Assembly (NCBI GenBank): GCA_026390835.1
Contig: JAPLFD010000020.1
Location: forward strand, 62,001 to 126,000
DNA: 64,000 nucleotides
Direction of reading: 5' to 3'
Source of the DNA: Sphingobacteriales bacterium
GTDB taxonomy: Bacteria > Bacteroidota > Bacteroidia > Sphingobacteriales > Sphingobacteriaceae
Shown here: positions 1 through 64,000 of the stretch, one piece after another
Layout: each line of letters begins with the position of its first letter
How positions within the stretch are numbered: position 1 is the stretch's first letter
The notes under the pieces: model-generated
What the model saw: only the letters and a program-made list of their open reading frames with translations
The model's database searches: none
What the model was told of the DNA's origin: nothing
Program-made: the position numbers and the translations under genes

Positions 1-1
1 T

Positions 2-806
2 CCTTTTATCACCTTCGAAAATGGAACCTTTCAAACGGTTGCCATAGCTAGCGTAAGTAAAGTTAGTGGTCGATATGAGTTGGCACAAACACAAACCCAT
101 CATTCTATTGAGGGGCGCAATATTATTCGAGAAACAACCTTAAAAGAATATTTACAAGATCCACATGCAGGCAACAAGCATTCAGACCATAAAACGTATG
201 ATTTATGGGATAAATATGAAACGCCAGGTAACAATTGGGTAATGGCAATCGATTTAAATGCATGTACAGGTTGTGGTGCGTGTATTGTAGCCTGTAGTGC
301 CGAAAATAATGTTCCGGTGGTAGGCCGTGACGAGGTTCGCCGTCGTCGTGAAATGCATTGGATCCGTATCGATCGCTACTATAGCTATAACGAAAATGGT
401 ACAGCTGTTACCGAGGAAAACGAAATTGCCGACTTAGAAAACTTGGACGATGTATCCGTGATTCACCAACCTATGATGTGTCAGCATTGTGAAATTGGTA
501 TTAAATCCGGATGTTACCACCCGTTCACGTGGGGTAATGGAAAAATGCTCTATGTGTATTCAACGTATACAAGCAGGTAAATTGCAAGCAAAAATTGATA
601 AACGTCCGTTGAAAGATGGCGATATCCAAGTAGCTTGCCAGCAAACTTGCCCTGCCAATGCCATTATTTTTGGCGACGGTAATGATCCAGAATCTGCCGT
701 TTCTAAAGCATTACAAAGTGAACGTACCTATTACGTATTGGAAGAACTAAACGTTCAGCCAGGTGTTGGGTATCAAGTAAAAGTTAGAAATACGTCAGAA
801 TTATAA
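2..806 (+). pseudogene. actB: Alternative complex III Fe-S subunit ActB, 3' part, disrupted by internal deletion/frameshift
   Basis: This is the C-terminal iron-sulfur part of ActB, the large periplasmic subunit of alternative complex III (quinol:electron acceptor oxidoreductase). The reading frame is open from the window edge, so the gene begins upstream. The first cluster motif (CTGCGACIVAC) is present, and the frame runs through MMCQHCE near base 487, then continues in the wrong frame to a stop at 580. The rest of the protein (LNPDVTTRSRGVMEKC, CSMC, later CQQTCP) is in another frame up to 806. From the family, about 60-70 residues that normally lie between CQHCEN and the LNPDVT segment are missing, including several cluster cysteines. 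Either the gene is truly broken or this is a local assembly error. Family call is secure; intactness is not. Confidence 0.8.
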
Positions 807-834
807 AATTTCGTAGAAAAGTAATTAAAAAATT

Positions 835-2307
835 ATGTCATCGCATCACGAATCAATACTTAGAGAACCCTTAATTACCGGTGAAAACATCACGTATGCT
901 AAAATCACTGAAGATGTATTGGTTCCTGTGGAAAATAAAGCGAATAAAGCTTGGTGGATTGGCTTCACCATTGCATCGCTTGGCGCCTTATTGTGGGTAT
1001 TTGCTGTTAGTTATACTTTTTGGACGGGTATTGGTGCCTGGGGTTTAAACAAAACTGTGGGTTGGGCCTGGGATATCACTGGTTTCGTATGGTGGGTAGG
1101 TATTGGTCACGCCGGAACATTAATTTCTGCAGTACTTTTACTTTTCCGTCAGAATTGGCGTAACTCCATCAATCGTTCGGCAGAGGCAATGACCATTTTT
1201 GCTGTAATTTGTGCCGCAACATATATTATTTCACACATGGGCCGCCCATGGTTATTTTATTGGGCATTGCCTTTACCTAACCAATTTGGTTCTTTGTGGG
1301 TAAACTTCAACTCTCCATTGGTGTGGGACGTATTTGCAATTTCTACCTATTTCTCGGTTTCCTTAATTTTCTGGTATACCGGTTTATTGCCAGATATTGC
1401 AACCATTCGCGATCGTGCTACTGGTCTTCGTCGTAAAATATATTCCACGCTTTCTTTCGGTTGGAATGGTTCAGTAAAAACCTGGCAACGTTTTGAAGCG
1501 GTATCGTTAATCCTAGCAGGTGTTTCTACACCCTTGGTACTATCGGTACACACCATTGTATCTATGGATTTTGCTACTTCGGTTATACCGGGATGGCACA
1601 CTACTATTTTCCCTCCTTACTTTGTGGCTGGTGCAATTTTCTCTGGTTTTGCCATGGTGCAAACCTTATTATTAATTACCCGTAAGGTGATGAATTTTGA
1701 GAACTACATTACCATGTTTCATATCGAATCGATGAATAAAATCATCATCGTTACGGGATCTATTGTGGGTGTAGCCTATTTAACTGAATTATTTATTGCG
1801 TGGTATTCTGGTGCTGAGTACGAACAATATGCGTTCTTGAACCGTGTGAGTGGTCCGTATTGGTGGGCGTATTGGTGCATGATGACTTGTAACGTAATCT
1901 CACCTCAATTGTTCTGGTTTAAAAAAATTCGTACCAGTATTGCAGCCTCCTGGATTTTATCTATAGTGGTAAACATTGGTATGTGGTTTGAGCGTTTCGT
2001 AATTATCGTAACCTCCTTACACCGCGATTATTTACCATCTAGTTGGGTGATGTTTTATCCAACATGGGTAGACGTAGCCATTTTTGTGGGCTCCATTGGA
2101 GTATTTTTTACTTTGTTCTTGTTGTTTTTACGCTTTTTACCAGCTATAGCCATGGCTGAGGTGAAACTTCTAGTAAAATCTTCTAGCGAACAAGCAAAAA
2201 AGGAACTGATAGCGAAAGGCAATCTAAATAAAGAGCACGCTAAATTTTATGTAGATTCTTTATCTAAATACGATAGTGTAAACCCGGCTGATTACGCAAA
2301 AATTTAA
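835..2307 (+). CDS. actC: Alternative complex III membrane subunit ActC (NrfD/PsrC family)
   Basis: Integral membrane quinol-oxidising subunit of alternative complex III, 490 residues, the usual length for ActC. The hydrophilic N-terminus (about 1-40) is followed by roughly ten hydrophobic segments rich in Trp and Tyr. The segment with HAGTLISAVLLLFRQNWR and the following SAEAMTIFA are typical of the NrfD-like family. It follows actB by 28 bases and precedes actD by 2 bases, so it belongs to the act operon. ActC is thought to provide the quinol site and possibly a proton path. Family membership is very likely from sequence and context. Confidence 0.95.
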   Translation: MSSHHESILREPLITGENITYAKITEDVLVPVENKANKAWWIGFTIASLGALLWVFAVSYTFWTGIGAWGLNKTVGWAWDITGFVWWVGIGHAGTLISAVLLLFRQNWRNSINRSAEAMTIFAVICAATYIISHMGRPWLFYWALPLPNQFGSLWVNFNSPLVWDVFAISTYFSVSLIFWYTGLLPDIATIRDRATGLRRKIYSTLSFGWNGSVKTWQRFEAVSLILAGVSTPLVLSVHTIVSMDFATSVIPGWHTTIFPPYFVAGAIFSGFAMVQTLLLITRKVMNFENYITMFHIESMNKIIIVTGSIVGVAYLTELFIAWYSGAEYEQYAFLNRVSGPYWWAYWCMMTCNVISPQLFWFKKIRTSIAASWILSIVVNIGMWFERFVIIVTSLHRDYLPSSWVMFYPTWVDVAIFVGSIGVFFTLFLLFLRFLPAIAMAEVKLLVKSSSEQAKKELIAKGNLNKEHAKFYVDSLSKYDSVNPADYAKI

Positions 2308-2309
2308 TT

Positions 2310-2846
2310 ATGAGTAAAACGAAATACATATTGGGCGCTTTTGCCGATCCGGATGAAATGTTGCTTGGCATTGATAAGCTTCAGGAGCATAATATTGCCA
2401 TTTACGATGTGTTTACACCTATGCCTATTCATGGAATTGAAGCTAAATTAGGCATTAAACCATCGCGTTTGCCTAAAGCTGCCTTTTGGTTTGGTCTTAC
2501 GGGTACTTGTACTGCTTTTGCTATGATTTATTATATGTTGGTATTTGATTGGCCCATGAACATTGGCGGTAAACCAGCCTTTGCTGTTCCCGATTTTGTA
2601 CCCGTATTGTTTGAATTAACCGTATTATTTGCGGCTTTTGGCATGGTATTTACTTTTTTCTTTAAAAATCATTTATTTCCGGGTCGCACCCCTAGAGTGA
2701 TGCATTTACGTGCCACCAATGACCGGTTTATTATCGCCATAAATGCTCAAGAAGTAAGTGACGCTAAAAAAGTAGAAAGTTTATTAAAAGATGCTGGAGC
2801 TGTAGAAGTTTTGCACAACGATAGAAAATATGTTAGCTATGAATAA
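2310..2846 (+). CDS. actD: Alternative complex III subunit ActD (DUF3341)
   Basis: Subunit of alternative complex III, 178 residues. The first 55 or so residues form a soluble domain beginning KTKYILGAFADPDEML, and the segment FTPMPIHG is a DUF3341 hallmark. Two hydrophobic helices follow (about 65-85 and 100-125), then a short soluble tail. It starts 2 bases after actC and its end overlaps actE by 8-17 bases, indicating tight translational coupling within the act operon. In the known structures ActD packs against the membrane subunits; no catalytic residues are expected. Confidence 0.93.
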   Translation: MSKTKYILGAFADPDEMLLGIDKLQEHNIAIYDVFTPMPIHGIEAKLGIKPSRLPKAAFWFGLTGTCTAFAMIYYMLVFDWPMNIGGKPAFAVPDFVPVLFELTVLFAAFGMVFTFFFKNHLFPGRTPRVMHLRATNDRFIIAINAQEVSDAKKVESLLKDAGAVEVLHNDRKYVSYE

Positions 2847-3417
2847 ATCTTGCATGACCATAATACTTGTTGCGTTAGTAGTTGCGCTTACTGCTTGCTC
2901 TAATAATAGAAGTACAGGCTGGGAATTTGCTCGTAATATGTATGACCCCATTGCGTATAACCCTGATCAGCCTAATAATAATTTCAAAAATGGCCAAACG
3001 GCGCAGGTACCACCAAGCCATACTATGCCAGTTGGTTTCTCTAAAACAGAAGATCAATACCCTAATACTTTAGAAGGGTACGAGGCAGCAGGTAAAAACT
3101 TATCAAATCCATTACCGCTTACGGTGCCAACCTTAGAACAAGGAAAATCACTTTATTTAAATATGTGCTCACAGTGCCATGGTTTACAAGGTAAGGGAGA
3201 TGGTGCAATTGTTAAGCTGCAAAAATTTCCTGCTCCTCCTTCATATGCCGGCGGTACATCTTCTCGTGGTGGTGCCATGAAAGATTTAACGGATGGAAAG
3301 ATATTTCATACCATTACCTATGGTGTAAACTTAATGGGAGCACACCGCTACCAACTAACGCCTACAGAGCGTTGGAAAATTGTTATGTACGTTCACGAAT
3401 TACAAAAATTACAGTAG
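2839..3417 (+). CDS. actE: Alternative complex III mono-heme cytochrome c lipoprotein ActE
   Basis: Mono-heme cytochrome c subunit of alternative complex III. The ATG at 2839 gives an ideal lipoprotein signal: MNKS, a hydrophobic core, then LTAC with the lipidated Cys at residue 20; an in-frame ATG at 2830 is an alternative. The heme motif CSQCH covers residues 110-114 and a distal Met lies in NLMGAHRY. The gene overlaps the end of actD. Electrons probably flow from the ActB clusters through this heme toward the downstream oxidase. Members often carry one or more hemes; only one CxxCH is seen here. Confidence 0.93.
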   Translation: MNKSCMTIILVALVVALTACSNNRSTGWEFARNMYDPIAYNPDQPNNNFKNGQTAQVPPSHTMPVGFSKTEDQYPNTLEGYEAAGKNLSNPLPLTVPTLEQGKSLYLNMCSQCHGLQGKGDGAIVKLQKFPAPPSYAGGTSSRGGAMKDLTDGKIFHTITYGVNLMGAHRYQLTPTERWKIVMYVHELQKLQ

Positions 3418-3436
3418 TTAATTGCTCAACATCCAC

Positions 3437-4657
3437 ATGGGAACTCACGCTAAAACACATAATTTCGCTCAATACTTCCAATTTACAGGGAAAGCAAAAA
3501 CCTGGAGCTTATTGGCAGTTGTATTAGGCCTTGCTGCCATTGGGTATGGCTTTTACTCTGGTCATGCTGAGCGTACTTTTGCCAATTTGCTATTAATGGC
3601 CTATTATTTTACTTGCGTTTGTGCTGCAGGTACATTCTTCCTTGCCTTGCAATTTGTATCTCAATCGGGCTGGTCAGCTGGCTTAATTAGAGTTCCGCAA
3701 GCCTTTGCCAAAGTATTACCTATTGCCTCTATTATATTAATTGCGGTATGTGCAGCAGGATTACAAACTCACAATTTATACCACCACTGGAACGAAGAAG
3801 GATTATCAGATCCGAATAGCCCTAATTACGATGCACTAATTGCCGGTAAATCCGCGTTTTTAAATGTTCCTTTCTTTTTAACCCGTTTAGTTGTTTTCTT
3901 AGGGGTATATAGCATTTTTGCGATGGTTTTAACTAAATTATCTAACCGCGAAGATTTAGAAGGAGGGCTAAAAAACTACCGTAAAAGCATTACTTATTCA
4001 GCAATTTTCTTGGTAATTTTTGGTTTTACCACCCCAATTTGGGCCTTTGATACCATCATGTCTTTAGAAGCACACTGGTTCTCTACCATGTTTGGTTGGT
4101 ATAACTTTGCCGCTATGTGGGTAAGTGGAATGGCTGCAGTAACCTTAACCGTAATTTTATTAAAACGTAATGGCTATATCAGTTGGATTAATGAAAGCCA
4201 TTTACACGATTTAGGTAAATTTATGTTTGCCTTCTCTATTTTCTGGACCTACGTATGGTTTTCTCAATTTTTATTGATTTACTATGCCAACATACCAGAA
4301 GAAACGGTGTATTTCTACAAACGCTGGGAGCCAGAATATATGCCATGGTTCTGGTTAAACATTGTTATCAACTTTTTATCCCCCCTATTAATTTTAATGA
4401 GTAGAGGTGCCAAACGAAAAGAAAATACATTAATTTTTGTAGCCATATTGTTGTTATGTGGCCATTGGTTAGATTATTACATGATGATTATGCCTGGTAC
4501 CGTTGCCGAACACCGTGGTTTTGGTGTTATTGAAGTGGGTACTGCTGTTTGTTTTGTAGGCTTGTTTAGTTTTCTCATGTTAACCATGCTGAGCAAAAAG
4601 CCATTGGCGCCTGCAAACCATCCGTTTTTAGAAGAGAGCGTAAATCATCACATTTAA
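3437..4657 (+). CDS. actF: Alternative complex III membrane subunit ActF
   Basis: Second large membrane subunit of alternative complex III, distantly related to ActC. The ATG at 3437 (MGTHAKTHNF) is preferred over an in-frame TTG at 3422. The protein has about ten transmembrane segments, with His/Trp-rich loops such as HNLYHHWNEEG and FWTYVWFSQFLLIYYAN, typical of ActF. It ends 35 bases before coxB, linking complex III-like genes directly to the oxidase genes, as expected if the two assemble as a supercomplex. Confidence 0.93.
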   Translation: MGTHAKTHNFAQYFQFTGKAKTWSLLAVVLGLAAIGYGFYSGHAERTFANLLLMAYYFTCVCAAGTFFLALQFVSQSGWSAGLIRVPQAFAKVLPIASIILIAVCAAGLQTHNLYHHWNEEGLSDPNSPNYDALIAGKSAFLNVPFFLTRLVVFLGVYSIFAMVLTKLSNREDLEGGLKNYRKSITYSAIFLVIFGFTTPIWAFDTIMSLEAHWFSTMFGWYNFAAMWVSGMAAVTLTVILLKRNGYISWINESHLHDLGKFMFAFSIFWTYVWFSQFLLIYYANIPEETVYFYKRWEPEYMPWFWLNIVINFLSPLLILMSRGAKRKENTLIFVAILLLCGHWLDYYMMIMPGTVAEHRGFGVIEVGTAVCFVGLFSFLMLTMLSKKPLAPANHPFLEESVNHHI

Positions 4658-4692
4658 TAGTAAACGAAATATATCTAGTGTTCGATAAGAAA

Positions 4693-6018
4693 ATGAGAGT
4701 TATAAATTTTTTCAAAAGTCCTTTATTGTATAGCTTAGTATTAGTTGTAGGCTTATTGAGTGCCCTTAGTGTTCAGGCACAAACAACAGATACTACAGCT
4801 GTATCTATGACTACTGCCATGGATACTGCCAGTACTGCGGCGGCGGCTGGTCCTGCAATTCCAACATTAATTAGCACAGATGTTGATACCACGCAATTGT
4901 CATGGAACTTGGGCGATGGCCAAGGAAACCCAGTTGAAATCGGTAAAATAGCGCCTGATTATACGCCCATATACAAATCATTCAGTTACTATTTCTTGTT
5001 GTTTTTCTTGTTTTGCGCATTTATTGCCATCATTGGCAGGTCATTAAAGGCATACGAACTAACACGCAGCATCCAGGGTAAAGAAAAGGGAATCAATTGG
5101 CATCGTATCCAAGCCGTTTTATTAGGCATTGTATTGGTGGTAGGTTTATATGGTGCTTATTGGTCGTATACTACACAAGGTGCTATGGTAAATTCCATTT
5201 CTGGTACCGAGCACGGTGAACGTATTGATTTCATGTTTAATATTACCGTGATAATTACCACGATAGTTTTTGTCATTACACACATCTTATTATTCGGTTT
5301 TTCTGTTCGTTATGCAGGTTCCGAAAAAAGAAAAGCATATTTCTATCCACATAACAATGCCATTGAGCGTTTATGGACAATTGCTCCGGCTATTGTGTTA
5401 ACCGTGTTGGTGTTATTAGGTTTCTTTACTTGGAAAGGGATTACCAATATTTCCGATTCGGATCAAAAAAATGCGCTTCAGGTAGAGGTTACCGGAGAGC
5501 AATTCAAATGGTCTCTTCGTTATTCTGGTGCCGATAACCAAATTGGCACCCGTAATTATAAGTTGATTAGTCCTACCAATGGTTTAGGTATTGATTTTAC
5601 CGATAAAAAAAGCTGGGACGATCGTTTAGCAGGCGATATTGTTTTGCCCGTAAATCGTTCGGTACGTTTCACTATTGGTTCTAAAGATGTTTTGCACAGT
5701 TTCTACATTCCTACGTTTAGGGTACAAATGAATGCTGTACCGGGCATGCCTACCTATTTCCAGTTTACACCTAAATACACTACCGCAGAAATGCGTGGAA
5801 AATTAAACGATCCAAAATTCGACTACATTTTATTATGTGCAAAAATTTGTGGAGCAGGTCACTACAACATGCAAGTTAAAGTACGTGTAGTATCTGAAAA
5901 AGAGTATCAAGAGTGGTTAACTAAACAACCATTGTATTATAATGATGATGTGAAAAAAGAACTTCAAATGGCTTCTGCTAACACATCCGCTCAACTAGCA
6001 TTAACTTCTAACAACTAA
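4693..6018 (+). CDS. coxB: Cytochrome c oxidase subunit II
   Basis: Subunit II of an aa3/caa3-type cytochrome oxidase, carrying the CuA site that receives electrons. The ATG at 4693 (MRVINFFKS) gives a signal peptide ending near VQAQ; an in-frame GTG at 4678 is an alternative. After a Thr/Ala-rich linker come about three hydrophobic helices, then the periplasmic cupredoxin domain. The CuA ligands are in CAKICGAGHYNMQ, with another His in LHSFYIP. The Glu usually seen in CAEICG is Lys here, which I believe is common in this phylum. No heme c motif is present, so it is a subunit II without a fused cytochrome. Confidence 0.96.
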   Translation: MRVINFFKSPLLYSLVLVVGLLSALSVQAQTTDTTAVSMTTAMDTASTAAAAGPAIPTLISTDVDTTQLSWNLGDGQGNPVEIGKIAPDYTPIYKSFSYYFLLFFLFCAFIAIIGRSLKAYELTRSIQGKEKGINWHRIQAVLLGIVLVVGLYGAYWSYTTQGAMVNSISGTEHGERIDFMFNITVIITTIVFVITHILLFGFSVRYAGSEKRKAYFYPHNNAIERLWTIAPAIVLTVLVLLGFFTWKGITNISDSDQKNALQVEVTGEQFKWSLRYSGADNQIGTRNYKLISPTNGLGIDFTDKKSWDDRLAGDIVLPVNRSVRFTIGSKDVLHSFYIPTFRVQMNAVPGMPTYFQFTPKYTTAEMRGKLNDPKFDYILLCAKICGAGHYNMQVKVRVVSEKEYQEWLTKQPLYYNDDVKKELQMASANTSAQLALTSNN

Positions 6019-6026
6019 AAACGTTT

Positions 6027-7982
6027 ATGGCAAGCACAGCACACGATACAGCAGTACACCACGACGATCACGGTCATCACCATGAAACTTTTTTGACTAA
6101 ATATGTGTTTAGTCAAGATCATAAAATGATTGCCAAACAATTCCTTATTACAGGAATTATTATGGGTGTTATTGCCATGTTTTTATCCGTATTGTTCCGT
6201 TTACAATTGGGGTGGCCAGATAAATCATTCCCAATTTTAGAAACCTTTTTAGGTAAATGGGCTGAAGGCGGTCGTATAAAACCAGATTTTTACTTGGCAT
6301 TGGTTACCATTCACGGTACCATGATGGTATTCTTTGTATTAACTGCAGGCTTGAGTGGAACGTTTAGTAACTTATTGATTCCTCTACAATTAGGAGCAAG
6401 AGATATGGCTTCGCCATTTATCAATATGCTTTCGTATTGGTTTTTCTTTTTGGCCTGTGTAATTATGATGGGTTCTTTCTTTGTAGAAAGTGGCCCTGCT
6501 AGTGCCGGTTGGACAGTTTATCCACCCCTATCGGCCTTGCCAAAAGCAATTTCGGGCTCAGGTTTGGGTATGACCTTGTGGTTAATGAGTATGGTATTGT
6601 TTGTAGCTTCTTCTTTAATGGGAGCCCTAAACTATATCAGTACGGTTTTAAACATGCGTACTAAAGGTATGAGTTTATGGCGGATGCCTTTAACCATTTG
6701 GGCATTTTTCTTAACAGCAATAACTGGGGTATTATCTTTCCCGGTGCTTGTTGCTGCGGTGGTATTGTTAATTTTCGACCGTAGTTTCGGAACCAGTTTC
6801 TATTTATCTGATATTGTGATGCAAGGGCAGGTATTACCTAACCAAGGGGGTAGCCCAATTTTGTGGCAACACTTATTTTGGTTTTTGGGTCACCCAGAGG
6901 TGTATATTGTATTGATGCCTGCTTTGGGTATTACTTCTGAAGTAATTGCAACCAATTCTCGTAAACCAATTTTCGGTTACCATGCCATGGTGTACTCTTT
7001 AATTGGTATTACCGTATTGTCGTTTATTGTGTGGGGTCACCACATGTTTCTTACCGGTATGAATCCGTTTTTGGGTGGTGTGTTTATGATAACCACGTTA
7101 ATTATTGCGGTACCATCGGCAGTAAAAACATTTAATTATTTAGCTACGCTTTGGAGAGGAAACATTCGTTTTACTCCGGCCATGCTTTTTGCTATTGGTT
7201 TGGTTTCCTTCTTTATCTCTGGTGGTTTAACCGGAATTTTCTTAGGAAATGCAGCCTTAGATATCAACCTACACGATACCTATTTTGTAGTAGCTCACTT
7301 CCACTTGGTAATGGGTTCTGCGGCTATTTTCGGAATGCTTTGTGGTGTTTACCATTGGTTCCCTAAAATGTTCCGTCGTGAAATGGACGAAAGATTAGGT
7401 TATTTACACTTTTGGATAACTTTTATTTGTGCGTATTTGGTATTCTTCCCTATGCACTTTATGGGATTAGATGGCGTGCCTCGTAGATATTATGCCTTTA
7501 CCGAATTTGAGTTTATGAAGGAGTGGTTAACGGTGAACGTATTTATTACTTGGGCTGCTATTGTAGCATCATTGGCGCAATTGGCATTCTTGTACAATTT
7601 CTTCCATTCTATTTTCTATGGTAAGAAAACCACGCAAAATCCATGGAATTCGAATACCTTGGAATGGACTACTCCGGTAGAACATTTACACGGTAACTGG
7701 CCAGGAGAAATTCCAACGGTATACCGTTGGCCATACGATTATAGCAAACCGGGCCATAACGAAGATTTTATTCCGCAAACTACACCGTTCTCAGAAACCA
7801 TGAGCTCTAACGTGGCGCACGATTTTGAGGGCAATGCAGAAGCAGAGCTGTTGCAGGCAGAGTATGCAGCTAAAGGAACAAAAAAATCGGTAGTTGCGGC
7901 TAAGCCGGTAGCTAAAGCAGCAGCAAAAACTGCTAAAAAGCCTGCGGCAAAGAAAAAGACAACGCCTACTAAAAAGGCTTAA
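6027..7982 (+). CDS. coxA: Cytochrome c oxidase subunit I
   Basis: Catalytic heme-copper subunit of the terminal oxidase. About twelve helices contain HGTMMVFF (low-spin heme ligand), GHPEVYIVLMP (CuB His and cross-linked Tyr; the Glu marks an A1-type D channel), GHHMFLTGM (CuB His pair) and HDTYFVVAHFHLVMG (heme ligands). The N-terminus is His-rich. At 651 residues it is longer than usual because of a C-terminal tail of about 35 residues built almost only of Ala, Lys, Pro, Val and Thr. It lies 8 bases after coxB and is followed by a strong hairpin terminator. Confidence 0.97.
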   Translation: MASTAHDTAVHHDDHGHHHETFLTKYVFSQDHKMIAKQFLITGIIMGVIAMFLSVLFRLQLGWPDKSFPILETFLGKWAEGGRIKPDFYLALVTIHGTMMVFFVLTAGLSGTFSNLLIPLQLGARDMASPFINMLSYWFFFLACVIMMGSFFVESGPASAGWTVYPPLSALPKAISGSGLGMTLWLMSMVLFVASSLMGALNYISTVLNMRTKGMSLWRMPLTIWAFFLTAITGVLSFPVLVAAVVLLIFDRSFGTSFYLSDIVMQGQVLPNQGGSPILWQHLFWFLGHPEVYIVLMPALGITSEVIATNSRKPIFGYHAMVYSLIGITVLSFIVWGHHMFLTGMNPFLGGVFMITTLIIAVPSAVKTFNYLATLWRGNIRFTPAMLFAIGLVSFFISGGLTGIFLGNAALDINLHDTYFVVAHFHLVMGSAAIFGMLCGVYHWFPKMFRREMDERLGYLHFWITFICAYLVFFPMHFMGLDGVPRRYYAFTEFEFMKEWLTVNVFITWAAIVASLAQLAFLYNFFHSIFYGKKTTQNPWNSNTLEWTTPVEHLHGNWPGEIPTVYRWPYDYSKPGHNEDFIPQTTPFSETMSSNVAHDFEGNAEAELLQAEYAAKGTKKSVVAAKPVAKAAAKTAKKPAAKKKTTPTKKA

Positions 7983-8000
7983 GATAGAATACCACCTATG

Positions 8001-8053
8001 TTTAGGGTATCTGGCCTAAGTTTTTTTGAACTTACCGATACCCTAAATTTTTT
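8001..8053 (+). terminator. Hairpin terminator after coxA
   Basis: A perfect 11-bp inverted repeat (TTTAGGGTATC at 8001-8011 and GATACCCTAAA at 8037-8047) is followed by six T. Inside it sits a second 6-bp repeat (TAAGTT at 8017-8022, AACTTA at 8029-8034). Together they form one long stem in the 79-base gap between coxA and ctaA. It looks like a Rho-independent terminator or attenuator that separates the act-coxBA genes from the heme A/subunit III genes. Confidence 0.75.
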
Positions 8054-8061
8054 ATAGCACC

Positions 8062-9123
8062 ATGCATTCAGCAGCCGAAAAACGATTTATACGAGTAAAC
8101 CTGTTAGGCATTATCAGCTTATTTTTGGTGATATTGGCCGGTGGTGTGGTACGTAGTTCGGGGTCGGGAATGGGCTGTCCAGATTGGCCGAAGTGTTTCG
8201 ATCAGTACGTTCCGCCAACCTCGGTTTCGCAATTGCCTGCCAATTATCAAGAAAAATATGTAGCCGGTAGAGTAGCTAAAAACGAACGCTTTGCTAAAAC
8301 ACTCGATGTGTTGGGTTATGGCGATTTGGCCCTGCGCATTAGAGAAGATAAAAGCATTTTACTCCCGGAGGAGTTTAACGTCACCAAAACCTGGACTGAA
8401 TATATCAATCGGTTAATTGGGGCTATTTGTGGTTTGTTTTTGTTGGGGGCAGTGTTTCTATCTTTCCCCTATTTAAAAACCAGAAAACGTATTTTCTTTT
8501 TGAGTGCCTTCAATGTGCTTTTAATAGGTTTCCAAGCCTGGTTAGGTTCTATTGTAGTGTCTACCAACTTACTGGCTTGGGTGGTTACCGTTCATATGTT
8601 AGTGGCTTTAGCCATTATCGCCATCAGTATGTATACCTATTACGATGCTAGAAATTTTCAAAAACTTGCTCTTCCCGTACATCGTACAGTAAAGGTTATG
8701 GCTTTCTTTTTGTTTGTACTAACTATTGGTCAAATTATATTGGGCACCGAAGTGCGTGAGCAAATAGATGCCATTGCCTCATTTATGAATAATACTGGCC
8801 GAGAATTGTGGGTAGATAAAGCAGATTTTTTTAAAATTCACCGAAGTTTAACCATTTTAGTTATTTCACTAACTTTTGCTTTAGAGCGTCGCTTGGTAAA
8901 ACAGTATGCAGAAAAATCACTAGCTATACGTGCCATAAACTACTCCTTCGCTTTTCTTGGAGCACAAGTAGTTTTAGGTATTTCCTTAGCCTATTTCGCA
9001 TTGCCGCCAGTGGCCCAAGCCTTACATCTTGTATTTGCTAGTTTATTGTTTGCTTCACAATTCTATGTAGTGTTGGCTTTAGGGAAAAGTACTCGGAAAG
9101 AAGAGGAGGCAAGCCATGCGTAA
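8062..9123 (+). CDS. ctaA: Heme A synthase (COX15/CtaA family)
   Basis: Membrane enzyme that converts heme O to heme A for the oxidase. It has 353 residues and about eight helices, with the CtaA/COX15 signature GGVVRSSGSGMGCPDWPKCF near the N-terminus, TEYINRLIGAICG (helix with a heme-ligand region) and later FFKIHRSLTILVIS and ALHLVFASLLF with conserved His. The preceding hairpin suggests its own promoter or attenuated read-through. Its end overlaps ctaB by 8 bases. Confidence 0.95.
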   Translation: MHSAAEKRFIRVNLLGIISLFLVILAGGVVRSSGSGMGCPDWPKCFDQYVPPTSVSQLPANYQEKYVAGRVAKNERFAKTLDVLGYGDLALRIREDKSILLPEEFNVTKTWTEYINRLIGAICGLFLLGAVFLSFPYLKTRKRIFFLSAFNVLLIGFQAWLGSIVVSTNLLAWVVTVHMLVALAIIAISMYTYYDARNFQKLALPVHRTVKVMAFFLFVLTIGQIILGTEVREQIDAIASFMNNTGRELWVDKADFFKIHRSLTILVISLTFALERRLVKQYAEKSLAIRAINYSFAFLGAQVVLGISLAYFALPPVAQALHLVFASLLFASQFYVVLALGKSTRKEEEASHA

Positions 9124-9982
9124 TTTCTTTCCAGATTTCGCCAAGTTGGTGAAACTTCGCTTAAGTTTCTTGGTGGTATTTTCTGCCTCCATTTCTTTTT
9201 TAATTGGGAGTAAAGAACAGGGATTTGTAAACTGGACAAACTGGGCAATTTTAACACTGGGTGGTTTTCTGGTAACGGCTGCAGCCAATGGTTTCAACGA
9301 AATTATAGAGAAAGATTTAGATAAATTAATGAAACGTACTGCTGATCGGCCTATACCTGCCGGGCGGATGACCACGGGGCAAGCCTTAGTACTCAGTATT
9401 TTTATGAGCATTATAGGTACCCTAATTTTGGTGCGATTGAATTTTTTAACCGGCGTACTCTCTGTATTCTCCATCTTTTTTTACGCTTTTATTTATACCC
9501 CCATGAAACGAAAATCGCCCATTGCGGTTTTTCTTGGGGCCATACCCGGGGCATTACCTCCACTTATTGGCTATTTTGCGGCATTCGAAAATCCGGCCAT
9601 TTCTTGGACACCCATCATCTTATTTTTGGTCCAGTTTGTATGGCAGTTTCCACATTTTTGGTCTATTGCTTGGGTATTAGATGAAGATTATAAAAAAGCG
9701 GGTTTCCGTTTGTTGCCCACCACTAAGCCCGATAAAACAAGCGCCCTGATTATTCTACTCACCACCATTGTACTTATACCGGTAAGTTTAATGCCAACTC
9801 TTTACCACATTGGTGGTAACAGTATTGCCTTCATTTCACTTGTTGCCGGCTTGTATTTTTTATACACAGCCATTCAATTGTATAGGAAATTAGATATTGC
9901 ATCGGCACGACACATGATGTATGTCTCTTTTGTATATTTGCCCCTTGTACAAGTAGGCTTATTGCTCGATTTTATTTCTTAA
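9116..9982 (+). CDS. ctaB: Protoheme IX farnesyltransferase (heme O synthase)
   Basis: UbiA-superfamily membrane enzyme that attaches a farnesyl group to heme b, producing heme O for CtaA. It has 288 residues and about nine helices. The prenyl-diphosphate motif NGFNEIIEKDLD is followed by the family hallmark MKRTADRPIPAG, and the second polar loop is WVLDEDYKKAGFRLLP. The ATG at 9116 lies inside the end of ctaA and is preceded by an unusually good Shine-Dalgarno (AGGAGG near 9104), consistent with translational coupling. Also called cyoE. Confidence 0.96.
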   Translation: MRNFFPDFAKLVKLRLSFLVVFSASISFLIGSKEQGFVNWTNWAILTLGGFLVTAAANGFNEIIEKDLDKLMKRTADRPIPAGRMTTGQALVLSIFMSIIGTLILVRLNFLTGVLSVFSIFFYAFIYTPMKRKSPIAVFLGAIPGALPPLIGYFAAFENPAISWTPIILFLVQFVWQFPHFWSIAWVLDEDYKKAGFRLLPTTKPDKTSALIILLTTIVLIPVSLMPTLYHIGGNSIAFISLVAGLYFLYTAIQLYRKLDIASARHMMYVSFVYLPLVQVGLLLDFIS

Positions 9983-9998
9983 CCCTCATATAAATCCA

Positions 9999-10565
9999 AT
10001 GACCGAACAAGAAAGAATTAATTTTAAGGCCAAAAAGTTTTTGGTTTTGCTATTCGTAATTGCCTCATTTATGCTTTTTGCTGGTTTAACCAGCGGTTTT
10101 ATTGTATACACCGGCGGCAGTGTAGATAGAGGCTTGAAAATTATTTTGCCGCAGGCGTTTAAATTAAGTACTCTGCTTATTGTGTTGAGTAGCATTACGA
10201 TGCACATGGCTTATTTATCGGCCAAACGCTTGCAATTGAACCAACAAAAAATGTATTTACTGCTAACCATGGGTTTGGGTATTGGGTTTTTTGTTTTGCA
10301 ACTTAGCGCTTGGCAAACACTCATTGGCCAGGGCATTTATTTTGTAAACCCCAATGCCTCACAATCGTTTATTTATGTATTTACCGGAGCCCATTTGGTA
10401 CACGTATTTGCCGGATTAATGATGGTATTGGCAGCATGGCTTGGTGGGGTTAAAAACATACCACAAGCAAACAACTTATTCCGCTTAGAAACGGCCTCCA
10501 TTTTTTGGCATTTTATAGATATACTATGGATTTATCTATATGTTTTCTTACTTTTGAACCAATAA
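9999..10565 (+). CDS. Heme-copper oxidase subunit III family protein (first copy)
   Basis: Membrane protein of 188 residues with about five helices, related to cytochrome c oxidase subunit III. The features are SGFIVYTGG, a run ending FTGAHLVHVFAGLMM with conserved His, and a C-terminal helix FWHFIDILWIYLYVFLL typical of the family. It stands directly before a second, longer subunit III gene. One copy is probably the true subunit III and the other an accessory or assembly partner; which is which cannot be decided from sequence alone. Confidence 0.9.
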   Translation: MTEQERINFKAKKFLVLLFVIASFMLFAGLTSGFIVYTGGSVDRGLKIILPQAFKLSTLLIVLSSITMHMAYLSAKRLQLNQQKMYLLLTMGLGIGFFVLQLSAWQTLIGQGIYFVNPNASQSFIYVFTGAHLVHVFAGLMMVLAAWLGGVKNIPQANNLFRLETASIFWHFIDILWIYLYVFLLLNQ

Positions 10566-10587
10566 TTTTTTCAAATAAAATTCCTAC

Positions 10588-11277
10588 ATGAGTACTAAGA
10601 TATCACCACTTGACCACGTAAATACAGGCCCCTGGAATGGAGGCAAATCGCCATTTGATGTAGAATATGGTAAAATAATGATGTGGTTTTTCTTATTATC
10701 GGATGCATTCACATTTTCTGCATTTTTAATTTATTATGGCGCCCAGCGTTTTAGTAAACTTACTTGGCCAGATCCCGATCATGTATTTCAATCTATTCCT
10801 GGCATTGCCAATGAGGGCTACCCCTTGGTGTTTGTGGGTATTATGACTTTTATTTTAATTATGAGCTCGGTAACTATGGTTTTGGCTGTAGAAGCGGGTC
10901 ATCGTAAAGCCAAAAAAGAAGTAGTAACTTGGATGATTTGGACCATTATTGGTGGGTTTATGTTCTTGGGCTGCCAAGCCTTAGAGTGGAGCCATTTGCA
11001 CCATGAGGGGTATTGGTGGGGTAGCTTTCCGGCAACATACACTGGTATAGATACGATCGGAGCACTTCAGTTTGCCAACCTGTTTTTCACCATTACCGGT
11101 TTTCACGGTTTCCACGTATTTACCGGTGTGGTAATCAATTGTATAATTTTGGGTATGGTTTTAAGCAATACTTTCGAAAAACGAGGTTCTTATCTTATGG
11201 TTGAAAAGGTAGGCCTTTACTGGCACTTTGTAGACCTAGTTTGGGTTTTCGTATTTACTTTCTTTTATTTAGTTTAA
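10588..11277 (+). CDS. Cytochrome c oxidase subunit III (second copy)
   Basis: Subunit III of the heme-copper oxidase, 229 residues with about five to six helices. Conserved landmarks are MMWFFLLSDAFTFSAF, the polar patch with the Glu in LAVEAGHRKAKK, FTITGFHGFHVFTGV, and the terminal WHFVDLVWVFVFTFFYLV. It is longer and closer to canonical CoxC than the preceding gene. Spacing of 22 bases upstream and 13 bases downstream indicates one transcript with its neighbours. Confidence 0.94.
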   Translation: MSTKISPLDHVNTGPWNGGKSPFDVEYGKIMMWFFLLSDAFTFSAFLIYYGAQRFSKLTWPDPDHVFQSIPGIANEGYPLVFVGIMTFILIMSSVTMVLAVEAGHRKAKKEVVTWMIWTIIGGFMFLGCQALEWSHLHHEGYWWGSFPATYTGIDTIGALQFANLFFTITGFHGFHVFTGVVINCIILGMVLSNTFEKRGSYLMVEKVGLYWHFVDLVWVFVFTFFYLV

Positions 11278-11290
11278 TCTTAAAAAGCAT

Positions 11291-11629
11291 ATGTCGGCAG
11301 AACACACTCAAGAACATGCTCACGAGCATGCAAGCATGACCAAAAGAAAAATTTGGCAGGTATTCTTTTACTTGTTAGGTATTACGGCTTTAGAATTTAT
11401 CATTGCGCTTTACCTCATTCCAAAAGGCATAGTGTCTCACGGTGTAGGTAATTTTGCTTATATCAGTTTAACACTTGTAAAAGCATTTTATATTGTTGCA
11501 TATTTCATGCACCTTAAATTCGAGAAATTTGCATTTAAAGCCAGTATAGTGCTTTCTTTGCTTTTTATTATTTATTTCATTGTTCTCATGCTTATAGAAG
11601 GTAATTATATACACCTTCAATCCTATTAA
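11291..11629 (+). CDS. Cytochrome c oxidase subunit IV (CtaF-type)
   Basis: Small membrane subunit of 112 residues: a His/Glu-rich N-terminus (TQEHAHEHA), then three hydrophobic helices. The motif KAFYIVAYFMHLKFE marks the prokaryotic cytochrome c oxidase subunit IV family. Its stop codon overlaps the start of the Sco gene (TAATG), showing coupling. It probably stabilises the CuB region or assembly rather than catalysis. Confidence 0.92.
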   Translation: MSAEHTQEHAHEHASMTKRKIWQVFFYLLGITALEFIIALYLIPKGIVSHGVGNFAYISLTLVKAFYIVAYFMHLKFEKFAFKASIVLSLLFIIYFIVLMLIEGNYIHLQSY

Positions 11630-12333
11630 TGCAATTCCCAAAATTCACAGTTAAAAAAATATTAATCCTGGTAACCATTCTGGCTTTTCCGGGATTTTTA
11701 TATTGGATGCTGACTGTGAAGGGCAAAAATCGATATAAATCTTTAGCATTTTTTGGCCCCAAACAAGTAGCTAGCACCTTTCATACCAAACGTGGGGTTC
11801 AAATTCCCGATACCTTGTATCACACCGTTCGCGATTTTACACTGCTCAACCAAGATAGTGTGGCCTTTATTTTTCCTGCTAAAACACACCGTATAAGCGT
11901 GGTAAACTTTTTTTATACCCGATGCACCGTGTTTTGTGCTAGCATGAATCAGCAAGTAAATTACCTGGCTAAAAAGTATCAACGAAATTCCTTATTGCAG
12001 TTTGTAAGTATTTCGGTAGATGGTGCTCATGATTCGCCTACGGCATTGCGTAGCTACCAACAAACTACCGGATTTCAGTCTACAAACTGGTCGCTTCTTA
12101 CGGGCCAACAGCCAGAAGTTGCCGAACTGGCCAAACAAAGTTTTTTGGTAGATGTTTTACCAGATCCTGCGCAACCTACTACCATCATCCACTCTTCCAT
12201 GTTGGTTTTATTAGATCCTCAAAAACGCATTAGAGGCTACTACGATTCGTTGAGTAAAGAGCAAATGGAAAAGCTAGATGACGAACTAAAAGTGCTTATA
12301 AACGAAGAATTAAGAACCAGAACTGATAGATAA
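11629..12333 (+). CDS. SCO1/SenC family copper chaperone
   Basis: Membrane-anchored thioredoxin-fold copper chaperone that delivers copper to the CuA site of subunit II. One N-terminal helix (about 8-25) is followed by a periplasmic domain. The copper-binding pair is CTVFC in FYTRCTVFCASM, and the distal His is in TTIIHSSMLVLLDP, matching the SCO CxxxC...H arrangement. It is encoded within the oxidase operon with a 1-base overlap to subunit IV. Confidence 0.95.
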   Translation: MQFPKFTVKKILILVTILAFPGFLYWMLTVKGKNRYKSLAFFGPKQVASTFHTKRGVQIPDTLYHTVRDFTLLNQDSVAFIFPAKTHRISVVNFFYTRCTVFCASMNQQVNYLAKKYQRNSLLQFVSISVDGAHDSPTALRSYQQTTGFQSTNWSLLTGQQPEVAELAKQSFLVDVLPDPAQPTTIIHSSMLVLLDPQKRIRGYYDSLSKEQMEKLDDELKVLINEELRTRTDR

Positions 12334-12345
12334 AAATTCAGCATT

Positions 12346-12876
12346 ATGACCGATAAAACCATATTAAGACTCGTTACCGCTATTTCTATTTTTGTATTTG
12401 CTGTAGTAGTTATTTTAAACCGCAAGCTTATACCTGTTACCATAGCTACCCCTTCTTTTGTGTATTTTTTGCCGAAGCTTAATGCCATCATCAATGGGAC
12501 CTGTTCGGTATTACTTTTGGTATCGCTTTACTTCATCAAAAATAAAAATGTAAACATGCACAAACGCTTGAATATACTCACCTTTGTCTTGTCATCGGTG
12601 TTTTTGGTTTCCTACATCTTATTCCACTATTTCGTAAAAGAAACCACCTTTGGAGGCACGGGTGCTATTCGTACGTTCTATTATAGTATTCTTGTTAGCC
12701 ATATTATTTTGGCCGCAGCTGTTTTGCCATTGGTTTTATTAAGCTTTAATAATGGTTTAAAATTGCAGGTAGATAAACACCGCAAACTGGTACGTTGGAC
12801 CTTCCCGATTTGGTTATATGTAACCGTAACAGGTGTTATTGTTTATATAATGATTGCGCCGTATTATACCTTCTAA
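12346..12876 (+). CDS. DUF420 membrane protein
   Basis: Membrane protein of 176 residues with five to six helices, matching the DUF420 family often found in oxidase operons and related to YozB. Recognisable parts are LPKLNAIINGTCSVLLL, HKRLNILTFVLSSVFLVSYI with conserved His, and HKKLVRW-like HRKLVRWTFPIWLYVTVTG near the end. The molecular function is unknown; position after Sco suggests a role in oxidase assembly or cofactor handling. Confidence 0.88.
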   Translation: MTDKTILRLVTAISIFVFAVVVILNRKLIPVTIATPSFVYFLPKLNAIINGTCSVLLLVSLYFIKNKNVNMHKRLNILTFVLSSVFLVSYILFHYFVKETTFGGTGAIRTFYYSILVSHIILAAAVLPLVLLSFNNGLKLQVDKHRKLVRWTFPIWLYVTVTGVIVYIMIAPYYTF

Positions 12877-12888
12877 TTCAATTTTAGG

Positions 12889-12896
12889 TATCTTTG
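12889..12896 (+). promoter_or_regulatory. Bacteroidota -7 box (TATCTTTG)
   Basis: TATCTTTG fits the Bacteroidota primary sigma -7 consensus TAnnTTTG and ends 3 nt before the ATG at 12900. A transcript started here would have almost no leader. No convincing -33 element is seen, and the gene also lies 23 bases behind its operon neighbour, so the box could be accidental. Confidence 0.35.
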
Positions 12897-12899
12897 TAT

Positions 12900-13175
12900 A
12901 TGAAATTGTTTAAACTGATTTTTACGTTTTTAGTTTTTGCTAGCTTGTTTGCTATTCCGCAAAAAAGTGTGGCACAGTGTGCTATGTGTACCCTTAATGC
13001 AGAAAACTCTGTAAAAAATGGCAATAAACAAGGCACTACCTTGAACAATGGCATATTATATCTTTTAGCCGCACCTTATTTGGCCATTGCGGGTGTAGGT
13101 TTCTTATGGTATAAAAAGTATCGCCGTAAAACTGGTATCAATCAGTTAAACGACGAAAACATGAACTTAAATTAA
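12900..13175 (+). CDS. Small exported CxxC membrane protein in the oxidase cluster
   Basis: A 91-residue protein starting at the ATG 12900 (an upstream in-frame TTG at 12894 falls inside a -7-like box). The layout is a signal peptide (KLFKLIF... to SVAQ), a short exported segment beginning QCAMCTLNAE, one hydrophobic helix (ILYLLAAPYLAIAGVGFLWY), and a basic tail. The exported CAMC pair next to a Sco gene invites a copper or thiol role, but that is inference; I do not recognise a characterised family. Confidence 0.8.
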   Translation: MKLFKLIFTFLVFASLFAIPQKSVAQCAMCTLNAENSVKNGNKQGTTLNNGILYLLAAPYLAIAGVGFLWYKKYRRKTGINQLNDENMNLN

Positions 13176-13186
13176 CATACGCTTTT

Positions 13187-13849
13187 ATGCTGCAAGCCAC
13201 CACCTTAAGTTTTTTACAGGGGATAAGTCAGCATAACAATCGCGAATGGTTTTTAGAACATAAACCCGAGTTCGAACAAGCTAAGCAAGACGTTCATCAA
13301 TTTGCAGCGGAACTCATTGCAGGCCTAGCTCAACTAGATCCATCAATTCCTTCAAATTTAGATCCGAAATCTTGCGTCATGCGCATTTATCGCGATGTGC
13401 GTTTTAGTAAAGACAAACGCCCATACAAAGAGAATTTTGCCATAGCCATTTCTCCAAATGGTAAAAATTTTGATGGACCGGGCTATTATTTGCACATTCA
13501 TCCGGAAAATTCTTTTGTTGCCGGAGGCTGCTGGATGCCACAGCCCGATGAATTAAAAGCCATACGCCAAGAGATTGATTACAACGAAGCTGAACTTCGG
13601 GCAGTATTGGAAAAGCCCCTATTTAAAAAATATTTCACTAGCTTAGATACTAGTGAAAAGTTAAAAACCGTTCCAAAAGGATATACGGTTGATCATCCAG
13701 CTATTGAGTTGCTCAAATTAAAAAGTTTTACAGCCCATTATGCCATTAGCCCTGCTGCATTATGCAGTGCTACTGCGGTAAAAGATGTATTGGCAGTATG
13801 GAATGAAATTTATCCCTTAAGCGTTTTTCTAAGAAATGCATTATCTTAA
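13187..13849 (+). CDS. DUF2461 family protein
   Basis: Soluble protein of 220 residues in the DUF2461 (TIGR02453) family. Hallmarks are the opening FLQGISQHNNREWFLEHK, the central CVMRIYRDVRFSKDKRPYKENFAIAI, and GPGYYLHIHPENSFVAGGCW. The biochemical function of the family is not established. It begins 12 bases after the small CxxC gene and may be co-transcribed, although nothing links it to respiration. Confidence 0.92.
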   Translation: MLQATTLSFLQGISQHNNREWFLEHKPEFEQAKQDVHQFAAELIAGLAQLDPSIPSNLDPKSCVMRIYRDVRFSKDKRPYKENFAIAISPNGKNFDGPGYYLHIHPENSFVAGGCWMPQPDELKAIRQEIDYNEAELRAVLEKPLFKKYFTSLDTSEKLKTVPKGYTVDHPAIELLKLKSFTAHYAISPAALCSATAVKDVLAVWNEIYPLSVFLRNALS

Positions 13850-13865
13850 CACAAAATTAGTTGCC

Positions 13866-14705
13866 ATGAAAAAAATCATTTTGTTCGCATGTTGTATAGG
13901 TGCCCTTGCTGCCCTAAACTCTTGCATGATATTATCTACCAAAAAATACAATGCTATTTTAGCACAACGTGATTCCTTATCGGTAGGTTGGGATCAGTCG
14001 CAAATTCGAGTAGAAAATTTAGAGCTATCGCTAGATCGTTTAAAAGCAGACACCTCCCGATTACATAAACGCCTAGCTGATTTACAAGTAAAATATCAAG
14101 GCCTCGATTCGAATTATATCGCCCTGCGTAACAATACTTCTTCAGAAATTAAACGCTTAGCCGAAGATTTAAAAAAACGAGAAGCACGTTTAACCGAGGT
14201 AGAAGAAATTCTGAAAAAACGTGACGAAGCAACCAATGCCTTAAAAGATAAACTGCAAAAGGCCTTGCTGGGCTTTCAGCAAAATGGACTTACCGTTGAA
14301 ATACGCAATGGTAAAGTGTATGTATCGCTTACCGATAAATTATTGTTTGATACGGGCAGCATTGTGATTGATGAAAAAGGAGAACAAGCACTGAAAGCCC
14401 TTGCCAAAGTGCTAAAGACCCAACCCGAGATTAATATTTCTGTAGAAGGCCACACCGATAATCAGAAAGTAAACAACTTGGGCCAAATTAAAGACAATTG
14501 GGATTTAAGTGTATTGCGTGCCACCTCGGTTGTACGTTACCTTACTGAAACCGAGAAAATTGAAAGTAGCCGCATTACTGCAACTGGTAAAGGGGAGTAC
14601 CAACCTGTTGCCGAAGGTAGCACGCCCGAAATGCGGAGCCGTAACCGCCGTATAGAAATAGTACTTTCGCCAAAATTAGATGAACTGTATCAGTTGATAA
14701 AATAA
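13866..14705 (+). CDS. OmpA-family peptidoglycan-binding lipoprotein
   Basis: Outer-membrane lipoprotein with a peptidoglycan-binding domain. Start at the ATG 13866 gives MKKIILFACC and a lipobox LNSC; an upstream in-frame ATG at 13836 overlaps the previous gene. Residues about 35-130 form a long charged coiled coil with heptad-like Leu/Lys/Glu, and the C-terminal OmpA domain contains ISVEGHTDN and DNWDLSVLRATSVVRYL followed by RSRNRRIEI. It probably tethers the outer membrane to the cell wall. A hairpin terminator follows immediately. Confidence 0.92.
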   Translation: MKKIILFACCIGALAALNSCMILSTKKYNAILAQRDSLSVGWDQSQIRVENLELSLDRLKADTSRLHKRLADLQVKYQGLDSNYIALRNNTSSEIKRLAEDLKKREARLTEVEEILKKRDEATNALKDKLQKALLGFQQNGLTVEIRNGKVYVSLTDKLLFDTGSIVIDEKGEQALKALAKVLKTQPEINISVEGHTDNQKVNNLGQIKDNWDLSVLRATSVVRYLTETEKIESSRITATGKGEYQPVAEGSTPEMRSRNRRIEIVLSPKLDELYQLIK

Positions 14706-14711
14706 GAATCG

Positions 14712-14743
14712 AACAAAGCCCCGAGAAATTCTCGGGCTTTGTT
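14712..14743. terminator. Bidirectional terminator between the OmpA gene and rfbC
   Basis: An inverted repeat with AACAAAG..CCCGAG on the left and CTCGGG..CTTTGTT on the right forms about 13 pairs with one bulged C and a 5-nt loop. It lies between two convergent genes and can serve both. The T tract is provided by the stem itself rather than a long tail. Confidence 0.75.
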
Positions 14744-14744
14744 A

Positions 14745-15296
14745 CTAAAAGGGACTATTGAATGTTGCAAATGCCGGCAGAAGCTTGTCTTTTTCCGACA
14801 GCAAAATATCGCTTGGGCCTAATTGCCAATTTATAGCTAAAGAACTATCGTTCCAGCAAATACCAATCTCAGAAGCCTTGTTGTATAAAGCCTTACTAAC
14901 CTTATAGCTAAAAATAGTATCGTTGGCTAGGGTAATAAATCCATGTAAAAATCCGGGAGGTATCCAGAGCATGGTTTTGTTTTCACCGCTTAAATGAATT
15001 GTAAAATGCTCTCCGTAGGTTGGTGATTCTTTTCGAATATCTACGACTACGTCTAATACTTCGCCTTGTATTACACGTACCAATTTCCCCTGAGCAAAAG
15101 GAGGAGCCTGAGCATGTAAGCCACGTAGGGTGCCTTTATGAGAGAGCGATTGATTGTCTTGTACAAAGTTGGTAGAAATACCCGCTTTCTCAAATACCTC
15201 TTTATTATAACTTTCGTAAAAATAGCCACGTTCGTCGGCCAAAACCTGTGGTTTAATACTATAAAGTCCAGAAAGGGGGGTTGAACTAAATTCCAT
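14745..15296 (-). CDS. rfbC: dTDP-4-dehydrorhamnose 3,5-epimerase
   Basis: Cupin-fold enzyme of dTDP-L-rhamnose synthesis, 183 residues, the usual length. Family motifs are the catalytic-His segment LRGLHAQAPPFAQGKLVRVI, the metal/cupin strand VLDVVVDIRKESPTYG and IPPGFLHGF. It converts the 4-keto-6-deoxy-glucose intermediate to the L-lyxo form. The other rfb genes are not in this window. It overlaps the upstream DUF4286 gene by 11 bases. Confidence 0.96.
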   Translation of the reverse strand: MEFSSTPLSGLYSIKPQVLADERGYFYESYNKEVFEKAGISTNFVQDNQSLSHKGTLRGLHAQAPPFAQGKLVRVIQGEVLDVVVDIRKESPTYGEHFTIHLSGENKTMLWIPPGFLHGFITLANDTIFSYKVSKALYNKASEIGICWNDSSLAINWQLGPSDILLSEKDKLLPAFATFNSPF

Positions 15297-15594
15297 TTAC
15301 ACTTTCCATTAAAGTACGATAAGCCACAAATTTATTTTCAAATTGAACCAAACCCTTAGCTTGCAAGCTTGGAGCAAATTCAGTTTGGTAGCGCTTGTAC
15401 TGTTCCATATTATCTGCTATGTATTGCATGCAATAGGTTACGCCTTCGTTTGGCGAATCTAATACTTTTAACATGCGCTTAGCACTAAAACATCCGGTAG
15501 CCATTACCTCCGCAATGTGCTCGGTATGCATCCACTCTAACCAATCTGCTTCTATATCGGCATCTAAAATAAGCGTTACATTGTACAAAATCAT
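15286..15594 (-). CDS. DUF4286 family protein
   Basis: Small soluble protein of 102 residues with the DUF4286 pattern: MILYNVTLILD, DWLEWMHTEHIAEVMATGCF, and YCMQYIADNMEQYKRYQ. It is predicted to have a ferredoxin-like, antibiotic-monooxygenase-like fold; function unknown. Its end overlaps the rfbC start by 11 bases, so the two are co-translated. A weak -7-like box lies 4 nt before the ATG. Confidence 0.9.
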   Translation of the reverse strand: MILYNVTLILDADIEADWLEWMHTEHIAEVMATGCFSAKRMLKVLDSPNEGVTYCMQYIADNMEQYKRYQTEFAPSLQAKGLVQFENKFVAYRTLMESVNGI

Positions 15595-15718
15595 GGTGCT
15601 AATATACGTATTTGCAAAGAAGCCGCCATTGGTTTGAGCTAAATATGTAGTGCATTTGTTACCATAAAAACATGCGAAGTTTAGTAAATTACACCATCTA
15701 AATGAGATATCAACATAG

Positions 15719-17605
15719 ATGATACGTATCGTTAAGCAATTTTTCTTCTTTTCACTTTTTGCAGGCTTATTTGCGTGTTCGGGAGGGGGTGCTGCACGTC
15801 AGATTCCTATCGAAGATTTTTTTAAAAACCCCGAAAAAACAGCATTTAAACTTTCGCCCGATGGACAGTATATAGCCTACCTGCAACCCTATAAAAATCG
15901 CTTAAATATTCACGTAAGAAAGCTAGATGAACAAAAAACACTGCGGTTAAGTTCAGGATTAGACCGAAATATTTCTAATTTTTATTGGGCAAATAACGAG
16001 CAAATCTTGTATTTAAAAGATAGCGATGGGGATGAGAATAGACGCCTTTATGCTGTAAATAAAGACGGCAGCCAAACTCGGTTACTTATACCAGACACTA
16101 AAGTTAGAGTTCGTATTATTAGTGCCGATGCCTTGCCCAACAACGAAGTATTATTGGCGCTCAATAAACGGGATTCTACTATTTTTGATGCCTACCGTTT
16201 AAATATTGTTACCGGAGTATTGAAATTAGTGGCCAAAAATACCGGTACCATTACCGATTGGATGGCTGATGCCAAAGGACAATTGCGTTTAGCCATGTCT
16301 AACGATGGTGTGAACGAAACCATTCTGTATCGTACCACAGAGGCCCAATCTTTTAAGACCCTGTTTACCACTAATTTTAAATCATCGGTACGCCCTATAG
16401 GTTTTTGTCCCGAAAAAGATTGCTTATATGCACTCTCAAACAGAGGCAGAGATAAAACCGCATTGGTAGAAATAGATTGCCGCACGGGTAAAGAAATCAG
16501 GGTTATTTTTAACACCGGAAATGTAGATGTAAGCGATGCCGAATACTCTACCCTACACCAAAAAATTCGCTATGCCACTTATACCACTTGGAAAAGCCAA
16601 CGGGTATTTTTAGATGAAGAAAGCAAACGCATTTTTGCCGATTTGAGCAAAAAACTACCCGCTACCGAAATACGACTAAGCAGTACCAATGCCGAAGAAG
16701 ATAAATGGATTATACGCACTTTTACCGATAAAAATCCTGGCGCATTTTACCTATACCACGTAAAAACAAAAAAATTAAGTCAATTAGCCGTTATTAATAC
16801 GGCCATAAAGCCAATGGAGTTGTGCGCCATGAAAGCAGTTTCGTACACCGCTGCAGATGGTCAACCTTTGCAGGGTTATCTTACTTTACCCCAAGGTAAA
16901 AGTCCTAAAAATTTGCCTTTGGTAGTATTGCCTCACGGCGGCCCAGGTGCTCGTAACACCTGGACATACAATGCAGAAGTGCAGTTTTTGGCGAACAGGG
17001 GATATGCTGTATTTCAGGTAAATTATAGAGGTTCAACAGGGTACGGAAAAAAGTTTTGGACTGCTGGTTTTAAGCAATGGGGTAAACGAAGCCAACACGA
17101 TATTACCGACGGAGTACATTGGCTCATTAAACAAGGCATTGTCGACCCAAAACGAGTAGGAATTTATGGCTTTAGTTTCGGAGGTTATTCAGCACTCTGG
17201 GGTTTATGTTTTGAACCCAACCTGTATGCTTGTGGTGCTTCTTATTCTGGTTTAAGCAATCTATTCTCCTATCTAAAAGATATTCCGCCGTATTATAAGC
17301 CGTACCGATTGATGTACGAAGAAATGGTGGGCAACCCAGAAGCAGATGCCGACTATTTCCGCCAAGTATCGCCCATTTTTCATACGGAAAATATTGTTGC
17401 TCCGTTGTTAGTTGCACAAGGTGCTCGAGATTCAAGAGTAAATATCACCGAAACAGACCAATTGGTAAAACAGCTACGCAAACGAGGCATATCGGTTACT
17501 TATTTAGTAAAACAAAAAGAAGGTCATTTATTTAGGAATGAAGAAAATAGACTCGATTTTTACCGTCATTTAGAAGTGTTTTTAGCCAAACATTTACAAA
17601 ATTAA
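15719..17605 (+). CDS. S9 family peptidase (prolyl oligopeptidase type) lipoprotein
   Basis: Secreted serine peptidase of 628 residues. The N-terminus is a lipoprotein signal with lipobox LFAC. Residues about 35-370 form a beta-propeller-like region, and the C-terminal alpha/beta-hydrolase domain carries the catalytic triad: Ser486 in GFSFGG, Asp571 in GARDSR and His603 in EGHLF. It likely removes short peptides or acyl-amino acids in the periplasm. The two-component genes start 10 bases downstream, suggesting co-transcription. Confidence 0.95.
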   Translation: MIRIVKQFFFFSLFAGLFACSGGGAARQIPIEDFFKNPEKTAFKLSPDGQYIAYLQPYKNRLNIHVRKLDEQKTLRLSSGLDRNISNFYWANNEQILYLKDSDGDENRRLYAVNKDGSQTRLLIPDTKVRVRIISADALPNNEVLLALNKRDSTIFDAYRLNIVTGVLKLVAKNTGTITDWMADAKGQLRLAMSNDGVNETILYRTTEAQSFKTLFTTNFKSSVRPIGFCPEKDCLYALSNRGRDKTALVEIDCRTGKEIRVIFNTGNVDVSDAEYSTLHQKIRYATYTTWKSQRVFLDEESKRIFADLSKKLPATEIRLSSTNAEEDKWIIRTFTDKNPGAFYLYHVKTKKLSQLAVINTAIKPMELCAMKAVSYTAADGQPLQGYLTLPQGKSPKNLPLVVLPHGGPGARNTWTYNAEVQFLANRGYAVFQVNYRGSTGYGKKFWTAGFKQWGKRSQHDITDGVHWLIKQGIVDPKRVGIYGFSFGGYSALWGLCFEPNLYACGASYSGLSNLFSYLKDIPPYYKPYRLMYEEMVGNPEADADYFRQVSPIFHTENIVAPLLVAQGARDSRVNITETDQLVKQLRKRGISVTYLVKQKEGHLFRNEENRLDFYRHLEVFLAKHLQN

Positions 17606-17615
17606 GGCAAGGTGC

Positions 17616-19286
17616 ATGGAACATAGCCAACCCATTTACCGCAAAAATTTATCTCTGATTATTTCCTTCATGGTGTTAATCACCATTTCCTTGCTCATTG
17701 CTATATTATTGGCCTATAATTTTACCAAGAAGTATGTAGAAAACGAATTTGCTGCCGACAAAGTTGAGGTATTTGAGCGAACCATTCAGCCATACACCAA
17801 CTTTTTCCAACAAGGTATTCCCGAGGTATCGTATTATCACGGCTATTTAGATTCGGCCTCGGCCGATAGTTATGCTCGACGATTAATTGCCCGATATGCT
17901 TTTATAGAAAAGGTAATTTTCTACGACACTGAGGTTAGTAACTGGCCTATCAGTGATGGCATTAAGGCCGGTTATTTTTCGGTTCAACCGAAAGCTATTT
18001 ACCAAATTGGTCCCGGTGTGCGCAAAGGAGCCCAGGTTATTTTTAGCAGCAAAAACCCTAATACGCTGTCGTTAAAAACTGCCGATGAGTTTAATAAAAT
18101 GGCCATTAAGCTGAACAAGTATGTAGAATCGGCAGATACCACACAAGCTCCCAGCCCCGATGAAACCTTCGCCACATTTTACGGCATAGATGCGAATAAA
18201 ATAAGCTACTTAAATGTGCCTCGAAAAGAGGAATTGGCCATGTTTAAAAAACTGATGCTAGTGAAACAAGCCAAATCACCAGTATTTGAGAAAGATATGT
18301 TTACCTTTTATCTCAATCCCAAACGTTTGCGCTTAGTAAATACCCGGCCCGAGTTATATCAGCAATTGAAAATTGTACCGCTCGTATTTGAACCCCTAAG
18401 TACTGAGGGTGAACAATTAACCACCGAAATTGCTTTGCCAGGGGCATTCTCTGGTTATAAATTGCACTTTTCGTCGAGCCCAGCATTTTTAAAAACGGAG
18501 ATTTATCATCGGTTTTTACCAATTTTTGGTGCTATCCTACTTATTTATGCTTTTTTATTGCTCATTGCCTACCTTATTTACCGCAATCTGTTTATCAATC
18601 AGCAATTATTTAAACTGCAATACGATTTTATTAATAATCTTACCCACGAGTTTAAAACACCCCTAAGCGTTATCAAAGTTGCCGGTAATAATATTGGCAG
18701 TAGTTCTAATTTGTCTATTGCTGAGCGTAAACGCTATGCTACTATTTTGGATCAAGAGGTCGAAAAATTAAATACCTTGATGAATAAACTCTTAAGCTTT
18801 ACACAGCTCGAAAATAAATCTATTACCTGGAAAGCTGAACGTATAGTGCTAGCCGATTTCTGTTCGGCCATTACCCATGCCTTTTTATTAGATAAGCCCG
18901 GTTTTTTGCTTAATATTGATATTAAGGGAGTTACAGAAATCCAATCCGACCCCATTCTTTTGTCTAGTATTTTTAACAACTTAATGGATAATGCCTATAA
19001 ATATTCTCCACCCGATAGGCAAGAACTGGCTATAGAGATAAAAAAAGAAGGCGCTTATATCTTGTTTCTGTTTAAAGATAAAGGTATCGGCATGACTAAG
19101 TCCGATGCAAAACATATTTTTAAGAAGTTTTACCGTATAGAAAACCAATACAACCAACACGGCAGTGTAGGCCTTGGCTTGGCATTCTGTAAAGAACTGG
19201 TTAATTTTATGAAGGGCGATATCACCGTGAAAAGCCAGCCCGGTAAAGGTTCAACGTTTATTGTAAGCATTCCTTATACCCATTAA
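17616..19286 (+). CDS. Transmembrane sensor histidine kinase
   Basis: Sensor kinase of 556 residues. A helix at about 12-33, a periplasmic sensing domain of roughly 260 residues of no recognised type, and a second helix near 300-325 precede the kinase core. The phosphorylated His is residue 344 in LTHEFKTPLS. The ATP-binding domain shows NNLMDNAYKYSP, KDKGIGM and GSVGLGLAFCKEL. No HAMP domain is evident. The partner regulator starts 1 base after its stop. It resembles the RprX type of the phylum. Confidence 0.95.
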   Translation: MEHSQPIYRKNLSLIISFMVLITISLLIAILLAYNFTKKYVENEFAADKVEVFERTIQPYTNFFQQGIPEVSYYHGYLDSASADSYARRLIARYAFIEKVIFYDTEVSNWPISDGIKAGYFSVQPKAIYQIGPGVRKGAQVIFSSKNPNTLSLKTADEFNKMAIKLNKYVESADTTQAPSPDETFATFYGIDANKISYLNVPRKEELAMFKKLMLVKQAKSPVFEKDMFTFYLNPKRLRLVNTRPELYQQLKIVPLVFEPLSTEGEQLTTEIALPGAFSGYKLHFSSSPAFLKTEIYHRFLPIFGAILLIYAFLLLIAYLIYRNLFINQQLFKLQYDFINNLTHEFKTPLSVIKVAGNNIGSSSNLSIAERKRYATILDQEVEKLNTLMNKLLSFTQLENKSITWKAERIVLADFCSAITHAFLLDKPGFLLNIDIKGVTEIQSDPILLSSIFNNLMDNAYKYSPPDRQELAIEIKKEGAYILFLFKDKGIGMTKSDAKHIFKKFYRIENQYNQHGSVGLGLAFCKELVNFMKGDITVKSQPGKGSTFIVSIPYTH

Positions 19287-19287
19287 T

Positions 19288-19977
19288 ATGCAAAAGAAAA
19301 TCACCATAGCAGTGGTAGAAGACGATGAAAATCTACGCTTTTTGATTAGTCATAGGCTTAAAATAGAAGGCTACGACGTGCTTGAAGCCGCCGATGGAAA
19401 ACAAGGCGAAGCGCTGATCAGTAGTGCTGAACCTGATATAGTACTGCTTGACTGGATGTTGCCAGAAAAACAGGGCATTGACGTGTGTAAAGATTTACGC
19501 AAAGCGGGCTTCGATAAATTGATTATTATGATGACGGCCAAGGCACAAGAAGTAGATAAAATAGATGCCTATGGCAGTGGCATTTCCGATTATGTAACCA
19601 AACCATTTAACATGGATTTATTGGTTACCATGATTCAAAACAAGGTGACCTACTTTATCAATAATGAAAAAACGGAGGTACATACATTTGGCGACATTGT
19701 ACACCACCCCAATGTTCACCTGCTTTATAAGAACAATAAAAAAATAGAACTCACCATTCTCGAAAACCGCATACTGCTCTATTTTTCAAAACACATAGGC
19801 CAGGTGGTAACCCGCGAAGAGCTCATGCTACAAGTGTGGGGTTACCAAGCCGATGTAAATACCCGTACATTAGATATGCACATTGTGCGTTTGCGCAAAA
19901 AAATTGAAACGGACTCCGAGCAGCCCCTATATTTACAAACAGTACGGGGTGTGGGCTATAAATTTTTGGTAAATTAG
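19288..19977 (+). CDS. OmpR-family response regulator
   Basis: DNA-binding response regulator of 229 residues. The receiver domain has acidic pocket residues EDDE (11-14), phospho-acceptor Asp55 in LLDWMLP and the Lys in DYVTKPF. The C-terminal winged helix contains LTILENRILLYF, VVTREELMLQVWGY, RTLDMHIVRLRKKIE and VRGVGYKF. It follows its histidine kinase by 1 base and resembles RprY-type regulators. Targets are unknown; the flanking peptidase and glycosidase genes are candidates. Confidence 0.96.
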   Translation: MQKKITIAVVEDDENLRFLISHRLKIEGYDVLEAADGKQGEALISSAEPDIVLLDWMLPEKQGIDVCKDLRKAGFDKLIIMMTAKAQEVDKIDAYGSGISDYVTKPFNMDLLVTMIQNKVTYFINNEKTEVHTFGDIVHHPNVHLLYKNNKKIELTILENRILLYFSKHIGQVVTREELMLQVWGYQADVNTRTLDMHIVRLRKKIETDSEQPLYLQTVRGVGYKFLVN

Positions 19978-20002
19978 TACGTCTGTTTAAGCAATACCAT
20001 TC

Positions 20003-22273
20003 ATGAAAGTACCTGTATTTTTAGCCTTCTTTTTAGTTAGTTTTATTGGAGCAAGTGCCCAGCAAACGAAAAAAAGTTATACCTATAACTCCCAAATTTT
20101 TAGTTTGCAAACAAGCCAAGGCACGCTCAGCATACGGCCTTATAGTTCCACTATTTTTAGAGTAGTGTATGGTTCGGCAGCAGCTACAACAGATAGTACG
20201 GCTGTGTTGATAGCTAGCCCTCAACCCGTAAAGCTTCATATAAAAGAAGAGGCAAATACCATTACCCTCACGAGTGATTCCTTACAACTACGTATTGATA
20301 AGCAGCGTCTAGCAATAGAAATTGTGAATAGAAAAACACAAAATCGCTATACTAGTGCCAGCTCCAGTGCCCAACAAGTACAGTTTAGTTTGGTGCCCAA
20401 TGAGGCACTGTATGGGACCGGCTCTAGAGCTATTGCGCAAAACCGCAGAGGCTTTTCCTTGCAGAATTATCACCAGCCACATTATGGCTATAGCCTTGGC
20501 GAACAAAATCTCAACGTATCTATTCCTTTCATCATTTCTTCTAAAGGCTATGGTATTTATTTCGATAATATTGCGGCCGGCACCTTCGATTTAGGTAAAA
20601 CCAAAACTGATGAATTGCGCTACCTTACCGAGAGTGGCAAGGCATCTTATTTTATTATGATAGGGAGCAACGACCAATTACTAGCATCCTATACCTATTT
20701 AACTGGTAAACAGCCCTTGCCACCACGTTGGGCTTTAGGCTTTATACAATCTCGGTTTGGTTATAAATCTGCCACCGAAACCATCGAAACGGTTAAAAAA
20801 ACTATTGCTGCAGGCTATCCTATTGATGCCACCGTATTGGATTTGTATTGGTATGGCGATGTAAAAACTATGGGAAATCATGCATGGCGTCGCGATTCAT
20901 TCCCCGAGCCAGAAAAGATGTTACTTACCCTTAAAGCGCTGGGTGTAAAAACCATTCCTATTACCCAAACCTTTGTAACCAAGCTTTCCGATAATTTTGC
21001 TGCGGCTAGTTCGGGTAATCTTTTGGCAAAAAATGCCAAGGGCGAAGATTATATAATTGAAGATTTTTGGGCTGGATCCGCGGGTTTAGTAGATATTTTT
21101 AAACCTCAGGCACAACAGTATTTATGGAATTTTTACCGTCAGCGTATTACCGAGGGCGTAGCCGGTTGGTGGTGCGATTTGGGCGAACCCGAGAAACACC
21201 CAGATGGGGTGGTGCACAGCATAGGCAAAGCCAGAGATGTACACAGCATTTACCCTTTAACTTGGGCCAAAACAATTTTTGATGGGTACCAAAAAGATTT
21301 TCCCGAGCAACGGGTATTTAACTTGGCTCGTTCGGGTGGTGCAGGCATGCAGCGCTATGCCACTTTCCCTTGGAGCGGCGATGTGTTTCGTTCGTGGGGT
21401 GGCTATAATGCACAAATTCCTATTATGTTGGGCATGAGTATGAGCGGTATTGGCTACATGCATGCCGATGCAGGTGGTTTTGCCCAAGGAGAAAAAGATG
21501 CCGAATTGTATATCCGATGGATGCAATTTGCAGCTTTTACACCTATTTACCGAGCACATGCCGATCCGGCGGTAGCCGCACCAGAGCCTGTTTTTTGGGA
21601 TGATGCTACTCAAAAAATAGTGAAAGAGTATGTAAACATGCGTTATCGCTTTTTACCCTATACCTATTCATTGGCTTACCAAAATACCACTAGCGGCCGC
21701 CCCTTGGCTATGCCTATCAATTATTTTGAACCAAACAATACCAAACTGGCAGCTGTTAACGATGAATATTTATGGGGAAAAGATTTGTTGATAGCACCCA
21801 TACAAGAAAAAGGAAAAACTAGTAGAACGGTCTATTTTCCTAAGGGCAGGTGGATAAATTGGTGGACCTCAGAAGTGGCTAGCGATTCTACTGAGGTAGA
21901 GGCGCCATTGGAACAAGTCCCCATTTTTGCCAAAAGCGGAAGTATTATACCGATGACCATCAACTTAAACAATACGGAAGCTTATACCGGCGATACCTTG
22001 GTGGTGCGTTATTTTGCTGATGAAACCCAGAAAGCTGAGTTTACGCTTTATGACGATAATGGCAAAGACCCTCAGGCCATTACGTATAAACAGTATGAGT
22101 TAATTAACTTTAAGGGAATACCAGGTAAACACACCCAAAAAGTAGAAATAACGGGTGGCAAAACAGGTAGGTTACGTAGCATTCGCATAGAATTGATACA
22201 GCCTGGTAAACACACCAAATTTATAGATACAACGTACAGTGGTGGAAAAAAAGTAGTGGTATTTACGCTATAG
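20003..22273 (+). CDS. Glycoside hydrolase family 31 (alpha-glucosidase/xylosidase type)
   Basis: Secreted glycosidase of 756 residues. A signal peptide (to ASAQQ), an N-terminal beta-sandwich (TYNSQIFSLQTSQGTLSI), a catalytic barrel and C-terminal beta domains follow the GH31 plan. The nucleophile is Asp392 in WWCDLGEPE, and the acid/base is probably Asp460 in WSGDVFRSWGG. The exact substrate (alpha-glucoside or alpha-xyloside) cannot be assigned. It stands 25 bases after the response regulator, and its end overlaps the convergent UbiA-like gene by 11 bases. No SusC/SusD pair is nearby. Confidence 0.94.
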   Translation: MKVPVFLAFFLVSFIGASAQQTKKSYTYNSQIFSLQTSQGTLSIRPYSSTIFRVVYGSAAATTDSTAVLIASPQPVKLHIKEEANTITLTSDSLQLRIDKQRLAIEIVNRKTQNRYTSASSSAQQVQFSLVPNEALYGTGSRAIAQNRRGFSLQNYHQPHYGYSLGEQNLNVSIPFIISSKGYGIYFDNIAAGTFDLGKTKTDELRYLTESGKASYFIMIGSNDQLLASYTYLTGKQPLPPRWALGFIQSRFGYKSATETIETVKKTIAAGYPIDATVLDLYWYGDVKTMGNHAWRRDSFPEPEKMLLTLKALGVKTIPITQTFVTKLSDNFAAASSGNLLAKNAKGEDYIIEDFWAGSAGLVDIFKPQAQQYLWNFYRQRITEGVAGWWCDLGEPEKHPDGVVHSIGKARDVHSIYPLTWAKTIFDGYQKDFPEQRVFNLARSGGAGMQRYATFPWSGDVFRSWGGYNAQIPIMLGMSMSGIGYMHADAGGFAQGEKDAELYIRWMQFAAFTPIYRAHADPAVAAPEPVFWDDATQKIVKEYVNMRYRFLPYTYSLAYQNTTSGRPLAMPINYFEPNNTKLAAVNDEYLWGKDLLIAPIQEKGKTSRTVYFPKGRWINWWTSEVASDSTEVEAPLEQVPIFAKSGSIIPMTINLNNTEAYTGDTLVVRYFADETQKAEFTLYDDNGKDPQAITYKQYELINFKGIPGKHTQKVEITGGKTGRLRSIRIELIQPGKHTKFIDTTYSGGKKVVVFTL

Positions 22274-23120
22274 CGTATAAGGCCAACAAGCCTGGTGCTA
22301 AAAAAAGTAAGCCATCTAACACCATAAAATAGAATAATTCTTTCTGCTTGTCGGCTGTTTGTATACACCAGGTGGCTACTCCCCATACCACTATAATAGG
22401 TATTAAAAGGCCCACAGAATAACTAGATAAGTGCCACCAAATAGCAGAAGAAAGTCCTAAAGATAGGTGAGCAACATATTGAGATTTCTGCTTACCTAAG
22501 GCCACTGCAATGGTTTTTAGGGAATAAATGCTGTCTTGATAAATATCACGCACATCAAAAGGGATGGCAATGGCCATAAAAAATAAAATGCGTTGAGTTA
22601 AGAGTATCCATAAGGTGCCAGCGCTAAGACTTACTGGGCTATTCACAATAGGGAGCAGGGTGGTGCTAAGTGCCCAAACCAGCGCAATAAGAACCAGTTT
22701 TAAACCTGGGATGTTTCTGAGACTTACACGTTCTCCTCTAAAAGTCACCAGCGGAAGGCTATAGGCAATGGAAATAAGTGCCAAGCTAGCCAATACGATT
22801 TGGGCAGCTGCAGCTAAAAAGAAACTTAGGCAAAGGGTAGATAATCCACCAATTAAGGTAAACGAACTGCATAAGTGCCGATGTTTGCTCATCCACTGCA
22901 CTCTTTTTAACAGAGATGCTGGTTTTTTGCCCGGATTAGAAAGCACCATGCTTAAATTATATAACGCTAGCGTAGCGAAAAAAACAAGAGCTACTACACC
23001 CAAATCAATCGCTTGCCCTATTAGCTGATAGGTAAATGCGGTTTGAGCGGCTGCACCGGCAGCAATAAATAATTGGCTAAAAAGTATAAATTCTACGGCT
23101 TGCCTCAGGTATGTTTTCAT
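22263..23120 (-). CDS. UbiA-like membrane protein
   Basis: Membrane protein of 285 residues with about eight to nine helices. The segment AIPFDVRDIYQDS followed by LKTIAVALGKQKS matches the second Asp-rich motif of UbiA-type prenyltransferases. The first Asp motif expected after helix 2 is not recognisable; the matching place reads LYNLSMVLSNPGKK. It may be a divergent prenyltransferase or a relative without activity. It ends inside the GH31 gene (11-base tail overlap) and lies 4 bases after the metallophosphoesterase, so these two are one transcript. Confidence 0.7.
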   Translation of the reverse strand: MKTYLRQAVEFILFSQLFIAAGAAAQTAFTYQLIGQAIDLGVVALVFFATLALYNLSMVLSNPGKKPASLLKRVQWMSKHRHLCSSFTLIGGLSTLCLSFFLAAAAQIVLASLALISIAYSLPLVTFRGERVSLRNIPGLKLVLIALVWALSTTLLPIVNSPVSLSAGTLWILLTQRILFFMAIAIPFDVRDIYQDSIYSLKTIAVALGKQKSQYVAHLSLGLSSAIWWHLSSYSVGLLIPIIVVWGVATWCIQTADKQKELFYFMVLDGLLFLAPGLLALYAIA

Positions 23121-23124
23121 TGGG

Positions 23125-24381
23125 TTAAGCTGGTGCTGGGCCCGACTTTAATTCAAAAATTGTGATCTCTGGTAAAATACCCACCCTGCCCGGGTAGCCC
23201 AAAAATCCATAGCCCACGTTTACATATAATTGCTGATTTTTTTCGTGATAGAGGCCTGCCCATTCTTTGTAAATATATTCTATGGGGCTCCATTGAAATT
23301 CTTTGGTACGTACACCAAACTGCATGCCGTGGGTATGTCCGCTAAACATAGCGTCAATTTGCGGGTAGTTTTCTAGTACTTGCGCCCGCCAATGAGATGG
23401 ATCGTGAGAAAGTAATAATTTTACCGGAAAATGGTCTGTGTGTTGAACGGTCAAATCCATGCGCCCATATTTTGCAAAACGCCCGGCTCCCCAATTTTCT
23501 ATACCCAATATGCCTATTTCTTCTGTGCCTATTTTTATACTACGGTGTTCGTTAAGCAGCAAATTCCAGCCCATATTTTTGTGTGTTTGCTTTAAATCGG
23601 CAAGGCTTTTTGCTTTAGCGACAGAAGGGCCTCTACCAAAAAAATAATCACCATAATCGTGATTGCCGAGCACCGAGTAAACACCAAGAGGAGCCTTTAT
23701 TTTCGAAAATATATCTTGATATTCTCTCATTTCGCTAGCTATATTATTTACCATATCTCCGGTAAAGAAAACCAGATCGGGCTTTTCCTTCATAAGCATT
23801 TCTACACCACCTAACACAGCTTTTCGGTCATAAAAGCTACCCGAGTGAATATCTGAAATTTGGGCCAGGCTAAGCCCATCAAAGGCTTTTGGTAGATTGG
23901 CTAAATACAATTTTTGTCGAACTATTTTATAATCGTATGCACCCGAAATTATACCAAAAGACAATGAACTTATGGGTAGTGCAGCAGCAATGGTTCCTGC
24001 TTTTAATAGGAAATCGGAACGTTTTATGGGTTCGCCGGCAATAGTGTTCGATTTTGTTTTAATGACTTTGCGTGTTGCCCAAATAGCCATTCTGCGTACA
24101 TCATCAACTAGTAAAAAGAGTGCAAAAAACACTTTACCTATAAAACTTAAGAAAAAGGCAACCAGAATAATGGCCCGTATGGTTAGGCGAATGTTGAAGT
24201 AAATACTTAAGAAAATTCCAATAAAAAATAGGATGTTGATTGTCCACCAGCTTATGCTAAATCGTTTTCTTTTAGCATCAGACCAATTTGTTCGGGCGCC
24301 CAAAATAGCCTTGTAGATATAAAAGTCTAGTGCAAAAACTACTAGTACAAGGCCTAGTAATACAAAAATTCGGTTAGCCAT
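23125..24381 (-). CDS. Membrane-anchored metallophosphoesterase
   Basis: Calcineurin-like phosphoesterase of 418 residues. Four hydrophobic segments occupy about residues 5-115 and another lies near 130-150, followed by the catalytic domain with the full metal-ligand series: DIHSG, FFTGDMVNN, LGNHDYG, LLSHDPSHW and FSGHTHGMQFG. It resembles YkuE/YkoQ-type enzymes acting at the outer face of the membrane, possibly on lipid-linked phosphates, but the substrate is unknown. Confidence 0.94.
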   Translation of the reverse strand: MANRIFVLLGLVLVVFALDFYIYKAILGARTNWSDAKRKRFSISWWTINILFFIGIFLSIYFNIRLTIRAIILVAFFLSFIGKVFFALFLLVDDVRRMAIWATRKVIKTKSNTIAGEPIKRSDFLLKAGTIAAALPISSLSFGIISGAYDYKIVRQKLYLANLPKAFDGLSLAQISDIHSGSFYDRKAVLGGVEMLMKEKPDLVFFTGDMVNNIASEMREYQDIFSKIKAPLGVYSVLGNHDYGDYFFGRGPSVAKAKSLADLKQTHKNMGWNLLLNEHRSIKIGTEEIGILGIENWGAGRFAKYGRMDLTVQHTDHFPVKLLLSHDPSHWRAQVLENYPQIDAMFSGHTHGMQFGVRTKEFQWSPIEYIYKEWAGLYHEKNQQLYVNVGYGFLGYPGRVGILPEITIFELKSGPAPA

Positions 24382-24445
24382 ATAGCGGGTGTGAATGTGT
24401 GCCCTAAATTATGATTTTTTAGCAAAAAACTGTAATTACAACAGT

Positions 24446-24841
24446 TTAAGAAGCGAAAATTTGGGCTAGATTTTCTTTGCTGAGAGGCTTATTAAGGAAG
24501 CCTTTTACGAAGGGGTATTGTTTAGCTTTTAGTAAATCTGCATGAGATAAGGATGCGCTAAGCATGTAAATATCTATTTCTTTAGCTAATTCAGAGCTCA
24601 TTTCTTTGTAGTTATCAATAAACTCCCAACCCGTTTCTGCTTGCAGGTTGATATCAATAAATACTATATCTGGAATTAATTCAGGTTTTTTTTTGTGATT
24701 TTTAAAATAAGCTATAGCCTCAGAAACGGTGCTAAAGTGATACACATCTTTGCAAAAATTTTTTAATTGAATGAGTCGTTTTGTTGCGAATACAAATATT
24801 TCATCATCATCTATTAAAAATGTAAGTGATTTTTTGTGCAT
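24446..24841 (-). CDS. Single-domain response regulator
   Basis: Stand-alone receiver domain of 131 residues with no output domain. The acidic pocket is DDDE (11-14), phospho-acceptor Asp63 in VFIDINLQ and Lys in GFLNKPLSKE; the Ser in MLSASLSH fills the usual Thr/Ser place. It starts 3 bases after the PAS kinase stop, so the two form an operon, and probably acts by protein-protein contact. Confidence 0.94.
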   Translation of the reverse strand: MHKKSLTFLIDDDEIFVFATKRLIQLKNFCKDVYHFSTVSEAIAYFKNHKKKPELIPDIVFIDINLQAETGWEFIDNYKEMSSELAKEIDIYMLSASLSHADLLKAKQYPFVKGFLNKPLSKENLAQIFAS

Positions 24842-24843
24842 AC

Positions 24844-26328
24844 TTAAAAGTGGATTTTAAAGGCTGTTCCCTTATTTGGTTCGCTTTTCACACTAATTCT
24901 CCCGCCCAAAGATTCAACCTGATTTTTGGTCATAAATAAACCAATACCTCTTGCATTTGGGTTTTGGTGAAAGGTTTTATACATGCCAAAAAGTTGCTCA
25001 CCATGTTTTGCTAAATCAATCCCTAAGCCATTATCGCTAACTTGTATTATGGGTTTGCCAGCTTCTATACCGCTTTCTATTGTTATCACCAGTGGCACAT
25101 GAGGGTTTCTGTATTTGATTGCATTAGAAGTAAAATTTAGTAGTATACTCTCTAAATAGGCAGGTACAAAATCTATCTCCTTGCATTTAGTGAAATTTAC
25201 TTTTAAGGTTGCATTACACTCCCGAATTTCGGCTTGCAACACATCTTTAATATGCTGCATTGCTTTATCTAAGGCTACTCTTTTTTTAATTTCATGCGTT
25301 TCTGTTTCTGCAACAACTAAATCTGTTAAATGCGTAATGGTTTCGTTTAACGATTCGCTTATTTTACGAATATTTTCTTGCAGTTTGGTTTTTTGTACTG
25401 CGTCTATCTCTTCGGCTTCTAATTCAAGACTGAGGCTGAGGTTAGCTGCATGCGACCTTAAGTTATGGGATACGATGTGGGCAAAATTAACCAAGCGTTT
25501 GTTTTGGCGGGTAATTGTTTTTGTTGATTCGGCAATAGCCAGTTCTTTCTCTTTATGCTCATTAATATCCTGAAAAACGCCCCTTACTCCAATAATATCT
25601 TTAGTGTTTTCAGCATAAATAACTTTACCTATGGCCCGTACCCAAATTTCCTTTTGGGTAGCGGTATTTATTTTTAGCTCCAAGTCAAAGGGTGTGCCAA
25701 AACTAAGCGCATTGTTTACGGCATCTTGTATAATAGGTATAGAATCCGTGCTGTAAAAGTTGATGGCGGTTTGAAGATCTGGTTTAAAATTTTCTGGCAC
25801 TTCATGAATAATGCATACTTCTTTTGACCAAGAAAGCAAGGGCGGTGCGGTATATAATTCCCAAACACCTACTCGGGCCATTTTACCAGCTTCTTCTAAT
25901 AGACATTCACTTTTTTGTAAAGCCAATTTTTGTTGAACTCGTTCGTCGATGTCGATGATCAAACATAGCAAGTAGCTGTCCCCATTCGCATTTTTTTTTC
26001 TTTGCCCCCAAAACTTAAACCATTTATATACACCCGAAGCATGCAAAAGTGGTATTTCGAGCATAAAACGCAAGCCATTTTGAAAGTAGTGCCTCAGTGC
26101 ATTTTTTAGAATTTCTTTTTCTGTAGGGCGTACTATCTCATCAAAAAAAAATGATTTTGAGAGGTTTTTAATAGCATCCTTGTGTCCTAATAATTCGTAA
26201 AAGGTTATAGAACATAACATACGTTCTTCTTTCTCACTTATTTGTACTACTCCTGCCTGCAGTACTTCTTCAAACAAATCAAAAAGCTCATTTTCTTTAA
26301 AAATAGGATGCGCCGACTCTTTACTCAT
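24844..26328 (-). CDS. Soluble PAS-domain sensor histidine kinase
   Basis: Cytoplasmic kinase of 494 residues with no hydrophobic helices. It has two PAS-like domains (about 10-125 and 140-255; the second ends with the PAC-like VRGVFQDINEHKEKEL), then a dimerisation domain with His288 in VSHNLRSHAANLS and an ATPase domain with NFTSNAIKY, VSDNGLGIDL and ARGIGLFMTKNQVESLGG. The short HNLR form of the His box is common in this phylum. It is encoded just upstream of its single-domain receiver. Confidence 0.93.
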   Translation of the reverse strand: MSKESAHPIFKENELFDLFEEVLQAGVVQISEKEERMLCSITFYELLGHKDAIKNLSKSFFFDEIVRPTEKEILKNALRHYFQNGLRFMLEIPLLHASGVYKWFKFWGQRKKNANGDSYLLCLIIDIDERVQQKLALQKSECLLEEAGKMARVGVWELYTAPPLLSWSKEVCIIHEVPENFKPDLQTAINFYSTDSIPIIQDAVNNALSFGTPFDLELKINTATQKEIWVRAIGKVIYAENTKDIIGVRGVFQDINEHKEKELAIAESTKTITRQNKRLVNFAHIVSHNLRSHAANLSLSLELEAEEIDAVQKTKLQENIRKISESLNETITHLTDLVVAETETHEIKKRVALDKAMQHIKDVLQAEIRECNATLKVNFTKCKEIDFVPAYLESILLNFTSNAIKYRNPHVPLVITIESGIEAGKPIIQVSDNGLGIDLAKHGEQLFGMYKTFHQNPNARGIGLFMTKNQVESLGGRISVKSEPNKGTAFKIHF

Positions 26329-26426
26329 GGAGGCCTACTTAGTTTCTAGGTAATTTACACCGATAAAAATAGCAATTACTTACCTACTAGTTAATTTTAG
26401 TATCATTATTTTATGTGAAATTAGGT
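26329..26426. other. Short AT-rich intergenic region with inverted TAGGTAA/TTACCTA
   Basis: These 98 bases separate the SDR gene end from the PAS kinase start (both on the minus strand) and presumably hold the kinase promoter. A 7-bp inverted repeat (TAGGTAA 26347-26353, TTACCTA 26380-26386) is present. I see no clear -7/-33 pair and no gene. Confidence 0.3.
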
Positions 26427-27221
26427 TTATCTCACCTTCGCTTTGCTAACCATTCTTGAAAATAATCTAGGAAAAAATCTTTTTAGCCTTACGCCGTAAA
26501 CTTCTTTCCCGCCAATATATAGCTCTTCTCTCTTTTGGTTAATACCCTTTATTATTTTTTGTGCGCATACTTCGGGGCTCATCCCGTTGGCTTGCGCATC
26601 GTCCATAGAGTTTTGTGCCGAACCGTCGCCTACCAATGCGTTTATACTTACGTTTGTTCTAATAAAACCCGGACAAACTATGGTAATTTGTATCTTTTTA
26701 TTGGCCAATTCGGCCCGTAACGAATCATAGTAGCCATGAAGTGCGTGTTTAGAAGCTGAGTAAGCCGACCGAAATGGCGTGCCAAATTTGCCTACCAAGC
26801 TGCTTATTAATACTATAGTCCCATTGCCTTGCGCCAACATGCTTGGCAATAGGGCTTGGTTAATGGCAACTGTACTCACATAATTTACGGTGAGTAAGCG
26901 CTGTATTACCGTTAAATCAGTTTCCATTGCTAAAGAACGTTGACTAAGCCCTCCAGAGTGTATCACCGTATCTATTTTCCCAAAAATTTTTAGCGCATCT
27001 ACTACTTTTTTAGGTAGTGTGTCTAAATTATCTAAGTCTAAGGGTAGTACATGAATGTCTAACGGATTACCCTTGCAGGCAGTTTTTACTTCATACAAAC
27101 GTTCTTTATTCCGCGAAGAAATAATCAATTTTGCCCCTTGTTGGCTGTATGCATAAGCCAAGGCTTCACCAATACCCGAAGAGGCTCCGGTTATCCACAC
27201 TATTTTTGGGTTAGTTTTCAT
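26427..27221 (-). CDS. SDR family oxidoreductase
   Basis: Short-chain dehydrogenase/reductase of about 264 residues when started at the ATG at 27221 (MKTNPKIVWITG); a longer frame to 27272 would add 17 residues that merely overlap hemW. The NAD(P)-binding motif is TGASSGIG, the catalytic Ser is in LISSLVGK, and the Tyr/Lys pair in AYSASKHALHGYYDSLR. It resembles DltE/YqjQ-like generalists, so no substrate can be named. Overlaps hemW by 11 bases. Confidence 0.93.
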   Translation of the reverse strand: MKTNPKIVWITGASSGIGEALAYAYSQQGAKLIISSRNKERLYEVKTACKGNPLDIHVLPLDLDNLDTLPKKVVDALKIFGKIDTVIHSGGLSQRSLAMETDLTVIQRLLTVNYVSTVAINQALLPSMLAQGNGTIVLISSLVGKFGTPFRSAYSASKHALHGYYDSLRAELANKKIQITIVCPGFIRTNVSINALVGDGSAQNSMDDAQANGMSPEVCAQKIIKGINQKREELYIGGKEVYGVRLKRFFPRLFSRMVSKAKVR

Positions 27222-28350
27222 CATCAACAATAAATAAATCTGCAGCAATACCATCAGCAAATAGCTTGCCACTTTGCGTTAAGTACAGGTGGTCGTTTTT
27301 TTGAATTACCCAACCTTTTTCTTCAAATTGGATTAATCTGGCTTTCATATGTGTTAAATACTTTGTGCCAAAACTTCGGCTAATTTTAGCAAAATCAGTT
27401 CCCCAACTGGTTCTTAAGCTTGTCATCATATATTCATTAAACCGGTTGTTTAAACTGAGTATTTCTATGCTTTGCGGTACTTTATTTTGACTAATGCTTG
27501 CCAAGTATTTGGCATTATTGGCCACATTCCATTGTCGGCTGTGGGCATTAAAAGAGTGAGCAGAGGGACCAAGACCTAGGTATTTTTCTCCCTTCCAATA
27601 GTTGCTATTGTGTATAGATTCTTTGCCCGCTTTGGCGAAGTTTGAAATTTCATATTGTTGTAATCCGGCCTGATCGGTTTGGTGTAGTAAGTGCAAAAAT
27701 TGTTGTGCACTTTGGGCTTCGTTTAAGGGCGTATGTTTTTTATTTTCGATAAAATGATGCAGTGCGGTACCTTGCTCTACCGTCATTGCATAGCTCGATA
27801 AGTGTGGAATATCAAGGCGTATAATTTGTGCTATATTGTGTTGCCACTTTGCATCTGTTAGCAAAGGGAATCCATAAATCAGATCCACATTACTATTTTC
27901 AAAGCCTGCATCTTGTGCACGTTTAATGCTCGAATCTGCTTCAGTTCCGGTGTGCGATCGGTTCATCCACAAAAGATCGTCATCAAAAAACGATTGTACA
28001 CCAATACTTAATCTGTTGATTGGGCTATGGCTCAATTCTCTCACTTTTTCGGCATGTAAATCATCGGGATTAGCTTCCAAGGTAATTTCGACGGTGTTCG
28101 ATACGCTAAAAAGTTGATGAATGGTGTCGAGTATTTTTTGTAGCTCATCGGCGCTAAGTAAGGAAGGGGTACCGCCGCCAAAATAAATGGTTTCCACTTG
28201 CTCAGCTTCTAAATAGTCTTTTCTCAACCTTAGTTCCTTGCAAATGGCCTCCACCATATCGGCTTTTGCACCTAGGGAAGTGCTAAAATGAAAATCGCAG
28301 TAGTGACATGCTTTTTTGCAAAATGGTATGTGGAGGTAAATGCCGGCCAT
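27211..28350 (-). CDS. hemW: HemW, radical SAM coproporphyrinogen III oxidase-like heme chaperone
   Basis: Radical SAM protein of 379 residues. The iron-sulfur motif is CKKACHYCDFHF near the N-terminus, followed by YFGGGTPSLLS, ANPDDL and INRLSIGVQSFFDD, all typical of HemW. The Cys found just N-terminal to the cluster motif in true HemN is absent (IPFCKKAC), fitting the heme-chaperone subgroup rather than a coproporphyrinogen dehydrogenase. It heads a two-gene operon with the SDR. A -7-like TAACTTTA lies 6 nt upstream of the start. Confidence 0.93.
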   Translation of the reverse strand: MAGIYLHIPFCKKACHYCDFHFSTSLGAKADMVEAICKELRLRKDYLEAEQVETIYFGGGTPSLLSADELQKILDTIHQLFSVSNTVEITLEANPDDLHAEKVRELSHSPINRLSIGVQSFFDDDLLWMNRSHTGTEADSSIKRAQDAGFENSNVDLIYGFPLLTDAKWQHNIAQIIRLDIPHLSSYAMTVEQGTALHHFIENKKHTPLNEAQSAQQFLHLLHQTDQAGLQQYEISNFAKAGKESIHNSNYWKGEKYLGLGPSAHSFNAHSRQWNVANNAKYLASISQNKVPQSIEILSLNNRFNEYMMTSLRTSWGTDFAKISRSFGTKYLTHMKARLIQFEEKGWVIQKNDHLYLTQSGKLFADGIAADLFIVDDEN

Positions 28351-28532
28351 AGCCCGTAAAGTTAGGGTTTTAAACTCATTTAGCCTTTTATAGCATCTTT
28401 TATAGGACTTTATTTTATAAATTGGGACAAAACGGGTAAAATACGGGACGAAAGCCCTTATGCCTTATTTTTAAATTTGACTCAAGCGATAATTTTCCAG
28501 TTGTTTATCTAGCATGTCGCTTGAGTCAGTAA
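28351..28532. promoter_or_regulatory. Divergent intergenic region between hemW and the 122-residue gene
   Basis: This 182-base region holds the promoters of two diverging genes. On the plus strand TAAATTTG (28472-28479) matches the -7 consensus. A perfect 12-bp inverted repeat overlaps it (28478-28489 and 28517-28528). A short direct repeat GGGAC(A/G)AAA occurs at 28424 and 28445. No other gene is visible. Confidence 0.5.
28478..28528. repeat. Perfect 12-bp inverted repeat before the 122-residue gene
   Basis: TGACTCAAGCGA (28478-28489) and its exact complement TCGCTTGAGTCA (28517-28528) are separated by 27 bases. The right arm ends 4 nt before the ATG at 28533 and the left arm overlaps a -7-like box. 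It could be a paired operator, or an RNA hairpin hiding the start codon if transcription begins further upstream. Confidence 0.75.
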
Positions 28533-28901
28533 ATGTTAAAAAAAGCGTTTAGTAAGATATTCTCTAAAAGAGCCGTGTCGTCGCCTGCTTCGGCAAGTAC
28601 CATTACGCTTGCTGTACAATTTAGTTTTGAGGCAAGTGCGCAAGTTGGGTTTAAAGATATCGATAACCGCCTTCGAATAAAACGCTTTAAGGCTCAAAGT
28701 TGGCAAACGGAGTTTGTACATACATTAGCTCCAAAAAAACCTATAGAACTTCGTACTTTTATTTATACCCCAAACCTAAAGGAAGCCCAAAAAGCAACGC
28801 TCACGATAAGCATTGATAAGGAGGTAGTAAAACAACAAGATTTTAGTATACCCATAGATGCCGACTATGCCGGTTGGTTTGAATTAAGCTACCTACCCTA
28901 G
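28533..28901 (+). CDS. Hypothetical 122-residue protein
   Basis: Not recognised. The N-terminal 30 residues are basic and Ser/Ala-rich (MLKKAFSKIFSKRAVSSPAS) without a proper signal peptide. The remainder alternates hydrophobic and polar residues as in a beta-sandwich: ITLAVQFSFEAS, LRIKRFKAQ, ELRTFIYTP, ATLTISIDKEVV, ending WFELSYLP. Base composition is like its neighbours. It stands alone between hemW and the DUF4271 gene behind a striking inverted repeat. Confidence 0.6.
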   Translation: MLKKAFSKIFSKRAVSSPASASTITLAVQFSFEASAQVGFKDIDNRLRIKRFKAQSWQTEFVHTLAPKKPIELRTFIYTPNLKEAQKATLTISIDKEVVKQQDFSIPIDADYAGWFELSYLP

Positions 28902-28938
28902 TTTCATTTTTAATTCTATATTGATTTAAAATTTACGG

Positions 28939-28946
28939 TAAATTTG
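28939..28946 (+). promoter_or_regulatory. Bacteroidota -7 box (TAAATTTG) upstream of the DUF4271-hemD genes
   Basis: TAAATTTG fits TAnnTTTG exactly and lies 30 nt before the ATG at 28977, a normal leader length. A TTG at 28921 is a possible -33 partner, although the 15-base spacing is shorter than usual. It also argues against the in-frame TTG at 28944 as a start, since that codon lies inside the box. Confidence 0.45.
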
Positions 28947-28976
28947 CGGTTTAGTAATTACGCACCGCATCAGAGA

Positions 28977-29939
28977 ATGACCTATCCTCGTTTCGTATTG
29001 TTTTTATGGTTGTGTTTGCCTTTGGGGCTGTGGGCACAAACCGATTCGGTAGTGCAAACTCGAGTGCCAAAATTGGTCGATTCCGTTGGCCGTGTGCAGA
29101 ACGTTGTAAAAAACGATTCGCTCAAACGAGTTTCTGATTCTTTAGCCGTGATGTACATCAAATTTCCTGATCCGAATCGAAAAAACCTTTTTTTGGATAG
29201 TTTAATGCAGCTCTATCAGGTTAAAAATCTCGATTTTATGGCCTGGGCAAAGAAATTCGGTCGTCCTACCAGTCATGAGGGCGAAGGAAAATTGAAAAAA
29301 CGTGGTGAACGCTGGGTATTGCTCGTTATCATTTGCCTGGTATTGGGTTTTTCTATCCTTCGAATAGCGTTCAGGAGTGATATCAGCATGTTGATGAATG
29401 CTTTTTTTGATCATCGGTTCTTAACTCAACAAACCACCAGTGTCGGGTTTTTTGGCTCTTGGCCCTTCATGCTGCTCTTTGTGCTTTTTGGTTTTACCAT
29501 TGGCATGTACCTGTATTTAATTGGCACCTACCTTCAGTTATCTTATGCCTTTAGTGGGGTAGAGTGGTATGTTATTTTATCACTTTTAATTATGAGCCTA
29601 CTTGTTTTAAAAGTATATGTTTTGCGTTTTTTGGGTTACCTGTTAGTGGTGCAAAAAGCAGTACGGGTGTATACCTCTATTCTCTTTCTTAGCTATTTTC
29701 ATGCGGCGCTACTTTTTTTACCACTTATTGTCGCTTTTAGCCTCAGTGCAAGTGCGCATGCCGTGCTATTTATATACGCTGGTATGGCCATTGTACTCTT
29801 TATTACGGTGTTTCAGGCTATCAGAGGGGCTATTCACGTTTTATCGCATTATCAATTTCCAAAGTTTTATTTATTTATTTACTTTTGTGCCCTTGAAATA
29901 TGCCCCCTGCTGGTACTAATTAAAGTTCTCAGATTTTAG
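28977..29939 (+). CDS. DUF4271 domain membrane protein
   Basis: Membrane protein of 320 residues from the ATG at 28977 (MTYPRFVLFLW, signal peptide ending LWAQ). An exported N-terminal part of about 100 residues is followed by seven or so helices, with the DUF4271-like stretch HRFLTQQTTSVGFFGSWPFMLL. The family is nearly restricted to Bacteroidota and typically stands before hemD, as here (12-base gap). Function is unknown. Confidence 0.88.
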   Translation: MTYPRFVLFLWLCLPLGLWAQTDSVVQTRVPKLVDSVGRVQNVVKNDSLKRVSDSLAVMYIKFPDPNRKNLFLDSLMQLYQVKNLDFMAWAKKFGRPTSHEGEGKLKKRGERWVLLVIICLVLGFSILRIAFRSDISMLMNAFFDHRFLTQQTTSVGFFGSWPFMLLFVLFGFTIGMYLYLIGTYLQLSYAFSGVEWYVILSLLIMSLLVLKVYVLRFLGYLLVVQKAVRVYTSILFLSYFHAALLFLPLIVAFSLSASAHAVLFIYAGMAIVLFITVFQAIRGAIHVLSHYQFPKFYLFIYFCALEICPLLVLIKVLRF

Positions 29940-29951
29940 GAAAAATAGCCT

Positions 29952-30722
29952 ATGCCGGTATTGCCAACATCTAGAAATAAAAAAGTAAAAAGTATTCTCT
30001 TTACGCTGCCAAAGCCAGAAACGGAAAAGTCGCCGTATTTTGATTTGGCTAAAAAGCACAATCTGAAAATTGATTTCAGATCTTTTATACACGTGGAAGG
30101 AGTGCCTGCTAAAGATTTCAGAAAAGACAAAATTAACTTAACTGACTTTACAGCCGTTATTTTTACCAGCAGAAATGCCGCCGACCATTACTTTAGAATT
30201 TGTGAAGAAATGCGTTTTGAGGTGCCTGCCGATATGAAATATTTCTGCCTTTCGGAAAATATTGCGCTCTATCTGCAGAAATACATACAATACCGCAAAA
30301 GGAAAATATTTTTTGGGAAACAAAGCGCTGCAGATTTAGCAGACCTTTTGAAAAAACACACAGCCGAAAACTTTTTGTATCCCTGCTCTGATGTAGCTGG
30401 AGAAGAAACACAAAACTTTTTACAAGCCAACGGCTATACCTTTACTACGGCGGTACTATTTAAAACGGTATGCAGCGATTTGTCTGATTTGGCCGATGTG
30501 TTTTACGACATTATTGTTTTTTTTAGCCCATCTAGTGTGCAATCTTTGTATAAGAACTTTCCAGACTTTCAGCAAAACAATACCCGCTTGGCCGCATTTG
30601 GGCCAACCACGCACAAAGCACTGTTAGACAGGGAATTGATATTGGATATTCCGGTTCCATCTCCCAAGGCTCCTAGCATGACTATGGCTCTGGATGAGTA
30701 CATTAAACTAGCCAATAAGTAA
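29952..30722 (+). CDS. hemD: Uroporphyrinogen-III synthase
   Basis: Soluble enzyme of 256 residues that cyclises hydroxymethylbilane to uroporphyrinogen III in heme synthesis. The family is poorly conserved, but the segments ILFTLPKPE, AVIFTSRNAADHYF, FLYPCSDVAGEE, IIVFFSPSSVQSL and LAAFGPTTHKAL fit HemD. It follows DUF4271 in the order common in this phylum. It supports the same heme demand as the oxidase genes, though not physically linked to them. Confidence 0.92.
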   Translation: MPVLPTSRNKKVKSILFTLPKPETEKSPYFDLAKKHNLKIDFRSFIHVEGVPAKDFRKDKINLTDFTAVIFTSRNAADHYFRICEEMRFEVPADMKYFCLSENIALYLQKYIQYRKRKIFFGKQSAADLADLLKKHTAENFLYPCSDVAGEETQNFLQANGYTFTTAVLFKTVCSDLSDLADVFYDIIVFFSPSSVQSLYKNFPDFQQNNTRLAAFGPTTHKALLDRELILDIPVPSPKAPSMTMALDEYIKLANK

Positions 30723-30817
30723 AGCAAAGCAGGTTAATTTCAAAGACAATTAGGGCCAAAAAGCTGTTTTAAATTTATTTTTTAGATACAATTAATAGCA
30801 AATACTTATATTCGAAA

Positions 30818-30825
30818 TATTTTTG
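30818..30825 (+). promoter_or_regulatory. Bacteroidota -7 box (TATTTTTG) before gldK
   Basis: TATTTTTG matches TAnnTTTG and ends 6 nt before the gldK ATG at 30832, implying a leaderless or near-leaderless transcript for the gldKLMN operon. The in-frame TTG at 30823 is inside the box and is unlikely to be a start. No clear -33 element. Confidence 0.45.
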
Positions 30826-30831
30826 AACATT

Positions 30832-32304
30832 ATGGGGTTAAAGAAAACACACCAAAACACCATTTTTCTTATTCTATTTACGGCTTTTGGAGCCTTATTG
30901 GCTAGCTGTGGCAAAAGCGGCGCTAGTGGCGAATTAGTAGGTGCTGGTGCAAAAAATTTTAAAAGCAACGAAGTGCCCTACGGCATGGTATACATTCCGG
31001 GGGGCTCTTTTATTATGGGCCAAACCGACCAAGATGTACTTTTTGGCCAAGCGGCACAAAATAAGGAAGTAACGGTATCGCCATTTTTTATGGACGAAAC
31101 CGAAATTACCAATAGCGAATACCGCCAATTTGTGAATTGGGTGCGTGATTCTACGCTTATTGCCTTAATGACTGGTGCAGAACAAGCCAAATTTTTAGTG
31201 GTAGACAAAAGTGTTACCAAAGCTGGAAATAATAATCCCGTTACTCCTCCAAGTACAACTCAACCAGCCCCTGGTGCTGGTATCCAAACTGGAAATAATA
31301 ATCCTGTTCCTCCTCCAAGTACAACTCAACCAGCCCCTGGTGCTGGTATCCAAAAAGGTATTGCACCTCCATTGCCACGCCCAATTGATTGGCGTAAAGT
31401 GGGAGTAAATGGCGCTAATCTTTGGAAATCAGGATTGAAGGGTGATGTATTTAAAAATGCAAAAAAATCAATTACCCACACAGAATTAGGAGATCCCAAA
31501 TTAGACGACCGTAAATTTACTTATGGTTATACCATTTTTGATGCCGAAAAAGCTGCCGCCGAACGAGATCAGCGGGGTAAAAACAACATTCAAAATGCAG
31601 ATCGTACTAAACAAGTGTTTAAAGATACGGTAGGTGTATACCCCGATACCTTAGTGTGGAAAGCCCATTTGTTTAAACGTTCGCACAACGAACCTATGAT
31701 TTACGGTTATTTTTCGCATCCGGCGTATAACAATTATCCGGTAGTGGGTATTTCGTGGCGCCAAGCACGTGCTTTTTCTGTTTGGAGAGGCAAAGTAAAC
31801 GATAGCTACCGTGCGGCAAAAAAATTACCTAAACGTATGCCGTATTCTTTACCTACCGAGGCCGAGTTCGAATATGCTGCCCGTGGCGGTCGTGTGGGTA
31901 CCACCTATCCCTGGGGAGGCCCTTATCCACGTAATGCCAAAGGCTGTTTAATGGCAAACTTTAAACCTGCCAGAGGCCGTTTTGCCGATGATGGTGCTAC
32001 CTTTACGGTGAATGTAAAATCATATTTCCCGAACGATTTCGGTTTGTTTAACATGGCCGGAAACGTAGCCGAGTGGACAAACGATGCCTATAACGTATCG
32101 GCTTACAACATTACCAATACCCTTAACCCCGTGATAAACAATGCCGGTGAAAAACGCAAAGTAGTACGCGGGGGTTCTTGGAACGACAATGGATATTTCT
32201 TGCAAAATTCGGTGCGTAACTACGAAATGGAACTAGAACAAACTGCCTATATTGGGTTCCGCTGCGTAACTCCTTACATTGGCAGAGATATTAAAGACAA
32301 ATAA
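30832..32304 (+). CDS. gldK: Type IX secretion / gliding lipoprotein GldK
   Basis: Outer-membrane lipoprotein of the type IX secretion trans-envelope ring (GldK/PorK). It has 490 residues with lipobox LLASC and a formylglycine-generating-enzyme-like (SUMF) domain split into two blocks: YGMVYIPGGSFIMGQTDQD with MDETEITNSEYRQF, and later YPVVGISWRQARAFSVW, LPTEAEFEYAARGG, MAGNVAEWTNDAY, VVRGGSWND and GFRCV. Between the blocks (residues 132-175) is a Pro/Asn-rich segment made by a 66-bp tandem duplication. First gene of gldKLMN. Confidence 0.96.
   Translation: MGLKKTHQNTIFLILFTAFGALLASCGKSGASGELVGAGAKNFKSNEVPYGMVYIPGGSFIMGQTDQDVLFGQAAQNKEVTVSPFFMDETEITNSEYRQFVNWVRDSTLIALMTGAEQAKFLVVDKSVTKAGNNNPVTPPSTTQPAPGAGIQTGNNNPVPPPSTTQPAPGAGIQKGIAPPLPRPIDWRKVGVNGANLWKSGLKGDVFKNAKKSITHTELGDPKLDDRKFTYGYTIFDAEKAAAERDQRGKNNIQNADRTKQVFKDTVGVYPDTLVWKAHLFKRSHNEPMIYGYFSHPAYNNYPVVGISWRQARAFSVWRGKVNDSYRAAKKLPKRMPYSLPTEAEFEYAARGGRVGTTYPWGGPYPRNAKGCLMANFKPARGRFADDGATFTVNVKSYFPNDFGLFNMAGNVAEWTNDAYNVSAYNITNTLNPVINNAGEKRKVVRGGSWNDNGYFLQNSVRNYEMELEQTAYIGFRCVTPYIGRDIKDK
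31225..31356 (+). repeat. Two tandem copies of a 66-bp unit inside gldK
   Basis: Units 31225-31290 and 31291-31356 are identical at 62 of 66 bases and encode two 22-residue units of the pattern GNNNPV-x-PPSTTQPAPGAGIQ. The duplication is in frame and makes a flexible Pro-rich loop in the lipoprotein. Copy number could vary between strains. Confidence 0.95.
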
Positions 32305-32339
32305 AACCAACCTATAAAACACATTAAAACGTAAAAAAA

Positions 32340-32933
32340 ATGGCACAAAAAAAGAGTTTTTTAAATAGACTAGGTCCTAACGGAGTAAATTCATTGATTT
32401 CATGGGGTGCATCTGTGGTAATCATCGGTTTGATGTTTAAAATTTTGCACCTTAAAGGGGGCGAATGGATGATTGCCATAGGTTTAACAACCGAAGCAAT
32501 CTTGTTCTTCATCATGGGTTTCATTAAAGAAGATCCGACAGAAGAGCAAATTATAGTTAAATCAGGTGCAGATGGGTCATTAGCTGAGAAATTACTTAAG
32601 GAAGTAGATCCGGCCACCATTGCGAAACTAGAGGCTGGTTTAAAAAACTTTGCCGATAAAGTAACCGCTATTTCTGCTGCTGCCGATACCGCTGCCTTTA
32701 GCAACGAATTTGCTGCCAAGCTACAAACCGCTTCGGCCAGTTTCGATCAGTTGAATGCTACGGTTAAACAATTAGAAGTGAACTTAAGCAAACTCGATGT
32801 GGATGCTATTGGTAATTCTTTGCAAGGTACTAGTACCGTACAAGAAGAAGTAGCTAAATTATCTAAAAACTTGGCTGCCCTAAATGCAGTATATGGCAAT
32901 ATGCTTACGGCTATGAATCAGCCACGCAACTAA
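32340..32933 (+). CDS. gldL: Type IX secretion motor subunit GldL
   Basis: Inner-membrane motor subunit, 197 residues. Two hydrophobic helices (about 18-37 and 43-61) are followed by a cytoplasmic helical tail. The hallmark opening NRLGPNGVNSLISWGASVVI and FKILHLKGGEW are present. Glu52 in TTEAILFF probably corresponds to the conserved membrane acidic residue of the proton-driven GldL5-GldM2 motor. It lies 35 bases after gldK. Confidence 0.96.
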   Translation: MAQKKSFLNRLGPNGVNSLISWGASVVIIGLMFKILHLKGGEWMIAIGLTTEAILFFIMGFIKEDPTEEQIIVKSGADGSLAEKLLKEVDPATIAKLEAGLKNFADKVTAISAAADTAAFSNEFAAKLQTASASFDQLNATVKQLEVNLSKLDVDAIGNSLQGTSTVQEEVAKLSKNLAALNAVYGNMLTAMNQPRN

Positions 32934-32967
32934 TTTATTTTTACACCCAACACAAAAATTAAATATT

Positions 32968-34503
32968 ATGGCTGGAGGTAAAGAAACCCCAAGACAGAAA
33001 ATGATAGGCATTTTATACCTGGTATTACTGGGTTTTGTTGCCTTGAGTATTTCTGATACCGTATTAGAATCTTTTAAGGATTTGAAAAAGAGCCTTGATG
33101 GAACTTCTGGTCTTACAAATAGCAAAACAGAAGCGGTACAAAAATTTGGTGAAAAAGAAGCCAAAGAAGCGCAAGCCGAATTACGAAATGAGACATTCGC
33201 AAAACTACAGCGGGCTAATAATGTAATTGCGGCGGTAAAAACAGCAACCAATTACATCAAAAATCTCGAAAATGAATTAAATCCAAAGAATGCCGATAGT
33301 ACGGTTAACGATCGGAATAATGGAGATGTAGATGTTTCCTATCGAAAAATGATACGTGAAGGGAAGGCAGAAGCATTGAAAAAACAATTGCAAAAAGCAT
33401 TAGCTAGCATTCAGCTCAATAGCAAGAAAAATCCAACGGATTCTCCCTACACACCTACCTTAAAGTTAGATGGTTCTAAAGTAATTGATGGAAAAAAATT
33501 GAATTGGGCGGAAATGAATTTTGGCGAAAACTTGCCCCTTATTGCGGTACTCACCAATTTAAGTAAAATTAAGGCCGATTTAAAAAACGACGAGTCGGCT
33601 GTTGTTGCAGATATCATTGGCGGTAAGATCATTAATCCGAATACCTTTAAAGCGGTTGCTGTGGCGCCTACTTCGTATTTAATTAAAGGACAACCTTATA
33701 CCGCAGAGGTGTTTTTAACCGGATACGATAAAAATTCTGCTCCAAGCATCACGGTAAACGGAAGTGCTATACCTGTAACGGATGGCTATGGTAAATATAC
33801 CGTTAATACCAGTTCGGTAGGGGAGTTTAGTTGGAATGGTAAAATCTCTTTATCTGGTGTAGAATACGAGACTGGACCTCAAAAATATCAAGTAGCCCCG
33901 CCTTCAGCGGTAGTTTCTGCCGATAAAATGAATGTAATTTATGCGGGTATCCCCAATCCATTTTCAGTATCCGCTCCGGGTATACCTTTAGGGAATATCC
34001 AAGTATCTATGAGCAATGGTAGCATTAGCGGTTCTAAGGGCAAGTATACAGTAAGTTCAAAAAGTGTGGGTGCGACTGCTGTAATTTCGGTAAGAGCCAC
34101 AGTTGGTAACAATACCTTGAATCTTGGTTCATCTACCTTTAGAGTGATGAAATTGCCAGATCCAGTGGCTTATTTTGCAGGTACCACAGGTATTAATGGG
34201 GCCTCTTTAAGCGCAACTCAATTGGCACAACAGTTAATTATCAGAGCAGTGCCTGATCCATCCAAGGAGTTTGTTTTCGGTACAGATATTTCTTACAGCA
34301 TCGTGAGTTGGAAATTGAAAGTGTATAGTCCATTAACTGGTATCAGTACAGGTTCAGGTGAGGGTTCTAATATAGTTGGTTCAGCTAGGAATGCGTTAAG
34401 ATCTATCTCATCGGGTGGTGCAGTTTGGTTTTACGATATTGTTGCCACTGGTCCCGATGGTGTAAGAAGAAACATTCCGCCACTTATTATTAATGCAAAT
34501 TAA
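32968..34503 (+). CDS. gldM: Type IX secretion motor subunit GldM
   Basis: Periplasm-spanning partner of GldL, 511 residues, the usual length. It begins MAGGKETPRQKMIGILYLVLLG with a single transmembrane helix (about 12-32), then a large periplasmic part with helical and beta-sandwich repeats (APTSYLIKGQPYTAEVFLTG; MNVIYAGIPNPFSVSAPG). It carries torque from the inner membrane to the GldK/GldN ring. Gap of 34 bases after gldL and 6 bases before gldN. Confidence 0.96.
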   Translation: MAGGKETPRQKMIGILYLVLLGFVALSISDTVLESFKDLKKSLDGTSGLTNSKTEAVQKFGEKEAKEAQAELRNETFAKLQRANNVIAAVKTATNYIKNLENELNPKNADSTVNDRNNGDVDVSYRKMIREGKAEALKKQLQKALASIQLNSKKNPTDSPYTPTLKLDGSKVIDGKKLNWAEMNFGENLPLIAVLTNLSKIKADLKNDESAVVADIIGGKIINPNTFKAVAVAPTSYLIKGQPYTAEVFLTGYDKNSAPSITVNGSAIPVTDGYGKYTVNTSSVGEFSWNGKISLSGVEYETGPQKYQVAPPSAVVSADKMNVIYAGIPNPFSVSAPGIPLGNIQVSMSNGSISGSKGKYTVSSKSVGATAVISVRATVGNNTLNLGSSTFRVMKLPDPVAYFAGTTGINGASLSATQLAQQLIIRAVPDPSKEFVFGTDISYSIVSWKLKVYSPLTGISTGSGEGSNIVGSARNALRSISSGGAVWFYDIVATGPDGVRRNIPPLIINAN

Positions 34504-34509
34504 TAGGTT

Positions 34510-35772
34510 ATGAAAATTTTAAAACTAACATTAATTTTTTGTTTGGCTTTCTCTGCGCTCTTTGCTCAGAAGAAAAAAGTGCCTGCCAAGAAAAAACCGG
34601 TAGTTCCTGCGGTGGTTACTCCAGCTGCAACACCTCCCGCAGCAATTGATTCCGTACATTATTGGATCAGTAATGACCAACTAAGTGTCGATCCGACCAA
34701 GTATTCGCTTGCTAGCTTGACATCTAAAATAAAGGAAGGAACAGTTACGAGTAGTACGTTGGTGGTGAAAACAAAAGGGAAATGGCAAATTGCTGCAGCA
34801 TACTCTGAACTAGCTGAATTAATTAAAGCGGCTACCCCGCAACTGCAACAAAAAGCGTTTGTACCACCAGCCTTGCCTAAAATCGATTCTCTACAAAGTA
34901 AGCAAGTTAAGGATGGTGTACAAGCCACTCAAGAGACTAAAGAGCGTACCTTTGAACCCTATGCCGCAGTGCGTCCACAGGATATTTTATTCAGCAAACG
35001 CATTTGGCGCAATGTCGATTTTCGTGAAAAGCTAAATCAACCTTTTGTTGCGCAAGAAAGCCCGTTCGCCAAAATAATTCACGATCTCATTCAATCTGGT
35101 AAAATTGTTGCCTACAGTAAAAATGGCGATAAGGAAAAAGGTGATGAATTTGGAGATAAGTTTTCAACTACTATGACTATTAAAGATGCCTTAGCGGCGT
35201 TTGAATCTGAAAAAATTGATCCAAATGATAAATCAAAATGGGTTGATAGCATGGATGCAAATGGTAAGCTTATTAAGGTACCGCCACCAAATATAGATAA
35301 GACAGCTTGGAACGAAAAAGCAATAGGTATTCAGATTAAAGAAGATTGGGTTTTCGATAAAATTCGTCAAGAGCTGGAACCACGAATTGTTGGTATTGCA
35401 TTACTTAAGAAGACCAAAACAACTGCACCTTCTACTAATATAGGTGTTCCTGGTGGTCCAAATAATGGAATAGGTGCTGCTGCAGCCAAATTTGATACGG
35501 CACCCCCAGAAATTATGTTTTGGCTTAATTTCGAGCAAATACGTCCTCAATTACATAAGGCAGTTGTGCTCAATAATTACAACGATGCCTTCCCTTTGAG
35601 TTTTGATGATTTATTGGTGAAGCGCACTTTTGCCAGTTATATTGTGAAAGAATCGAATACCAAAAATATACCAATCAGTACAAGTTTCACTGATCCTCAA
35701 GATCGTTTGAGAGAAAGCGAACGTATTAAGAAAGCCTTAATGGATTGGGAACACGATTTATGGTCATACTAA
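34510..35772 (+). CDS. gldN: Type IX secretion protein GldN with N-terminal GYF_2-like domain
   Basis: Periplasmic ring protein of the type IX system (GldN/PorN), 420 residues, clearly longer than the roughly 300 usual for the family. After the signal peptide (1-20) and a Lys/Pro/Ala linker comes a segment (about 48-110) with the spacing of a GYF_2/DUF4339 domain: YWISNDQ, SLASLTSKIKEG, STLVV, GKWQIAAAYSELAEL. The GldN domain proper starts near FEPYAAVRPQDILFSKRIWR, with IIHDLIQSGKIVAYS. An Asn/Gly/Ala loop near 310-330 is also inserted. Followed by a good terminator. Confidence 0.94.
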   Translation: MKILKLTLIFCLAFSALFAQKKKVPAKKKPVVPAVVTPAATPPAAIDSVHYWISNDQLSVDPTKYSLASLTSKIKEGTVTSSTLVVKTKGKWQIAAAYSELAELIKAATPQLQQKAFVPPALPKIDSLQSKQVKDGVQATQETKERTFEPYAAVRPQDILFSKRIWRNVDFREKLNQPFVAQESPFAKIIHDLIQSGKIVAYSKNGDKEKGDEFGDKFSTTMTIKDALAAFESEKIDPNDKSKWVDSMDANGKLIKVPPPNIDKTAWNEKAIGIQIKEDWVFDKIRQELEPRIVGIALLKKTKTTAPSTNIGVPGGPNNGIGAAAAKFDTAPPEIMFWLNFEQIRPQLHKAVVLNNYNDAFPLSFDDLLVKRTFASYIVKESNTKNIPISTSFTDPQDRLRESERIKKALMDWEHDLWSY

Positions 35773-35781
35773 ACTATTACG

Positions 35782-35810
35782 AAAAAGGCTCCTAATTAGG
35801 GGCCTTTTTT
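35782..35810. terminator. Rho-independent terminator after gldN (bidirectional)
   Basis: AAAAAGGCTCCT / GGGGCCTTTTT pairs form a 12-bp stem (one G-T) with an AATT loop. T runs follow on both strands. It sits between convergent gldN and uvrC and can end both transcripts; it overlaps the last codon of uvrC. Confidence 0.9.
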
Positions 35811-37620
35811 AGTTTACCGCTTTTGTGAAATAAGTTTGCAAGGCCTCCAGCTGTTTTTTATTCAACACTTTAGCCAGCTCTTCGGGGGTAGCTTCCTTAA
35901 TTTTCTTCACCGATTTAAAGGTGCTTAGCAATTTCTGAGCGGTAGTAGTCCCAATACCCGGGATATTAGACAATTCGGTTTTTAGTGTTCCCTGATCTCG
36001 TTTTTTGCGGTGAAAGGTGATACCAAAGCGGTGGGCCTCATCGCGTAATTGCTGAATGATGCGCAAACTCTCCGATTTCTTATCCAAGTGCAGCGGGTAC
36101 GGATCGCCGGGGTAATACAATTCTTCTAAGCGCTTGGCAATACCAATTACGGTAAGTTGCTTGCTAATCCCCAATTTTTTTAAACTAGTTAAGGCTGCAG
36201 ATAGCTGTCCTTTACCACCATCAATAACCACAAGTTGCGGTAGGGCTTCACCTTCTTCTAGCATGCGCTTATACCGACGGTATACGGCCTCTTCCATGGT
36301 AGCAAAATCGTTGGGGCCTTCTACGGTTTTTACGTTAAAGTGGCGGTAGTCTTTTTTAGAAGGTTTGGCATCTCTAAAAACCACAATAGCCGAAACCGGG
36401 TATTGTCCCTGGAAGTTGGAATTATCGAAACATTCGATGTGTGTAGGCAATTGATTGAGCCGTAAATCTTTCATCATCTGCGTCAATACCCGTTCGGTTT
36501 TTACCTCGGGGTTTAGTTTTTCGTATTGGTTTAGGCGGTCTTTTTTAAAGTAGAATACGTTCTTCTGCGAAAGTTCCAGTAGTTTTTTCTTTTCACCCAT
36601 TTTAGGCACCGTAAAGTGGATATTTTCATCTTGCAGTTCTAACGCAAAGGGCACAATAATTTCTTTCGATTGGCTGTTAAAACGGGCTCTAAAATCAGAA
36701 ATGGCAATGCTCAGTAATTCTTCTTCCGTTTCGTCGAGTTTTTTACGCAACTCGATGGTTTGCGTTTGTATAATGGTGCCGTTCATTACTTTGAGGTAAT
36801 TTACAAAGGCATAATTATTTTCGGAGGCAATGCTAAATACATCCACATTAGTAATGGCCGCACTCACCACGGTCGATTTACTTTGATAGCCTACTAGAGA
36901 ATCTAATTTTTCTTTGAGTGATTGCGCCCGTTCGAACTGCATTTCCGAAACGGCTTGTTTCAACTCATCGTTTAAGCGTTTAATAACCGAGCTAATTTTG
37001 CCTGTTAAAATATCTTTAATTTCTTCAATAGTCTGGTTGTAATCCGTTTCGCTTTGTAAGGCTTGGCAAGGCCCCTTGCAATTGCCAATTTGATATTCTA
37101 AACATACCTTAAATTTTTCGGCCGCAATGTTTGCTTCATTTAGCGCCAAATTGCAATTACGCAAGGGATAAATCTCTTTTATTAAACCTAAAATGGTGTA
37201 CATCATGCCAATAGAGGCATAGGGTCCGAAATAGGTAGATCCATCTTTAATCACTCTTCGGGTGCTAAAAATTCGCGGAAAACGCTCGTTTTTGATGACT
37301 ATCCACGGATAGGTTTTATCGTCTTTAAGGAGTACGTTGTAGCGGGGTTGGTGCTTTTTAATCAGGCTATTTTCCAATAACCACGCATCAATTTCGGTAT
37401 CTACTAGCGTAAAGCTAATGCGCACAATTTTGCTTACCAATACCTTGGTTTTGGCATTTAAACGCTGGTTAGCCGTAACAAAGTACGAACTTACTCTACT
37501 TTTTAGGCTTTTTGCTTTGCCGATATAAATGAGCTCGTCTTCAGCATTCCAAAATTGGTATACCCCGGGTTTTTGAGGTAAGCTTTTGAGAAATGTAGAA
37601 AAATCAGGAGTGTGGCTCAT
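35809..37620 (-). CDS. uvrC: Excinuclease ABC subunit UvrC
   Basis: Dual-incision nuclease of nucleotide excision repair, 603 residues. The N-terminal GIY-YIG domain shows GVYQFWNAEDELIYIGKA. A UVR (UvrB-binding) segment lies around 205-240 (ELKQAVSEMQFERAQSLKEK), the RNase H-like C-terminal nuclease has ECFDNSNFQG and VVIDGGKGQL, and helix-hairpin-helix repeats end the protein (LSNIPGIGTTTAQKLLSTF). Cluster-like Cys residues (CLEYQIGNCKGPC) are present. It ends a minus-strand run with the PBP and porW. Confidence 0.97.
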   Translation of the reverse strand: MSHTPDFSTFLKSLPQKPGVYQFWNAEDELIYIGKAKSLKSRVSSYFVTANQRLNAKTKVLVSKIVRISFTLVDTEIDAWLLENSLIKKHQPRYNVLLKDDKTYPWIVIKNERFPRIFSTRRVIKDGSTYFGPYASIGMMYTILGLIKEIYPLRNCNLALNEANIAAEKFKVCLEYQIGNCKGPCQALQSETDYNQTIEEIKDILTGKISSVIKRLNDELKQAVSEMQFERAQSLKEKLDSLVGYQSKSTVVSAAITNVDVFSIASENNYAFVNYLKVMNGTIIQTQTIELRKKLDETEEELLSIAISDFRARFNSQSKEIIVPFALELQDENIHFTVPKMGEKKKLLELSQKNVFYFKKDRLNQYEKLNPEVKTERVLTQMMKDLRLNQLPTHIECFDNSNFQGQYPVSAIVVFRDAKPSKKDYRHFNVKTVEGPNDFATMEEAVYRRYKRMLEEGEALPQLVVIDGGKGQLSAALTSLKKLGISKQLTVIGIAKRLEELYYPGDPYPLHLDKKSESLRIIQQLRDEAHRFGITFHRKKRDQGTLKTELSNIPGIGTTTAQKLLSTFKSVKKIKEATPEELAKVLNKKQLEALQTYFTKAVN

Positions 37621-37649
37621 TTAATGGGGTTTGTTGCTTCGGCACTGAT

Positions 37650-39869
37650 TTAGTTTTCGTCTACTACTTCGTCCACTACTTCTTCCGCTACTTCTTCTGG
37701 TGGGGTGGCATAGGTATCGCAGTCAAAGGCTATGGTTGGTTCTCCTTTAGGTGGTTCAAAATCAGCTTTACTATAGTTCAGTTTGCTATCAGCATATACC
37801 TTTTTCATATACAGGGCAAAAATTGGCAAAGCCGAATTGGCTCCTTCGCCCTGGCTTGTTGAAAAGAAGTGAATGGCTCGGTCTTCACAACCTGTCCATA
37901 CACCAGTAACTAATTGTGGCGTAATGCCCATAAACCATCCGTCGGAGTTGTTTTGCGTAGTTCCGGTTTTACCACCAATAGGGTTTGTAAGCCCGTATTT
38001 AGTGCGCAAGCGTGATCCGGTTCCATTCTCCACCACCCCTTTTAGCATTTGGGTTATTACGTAAGCCGTTTGATCATTTATAGCGAATACTATTTTGGGT
38101 TTACGCTCGTAAAGTATGTTGCCATTTTTATCTTCAATACGCAATAAATAGATAGGTTCTGTCCAGGTGCCGTGGTTTACAAAGGCAGAATAGGCGCCTA
38201 CCATATCGTATACCGAAGCGTCAAAGGTGCCCAAGCAAATAGAAGGATAAGCTGGTACATCGCTAGTAATACCCATTTTTTTAATGAGTGTAGAAACGGC
38301 AGTGGCGCCCACTTGTTTCATCATGTAGGCGGTTACGTAGTTTTGAGAATAGGCCAGTGCTTTTTTTAGCGTGATACTTCCCTTAATGGAACTGGAACCA
38401 TTGGGTGTCCAACCCTCAATTTCTACCGGTTCGTTTGGTACGGTTAGGCAGGGCGAATAGCCATTGTCAATGGCAACAGCATAGGTAAAGGGTTTGGCTG
38501 TTGACCCTACTTGGCGGGTGCCTATTTTTACTTGGTCGTATTTAAAGTATTCAAAGTTGGTGCCACCTACCCAGGCTTTTACATGTCCGGTTTGTGGTTC
38601 CATAGACATGAGCGAATTTCTTAAAAGTAGTTTATAATATTTTACAGAGTCAATTGGACGCATTAGGGTGTCAATATCGCCTTTCCAACTAAAAATGGTC
38701 ATTCTGGCAGGGGTTTTAAAGTCTTGCTGAATTTCTAATTCAGTTTTTCCAAAAGATTGTAGTTGTCGGTAGCGGTCAGAGCGTTTAATGCCTTGATCGA
38801 GCACTTGCTGATAATCTTTAAAAGGATCTTGACGGCCCTTCCACTGGGTATTAAACTGTTGTTGCAATTCTTTCATGTACTCTTTTTGCGCATCTTCGGC
38901 ATATTTTTGCATGCTGGCATTAATGGTGGTATATATTTTTAGTCCGTCTCGATCTAAATCGTAAGGTGTACCATCAGCTTTGGTTATAGCTTGTTCTTCG
39001 AAAATGCGTTGAATTTCTTTTTTGAGCGTGGCTCGGAAATAAGGAGCCAAGCCTACATTATAGTTTGCTGGGTTGAAATTTAAGTTGAGGGGTAATTGCT
39101 GAAATTTCTCGGTTTCTTCGGTACTTAAATAGCCTGCTTTGGCCATATTTTCTAATACGGTATTGCGTCTGCCTAGGGCCCGCTCTGGGTTGTTTTTGGG
39201 CGAATAATAGGACGGTCCTTTCAGCATACCAATTAAAACGGCAGCTTGGTCGGGCGTAAGTTTATTAGGTGTGGTATTAAAGTAGGTTCTAGCGGCAGAT
39301 TTAATGCCGAAGGTATTGTAGGCGCCAAAATCTACGGTATTGAGGTATAGTGTCAAAATTTCTTCTTTGGTATAATTACGCTCCAGTTTAACGGCAATAA
39401 TCCATTCTTGTAATTTTTGGATAATACGTTTAAACGGATTTTTGGCTCGTTCGGAAAATAAGTTTAGGGCTAATTGTTGGGTTATGGTACTGGCACCTTG
39501 TTTTTTACCAATAAGGTTGTAAAACAAAATGGTAAAGGTGCGTCTAAAATCGATGCCCGAATGGCTATAAAAGCGAATATCTTCGGTTGCCACCAGGGCA
39601 TTAATTACATTTGGTGATATTTGTTCGTAGCGTACATTAGAGCGATTTTGTACATAATAGGTTCCTAAAACTACATTATCTTCAGAAATAACTTCGGAGG
39701 CTAAATTGCTTTTCGGATTTTCTAAATCTCTAAAAGTGGGCATTTTACCAAATAAGCCTAAGCCGATACAAAAAATAAAAATAGCCGAAAAGGCAATTAT
39801 TCCTATAAAAATTTTCCATAGCAAACTGGTATAGCTTTGTAATTCTTGTCTGTTTAGTGGCTCACTCAT
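37650..39869 (-). CDS. Class A penicillin-binding protein (PBP1a type)
   Basis: Bifunctional peptidoglycan synthase of 739 residues. One N-terminal helix (about 15-37) anchors it. The glycosyltransferase domain has VATEDIRFYSHSGID with the catalytic Glu, and GASTITQQLALNLF. The transpeptidase domain has STAKPF (active Ser/Lys), YSQN (SxN motif) and GGKTGTTQ (KTG motif). The C-terminus is a short Val/Glu/Asp-rich tail. It makes cell wall in the periplasm. It lies 7 bases after porW and 29 bases before uvrC. Confidence 0.96.
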   Translation of the reverse strand: MSEPLNRQELQSYTSLLWKIFIGIIAFSAIFIFCIGLGLFGKMPTFRDLENPKSNLASEVISEDNVVLGTYYVQNRSNVRYEQISPNVINALVATEDIRFYSHSGIDFRRTFTILFYNLIGKKQGASTITQQLALNLFSERAKNPFKRIIQKLQEWIIAVKLERNYTKEEILTLYLNTVDFGAYNTFGIKSAARTYFNTTPNKLTPDQAAVLIGMLKGPSYYSPKNNPERALGRRNTVLENMAKAGYLSTEETEKFQQLPLNLNFNPANYNVGLAPYFRATLKKEIQRIFEEQAITKADGTPYDLDRDGLKIYTTINASMQKYAEDAQKEYMKELQQQFNTQWKGRQDPFKDYQQVLDQGIKRSDRYRQLQSFGKTELEIQQDFKTPARMTIFSWKGDIDTLMRPIDSVKYYKLLLRNSLMSMEPQTGHVKAWVGGTNFEYFKYDQVKIGTRQVGSTAKPFTYAVAIDNGYSPCLTVPNEPVEIEGWTPNGSSSIKGSITLKKALAYSQNYVTAYMMKQVGATAVSTLIKKMGITSDVPAYPSICLGTFDASVYDMVGAYSAFVNHGTWTEPIYLLRIEDKNGNILYERKPKIVFAINDQTAYVITQMLKGVVENGTGSRLRTKYGLTNPIGGKTGTTQNNSDGWFMGITPQLVTGVWTGCEDRAIHFFSTSQGEGANSALPIFALYMKKVYADSKLNYSKADFEPPKGEPTIAFDCDTYATPPEEVAEEVVDEVVDEN

Positions 39870-39876
39870 GGTTTTA

Positions 39877-42540
39877 TTAATAATTTTCGATATAAAATTT
39901 TTGATACGCTGTTAGTTGTTCGGTACTCGTTATTTTTTGCAAGTTATTATTCGTAATGAGGAATAAACTATATGCCTGTTGAGGTATTTTCATAATATCT
40001 GGTAATACTTGCTTAAGTTCATTGGAGTAGTTAATCGCATCTTGCAATTTACTAAACTGCCCAATATATAGTAGTTGATTAAAGTACCCAACCGCGGATA
40101 ATTGTTGATTAATAGATTCTGGGTAGTTAGCACGGTTAAATTGATTAATTCCATATCTAGCCGAGTTTAGGTTTAATATCCCATCTTCTACATTAATTAC
40201 CACATAGTAGTTTGTATTGTCGTTAAGATCGAAAATACTTTTCGATTTTTTTTCTGTGTTTTCAGAAAGTTTTATGGTTGCAGTATCAGGCTTAGCTTTT
40301 TCCACCAAATCAAATACCAGTGGATCTTTATCGGTAAGTACGGCTAATTTTGCCGCCAGTACTTTTCGGTTTTTTTCAATAAAATCGAGGTGTGTTTTTA
40401 CTAATGGGGTAATCAGTTTATCCTCTGGATAAGTGCTCACGATATTCTTTAATGAAGTTTCAAAAGGGGCAAGCTCCTGTTGATGCCCTTCGGCTATGGT
40501 TTTTAAATAAGCCAATTGTGGCGAAAATTTGTTTTCGCCGAACTGGGCTTTTAACTCCACAATACACACCAAGGTATTGGTATAGTTCTTCTTAGCAAAT
40601 TCATCAAATGTTTGGTTGTAAGCCCGGTTAAGCGCTAAAGCTTGTTCATCTTGTTTCTGACTAAAATCTGGGTCTAGAATAACTTTTGCATACAAGCTAT
40701 TGGGGTACGTTGTTAGAATAGTTGATTTAAATAATGCCGATTTTACACTGTCTACTTCGGCATATAAACGAAATAAATTGTAGCATACTGCTGCCGTATT
40801 TTCATACGTCGGAAATTTAGCTAAAATACCTTCGAATACGTCAATTGCAGCTTTTTTATCTTGTGCCACTTCTCGGTAATAAATGCCTATTTCGTAATGG
40901 GCATTTGCAATACGTAGGTTAGATTGCGCTAATTTATCAGCGGTATTGGGGAGCGTAAATAAAATGGCATTTACTTGTTCGTTAACGGCATCGGCTCCAT
41001 CTGCGGCTTTTAGCGTGCTCGATGATGCAGGTGTTGCATTGCTTGTGGTCTTATTTTGTATAGCCGCCATGCCCGATGTTTGACTTCTTCGCCAATCATC
41101 AGATAAGGGGCGATTTCCCCAACGTTTTTTAAAATCGGCAAAACCTTGGCTCAGGGCTGCAGAATTGTTGAAATAAAATTTGGCATCTATCTGGTTGCCG
41201 GCATTATCGTTGGCGATAGAATACATCCCTGTGTTGGGGTTACCCATTGTTTGTGTTTTGCTAGCCTCCTGTTTTGTTTTTCGTTCTAATTGTGCAATAA
41301 TTTTAAGGCGTTGCTCGGCTTCGGGTAATTTGGCTAGCACCTGTAGGCTATCTTCGGTGGCAACAATAATCAGGTTACTCGTTAATAAATCTAGATTGGT
41401 ATTTTTCTTCCGAATACCTTCGAAACTTGGATGATCGGTAGGCAATACACTCAGCGTACTGTCGTAATAATTTTTGGCCGCTACATAATCTGGTTGATTG
41501 AAATACAAATCGGCAAGGGCTAAATAGGAGAGGCCTTTTTGCGTTTGGTTGCGTTTGTTTTTTACTACCGATTGTTTATAGTTAACTATCGCTTGTTTGG
41601 TATCGCCCGCTTGGAGGTAACTACTACCAATTTGAAAATAGATTTGATCTAGGTTGTCGCTATTTTTATCGTCTTTAAGCAATGATTTTAAGTTCTTTAT
41701 CCGATCAATTTTTTTACTGCTACCTTGTTCGGCGATGCTCAATTGATTTAAATGGGCATTAAAAGCCATATCAAAGGGTGCATTACTTTTATATACGTAA
41801 TTAAAATGGGTGCTAGCTACTGCATTCTTACCTGTTTTTAGTTCTAGCTGAGCCAGTAAAAAAGTCCATCGGATGCGTTGTGCTTTGCTTTTACAAGCTT
41901 TAATGGCTTTGTTTAATAAAGGTATAGCAGGCTCATATGCTTTGGCGTGAATGTACCATTGTGCTTTGCTAGCATAGGCTTCTGCCACCATTTTTTTTGA
42001 AGTTTTCAAATATTTTAAGGCAGTATCTAAAGAAGCCTCAGCTTCGGGGAAGTGATGGAGTTGCATTTGGGCTCTCCCTCTCCAAATTAAAGCCGCCTGA
42101 CGGTTGTCTTTTTCTTTCGGATAGCCCTTGTACACATAAGTAAAATACTCCACCGAATTGTAAAAATCGGTTTTGAGGTAATTGGCAATTCCAATTAAAA
42201 CATAGGCATCGTCTACAAAACGGCTTTGCGATTTTTCATTAGCTACGGTATTGGCTTTCAGAATGGCCTTGTCTAGATTGGCGCTTTCGGCCTTGCCCAG
42301 TTTTGCATCGGGTTCACAAAATACACTAATGGGCTGATCGTAGGTAGTGAGGTAGCTTTCTTGAATACGCTTTTCGCTCTCCTTAACCAAGGTTCGGGCA
42401 TTGTATAAAATATTAAACTTGGCCGTTAAATTTTGCATTTCACGACTACTCAAATTCTCCTTTTGAGAGCTACAGCTATATAACGTAAAGCTGCTCACAA
42501 TAAGTAAAAGGTATACAGAAAGGGTAGAGCGTTTTTTCAC
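39877..42540 (-). CDS. porW: TPR lipoprotein PorW/SprE of the type IX secretion system
   Basis: Large periplasmic lipoprotein (887 residues from the GTG at 42540; a longer frame starts at ATG 42579). The GTG start gives a good signal MKKRSTLSVYLLL... with lipobox LYSC, while the longer version puts hydrophobic residues before the basic ones. Many TPR-like helical repeats follow (for example around AYVLIGIANYLKTDFYNSVEYF and IYFQIGSSYLQAGDTKQAIVNY). The opening NLTAKFNILYNA fits PorW/SprE, needed for type IX secretion. A -7-like box TATTTTTG (42575-42568) supports the shorter form. Confidence 0.8.
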   Translation of the reverse strand: MKKRSTLSVYLLLIVSSFTLYSCSSQKENLSSREMQNLTAKFNILYNARTLVKESEKRIQESYLTTYDQPISVFCEPDAKLGKAESANLDKAILKANTVANEKSQSRFVDDAYVLIGIANYLKTDFYNSVEYFTYVYKGYPKEKDNRQAALIWRGRAQMQLHHFPEAEASLDTALKYLKTSKKMVAEAYASKAQWYIHAKAYEPAIPLLNKAIKACKSKAQRIRWTFLLAQLELKTGKNAVASTHFNYVYKSNAPFDMAFNAHLNQLSIAEQGSSKKIDRIKNLKSLLKDDKNSDNLDQIYFQIGSSYLQAGDTKQAIVNYKQSVVKNKRNQTQKGLSYLALADLYFNQPDYVAAKNYYDSTLSVLPTDHPSFEGIRKKNTNLDLLTSNLIIVATEDSLQVLAKLPEAEQRLKIIAQLERKTKQEASKTQTMGNPNTGMYSIANDNAGNQIDAKFYFNNSAALSQGFADFKKRWGNRPLSDDWRRSQTSGMAAIQNKTTSNATPASSSTLKAADGADAVNEQVNAILFTLPNTADKLAQSNLRIANAHYEIGIYYREVAQDKKAAIDVFEGILAKFPTYENTAAVCYNLFRLYAEVDSVKSALFKSTILTTYPNSLYAKVILDPDFSQKQDEQALALNRAYNQTFDEFAKKNYTNTLVCIVELKAQFGENKFSPQLAYLKTIAEGHQQELAPFETSLKNIVSTYPEDKLITPLVKTHLDFIEKNRKVLAAKLAVLTDKDPLVFDLVEKAKPDTATIKLSENTEKKSKSIFDLNDNTNYYVVINVEDGILNLNSARYGINQFNRANYPESINQQLSAVGYFNQLLYIGQFSKLQDAINYSNELKQVLPDIMKIPQQAYSLFLITNNNLQKITSTEQLTAYQKFYIENY

Positions 42541-42567
42541 AAAAGCGTTGATCACAAGACTATTCAA

Positions 42568-42575
42568 CAAAAATA
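42568..42575 (-). promoter_or_regulatory. Bacteroidota -7 box (TATTTTTG) for porW
   Basis: On the minus strand TATTTTTG exactly fits TAnnTTTG and lies 27 nt before the GTG at 42540. The alternative ATG at 42579 is upstream of the box and could not be on a transcript started from it. No clear -33 element. Confidence 0.4.
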
Positions 42576-42615
42576 GCATAATCTAGGTTTTAATACCATT
42601 AAAATATGCCCGACA

Positions 42616-42647
42616 TTGTGCTATCCATTTATTTTGCTGTTACTTTG
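42616..42647 (+). promoter_or_regulatory. Candidate promoter of the ATP synthase operon
   Basis: TTGTG at 42616-42620 and TTACTTTG at 42640-42647 (one mismatch to TAnnTTTG) have the spacing expected for Bacteroidota -33/-7 elements. The -7 box ends 3 nt before the ATG at 42651, suggesting a leaderless transcript. Confidence 0.45.
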
Positions 42648-42650
42648 TGT

Positions 42651-42878
42651 ATGGCTAAAAAAGAATCTGAAAATAAGCGAAAAGCAGACACCGCTTACCT
42701 AAAATATTCGGCCGCCGCATTTCAAATGTTAGCGGTAATAGGCCTCTCGGTTTATGCAGGTATTAAGTTAGATGATCAGTTTAAGCATGAAGTTCGTTGG
42801 ATAACAGCATTATTAGGCATTATAGGGGTTATTTTGGCCATCTATTTTTTAATTAAACAACTTAATAATGAGCGTTAA
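42651..42878 (+). CDS. AtpZ/AtpI-family ATP synthase-associated membrane protein
   Basis: Small protein of 75 residues with a charged N-terminus (MAKKESENKRK) and two helices separated by LDDQFKHEVRW; the GIKLDD turn is typical of AtpZ/AtpI-like proteins, which assist F0 or c-ring assembly or Mg handling. Start at ATG 42651 is chosen over an in-frame upstream ATG at 42606 because the promoter lies between them. It overlaps the next gene by 11 bases and heads the atp operon. Confidence 0.88.
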   Translation: MAKKESENKRKADTAYLKYSAAAFQMLAVIGLSVYAGIKLDDQFKHEVRWITALLGIIGVILAIYFLIKQLNNER

Positions 42879-43239
42879 ACGTTTCATTTTCATTTTCCCT
42901 GCTTTTTTACTGCTACTTGCACTAGCCCCTCTTTTAGTTCAAAACTATTTTGGGACGTATCTTATACCTAATTTTTGGGCTCTCTTTTTTATTTTCGGTG
43001 GTTTTAGTTTAATTGTATTGCCTTTAGCGCTTTGGCAAATGAATATAAGTGTAAAATCCTCTGGCCAGGCCTTGCTTGCTACTATCGCATTTCGATTTAT
43101 TTTCGGCTTGGTAGTTTTGCTAATTTATCTCCTAAATTTTAACGTTATAGCAGGTATTTTCATGCTAAATTTTTTTTATCTCTATTTCGCACACATGGGG
43201 TTTGAAATTTATTGTTTGTTGTGTAACTTGCGCACCTGA
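42868..43239 (+). CDS. Small membrane protein of the atp operon
   Basis: A 123-residue protein with four hydrophobic helices and very few charges, ending in FEIYCLLCNLRT. I do not recognise a named family; it occupies the second position of the atp operon, where AtpI-like four-helix proteins are found in other bacteria, and its overlap with the AtpZ-like gene implies coupling. A role in F0 assembly is plausible inference. Confidence 0.75.
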   Translation: MSVKRFIFIFPAFLLLLALAPLLVQNYFGTYLIPNFWALFFIFGGFSLIVLPLALWQMNISVKSSGQALLATIAFRFIFGLVVLLIYLLNFNVIAGIFMLNFFYLYFAHMGFEIYCLLCNLRT

Positions 43240-43263
43240 AAATGAACACAAATTTTGGTGTTT

Positions 43264-44415
43264 ATGCATAAACAGAGCCACATTTTAGAATTGAAAAATT
43301 ACTCGATAATCCTTTTTCTTGCCTCTTTTATAAGTTTATTTAGCTTTTTAACGCCTGTGTATGCAGCAGAAGCTAAGCATGCAGTAGGTACGGATCATGC
43401 AGCTCAACCTGCACACGCCGAAGCAGAAGAAGATATTTCACAAACCATTTTGCACCATATTGCCGATGCACATGAATGGCATTTCTGGGGCGAAGGCGAA
43501 GAAAAAGTGGCTATACCCTTACCTGTTTTGTTATTTACCGATAATGGCCTAGTCTTTTTTATGTACAACAAACATGAAAATGAGCATGGAACCGAGGTTT
43601 TTGTAGAGAATGGTCAGAAATTAGTAAACTTTCATGGCAAATTTTACTACGCCTCAGCCAAACCCAATGCTGAAGGTTTGTATGTGGAAATGAATGCCGA
43701 TCACGAAGTTGCAAATGCAAAGCCATTCGATTTTTCGATTACCAAAAATGTGGTTTCACTATTTATTTCTGTGTTCTTGCTGCTGGTAGTATTTATCAGT
43801 GTGGCAAAAACATACGCTAAAAGAAAAGGCAGTGCGCCTAAAGGCCTACAATCGTTATTAGAACCTATCATATTATTTGTTCGTGATGATATTGCTCGTC
43901 CACAATTGGGACATAAGTACGCCAAATTTATGCCCTATTTACTTACCGTATTCTTTTTTGTGTGGATTAATAACTTATTGGGATTAATTCCCATTTTCCC
44001 TGGAGGTGCAAACCTCACGGGCAATATTGCCGTTACCATGATGTTGGCCTTATGCACCTTTGTACTCACCACCATTAACGGGAACAAAAATTATTGGGGA
44101 CATGTATTTACGCCCCATGTGCCATGGTGGTTATACCCACTTATGATTCCGGTAGAAATTATCGGGTTATTTACCAAACCTATAGCACTAATGATTCGTT
44201 TATTTGCGAACATTACTGCAGGCCACATTCTGATATTGAGTTTAATTTCATTGATTTTCATTCTCAAATCGGTATTTGTTGCTGGTATTGCCATTCCTTT
44301 CGTGTTATTTATTAGCGTGATAGAATTGGTAGTTGGTTTTATTCAGGCATTCATCTTCACCATTTTATCTGCCTTATTTATAGGTATGGCGGTAGAAGAG
44401 CATGCCGAACATTAA
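43264..44415 (+). CDS. atpB: ATP synthase F0 subunit a
   Basis: Proton-channel subunit a, 383 residues from the ATG at 43264 (in-frame TTG 43255 rejected). A cleaved-type signal (PVYAAEA) is followed by an exported His/Glu-rich extension of about 125 residues before the channel helices, a feature of this phylum. The essential Arg is in LMIRLFANITAGHILIL; other conserved parts are FFFVWINNLLGLIPIFPGG and ELVVGFIQAFIFTILSALFIG. It lies 24 bases after the small membrane gene. Confidence 0.96.
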   Translation: MHKQSHILELKNYSIILFLASFISLFSFLTPVYAAEAKHAVGTDHAAQPAHAEAEEDISQTILHHIADAHEWHFWGEGEEKVAIPLPVLLFTDNGLVFFMYNKHENEHGTEVFVENGQKLVNFHGKFYYASAKPNAEGLYVEMNADHEVANAKPFDFSITKNVVSLFISVFLLLVVFISVAKTYAKRKGSAPKGLQSLLEPIILFVRDDIARPQLGHKYAKFMPYLLTVFFFVWINNLLGLIPIFPGGANLTGNIAVTMMLALCTFVLTTINGNKNYWGHVFTPHVPWWLYPLMIPVEIIGLFTKPIALMIRLFANITAGHILILSLISLIFILKSVFVAGIAIPFVLFISVIELVVGFIQAFIFTILSALFIGMAVEEHAEH

Positions 44416-44438
44416 TGTGTAATTGTTTTTTTGTTTAA

Positions 44439-44672
<234 letters not shown>

Positions 44673-44680
44673 CAAATTTT

Positions 44681-44714
44681 AAGAGCCATGGCGGTTGGCA
44701 ATGGCTCTTATTTT
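44681..44714 (+). terminator. Intercistronic hairpin between atpE and atpF
   Basis: AAGAGCCAT (44681-44689) and ATGGCTCTT (44701-44709) form a perfect 9-bp stem with an 11-nt loop and are followed by ATTTTT. It can act as a partial terminator or as a 3' stabiliser for the upstream atpE message, which would fit the need for many c subunits per complex. Confidence 0.65.
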
Positions 44715-44743
44715 TACCTTAATCATACCATAAAACGAATTTT

Positions 44744-45250
44744 ATGTTTTTAGCAATCAATCCATTAGTAAGCCCCGATCCGGGATTGTTCATTTGGTCT
44801 ACTGTCGCTTTTTTACTCTTATTTGTATTATTGCGCAAAATGGCATGGAAACCAATTGTTCAGGCACTCGATGAACGCGAACGTTCTATTGAAGAAGCCC
44901 TAGAATCGGCAAAAAAAGCAAAAGAAGAAATGGCTCGTTTAACTAGCGAAAACGAATCGCTATTAAAACAAGCCCGTGCCGAACGTGATGTAATTTTGAA
45001 AGAAGCAAAAACGCTAAAAGATCAAATTGTAGCCGAAGCAAAAACAAGTGCTCAAGTAGAAGGTGCCAAATTGATTGAAAAAGCAAAACAAGAAATTGAT
45101 AGCCAAAAAACAGCAGCCCTAGCCGAAGTCAAAAACCAAGTGGCTAGCTTATCCTTAGAAATTGCTGAGAAAGTATTAAATAAACAATTTGAAGACCAAA
45201 AGAAACAAGAAACTTTGGTTAGCGAATTATTGAAAGAAGTTAAATTGTAA
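44744..45250 (+). CDS. atpF: ATP synthase F0 subunit b
   Basis: Peripheral-stalk subunit of 168 residues. One N-terminal helix (GLFIWSTVAFLLLFVLLRKMAW) is followed by a long charged coiled coil (ERERSIEEALESAKKAKEEM onward). It links the membrane to F1 through the delta subunit. The gap of 71 bases after atpE contains the hairpin; the next gene follows after 25 bases. Confidence 0.96.
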   Translation: MFLAINPLVSPDPGLFIWSTVAFLLLFVLLRKMAWKPIVQALDERERSIEEALESAKKAKEEMARLTSENESLLKQARAERDVILKEAKTLKDQIVAEAKTSAQVEGAKLIEKAKQEIDSQKTAALAEVKNQVASLSLEIAEKVLNKQFEDQKKQETLVSELLKEVKL

Positions 45251-45275
45251 ATATAAAACTTCCAACGAAAAAGAA

Positions 45276-45824
45276 ATGTCTGAATTACAAGTTGCATCAC
45301 GATACGCCAAATCTCTCATCGATTTAGCCACCGAACAAAAGGTGTTAGATCAGGTGCAAGAGCAAATGTTGCTTTTTGTGCAGGTTTGTCACGAAAACCC
45401 AGAATTGGTTGCTGTGCTTAAAAATCCAATCATCAGTTTGGATAAAAAAGCAGCCGTATTGCAGGGGGTATTTGGTAGCAAAGTGCACAAAATTGTGAAT
45501 GCATTTTTTGTATTGATGGTAAACAAAGGCAGAGCATCCTTGTTGTTGCCTTCGGCGAAAGCTTATATTGCAGCTTACCAGGCAATTAAAGGCATTGTAA
45601 TAGCCAAAGTAAAGGCAGCAAGTGCATTAAGTGATGATGCTAAAAAGCAAATCATTGCACTCGTAAAATCAATGGGAGCCAACGAAGTGGTATTAGAAAC
45701 TACCATAGACCCGGCAACTATTGGCGGTTTTGTATTGCAAGTGGGCGACAAACAAGTTGATGCCACCTTGAGAACCAAACTGAATAAATTAAAAAAAGAA
45801 TTTGAACAAAAAGTGGTTGCCTAA
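45276..45824 (+). CDS. atpH: ATP synthase F1 subunit delta
   Basis: Peripheral-stalk subunit that joins b to the alpha/beta ring, 182 residues. The N-terminal helical domain begins ELQVASRYAKSLIDLA, and the C-terminal part has the family signature with IDPATIGGFVLQVGDKQVDATLRTKLNKL. Position between atpF and atpA is standard. Confidence 0.96.
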   Translation: MSELQVASRYAKSLIDLATEQKVLDQVQEQMLLFVQVCHENPELVAVLKNPIISLDKKAAVLQGVFGSKVHKIVNAFFVLMVNKGRASLLLPSAKAYIAAYQAIKGIVIAKVKAASALSDDAKKQIIALVKSMGANEVVLETTIDPATIGGFVLQVGDKQVDATLRTKLNKLKKEFEQKVVA

Positions 45825-45871
45825 ACGGTTTACGCAACAACACATAGATTACACGAAAATCATATACAATT

Positions 45872-47446
45872 ATGGCAGAGGTTAGACCAGACGAAGTATC
45901 GGCGATTTTAAGACAACAATTATCGGGCTTTAAGTCAGAAGCCGAACTCGAAGAGGTAGGTACTGTATTACAAGTGGGCGATGGTATTGCTCGTGTATAC
46001 GGCTTAACAAAAGTTCAATCGGGTGAACTTGTTGAATTCGATAACGGATTGCAAGGCATCGTTTTAAACTTAGAAGAAGACAACGTGGGTGTGGTATTAT
46101 TAGGCCCTTCTGATGAAATTAAAGAAGGCGATACCATTAAACGTACCAAAAAAATTGCCTCTATTAATGTAGGCGATGGCATGTTAGGCCGTGTGGTAAA
46201 TACCCTCGGTCAGCCAATTGATGGTAAGGGCCCTATTGCCGGAAAAACCTACGAAATGCCTTTAGAGCGCAAAGCTCCTGGTGTAATTTACCGTCAGCCG
46301 GTAAACGAACCATTGCAAACTGGTATTAAAGCTATCGATGCCATGATTCCAATCGGTCGTGGTCAACGTGAGTTGGTAATTGGCGATCGTCAGACCGGTA
46401 AAACTGCCGTTTGTATCGACACCATTATCAACCAAAAAGAATTTTACGAAGCAGGAGAACCTGTATTTTGTATATATGTAGCTATCGGTCAGAAAAATTC
46501 TACCGTAGCACAAATTGTACGTACCCTCGAAGAAAATGGCGCCATGCCATTCTCGGTAGTAGTAGCCGCTTCGGCTGCCGATCCGGCTCCTTTACAATTC
46601 TACGCCCCATTTGCGGGTGCAGCTATTGGTGAGTTCTTCCGCGATACAGGACGTCCGGCATTAATTGTATACGATGATTTATCGAAACAAGCCGTAGCTT
46701 ATCGTGAGGTATCCTTATTATTGAAACGTCCTCCGGGCCGTGAAGCATATCCAGGTGACGTATTTTACCTACACAGCCGTTTATTAGAGCGTGCTGCAAA
46801 AATCAACGCCAACGATGCCATCGCTCAAGCGATGAACGATTTACCAGAATCTATTAAAGGTATTGTAAAAGGTGGTGGTTCCTTAACCGCTCTGCCAATT
46901 ATCGAAACCCAAGCGGGCGACGTATCTGCCTATATTCCAACCAACGTAATTTCTATTACCGATGGTCAGATTTTCTTAGAATCGAATTTATTTAACGCAG
47001 GGGTTCGCCCGGCTATCAACGTGGGTATTTCGGTATCACGTGTGGGTGGTAATGCGCAAATTAAATCGATGAAGAAAGTAGCTGGTACCTTAAAATTAGA
47101 TCAAGCACAATACCGTGAGCTAGAGGCTTTCTCTAAATTCGGTTCCGATTTAGATTCGGCAACCAAAGCGGTATTAGATAAAGGTATTCGCAACGTAGAA
47201 ATTTTAAAGCAAGGCCAGTTTGCACCCGTAGCGGTTGAAAAACAAGTGGCCATTATTTACATTGGTACCAAAGGTTTAATGCGTAACGTGCCCGTAAATA
47301 AGGTAAAAGAGTTTGAAGCCGAATACTTACAGCAAATAGAGCAACGTCACCCAGAGGTGTTAACGGCGCTAAAAGCAGGTAAATTCGACGATAGCTTAAC
47401 TAGCGTATTAGAAAGCGTGGCGAAAGAATTAGCAGGTAAATATTAA
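45872..47446 (+). CDS. atpA: ATP synthase F1 subunit alpha
   Basis: Nucleotide-binding alpha subunit, 524 residues. Walker A is [10 protein letters not shown] (about residue 170), the Arg-finger region is in [12 protein letters not shown], and the family signature [14 protein letters not shown] is intact. Non-catalytic sites only; the catalytic beta subunit gene is not in this operon. Lies 47 bases after atpH and 22 before atpG. Confidence 0.98.
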
Positions 47447-47468
47447 ATTTTAAACTCCCAAAAATAGC

Positions 47469-48350
47469 ATGGCGAATTTAAAAGAAGTACGAAATAGAAT
47501 TGCATCGGTAAGTTCAACGCAGCAAATTACCAAAGCCATGAAAATGGTTTCGGCTGCTAAGTTAAAGCGTGCCACCAACGCCATTCTACAATTGCGTCCC
47601 TATGCCAATAAATTAAAAGCCATTTTGGCCAATTTATCGGCAAGTCTAGAAGATGCATCGTCGCCATATACCGCTGTTCGTGAGCCTAAAAAAGTATTAA
47701 TTGTGGCCGTATCCTCCAATCGTGGGTTGGCTGGTGCTTTTAATATGAACGTAATTAAAGCCGTTAATCAATTAATTTCGGGCAGCTATGCTACGCAATA
47801 CCGCGAAGGCAATGTGAGCATTGTAGCCATTGGTAAGAAAACCCAAGATTATTACGAAAAACGTAAATACAACGTATTAGGCAATAATAACGAACTCTAC
47901 CAACAATTAACCTTTGAAAACACGTCAAAAATTACCGAATCTATTATGGATGCGTTTAAAGATGGGGAGTTTGATAAAGTAGAATTGGTATACAACCAAT
48001 TTAAAAATGCAGCCGTACAATTTATTACTACCGAACAATTATTGCCAGTAGCAAAGGTTGCCGATGATTTAGTAGCCGATACACAAACCGACTATATTTT
48101 AGAACCTTCTCAAGAAGAAATTGTGACGGAATTAATTCCAAAATCAATTAAAATTCAGGTTTATAAGGCGGTATTGGATTCTCATGCATCGGAGCACGGT
48201 GCTCGAATGACCGCCATGGATAAAGCAACCGAAAATGCCGGTGATTTAATTAAAGCACTTAAATTATCGTATAACCAAGCCCGCCAGGCAGCCATTACTA
48301 CCGAATTAACGGAGATTGTAAGTGGTGCCGCGGCGCTATCAAACGGATAA
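47469..48350 (+). CDS. atpG: ATP synthase F1 subunit gamma
   Basis: Central rotor shaft, 293 residues. The N-terminal coiled-coil strand (MANLKEVRNRIASVSSTQQI, then ITKAMKMVSAAKLKRA) and C-terminal strand (RMTAMDKATENAGDLIKAL) are classical. The middle Rossmann-like domain has VAVSSNRGLAGAFN. Last of the recognised ATP synthase genes in the window. Confidence 0.97.
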   Translation: MANLKEVRNRIASVSSTQQITKAMKMVSAAKLKRATNAILQLRPYANKLKAILANLSASLEDASSPYTAVREPKKVLIVAVSSNRGLAGAFNMNVIKAVNQLISGSYATQYREGNVSIVAIGKKTQDYYEKRKYNVLGNNNELYQQLTFENTSKITESIMDAFKDGEFDKVELVYNQFKNAAVQFITTEQLLPVAKVADDLVADTQTDYILEPSQEEIVTELIPKSIKIQVYKAVLDSHASEHGARMTAMDKATENAGDLIKALKLSYNQARQAAITTELTEIVSGAAALSNG

Positions 48351-48375
48351 ATAAATTTTACTAGTTTATACAAAC

Positions 48376-48591
48376 ATGGCAAAAGCAAAAAGTACCCCAG
48401 GAACTATCCAGAATAATAATGCGAACGAAACAGGGCATTATAAATTAATGACTTACGGCATTATTATCGGTTTGGCAGGCGTTTTCGGACGTTTTGTTCA
48501 AGATTCTAGCCTAGCCAGCGGCATAGCCAATGTGTTATTGCTAATTGGTTCGGTAGTATGCATTAAAGCGGTACTTAATATTCTTAAATAA
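48376..48591 (+). CDS. Small membrane protein downstream of atpG
   Basis: A 71-residue protein with a polar N-terminus (MAKAKSTPGTIQNNNANETG) and two hydrophobic helices (LMTYGIIIGLAGVFGRFV; IANVLLLIGSVVCIKAVLNIL). Not recognised as a named family. It begins 25 bases after atpG and precedes a terminator-like hairpin, so it is the last gene of the atp transcript. Confidence 0.75.
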   Translation: MAKAKSTPGTIQNNNANETGHYKLMTYGIIIGLAGVFGRFVQDSSLASGIANVLLLIGSVVCIKAVLNILK

Positions 48592-48612
48592 GAGTTCAGC
48601 TTTATCGTTTAT

Positions 48613-48658
48613 AGGCATCTTTCCGCATTCCCCAGGAGTGTAGAATGGTGCCTTTTTA
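48613..48658. terminator. Terminator-like hairpin after the atp operon
   Basis: AGGCATC (48613-48619) pairs with GGTGCCT (48647-48653, one G-T), with an inner CATTC/GAATG stem, and is followed by TTTTTATT. It lies between the end of the atp operon and the convergent gldB gene, overlapping the gldB stop codon. Confidence 0.55.
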
Positions 48659-49687
48659 TTTTGGCTTATAGCCCGAGTTCCGCAGAATTTTTTGCGCATC
48701 TTGTAATGCCAGTAAATCTTTTGGCTCCAGTTCGGGATGTTTATCCATATAGTTCTTTACAATTTGCCAACCTACCCATACGCCCAATTTGGGTGCCGAT
48801 TGGTTGTTTTCTCCCAAGCCTGGAGTAAAAGGAGCATCCGTTAAAAACTTTTGAATTTTAGCATAGTCACTTTCGAAAATTAGCTTTTCGTCAATAAAGT
48901 AGGCCCAAATATCAGTCTCATAAGTTTTGCACCACGCACTTTGCGCTTCGGTATAGCCTATTAATAAGCTGTCGGGTGCGTTGGGCAAGGCTTTTTGCAT
49001 GAGATAGAGCACTTTGCCGTTATACACCATTTTATCTAATAAGGATACGCTTGCATCCGCTTCGGGATAAAGTTCTTCTCGTATATAGGTCTCTACCACT
49101 CTAGGTGTTATATTTTCAGGAGTAAAACGTCGAGAAATGTATTGCGGAATACTTTGAACTAAGGCCGGGTAAAATGGCGAATCTTTGCCTAAAAACATAT
49201 CTAAGCCAATGCCTACATAGCCATTTCCGATGGGCGTTTGCACCGAGAAACCAGATAAAAAGCTGATAAAACGAGGTGTTTTTTGCATCGGAAAATAATA
49301 CTTCATGCGTTTAAAGGCGTCGGTTAATTCCGCCTCCTGTTTCTTTAAATTTGGATACGTGCTTTTCACCGCCTTGGCCAACGCAATGTATTCGGGGTTG
49401 CCCAAAATAGTTCTTACGTTTTGGTAATAATTGGTATCGGCCATGCTACCTACAGAGAGCATATTTTGGATATAATCGGCATAAAACCAATCGTATTTTT
49501 TTTCCAGTTGAGGTGCCACCTGGGCTACATTACCGGCAGTTAATTGTTCCATCGATTGGTCGAAGCGTTCAATCTTGATGTTCAGTTTAATATTACTTAT
49601 ATCGGGTTCGTTACTGCGTGAACAGCTAGTAATGCATAGGCTAAAGCCGAGTAGTAAGAAAACGCAAGAGGGGACAACTATTTTCAT
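48656..49687 (-). CDS. gldB: Gliding motility lipoprotein GldB
   Basis: Lipoprotein of 343 residues with lipobox ITSC and the GldB pattern: IKLNIKIERFDQ near the N-terminus, YYPNLKK-like TYPNLKKQEAELTDAFKRMKYYFP, IGNGYVGIGLDMFLGKDSPFY and ARKLGVWVGWQ-like PKLGVWVGWQIVKNYM at the end. GldB is required for gliding in Flavobacterium but also occurs in non-gliding relatives. It is divergent from nadE, the synteny common in this phylum. A -7-like TAAATTCG lies 4 nt before the start. Confidence 0.92.
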   Translation of the reverse strand: MKIVVPSCVFLLLGFSLCITSCSRSNEPDISNIKLNIKIERFDQSMEQLTAGNVAQVAPQLEKKYDWFYADYIQNMLSVGSMADTNYYQNVRTILGNPEYIALAKAVKSTYPNLKKQEAELTDAFKRMKYYFPMQKTPRFISFLSGFSVQTPIGNGYVGIGLDMFLGKDSPFYPALVQSIPQYISRRFTPENITPRVVETYIREELYPEADASVSLLDKMVYNGKVLYLMQKALPNAPDSLLIGYTEAQSAWCKTYETDIWAYFIDEKLIFESDYAKIQKFLTDAPFTPGLGENNQSAPKLGVWVGWQIVKNYMDKHPELEPKDLLALQDAQKILRNSGYKPK

Positions 49688-49691
49688 GGCT

Positions 49692-49699
49692 CGAATTTA
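49692..49699 (-). promoter_or_regulatory. Candidate -7 box (TAAATTCG) for gldB
   Basis: On the minus strand TAAATTCG has one mismatch to TAnnTTTG and lies 4 nt before the gldB ATG. It shares the 38-base divergent gap with the nadE box. Confidence 0.3.
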
Positions 49700-49711
49700 C
49701 TAAAATGCCAC

Positions 49712-49719
49712 TATATTTG
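49712..49719 (+). promoter_or_regulatory. Bacteroidota -7 box (TATATTTG) for nadE
   Basis: TATATTTG matches TAnnTTTG exactly and ends 6 nt before the ATG at 49726. It makes the upstream in-frame ATG at 49705 unlikely as a start and suggests a leaderless nadE transcript. Confidence 0.45.
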
Positions 49720-49725
49720 TTACAG

Positions 49726-51366
49726 ATGAAAATCGCATTAGCCCAACTAAATTACCACGTAGGTAATATCGAGTTCAACACTCAGAAAATTCTGGGAGTC
49801 CTAACCGAGGCCCGCTCTCAAGGAGCAGATGTAGTGGTATTTGCCGAGTTGGCTATTTGTGGTTATCCTCCTAAAGATTTATTAGACTATACTTCCTTTA
49901 TTTCCGAATGCGAAGCCGCTGCCCAACGCATAGCGGCCGCTTGTACCGATATTGCCTGCATTGTAGGCTTGCCCACGGTAAACCCACAGGTAAAAGGTAA
50001 AAATTTATACAACTCAGCCTATTTTATATCCGATGGCATGGTTAAAGTGCAAGTAAATAAAGCGCTTTTGCCCAATTACGATGTATTTGATGAGTACCGT
50101 TATTTTGAGCCAGCCAAACACAGTACCTGCATCAGTTTTAAGGGGACCAAAATTGCACTCACTATTTGCGAAGACCTGTGGAATGTAAATAACGATCCGA
50201 TGTACGTAGCCGAACCCATGGATTGGCTCAATAAAGAAAATCCAGATGTGATGATCAATATTGCCGCATCACCCTTTTCCTACAACCACTATGAAGATCG
50301 GATTCAAATATTGGGCGATAATTGTCGTAAATACAACTTGCCTCTCTTTTATGTAAATCAAATTGGTGCTCAAACGGAGCTTATTTTCGATGGAGAATCG
50401 ATAGTTTTTAATGAAAAAGGAGAGGTATTAGACCAATTAGCTGCTTTTTCCGAAGAGTTAAAAATTTACGAATTTTCACAAAATAAGATACAAGGCTTAG
50501 CTCCTAAAACCGAAAATCCCGAAACTGATGTTGCTCAAATCTATCAGGCCTTAACTTTAGGCATTCGTGATTATTTTCAAAAATCCGGCTTTAAGAAAGC
50601 AACCCTTGGCCTATCAGGCGGTATCGATTCGGCGGTAGTTTGCGCTTTAGCCGTGGAGGCCCTGGGCTCCGAAAATGTGTTGGCGGTATTGTTACCTTCT
50701 GAGTATTCTAGCGAACATTCTATTGCCGACGCAGAGGCGTTGGTCCATAATTTAGGTTGCGAACAGCTTACCGTGCCCATTAAGCAGGCCACCGAAGCTT
50801 TTGATACGATGTTAAAGCCTGCATTTAAAGATTTACCCTTCAACCTTACTGAAGAAAATATTCAATCTAGAAGTCGTGCAGTGGTGCTGATGGCACTATC
50901 AAATAAGTTTGGCTATATTTTGCTCAATACATCCAATAAAAGTGAATGTGCTGTAGGTTATGGTACTTTATATGGCGATATGGCTGGCGCCATTAGTGTG
51001 TTGGGTGATGTGTACAAAACGCAAGTGTATCAGTTGGCAAATTACATCAATAGAAACAAAGAAATTATACCTCAAAATAGTATCGTAAAACCGCCTTCGG
51101 CGGAGCTGCGCCCCGGACAAAAAGATTCGGACTCTTTGCCCGAATACGACGTGCTAGACAAATTACTGTTTCAGTTTATTGAGCAAAAACAAAGCCCTGC
51201 TGAACTTATTGCCCAAGGATTCGACGAGCTTTTGGTAAACAGCATCCTAAAATTGGTCAATCAAGCCGAATTTAAACGCTACCAAACACCACCTATTTTG
51301 CGGGTATCGCCAAAGGCCTTTGGCCCTGGTCGCCGCATGCCTATTGTGGGGAAGTATTTGACTTAG
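49726..51366 (+). CDS. nadE: Glutamine-dependent NAD+ synthetase
   Basis: Makes NAD from nicotinate adenine dinucleotide using glutamine-derived ammonia. It has 546 residues from the ATG at 49726 (MKIALAQLNYHVG). The N-terminal nitrilase-type domain carries Glu in FAELAICGYPP, Lys in NKALLPNY and Cys in ICEDLWN. The C-terminal synthetase has the P-loop LGLSGGIDSAVV and SNKSECAVGYGTLYGDMAG. Its last 26 bases overlap tail-to-tail with the serine hydrolase gene. Confidence 0.97.
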   Translation: MKIALAQLNYHVGNIEFNTQKILGVLTEARSQGADVVVFAELAICGYPPKDLLDYTSFISECEAAAQRIAAACTDIACIVGLPTVNPQVKGKNLYNSAYFISDGMVKVQVNKALLPNYDVFDEYRYFEPAKHSTCISFKGTKIALTICEDLWNVNNDPMYVAEPMDWLNKENPDVMINIAASPFSYNHYEDRIQILGDNCRKYNLPLFYVNQIGAQTELIFDGESIVFNEKGEVLDQLAAFSEELKIYEFSQNKIQGLAPKTENPETDVAQIYQALTLGIRDYFQKSGFKKATLGLSGGIDSAVVCALAVEALGSENVLAVLLPSEYSSEHSIADAEALVHNLGCEQLTVPIKQATEAFDTMLKPAFKDLPFNLTEENIQSRSRAVVLMALSNKFGYILLNTSNKSECAVGYGTLYGDMAGAISVLGDVYKTQVYQLANYINRNKEIIPQNSIVKPPSAELRPGQKDSDSLPEYDVLDKLLFQFIEQKQSPAELIAQGFDELLVNSILKLVNQAEFKRYQTPPILRVSPKAFGPGRRMPIVGKYLT

Positions 51367-53158
51367 CCAAAGCTTTATAAATCACATCTTGAATGCGTGG
51401 TCTGATTCTCAAATTAGATAACCTATCACTCACCTCCGGATATACCCTGTTTGATAAGAAAATATAAATCAAGTCGTTTTTCGCATCGGCCCATACGCAT
51501 GTGCCGGTATAGCCTGTATGTCCAAAAGTTTCGGGCGTAGCCAAACTAGAAGGGTAGGCAGGTATAGCATTGGGATCCCAACGGTCGAAGCCCAAACCTC
51601 TACGACTTGTAGTTGATTGCCGGGTGGTAAATTGTTCTACCGTGCCGGCTTTAAAATAACGTTTGCCTCCGTAAGTTCCTTTATTTAATAGTAATTGATA
51701 AAAGATGGCCAAATCGTTGGCGGTAGCAAACACGCCTGCATGCCCCGATACGCCCCCCAGCATGGCCGCTCCTTGGTCGTGTACATCGCCCTGCAGGGTA
51801 GTTTTTCTAAAATAGGTATCGTTTTCTGAGGGGATAATGCGATCTACTGCAAAGCGTTTTTTTGGTAAATACCCGGCTGTTTGCATGCCCAGTGGCTCAT
51901 AGAATTGTTGCGCTACATACTCATCTAAAGGTTGTTCGCTGAGTGTTTCCACTACTTCTTTCATAAAATACATGCTTAAATCGCTGTACACGTAGCGGCC
52001 TCTGCTTAGTAGCGGAGAGCGCAACATTTGTGGCCACATGACCTCGGTAAAGTAATTGGTTTTTAAGAAAAAGCTATCTGTAACCTTGGTTGGAAACTCG
52101 GCACTTGGCCTAGGACTTATATCCGTAGGTTTTAATTTCTGGTAGAAAGGAATGTAGGGTGTAAAGCCGGCCTCGTGTAGCATGACTTCTCGTACGCTAA
52201 TATCAGACTTGTTTAACCCTTTGGTGCGCCCTATATAGGCACTTAAAGGCGAATCAAGCGAAAGTTTATCACTTTCAACCAAACGCATTACGGCTGGCGT
52301 AGTAGCCACGGTTTTGGTAATGGAAGCAATATCGTACAAATCGTTTATGCGGGTAGCCCGGGTACGCTCATAGGTGGGGTTGCCAAAGGCTCGTTCATAA
52401 ATTACTTGTCCGTTTTTAACCACAAGTACCACCGCACTTGGTGTGGCTTTGGCAAAAATGGCTTCGTAGGCAATGGCCTCTATGGGGGCTAAATCTGTTG
52501 TATGAATACCAACCGCCTCGGGTACCGTATAACTTAAGCGTGTTTTTTTGATGGTAAAGCCACTGCCACTGCGTAGCTTTTCACTATAATCTTGCTTTAG
52601 ATGATTAGCAATGCTGAGGCCACCAAATATAGCTTGCGCCACCACGCTAGCTCCGGCTTCTGTATGGTTTTCGCACCATACAATGGGTGATTGAATGCTT
52701 TCTAATTTGGTTAAACTTCGGGCATCGCCAAAGAGGGCAATAATTACCTGTTTATTCTTTTCTGTTTGTTTAATAAAATCAAGTACTCGTACATCGAAAA
52801 TAACCACATCCGAAAGCGCTATAATGAGCGTATGGTAAAACTTTACATCGTCTAATAAGGCATCTAATGAAGAGGTAGTGGCATAAAAACTCCCATTAAA
52901 GGGAGCTACCTCTTGGTATTTATTAGCCAAACTATCGAATACCACACTGTGGTTAAAGCCTAAATTGATACTGGCAATTTTTTGGTTGATGTTAGCTAGT
53001 GGGAGTGCATCATTGGCATTGTTTAGCACTACCGTATGTTTTTGCGCATCGTTAAATTGGCGCAACCATTCCACGGGTGTATTTTGTTGTGCAAAGGCTT
53101 GTATGCCTAGCAATATGCCTGTAAAACTTAGTAGGAGTTTAATAAACCTTCTCTCCAT
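51341..53158 (-). CDS. Secreted serine hydrolase (class C beta-lactamase type) with GH3 C-terminal-like domain
   Basis: Secreted protein of 605 residues with a signal peptide (to AFAQQ). Residues about 35-205 read like the C-terminal domain of family 3 glycosidases (VVLNNANDALPLA, YHTLIIALSD, AQAIFGGLSI, GSGFTIKKTRLSYTVPEAVG). Residues about 225-600 are a serine beta-lactamase/DD-peptidase domain with SITK (Ser/Lys), YSDLS (Tyr motif) and GHTGYTGT (KTG-like). Related proteins of this phylum carry the GH3 catalytic barrel in front; here it is absent. A muropeptide or cell-wall role is likely but not shown. Confidence 0.85.
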   Translation of the reverse strand: MERRFIKLLLSFTGILLGIQAFAQQNTPVEWLRQFNDAQKHTVVLNNANDALPLANINQKIASINLGFNHSVVFDSLANKYQEVAPFNGSFYATTSSLDALLDDVKFYHTLIIALSDVVIFDVRVLDFIKQTEKNKQVIIALFGDARSLTKLESIQSPIVWCENHTEAGASVVAQAIFGGLSIANHLKQDYSEKLRSGSGFTIKKTRLSYTVPEAVGIHTTDLAPIEAIAYEAIFAKATPSAVVLVVKNGQVIYERAFGNPTYERTRATRINDLYDIASITKTVATTPAVMRLVESDKLSLDSPLSAYIGRTKGLNKSDISVREVMLHEAGFTPYIPFYQKLKPTDISPRPSAEFPTKVTDSFFLKTNYFTEVMWPQMLRSPLLSRGRYVYSDLSMYFMKEVVETLSEQPLDEYVAQQFYEPLGMQTAGYLPKKRFAVDRIIPSENDTYFRKTTLQGDVHDQGAAMLGGVSGHAGVFATANDLAIFYQLLLNKGTYGGKRYFKAGTVEQFTTRQSTTSRRGLGFDRWDPNAIPAYPSSLATPETFGHTGYTGTCVWADAKNDLIYIFLSNRVYPEVSDRLSNLRIRPRIQDVIYKALAKSNTSPQ

Positions 53159-54761
53159 TCACATAGGTATTTAGCACTTTGGTGCCTAAAATTTGGCCAT
53201 CTGATACTTTTAAAATATCTCTATCGAGGATGATGAAATCGGCAAATTTGCCCACCTCCATACTGCCTTTTTCTTTTTCTTCGAAATTGCCTTTGGCTGC
53301 CCAAATGGTCATTCCTCTAAGTGCATCGGCTCTGCTTAAGGCATTTTCTGTTTGAAACCCTTTACTAGGCCAACCTTTTACATCTTTACGAAATACGGCA
53401 GCGTAAAAGGTACGCATGGGACTAATATCTTCTACCGGAAAGTCGGTTCCTAAAACCAACCAGCCATTTTGTTGCAGCAATTGTTGATAGGCATAGGCTC
53501 CTTTTATACGTTCGGTTCCCAAACGTTCGCCGGCCCAATACATATCGGATGTGGCATGTGTTGGTTGCACAGAAGGCACTACAGAATTAGCACCAAATTT
53601 CGCGAAGTCGGCAGGGTTTACTACTTGTGCATGTTCAATGCGCCAGCGTAAATCGTTTTTGCCTTTTAATACCTTGGCATATACGTTTAAAATTTCTCTG
53701 TTTGCCGAATCGCCAATGGCATGTGTACACATTTGAAATCCTTTATCGGCAATTTTTTGTGCTAGTTCTAAGTAATGTGTTTTCGGGCTTAATAAAAATC
53801 CAGAATGCCCTGCTTTGTCGGCATAAGGGTTTAGTAAGCAAGCCCCACGAGAGCCCAAGGCCCCATCTGCATATACTTTAAAGGCACGCACATTTAGGCG
53901 ATCGGTTTTAATGGCACCATTTTTAACTAGAAAATCGAAATTTTTAGGATTATCTGATAACATCACAAATAAGCGCATTTTTAATTGTGCAGTCTTTTGC
54001 AAGGCGTCAATGGTGTTTACTGCTTGGTGGTCTAAGCCGCAATCTACAACGGTGGTAAGCCCTGCCGCAAAGCAGTTTTTTTGAGCGGCCAATAAGGCTT
54101 TGTTTACTTGTTCGGTAGTGGGTTTGGGTATTTTGCTCGATACCAGGTCTACAGCATTATCTACCAATAGACCCGTTAATTTTCCGTTAGCAGTAACAAT
54201 TTCGCCACCTACTAAGGTTTGGCCAGGTTTAATGCCGGCTAAATCGAGTGCTTTTTGGTTGGCAATGGCTGCGTGGCCATCTACCCGGTTTAAAAGTACA
54301 GGTTGATTGGGGAATAAACGGTTGAGTTCGGCATTGCTTGGAAAATTTTTATTGCTCCAGTCATTTTGGTCCCAGCCTCGGCCTAAAATCCAACCTTCGG
54401 TGTTTTGACTAGCAAAGACTTTTACCTTGGCTACGATTTCTTCCCAGCTTTTGGTGCCTACCAAATCAACAGTGTTTAGGCCTAGACCATAGGCTAAAAA
54501 GTGGGCATGCCCGTCAATAAAACCTGGGTAAATAGCTTTCCCTTTGGCATCTATTTCTTCTTTGGCGCTGTACTCTTTTTGCAAATCGACACTTTTGCCA
54601 ATGGCTATAATTTTACCATCGATTATGGCCATGGCCTCTGCCTCAGTAAATGCGCTATCAACGGTGTAAATGTGTGCATTGTAAATTAAGGTATCGACCG
54701 ATTTTTTGCCTGAACAGCCCCATAAAAAGCTAAGGGCTAAAAAGAAAAGGATTTTTTTCAT
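53139..54761 (-). CDS. Amidohydrolase family lipoprotein (YtcJ-like)
   Basis: Exported metal-dependent hydrolase of 540 residues with lipobox LWGC. The amidohydrolase-3 plan is clear: YPGFIDGHAHFL (metal His pair), VDGHAAIANQKAL, GALGSRGACLL, MCTHAIGDSANREI (His), WRIEHAQVV (His) and LGTDFPVED (Asp). Substrates of this family are usually unknown amides or N-acyl amino acids. It overlaps the serine hydrolase gene by 20 bases, so the two form one operon and may act on the same envelope-derived material. Confidence 0.93.
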   Translation of the reverse strand: MKKILFFLALSFLWGCSGKKSVDTLIYNAHIYTVDSAFTEAEAMAIIDGKIIAIGKSVDLQKEYSAKEEIDAKGKAIYPGFIDGHAHFLAYGLGLNTVDLVGTKSWEEIVAKVKVFASQNTEGWILGRGWDQNDWSNKNFPSNAELNRLFPNQPVLLNRVDGHAAIANQKALDLAGIKPGQTLVGGEIVTANGKLTGLLVDNAVDLVSSKIPKPTTEQVNKALLAAQKNCFAAGLTTVVDCGLDHQAVNTIDALQKTAQLKMRLFVMLSDNPKNFDFLVKNGAIKTDRLNVRAFKVYADGALGSRGACLLNPYADKAGHSGFLLSPKTHYLELAQKIADKGFQMCTHAIGDSANREILNVYAKVLKGKNDLRWRIEHAQVVNPADFAKFGANSVVPSVQPTHATSDMYWAGERLGTERIKGAYAYQQLLQQNGWLVLGTDFPVEDISPMRTFYAAVFRKDVKGWPSKGFQTENALSRADALRGMTIWAAKGNFEEKEKGSMEVGKFADFIILDRDILKVSDGQILGTKVLNTYVNGEKVY

Positions 54762-54868
54762 GGTATGTTGTTTTCTGTGTTTAAATATAGGGATTGTGCC
54801 GTTTGAATGCGAATGCGAAGCAAATTTTAGCCTTTAAAATGGCAAAAAAATAGCTATTTTAGCAGTTC

Positions 54869-56707
54869 ATGTCAGATATTATTCAACTTTTACCCGATTC
54901 TGTTGCAAACCAAATTGCTGCAGGTGAGGTGGTTCAGCGTCCGGCTTCGGCAGTTAAAGAACTGTTAGAGAATGCCATTGATGCCGGTGCCGATCGCATT
55001 CAATTGTTGGTAAAAGATGCCGGAAAGGCACTTATTCAGGTGCTTGATAATGGCTGTGGCATGAGCCCAACTGATGCTCGTATGTGTTTTGAGCGTCACG
55101 CCACCTCTAAAATTAAAGAAGCTGCCGATTTATTTGCCATTCGAACCAAAGGGTTTAGGGGCGAAGCCATGGCTTCAATTGCGGCTATTGCCCAAGTAGA
55201 ATTAAAAACCCGCAGGGTAGAAGATGAGTTGGGAACTTTAGTAGAAATTGAAGGCTCTACGGTGCAAAAGCAAGAACCCATTGCTTGTGCTGCCGGAACG
55301 AGTATCAGTATTAAGAACTTATTTTATAATACGCCCGCCCGCCGTAACTTTTTAAAAAGTAATTCGGTGGAGTTGCGCCATATTATTGATGAATTTCAGC
55401 GGGTAGCTTTGGCACACCCCGATTTGTTTTTCTCTTTACACCACGATGGTAATGAGCTGTTTCATTTGCCTTCAACTAGTTTAAAGCAACGCATTGTGCA
55501 TGTTTTTGGTGCTGGCTACAATCAAAAGTTGGTGCCCGTTTCCGAAGAAACTAGCATTATTAATATTGAAGGATTTGTGGGCAAACCCGAGTTTGCCAAA
55601 AAAACACGTGGAGAACAGTTCTTCTTTGTAAACCGTAGATTTATTAAAGATGCCTACCTCAACCATGCGGTGGCTTCGGCTTTTGATGAAGTATTGAGTA
55701 GGGATAGTTTTCCCTTGTATGTTTTGTTTATTGAAATTGATCCTACACAAATTGATATTAACGTACATCCTACCAAAACCGAAATTAAATTTCAGGATGA
55801 AAAAGCCATGTATGCCATTATTCGTTCTGCAGTAAAGCGTTCTTTGGGTAGGTATAACATTGCGCCAACTTTAGATTTCAACCAAGAAACGGGCTTTAGC
55901 CAAATGATTACCCAGCAGTCGCCCGAAGATATTGTGGCACCTAGTATTCGGGTAAATCCCAATTTTAATCCCTTTGCCGCTTCGGTTGAATCGGCGCCAT
56001 CGAGGCATCATATGGGCCAAAGCCGCGAAAAGATTGAACAGGATTGGTCGGGCATTCACGAAGTGCTTAAAAGCGTCTCACATCAGCCTACAGCATTAAA
56101 TTTTGGTACGGAGGATGAACAGATATTTACAAAGGCTGGAGAGAAGCAAATTGTGCAGCTGCATCAACGGTTCATTTTATCTACTATTAAATCGGGTTGC
56201 CTGCTTATAGATCAACAAGCGGCCCACGAACGTATTTTATACGAACGCTTTGTGCAACAATTAGCCACAAAGCCGGGCACTTCGCAGCAAAGTTTATTTC
56301 CAGAAACGGTTACACTTTCGGCAACTGATGCCGAATTGGTAAAAGAATTGTTACCCGATATACAGGCTTTAGGCTTTCAAATTCGCGAATTTGGGAACAA
56401 TGCTTTTGTGGTGGAGGGCGTGCCTGCCGATATTACCTCTACGGCTAGCGAAGTGGAAGTTTTAGAGCAATTGTTAGAAGGGTTTAAAAATAACCAAGCG
56501 GCACTCAAATTAAATAAACGAGATCAGCTGGCTCGTACCTTGGCAAAAAACTCGGCCATTAAAGCGGGTACAAATTTAAATTTAGAAGAAATGACCGCCC
56601 TAATAGATGAGCTTTTTGCCTGCGAAATGCCTCAGGTTTCTATCAGTGGAAAACCAATAATTGTTACCTTTAGTTTGGAGGAGTTACTCCAAAAATTTGA
56701 AAAATAG
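54869..56707 (+). CDS. mutL: DNA mismatch repair protein MutL
   Basis: MutL of 612 residues. The N-terminal GHKL ATPase has ELLENAIDAGADRI, VLDNGCGM, FERHATSKI and GFRGEAMASIAAI. The C-terminal dimerisation/endonuclease part carries DQQAAHERILYE from Asp448, the endonuclease motif with Gln in place of the usual His, and ends near MPQVSISGKP. It is therefore a nicking-type MutL, expected without MutH. A TATTTTAG box lies 6 nt before the ATG. Confidence 0.97.
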   Translation: MSDIIQLLPDSVANQIAAGEVVQRPASAVKELLENAIDAGADRIQLLVKDAGKALIQVLDNGCGMSPTDARMCFERHATSKIKEAADLFAIRTKGFRGEAMASIAAIAQVELKTRRVEDELGTLVEIEGSTVQKQEPIACAAGTSISIKNLFYNTPARRNFLKSNSVELRHIIDEFQRVALAHPDLFFSLHHDGNELFHLPSTSLKQRIVHVFGAGYNQKLVPVSEETSIINIEGFVGKPEFAKKTRGEQFFFVNRRFIKDAYLNHAVASAFDEVLSRDSFPLYVLFIEIDPTQIDINVHPTKTEIKFQDEKAMYAIIRSAVKRSLGRYNIAPTLDFNQETGFSQMITQQSPEDIVAPSIRVNPNFNPFAASVESAPSRHHMGQSREKIEQDWSGIHEVLKSVSHQPTALNFGTEDEQIFTKAGEKQIVQLHQRFILSTIKSGCLLIDQQAAHERILYERFVQQLATKPGTSQQSLFPETVTLSATDAELVKELLPDIQALGFQIREFGNNAFVVEGVPADITSTASEVEVLEQLLEGFKNNQAALKLNKRDQLARTLAKNSAIKAGTNLNLEEMTALIDELFACEMPQVSISGKPIIVTFSLEELLQKFEK

Positions 56708-56711
56708 CGCT

Positions 56712-57422
56712 ATGCGATTACCCTTTGCAAATACACCAACGGTCGTAAAAAACCTGCTCATCATTAATATCATCTTCTATATTGCTACACTACTATTTAG
56801 CAAAGACGGAGCTTACCCCATGGTAGAGAATTTTGGCGTATTTTATTTCGATTCGCCCAACTTTAGAATTTGGCAGGTAATTACCTACATGTTTATGCAT
56901 AGCCCGGTGAGCTTTGCGCATATTTTATTTAACATGTTTGCCTTATACACCTTTGGCTCCCAGTTAGAATATTTGTTTGGTGCCAAACGGTTTTTAAATT
57001 TTTACCTCATTACGGGTCTGGGGGCTTTAGCCTTGCAAATGGCAATTCAAGCCATAGAGGTATACGGTATTGCCGGTAGTATTACCATTGATGTGGCTTC
57101 CTATACTTCCACTAATCCCGATCATCTGCGTACCCTGCAAGAAATTTATTACGGACCCATGCTAGGTGCTTCTGGCGCTATATTTGGCCTTTTAACGGCC
57201 TTTGGTTTATTATTCCCCAATGCCGAATTGTTCATCATGTTTATCCCTGTGCCTGTAAAAGCCAAATACATCATTCCGGTTTATATCGTTATTGAATTGT
57301 TTTTGGGTGTAGCTCAATTTAGCGGCGACTCGGTAGCGCATTTTGCGCATTTGGGTGGTGCACTTTTTGGTTTTATATTGATGAAAGTGTGGCGCATACG
57401 TAAACCCTGGGATTTTTATTAA
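56712..57422 (+). CDS. Rhomboid family intramembrane serine protease
   Basis: Membrane protease of 236 residues with about six helices, starting at ATG 56712 four bases after mutL (a longer in-frame start would lie inside mutL). The catalytic Ser is in LGASGAIFGLL and the catalytic His in AHFAHLGGALFG; the loop-1 WR-like patch is FRIWQVITYMFMH, and HILFNMFALYTFG is a rhomboid hallmark. Substrate unknown. Confidence 0.95.
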   Translation: MRLPFANTPTVVKNLLIINIIFYIATLLFSKDGAYPMVENFGVFYFDSPNFRIWQVITYMFMHSPVSFAHILFNMFALYTFGSQLEYLFGAKRFLNFYLITGLGALALQMAIQAIEVYGIAGSITIDVASYTSTNPDHLRTLQEIYYGPMLGASGAIFGLLTAFGLLFPNAELFIMFIPVPVKAKYIIPVYIVIELFLGVAQFSGDSVAHFAHLGGALFGFILMKVWRIRKPWDFY

Positions 57423-57428
57423 CATAGT

Positions 57429-58547
57429 ATGAGAAGAGGAAAACCACATATTGGGTTATTGAGCAAATTTTTGCTGTTCTTAAATGCGCTTGCAATTTTC
57501 TTTTTGCTACTTTCTTATTTGGCTCCCTATATAAACCCTGCTAGTTTTTGGCCCATAGCTTTTGTGGGTTTGGCCTATCCCTTTATTTTGCTTTTTAATT
57601 TGCTTTGTGTGGTATTTTGGTTGTTCCGTAAACCTGTTTTTGCAGTACCGTCGCTAATAGCCGTATTAGTGGGTTGGAATGTTCTTACCAGTTTCGTCGG
57701 TTTTAGAGAATCTACCGCCATTGAGGTGCCAAAATCATCGCCAGATTTTGTGCGCATTTTAACCTACAATGTGCACAGTTTTAAAAAATTCGGATTTCAA
57801 AATGAAGAAACTATCCGCGATCAAATGCTTACCATTATTCGTAAAGAGCAGCCCGATGTGATTTGTTTTCAGGAATTTTTTTCTCGTAATCGGGGTAAAT
57901 ACAATTTCAAAAAGCTAATTAAAGAGATTTTACAAACCGAGCATTATTACTTCGAACCTGCAACCGATAATGGTTTCGAAGCTATTGGCCTAGCCATTTT
58001 CTCTAAGTTCCCTATTGTAAAAAAAGGGAGTATTCGTTTTGATAAAAAACAACGAGGCAACGAAGCTATTTACGCCGATGTGCTTTATCGAAAACAAACA
58101 TTTCGGGTGTATAATGTGCATCTCCAATCCATTAAATTTCAACCAAAAGATTACGAGTATATCCACCAAGTGCAAGAAGAAATTCAAACAGATATGACTT
58201 CGTCGCGTAGAATAGGAGGGCGTTTAAAACGGGCCTTTATAAAACGCAGCATGCAAGTAGCCTTGGTAAAAAAACATACCAGCACCTGCACAACGCCTTA
58301 TGTGCTAGCTGGCGATTTTAACGATACGCCTGTTTCGTATACTGTACACCAAATGGCCAATGGCTTGGTGAATACCTTTAAAGAGAAAGGAAGTGGCCTA
58401 GGCGTTACTTATAATGGCGATTTCCCTAATTTTCAAATCGATTATATTTTAGCTACTCCAAATTTTGGTGTTAGAAATTACCGTATTATTAATAAAAAAC
58501 TATCCGATCATTTTGCAGTTCGGGCAGATTTAGAACTAGATAACTAA
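57429..58547 (+). CDS. Membrane-anchored endonuclease/exonuclease/phosphatase family protein
   Basis: Protein of 372 residues. Three hydrophobic segments (about 12-33, 38-62 and 68-85) precede a DNase I-like EEP domain: ILTYNVHSF, VICFQEFF (catalytic Glu), YRVYNVHLQSI-like VYNVHLQS, LAGDFNDTPVS, IDYILAT and LSDHFAVRADL (catalytic His). The substrate may be nucleic acid or phospholipid/inositol phosphate. It lies 6 bases after the rhomboid gene. Confidence 0.93.
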   Translation: MRRGKPHIGLLSKFLLFLNALAIFFLLLSYLAPYINPASFWPIAFVGLAYPFILLFNLLCVVFWLFRKPVFAVPSLIAVLVGWNVLTSFVGFRESTAIEVPKSSPDFVRILTYNVHSFKKFGFQNEETIRDQMLTIIRKEQPDVICFQEFFSRNRGKYNFKKLIKEILQTEHYYFEPATDNGFEAIGLAIFSKFPIVKKGSIRFDKKQRGNEAIYADVLYRKQTFRVYNVHLQSIKFQPKDYEYIHQVQEEIQTDMTSSRRIGGRLKRAFIKRSMQVALVKKHTSTCTTPYVLAGDFNDTPVSYTVHQMANGLVNTFKEKGSGLGVTYNGDFPNFQIDYILATPNFGVRNYRIINKKLSDHFAVRADLELDN

Positions 58548-58556
58548 GCATTTTTA

Positions 58557-58564
58557 TACCTTTG
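58557..58564 (+). promoter_or_regulatory. Bacteroidota -7 box (TACCTTTG) for cysS
   Basis: TACCTTTG matches TAnnTTTG and ends 4 nt before the cysS ATG at 58569. Leaderless transcription is suggested; no clear -33 partner is seen. Confidence 0.45.
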
Positions 58565-58568
58565 TGGC

Positions 58569-60029
58569 ATGAAAAACCAAGTACAGGTTTATAATACCTT
58601 AACTCGTAGCAAAGAACTTTTTATCCCACTACAACCACCTTTAGTTGGTATGTACGTATGTGGCCCTACCGTGTACAGCGATGTGCATCTAGGCAATTGC
58701 CGTACCTTTGTTTCTTTCGATTTAATTTACAGGTATTTGCTGCACTTGGGCTATAAAGTGCGTTATGTGCGCAACATTACCGATGCTGGTCATTTAGAGG
58801 GCGACCGCGATGAAGGGGATGATAAATTTGCTAAAAAAGCCAAGCTAGAGCAGGTAGAGCCCATGGAAATTGTACAACGCTACACCTTAGGTTTCCACGA
58901 AGTAATGGGCTTATTAAACACCTTGCCGCCAAGCATTGAACCAACTGCTACCGGTCATATTGCCGAGCAAATAGAAATGGTAAAAGAGATTTTGGCAAGC
59001 GGCTTGGCTTATGAAGTAAATGGCACCGTATATTTTGATGTTGAAAAATATAGCCAAAATCATAATTATACCATTTTAACTAACCGCCAGTTAGAAGATT
59101 TACTGGCCAACACCCGTGAGTTAGGGGGCCAAGACGATAAAAAAGGACGTTTAGATTTTGCACTTTGGATTAAAGCAAAACCCGAACATATTATGCGTTG
59201 GCCGTCGCCATGGGGTTGGGGTTTCCCGGGCTGGCATATTGAATGTTCGGCCATGAGTAAAAAATATTTAGGCGATACGTTTGACATTCATGGGGGTGGA
59301 TTAGATTTAGCGGCTACGCATCATACCAATGAAATTGCACAATCGCAGGCATGTAACCACCACGAGCCCGCCCGCTTTTGGATGCATACCAATATGCTTA
59401 CCGTAAACGGCACCCGCATGTCTAAAAGTGCGGGCAATGGCTTTTTACCCGGCGAATTGTTTAGCGGGAATCACCCTTCGTTGAGTAAGGCCTTTTCGCC
59501 TATGACCGTTCGGTTCTTTATGCTGCAAGCGCATTACCGCAGTACGCTCGATTTTTCGAACGAAGCCCTAGAAGCATCAGAAAAAGGATTTAAGCGCTTG
59601 TTACAAGCAGTTGATTTGCTAAATGGCTTGAAGCCGAGCGATCAATCTACCTGCGATGTAGCCGCCTTAAAAGCACGTGGCTATGCGGCTATGAATGATG
59701 ATTTTAACAGCCCTATTCTTATTGCTGAACTGTTTGAGGCTGTAAAATTGATTAACGGCATAAACGATGGCAAGGTGCAAATCTCTGTAGCCGATTTAGC
59801 TAGCCTAAGCCAATTTGTGAAACAAATGGTGTTTGATGTATTGGGTTTACAAGCCGAAGGCAAGGAAGGTACGGAGCTTGCACCATTAATGGATTTAGTT
59901 ATTAAACTTCGCAACGAAGCAAAAGCGAAACAAGATTACGCTACTTCCGATAAAATACGCATTGCCTTACAAGAAGCAGGTATTCAGCTAAACGATAGCA
60001 AAGAGAGCACTACTTGGACCAAATTATAA
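58569..60029 (+). CDS. cysS: Cysteinyl-tRNA synthetase
   Basis: Class I synthetase of 486 residues charging tRNA-Cys. It has the HIGH-like VHLGN in YVCGPTVYSDVHLGN (the Cys is a zinc ligand), WHIECSAMS with the second zinc Cys, HGGGLDLAATHHTNEIAQS with zinc His, and the KMSKS-like MSKSAGN. The C-terminal anticodon-binding helix region ends KIRIALQEAGIQL. The stop codon lies 1 base from the convergent hypothetical gene. Confidence 0.98.
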   Translation: MKNQVQVYNTLTRSKELFIPLQPPLVGMYVCGPTVYSDVHLGNCRTFVSFDLIYRYLLHLGYKVRYVRNITDAGHLEGDRDEGDDKFAKKAKLEQVEPMEIVQRYTLGFHEVMGLLNTLPPSIEPTATGHIAEQIEMVKEILASGLAYEVNGTVYFDVEKYSQNHNYTILTNRQLEDLLANTRELGGQDDKKGRLDFALWIKAKPEHIMRWPSPWGWGFPGWHIECSAMSKKYLGDTFDIHGGGLDLAATHHTNEIAQSQACNHHEPARFWMHTNMLTVNGTRMSKSAGNGFLPGELFSGNHPSLSKAFSPMTVRFFMLQAHYRSTLDFSNEALEASEKGFKRLLQAVDLLNGLKPSDQSTCDVAALKARGYAAMNDDFNSPILIAELFEAVKLINGINDGKVQISVADLASLSQFVKQMVFDVLGLQAEGKEGTELAPLMDLVIKLRNEAKAKQDYATSDKIRIALQEAGIQLNDSKESTTWTKL

Positions 60030-60030
60030 T

Positions 60031-60705
60031 TTATAAGGAATTATAAAATACAATCAGTCGCATCAGATCTGCTTCGTTTTTTAGGTTAAGCTTCTCCTCG
60101 GTTATATAGGCCTCTAATTCGGCTGCATGATTTCCTAAAGCTGCCATTACCTGTTTTTTATCTTTCTTAATTTTTACCGGCACATTGTTTTTGGCTAAGT
60201 AGTAGTATTCATCTTCTTTGTAGGTGCGGGTAGTAGTGGCCGAATTGAATGCACGTTCATCGAAGGGCTGTTTTACACGGCGTTTTAACAATTGCACACT
60301 TCCATCGCTTAATACTTGATAAAAACTACTCGTTTTAGTTCTATCTATAGGGGCAAATCCACTTTTAAATAGGAGCGTTTCATCGCCAATAATTAAGCTA
60401 AACTCACTTACTGGTAGGGAAAATTGCAATAAATCGTCGCTCTTGGTATCCTTAAAATACACTTGATCTTTCTCTAAATCGTATTTTAAAAAATCGGCTT
60501 TATAGGTGTTACCATTTGTAAACTTTACTAAGCCTTTCAGCCACGTTGTAGTAAGCAGCGGAGTTCCCTCTTCTCTTAAATTGCTGCTAGTAAGTAAGGC
60601 TCGGTCTTGTTGGTCGAAAACCAATTGCTCTTTTACAGATTGTGCCTGCAGTGTACTTGCGGCTGCGGCTATCAAAATAAATAGAAAGCTAAATTTTTTC
60701 ATCAT
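60031..60705 (-). CDS. Hypothetical secreted protein, tandem paralogue B
   Basis: Secreted protein of 224 residues with a signal peptide ending near LQAQ. Not recognised. The body has beta-rich segments (GLVKFTNGNTYKADFLKYDLEKDQVYFKD; LLFKSGFAPID; YQVLSDGSVQLLKR) and ends with a helical LNLKNEADLMRLIVFYNSL. It is a close relative of the gene just upstream, and its ATG overlaps that gene's stop codon (TAATG). Both end with the same YNSL. Confidence 0.8.
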   Translation of the reverse strand: MMKKFSFLFILIAAAASTLQAQSVKEQLVFDQQDRALLTSSNLREEGTPLLTTTWLKGLVKFTNGNTYKADFLKYDLEKDQVYFKDTKSDDLLQFSLPVSEFSLIIGDETLLFKSGFAPIDRTKTSSFYQVLSDGSVQLLKRRVKQPFDERAFNSATTTRTYKEDEYYYLAKNNVPVKIKKDKKQVMAALGNHAAELEAYITEEKLNLKNEADLMRLIVFYNSL

Positions 60706-61376
60706 TATAAGGAGTTATAGTATTGAATGAATTGAATTAAATCTTCTTCATTTTTAAGATTTAACGATTTTTCTTGCAGATAATTTTCTAAAGCACTGCC
60801 CTGATTTGCTAAGGCAGCCAATATACTTTTTTTGTCTTTTCTAATTCTGATAAGCGTATTGTTGTTGCTAATATAATAGAAGTTAAGCACTTCAAAACTT
60901 TTAATTATACTAGCCGAGTTAAAAGGTTTTTCTTCGTTTATTTTTTTGCTCGTTCTTTTAAGTAGTTGCGTGCCGCCATCAAACAACACTTGGTAATAGT
61001 TTTTTTCGGTATTGTCGTCAATGGCTTTATATCCATTTCTGTATAAAATTGAAGCCTTATCTTTATCGTTTAGTTTAAATTCTACTACAGGTATTACAAA
61101 AGCCAATAGTTGATCGGTTTTAATGTCTTTAAAAAAGAGTTCATCCCGTAATAAATTATATTTGAGCTGAACATTGGTATAGCTTTTCCCATTACTAAGC
61201 TTTACAGTACCCTCTGTCCAGTTTTCGAACAGGTAAGGGTAACCCTTTACATCGGTGTAGTTGATGCCTAAAAATGGTGCGCCTTGATCATTTTGAATAA
61301 ACTGAGCTTTAGAATGGCTGCTTACACCCAGGTATAAAAGGCAGGTGATGGCGAACGTTTTTAATGGGGCTTGCAT
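60705..61376 (-). CDS. Hypothetical secreted protein, tandem paralogue A
   Basis: Secreted protein of 223 residues from the ATG at 61376 (MQAPLKTFAITC; a longer in-frame TTG at 61400 falls inside a -7 box). It shares with the next gene the blocks TVKLSNGKSYTNVQLKYNLLRDELFFKD, YRNGYKAIDD, YQVLFDGGTQLLKR, IRIRKDKKSILAALANQG and LNLKNEEDLIQFIQYYNSL. It is likely an exported beta-sandwich of unknown function. First gene of a two-gene operon produced by tandem duplication. Confidence 0.8.
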   Translation of the reverse strand: MQAPLKTFAITCLLYLGVSSHSKAQFIQNDQGAPFLGINYTDVKGYPYLFENWTEGTVKLSNGKSYTNVQLKYNLLRDELFFKDIKTDQLLAFVIPVVEFKLNDKDKASILYRNGYKAIDDNTEKNYYQVLFDGGTQLLKRTSKKINEEKPFNSASIIKSFEVLNFYYISNNNTLIRIRKDKKSILAALANQGSALENYLQEKSLNLKNEEDLIQFIQYYNSL

Positions 61377-61397
61377 GGTGTTTTTTCCTTTTACTTT

Positions 61398-61405
61398 CAA
61401 ATATA
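61398..61405 (-). promoter_or_regulatory. Bacteroidota -7 box (TATATTTG) for the tandem paralogues
   Basis: On the minus strand TATATTTG fits TAnnTTTG exactly, 21 nt before the ATG at 61376. The leader contains AAAGGA, a plausible ribosome site. The -33 element is unclear. Confidence 0.5.
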
Positions 61406-61581
61406 CTGTTTAAACTGATTTGTAAAACAGAGGTTCGTATACTTCTTGGGATAGTGATTTAAAACAAAGGTTTAATTAGAAATGTTCCCTTTAGGCTAAA
61501 AAGTGGTGATGGCTAAAAAAAGGGCACCAATAGAACTCTATTCTAGCTAGTAAATGAACTAATAAAATGGTTTATTAATAG

Positions 61582-61610
61582 ATGCTTAAGGCATTTATGC
61601 CGATAAGCAT
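61582..61610 (-). terminator. Long hairpin downstream of the surA-like gene
   Basis: ATGCTTA-A-GGCAT (61582-61594) pairs with ATGCC-GA-TAAGCAT (61597-61610): 12 pairs interrupted by a small internal loop. It lies 37 bases beyond the surA-like stop. No T tract follows on the minus strand, so it may end transcription inefficiently, protect the 3' end, or be a DNA site. Confidence 0.45.
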
Positions 61611-61646
61611 AATTAGCTTTCCTGAAAAATATACCAATTAAAGAAT

Positions 61647-63011
61647 CTAATTAGCCAGTGGCGGAGTAGGCCAATCTTGCAAATCTTTACAGGTAAGATA
61701 TTCCGGATCTATTTTAATGAAGGTGCTTTTTCTACGTTTTTCGAACCAAGCACTTACCACTTTGTTTACTTCATCATCATAGGCGGCATCCTTAATTTTT
61801 GGATAGTCTTGTTCTAAGCTAGCCTTGTGCGGCCCGATTCTCGATTTAAGAAATACAAAACGATAACCTTGTTGCCCGGCCGGAGAAACAAAAGAAGTCG
61901 GTTTAGAAATGTTACCCACTTTCATGGTATCAATAGTTAAGAACAAAGCGGGGTCTATTTTATCGGTAGGGATAAACGTACTTCTGCTTTGTACATTTTC
62001 GGCATTCAGCATCATTCCGCCATTAAATTTGGTGTCGTTATCATCAGAGTGAAGCGAAGCTGCGGCCGAAAAGTCTAATTTTTTGATACTTACCAAATTA
62101 TACACACTATCTGCAAGAGCTTTGCAGCGCTCTAAACTAGCAGGTGTGGGTTCAGTTTTAATTAAAATATGTTGCGCTCTCACTTGTTCGCCTCGGCGTT
62201 CCATTACTTTTAGTACGTGAAAGCCATACTCGGTTTCAAACACTTGCGACATTTCGCCGGCCTTTATTTTAAAGGCATTGGCAGCAAATTCTTTTACCAA
62301 CATGGTGCGGTCCATAAAACCCAAATCGCCACCTTCGGTAGCTGAGCCTAAATCCTGAGAATACAATCTAGCCAAGGTGCCAAAATCTTCTCCACCTTTT
62401 ATACGTAAACGGAGGGCTTCTACTCTATCTCGGTAGGCTTCTTTTTCTTTTTTAGTGAGTTTGGGGTAAAGCACTACGGCACCCACCTCTATTTCGGTGT
62501 TAAATGAGGGCAGGCTATCTTTTGGAATGCGTTCGAAATATTTTTTGACATCATCGGGGCTTACCGATACTTTTTCGGAGATAGTACCCTGCATTTTATT
62601 AGCCACTAACTGTTCCCGAATATCGGGTCTAATTTCATCTTTATATTGTAGTACCGAACGATTTAAAAATTGCTCCAAACGCTCTTGCCCACCAGCACGA
62701 CTTATCATGGTACGCATTCTACGGCTAATTTCATCGTCAACCTGCTCTTCGGTAACCATTACCGAATCTATAATGGCTTGTTGGGATAATAATTTCTGCG
62801 TTAGTAATTGTTGTAAAAAATAGCATTTTAAGGTTTCATCGGCAGGGTTGCCTTGGGCCAAGTATTGGGCATATTGCATTTCTAAATCCGATTTTAGGAT
62901 AATGGCACTACCTACCACGGCAACAACTTTATCCAATGCAACCTTTTGTGCTTTTGCTACTTGAGCGGTGAGCCCTATGATAATTAAAATAATCCCTGCT
63001 ATTTTTTTCAT
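61647..63011 (-). CDS. SurA-like periplasmic chaperone / parvulin peptidyl-prolyl isomerase
   Basis: Periplasmic folding factor of 454 residues with a signal peptide ending VAKAQ. A SurA-type N-terminal chaperone domain (ALDKVVAVVGSAIILKSDLE) is followed by two parvulin domains: the first around 175-275 (EIEVGAVVLYP ... SATEGGDLGFMDRTMLV ... FETEYGFHVLKVMERRG), the second from VRAQHILIKTEP to FVFLKSRIGPHK. It probably assists folding of outer-membrane and secreted proteins. Confidence 0.94.
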   Translation of the reverse strand: MKKIAGIILIIIGLTAQVAKAQKVALDKVVAVVGSAIILKSDLEMQYAQYLAQGNPADETLKCYFLQQLLTQKLLSQQAIIDSVMVTEEQVDDEISRRMRTMISRAGGQERLEQFLNRSVLQYKDEIRPDIREQLVANKMQGTISEKVSVSPDDVKKYFERIPKDSLPSFNTEIEVGAVVLYPKLTKKEKEAYRDRVEALRLRIKGGEDFGTLARLYSQDLGSATEGGDLGFMDRTMLVKEFAANAFKIKAGEMSQVFETEYGFHVLKVMERRGEQVRAQHILIKTEPTPASLERCKALADSVYNLVSIKKLDFSAAASLHSDDNDTKFNGGMMLNAENVQSRSTFIPTDKIDPALFLTIDTMKVGNISKPTSFVSPAGQQGYRFVFLKSRIGPHKASLEQDYPKIKDAAYDDEVNKVVSAWFEKRRKSTFIKIDPEYLTCKDLQDWPTPPLAN

Positions 63012-63212
63012 TTCTTTATTATGGATGTGTGGATGATGAAGCTATTTTTAATTCACCTAACCCGTCGCAAAATTATCAGATATAATCAATTATTTAGCCT
63101 AATTGCGTAAAATTAATCGAAAATCTCTTTTGATAACTTCATGGAGTCCAATTTAGGGCTTTAATTGTAATTATACCTGCTCTTTAACTATTTTTAACAG
63201 CTTAGCTTTTCT

Positions 63213-63220
63213 TATCTTTA
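63213..63220 (+). promoter_or_regulatory. Candidate -7 box (TATCTTTA)
   Basis: TATCTTTA differs from TAnnTTTG at the last base and ends 4 nt before the ATG at 63225. It is located in the 213-base divergent region after the surA-like gene (63012-63224), which contains no other recognisable feature. Confidence 0.3.
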
Positions 63221-63224
63221 GGCC

Positions 63225-63707
63225 ATGTCTTTACTCAGTAACAACGTTCAAGCGCTACACATTCTTTTTAATGAAGAGCTGTATGCAATTGGAGACACTA
63301 AAGAAAATAATGCACCTCTAGCGTCCATTTCATTTGATTATTTGGGCGGTAACAATCGATTTTTCTTACTACTGGTTAATTGCCCCAACGAAAAGCACCT
63401 AGAAAAACAGCACTTAGATTTACTCTTAAAAATTTTGCAAGCAAAAGGATTGCAGCAAGAAGATGTAGCTATTTTGAATATAGCCAATCAGCCGCCACTA
63501 AATTTTGAGGTTTTACACACTTTTTTCGCTTGTGCTAAAATCTGTTTGTTCGGCATAGCACCTGCTACCTTGGGCTTGGTCAATACGGCTTCTAACGAAC
63601 CTTTTACACACGAAGGCGTTCGCGTATTAGCCACCTTTAGCTTGGCGGAGTTGGAGCAAACGCAACATAAAAAAGTAGCCTTTTGGAATGCAATGAAAGC
63701 TTTTTAG
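63225..63707 (+). CDS. Hypothetical 160-residue protein upstream of rdgB
   Basis: Soluble protein, not recognised. It appears to be alpha/beta: NVQALHILFNEELYAI, FFLLLVNCPNE, a helix LDLLLKILQAKGL, DVAILNIANQPP, FACAKICLFGI, VLATFSLAELEQ. No signal peptide, membrane segment or clear catalytic motif is visible. It stops 4 bases before rdgB and is probably co-transcribed with it. Confidence 0.75.
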   Translation: MSLLSNNVQALHILFNEELYAIGDTKENNAPLASISFDYLGGNNRFFLLLVNCPNEKHLEKQHLDLLLKILQAKGLQQEDVAILNIANQPPLNFEVLHTFFACAKICLFGIAPATLGLVNTASNEPFTHEGVRVLATFSLAELEQTQHKKVAFWNAMKAF

Positions 63708-63711
63708 TTTT

Positions 63712-64000
63712 ATGGATTTGATATTTGCCACCCATAATTCACACAAACTCGAAGAAATTCAAGAACTAGTAGCCGACGCAGGAATTCGCTTGCGTAGTTT
63801 AACAGATATTGGCTGCCGTGATGAAATTGACGAAATAGGCGACACTTTTGAGGCCAATGCTACCATTAAAAGCAGCTATGTGTTTCAACATTTTGGGTTA
63901 AACTGTTTTGCCGACGATTCGGGCTTAGAGGTAGATGCACTACATGGAAAACCGGGTATTTATTCGGCACGTTACTCAGGCAGTAGAGACCCCAAATTAA
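63712..64000 (+). CDS. rdgB: RdgB/HAM1 XTP/dITP pyrophosphatase, 5' part
   Basis: The first 96 codons of a house-cleaning nucleotide pyrophosphatase that hydrolyses ITP, dITP and XTP; the gene runs off the window end. The family start is clear: LIFATHNSHKLEEIQ (substrate-binding Asn/Lys), then DTFEANATIKS and FADDSGLEVDAL with the catalytic Asp pair, and GIYSARYSG. The ATG at 63712 follows the previous gene by 4 bases. Confidence 0.95.
   Translation, partial: MDLIFATHNSHKLEEIQELVADAGIRLRSLTDIGCRDEIDEIGDTFEANATIKSSYVFQHFGLNCFADDSGLEVDALHGKPGIYSARYSGSRDPKL

Follow-up and report, generated by a model that had tools for sequence, protein, structure and literature searches.

A degenerate GYF_2-like domain on the GldN ring subunit of a Sphingobacteriaceae bacterium, within a divergent and probably exchanged gldKLMN tract

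The gldN gene of a small-genome Sphingobacteriaceae bacterium, known from a single draft assembly (87.6% complete, 20 contigs), encodes a ring subunit of the type IX secretion system which bears an additional N-terminal segment resembling a GYF_2 domain. In the window, by which the whole 64-kb stretch of analysed DNA is meant, this gene belongs to a gldKLMN tract that differs sharply from the corresponding genes of a congener. The reading that we consider probable is that this ring and motor tract is a distant allele, exchanged by recombination as a matched set, and that its GldN carries a captured, degenerate GYF_2-like domain.

The GldN subunit and its additional segment

The features of the gene and of its N-terminal region are as follows.

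34510-35772, forward strand: gldN, ring subunit of 420 aa with an N-terminal extra domain (TIGR03523, PF19841)
34510-34569, forward strand: signal peptide of GldN, residues 1-20, recognized in the sequence, folded as helix 2-17 in the model and aligning with the signal peptides of relatives
34600-34647, forward strand: Pro-rich linker of GldN, residues 31-46, preceding the extra domain and recognized in the sequence
34651-34842, forward strand: degenerate GYF_2-like domain of GldN, residues 48-111, from profile, search and model evidence

GldN matches TIGR03523 at 137 bits (cut-off 85.9) and PF19841 at 190.5 bits (cut-off 23). The matches begin at residue 134 or 154 and run to the C-terminal end. 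The core predicted by AlphaFold2 matches the PorN subunit in the PorKN ring structure (Z 15; 170 residues at 3.2 A), and gldK, gldL and gldM lie directly 5' of gldN, in the arrangement of a gldKLMN operon. Apart from the extra domain, GldN is an ordinary PorN/GldN ring subunit. It shares its core, the fold predicted for that core and its place in the operon with the GldN/PorN proteins of type IX secretion (TIGR03523, PF19841; structures of the PorKN ring: 9mzu, 9ots, 9myj). It differs from them by about 100 extra N-terminal residues that include the GYF_2-like domain and by the strong divergence of the allele. The initial annotation had described the protein as longer than usual, which is borne out by the 28 relatives that were aligned, whose frames, measured from stop to stop, range from 283 to 363 aa. 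In the congeners, the signal peptide is also separated by a linker, Pro-rich in several of them, from a DGYYKK motif, and this stretch is about 60-100 residues longer here. Since GldN possesses a signal peptide, the extra domain is expected to be periplasmic. In an incomplete search of the literature, no previous description of a GldN ring subunit with an accessory folded domain was encountered.

Sequence relationships of the GYF_2-like domain

A GYF_2 pattern had been proposed in the initial annotation for residues 48-110 (34650-34840). A pattern beyond chance is indeed present there, in degenerate form. A likeness was also detected in the profile check against GYF_2/DUF4339, PF14237 (GYF_2) scoring 16.6-16.9 bits on the segment (E 0.006-0.007), which is below the gathering cut-off of 25.8 bits. 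In a blind scan of the entire assembly, the segment was the second-best GYF_2 match (E 0.013), with one true GYF_2 protein above it.

Residues 1-152 of GldN were compared to 400 genomes of the family. The sequences retrieved after GldN itself were mostly frames of 374-418 aa. These are SPFH-type proteins, the C-terminal GYF_2 domain of which aligns in register with residues ~36-111 of GldN. The best outside matches displayed E values of 8.7e-5, 1.8e-4 and 2.2e-4 per genome; as the best of them amounts to about 0.03 over the 400 genomes, no such match is decisive when considered alone and the weight lies in their agreement. In sequence, the segment is closest to the GYF_2 domains of these Sphingobacteriaceae SPFH-GYF proteins (24-32% identity), which have the same order of elements and Pro-rich flanks. 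Several hallmarks are nevertheless lost in GldN, which is, unlike them, an exported ring protein. The GP-[FYH] motif of GYF_2 is absent and D61-P62-T-K-Y65 is found instead (DPTKY for the GP-[FH] of the SPFH-GYF proteins), the aromatic residue of the LxW strand is replaced by V86, and GM is missing. W92 aligns with the conserved GYF_2 tryptophan that precedes the last helix.

Four local profiles were tested successively against shuffled versions of the segment and all are reported here, the outcome being mixed and dependent on the rows used. A profile of the SPFH-GYF rows that the search with GldN had retrieved, which is partly circular, gave the segment 31.5 bits, a score reached by none of 1906 shuffles. 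With four SPFH-GYF rows retrieved through Pfam, together with GltJ, the score was 12.1 bits (0/2000 shuffles as high). Mixed Pfam-retrieved rows, one of them misplaced, gave 9.3 bits (1/2000), and short-helix GYF_2 rows with GltJ only 2.6 bits, a value equalled or exceeded by 36 of 1622 shuffles. On these sequence comparisons, the extra segment is GYF_2-like and not a member of GYF_2: the likeness is beyond chance and the homology is weak.

No second GldN with a GYF-like domain was encountered among the matches listed for about 780 distinct genomes, a search from which a very divergent case could escape. When the segment was searched as a single sequence, the PDB gave no match. Among the GTDB contigs, the only close homologue retrieved for the GYF-bearing GldN was one ordinary GldN (Hufsiella, 35%). 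Only one further clear GYF_2 protein is encoded in the same genome, in a frame of 114 aa, and it was rejected as the source of the domain for not being close. Long frames among the distant GldN matches (390-424 and >800 aa) were discarded as well, those that were read corresponding to read-through into a neighbouring gene, to an unrelated start or to a protein devoid of a GYF segment.

Predicted structure of the domain

In the AlphaFold2 model of full-length GldN, the segment is predicted to form a strand (48-53), a helix (67-75), two further strands (82-88 and 91-95) and a last helix (98-113). The pLDDT is about 44-61 in this region, whose columns are devoid of homologues, and this low confidence makes the full-length model uninformative on the N-terminal domain in the VIA search. 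A model of the domain built with GYF_2 rows supplied reached a pLDDT of 74.7, but this model is not independent of the GYF assumption. The best Foldseek and VIA-align matches of this second model were GltJ, TIC56, GIGYF1/2, Smy2 and U5-52K. GYF domains were matched with Z scores of 3.6-6.8, the first unrelated fold appearing at 2.8; Foldseek probabilities were as high as 0.93, with E values nonetheless above 0.1. The first Foldseek match was the GYF domain of GltJ/AgmX from Myxococcus xanthus (7z3c, probability 0.91), which is likewise a protein of a gliding machine. GltJ differs in that it retains GPF and a further aromatic residue, shares only 15-16% identity with the segment and belongs to an unrelated machine.

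The divergent gldKLMN tract

The genes preceding gldN, and the tract to which they belong, are listed below.

30823-32304, forward strand: gldK, 493 aa (TIGR03525, 498 bits), with a TTG start as listed and an ATG at 30832
31217-31354, forward strand: Pro-rich insert of GldK, residues ~132-178, a tandem duplication (66 bp x 2.1)
32340-32933, forward strand: gldL, 197 aa (TIGR03513, 81 bits; PF22827)
32968-34503, forward strand: gldM, 511 aa (TIGR03517, 272 bits; four GldM Pfam domains)
31154-35699, forward strand: divergent tract, covering gldK from residue ~111, gldL, gldM and gldN to residue ~396, with ~50-76% nucleotide identity to the congener G003

The 64-kb window is collinear with the genome of G003 at 88-93% nucleotide identity, except for this tract, a second patch at 39908-40283 and short unaligned gaps. 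The left edge of the tract falls inside gldK near codon 111, shortly 5' of the Pro-rich insert, and the right edge is located about 24 codons short of the end of gldN. Flanking proteins are 93-98% identical to their G003 counterparts (uvrC 97.7, pbp1A 93), whereas gldM and gldN share only 41% and 40% with theirs.

In order to compare synonymous positions, a codon difference was counted between the present genome (G000) and G003, exclusively at codons of unchanged amino acids; unrelated codon choice would yield values of 0.52-0.58. The values obtained were 0.517 for gldM, 0.482 for gldN, 0.421 for gldK and 0.398 for gldL, compared to 0.214 for uvrC, 0.248 for pbp1A, 0.195 for residues 1-750 of SprE and 0.236 for SprA. 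Judged from these codons, synonymous sites are near saturation in gldM and gldN, and less than saturated in gldK and gldL. Between G003 and another genome, G001, the codon difference in the gldKLMN genes is only 0.18-0.27. For GldM and GldN of the present genome, the tip branch is 11-12 times as long as the median. A GldM search of the 400 family genomes disclosed no donor of the tract, the best matches displaying 41-47% identity. Composition gave no sign of import, the GC content of the tract being ordinary.

In G003, two contigs (C4 and C2, at their starts) break off within gldK, at the border of the divergent tract, perhaps because strains in the sample of G003 vary at this locus. Three tandem gldN-like frames were also observed downstream of gldM in a distant Bacteroidia genome (G770:C46).

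Genes diverging together with the tract

The second patch lies within sprE and was picked out by its low identity before the gene was identified.

39877-42579, reverse strand: sprE/porW, lipoprotein of 900 aa (NF052312, 577.7 bits; cut-off 250)
39908-40283, reverse strand: divergent patch falling within residues ~751-900, at the C-terminus of SprE; besides the tract, no other low-identity patch of this kind occurs in the window

The last 150 residues of SprE share 45% amino acid identity with G003 (codon difference 0.455), as opposed to 88% for residues 1-750 (Fisher p = 7e-6 for the codon difference between both parts). In P. gingivalis, the C-terminal domain of PorW (D6) binds PorN, and this domain has been reported to be absent from flavobacterial SprE (PMC8754138). 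The SprE of the window diverges from its congener precisely at the C-terminal end, as GldN does; residues 751-900, for which no Pfam or meaningful PDB match was obtained, are likened to PorW D6 by their position.

A similar behaviour was observed for GldJ, which is encoded on another contig (G000:C17, about 70691-72358). It shares 69% amino acid identity with G003, displays a codon difference of 0.479 and has a P/T/A-rich loop longer than in the congeners. Some variability of GldJ is seen between G001 and G003 as well. The adjoining PorV gene has a mildly raised codon difference (0.357) and SprA is 96% identical to that of G003. In a scan of the 243 matched genes of two contigs (~322 kb), gldM, gldN, gldJ and gldL ranked 1, 2, 4 and 6 by codon difference. 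As the contigs of the congener break in gldK, this gene is missing from the scan. The two remaining places among the first six are taken by a protein of 442 aa, for which a paralogue may have been matched, and by a lipoprotein-like protein of 226 aa. The p value of a rank test (3e-4) is descriptive only, as the pattern had been seen before the test.

The best match of the 226-aa protein (G000:C12:26089-26766) in G003 is 48% identical to it, the sequences on either side being at 80-99%. Differences were also noted in the counts of two other groups: 9 matches to the type-B CTD were counted in this assembly and 4 in G003, the closest congener, type-A CTD matches being few (3), and PorP/SprF-family matches numbered 9 and 4, respectively. 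These extra matches may represent the cargo side of the change in the mechanical parts. An island on the same contig (G000:C12:131453-140999) encodes a type-B CTD protein of large size together with a PorP/SprF-like protein, and also has several genes that matched nothing in the G003 contigs that were read.

Proposed exchange and alternative origins of the tract

The extra segment, its likeness to GYF_2 and the divergent tracts with their edges are seen directly in the sequence; on this basis, the following sequence of events is proposed. The part of gldK beyond residue ~111, gldL, gldM and gldN would have been replaced through recombination by a distant allele from an unsampled donor. The exchange would have comprised the track (GldJ, GldK, GldN), the motor (GldL, GldM) and the GldN-facing end of SprE, while the translocon would have stayed. 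A degenerate GYF_2-like domain would have been captured into the linker of GldN, between the signal peptide and the arm which in PorN packs on PorK, and may either have arrived with the exchanged set or have been gained by it. The most likely reason why GldJ and the SprE end diverge like the tract, and SprA and the SprE core do not, is that mechanical parts must fit together; exchange as a matched set is in this respect the most likely reading. For the domain itself, the most likely role would be that of a periplasmic protein contact or spacer on the GldK-facing side of the ring.

An exchange must be weighed against very fast evolution of gldKLMN in place, under relaxed or positive selection. 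The failure to retrieve a donor from the family genomes and the unchanged GC content of the tract would agree with such an evolution, as would the GldM tree, where G000 stands near its genus on a long branch, and the partial saturation of gldK and gldL. It would not readily explain why, at codons of unchanged amino acids, the synonymous positions of gldM and gldN are close to random and those of the flanks are not, nor why the tract is sharply bounded, within gldK on one side and close to the 3' end of gldN on the other. These observations agree better with replacement by a distant allele, most clearly for gldM and gldN, and such a replacement is the most likely account; evolution in place is regarded as unlikely. 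A chimera, in which the assembly would have joined the tract from another organism of the sample, could be suspected from the draft state of the assembly and from the broken contigs of the congener in gldK. Such an artefact appears very improbable: all frames are intact, the joins fall within genes, at places where identity to the congener is imperfect, and the same pattern is shared by the SprE end and by gldJ, on a separate contig.

The GldK insert and the possible contact with GldN

The presence of a Pro-rich insert in GldK of the same operon, pointed out in the initial annotation, is confirmed. It results from a 66-bp tandem duplication and is absent from all other GldK sequences that were aligned. 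The insert has PP and PxP and is devoid of a PPG-hydrophobic motif. GYF domains of the CD2BP2/Smy2 type hold PPG-hydrophobic motifs through the aromatic residue of GP-F and further aromatics. With the GP-F motif and one aromatic residue lost, classical proline binding by the GldN domain is doubtful from its sequence. In the PorKN ring, the N-terminus of PorN packs on PorK, the first 22 mature residues of PorN not being seen (PMC12635249); a domain at the N-terminus of GldN would accordingly sit by GldK. By analogy with this ring, the geometry permits a GldK-GldN contact through the two additions, which is possible. Of the interaction suggested initially, the spatial feasibility is retained, while the degenerate binding residues and the nature of the insert speak against it. 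In addition, the GYF-like domain and the insert are both inside one 4.5-kb divergent tract, so that their joint presence needs no direct contact.

Two other interpretations of the segment were considered in relation to these data. The GYF_2 domain of GldN could form a paired clamp with the GldK insert, binding it either within its own ring unit or in the adjacent one. Both additions are restricted to this genome among those compared and the position of the PorN N-terminus against PorK is favourable. Against this stand the lost residues of GldN, the insert lacking PPG, the common tract that already accounts for the co-occurrence, the single GYF-bearing GldN encountered among the genomes compared and the alternative partners available, GldN having Pro-rich linkers of its own and GldJ a similar P/T-rich loop. 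A clamp of this kind is given little credence. The segment could on the other hand be a weakly structured linker which resembles GYF_2 by chance, as the sub-threshold Pfam score, the low pLDDT obtained without homologues and the result of the short-helix profile would allow. This is improbable in view of the unbiased search, whose best outside matches are GYF_2 domains in register, of the independent SPFH-GYF profile that no shuffle equalled, and of the second rank of the segment in the blind scan.

Biological significance

A tentative generalization, held with less confidence than the exchange itself, is that GldJ, GldK, GldL, GldM, GldN and the GldN-facing end of SprE may be inherited as an exchangeable matched set, separate from the translocon (SprA and the SprE core), and that one such set may have recruited a GYF-like domain, of a type also present in the unrelated gliding machine of Myxococcus. 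If true, the type IX machine of this genome would amount to a swap experiment performed by nature, in which components that change jointly reveal which components are in contact. In a group other than Porphyromonas, SprE would then be expected to face GldN through its C-terminal end, and GldJ would belong to the same mechanical unit.
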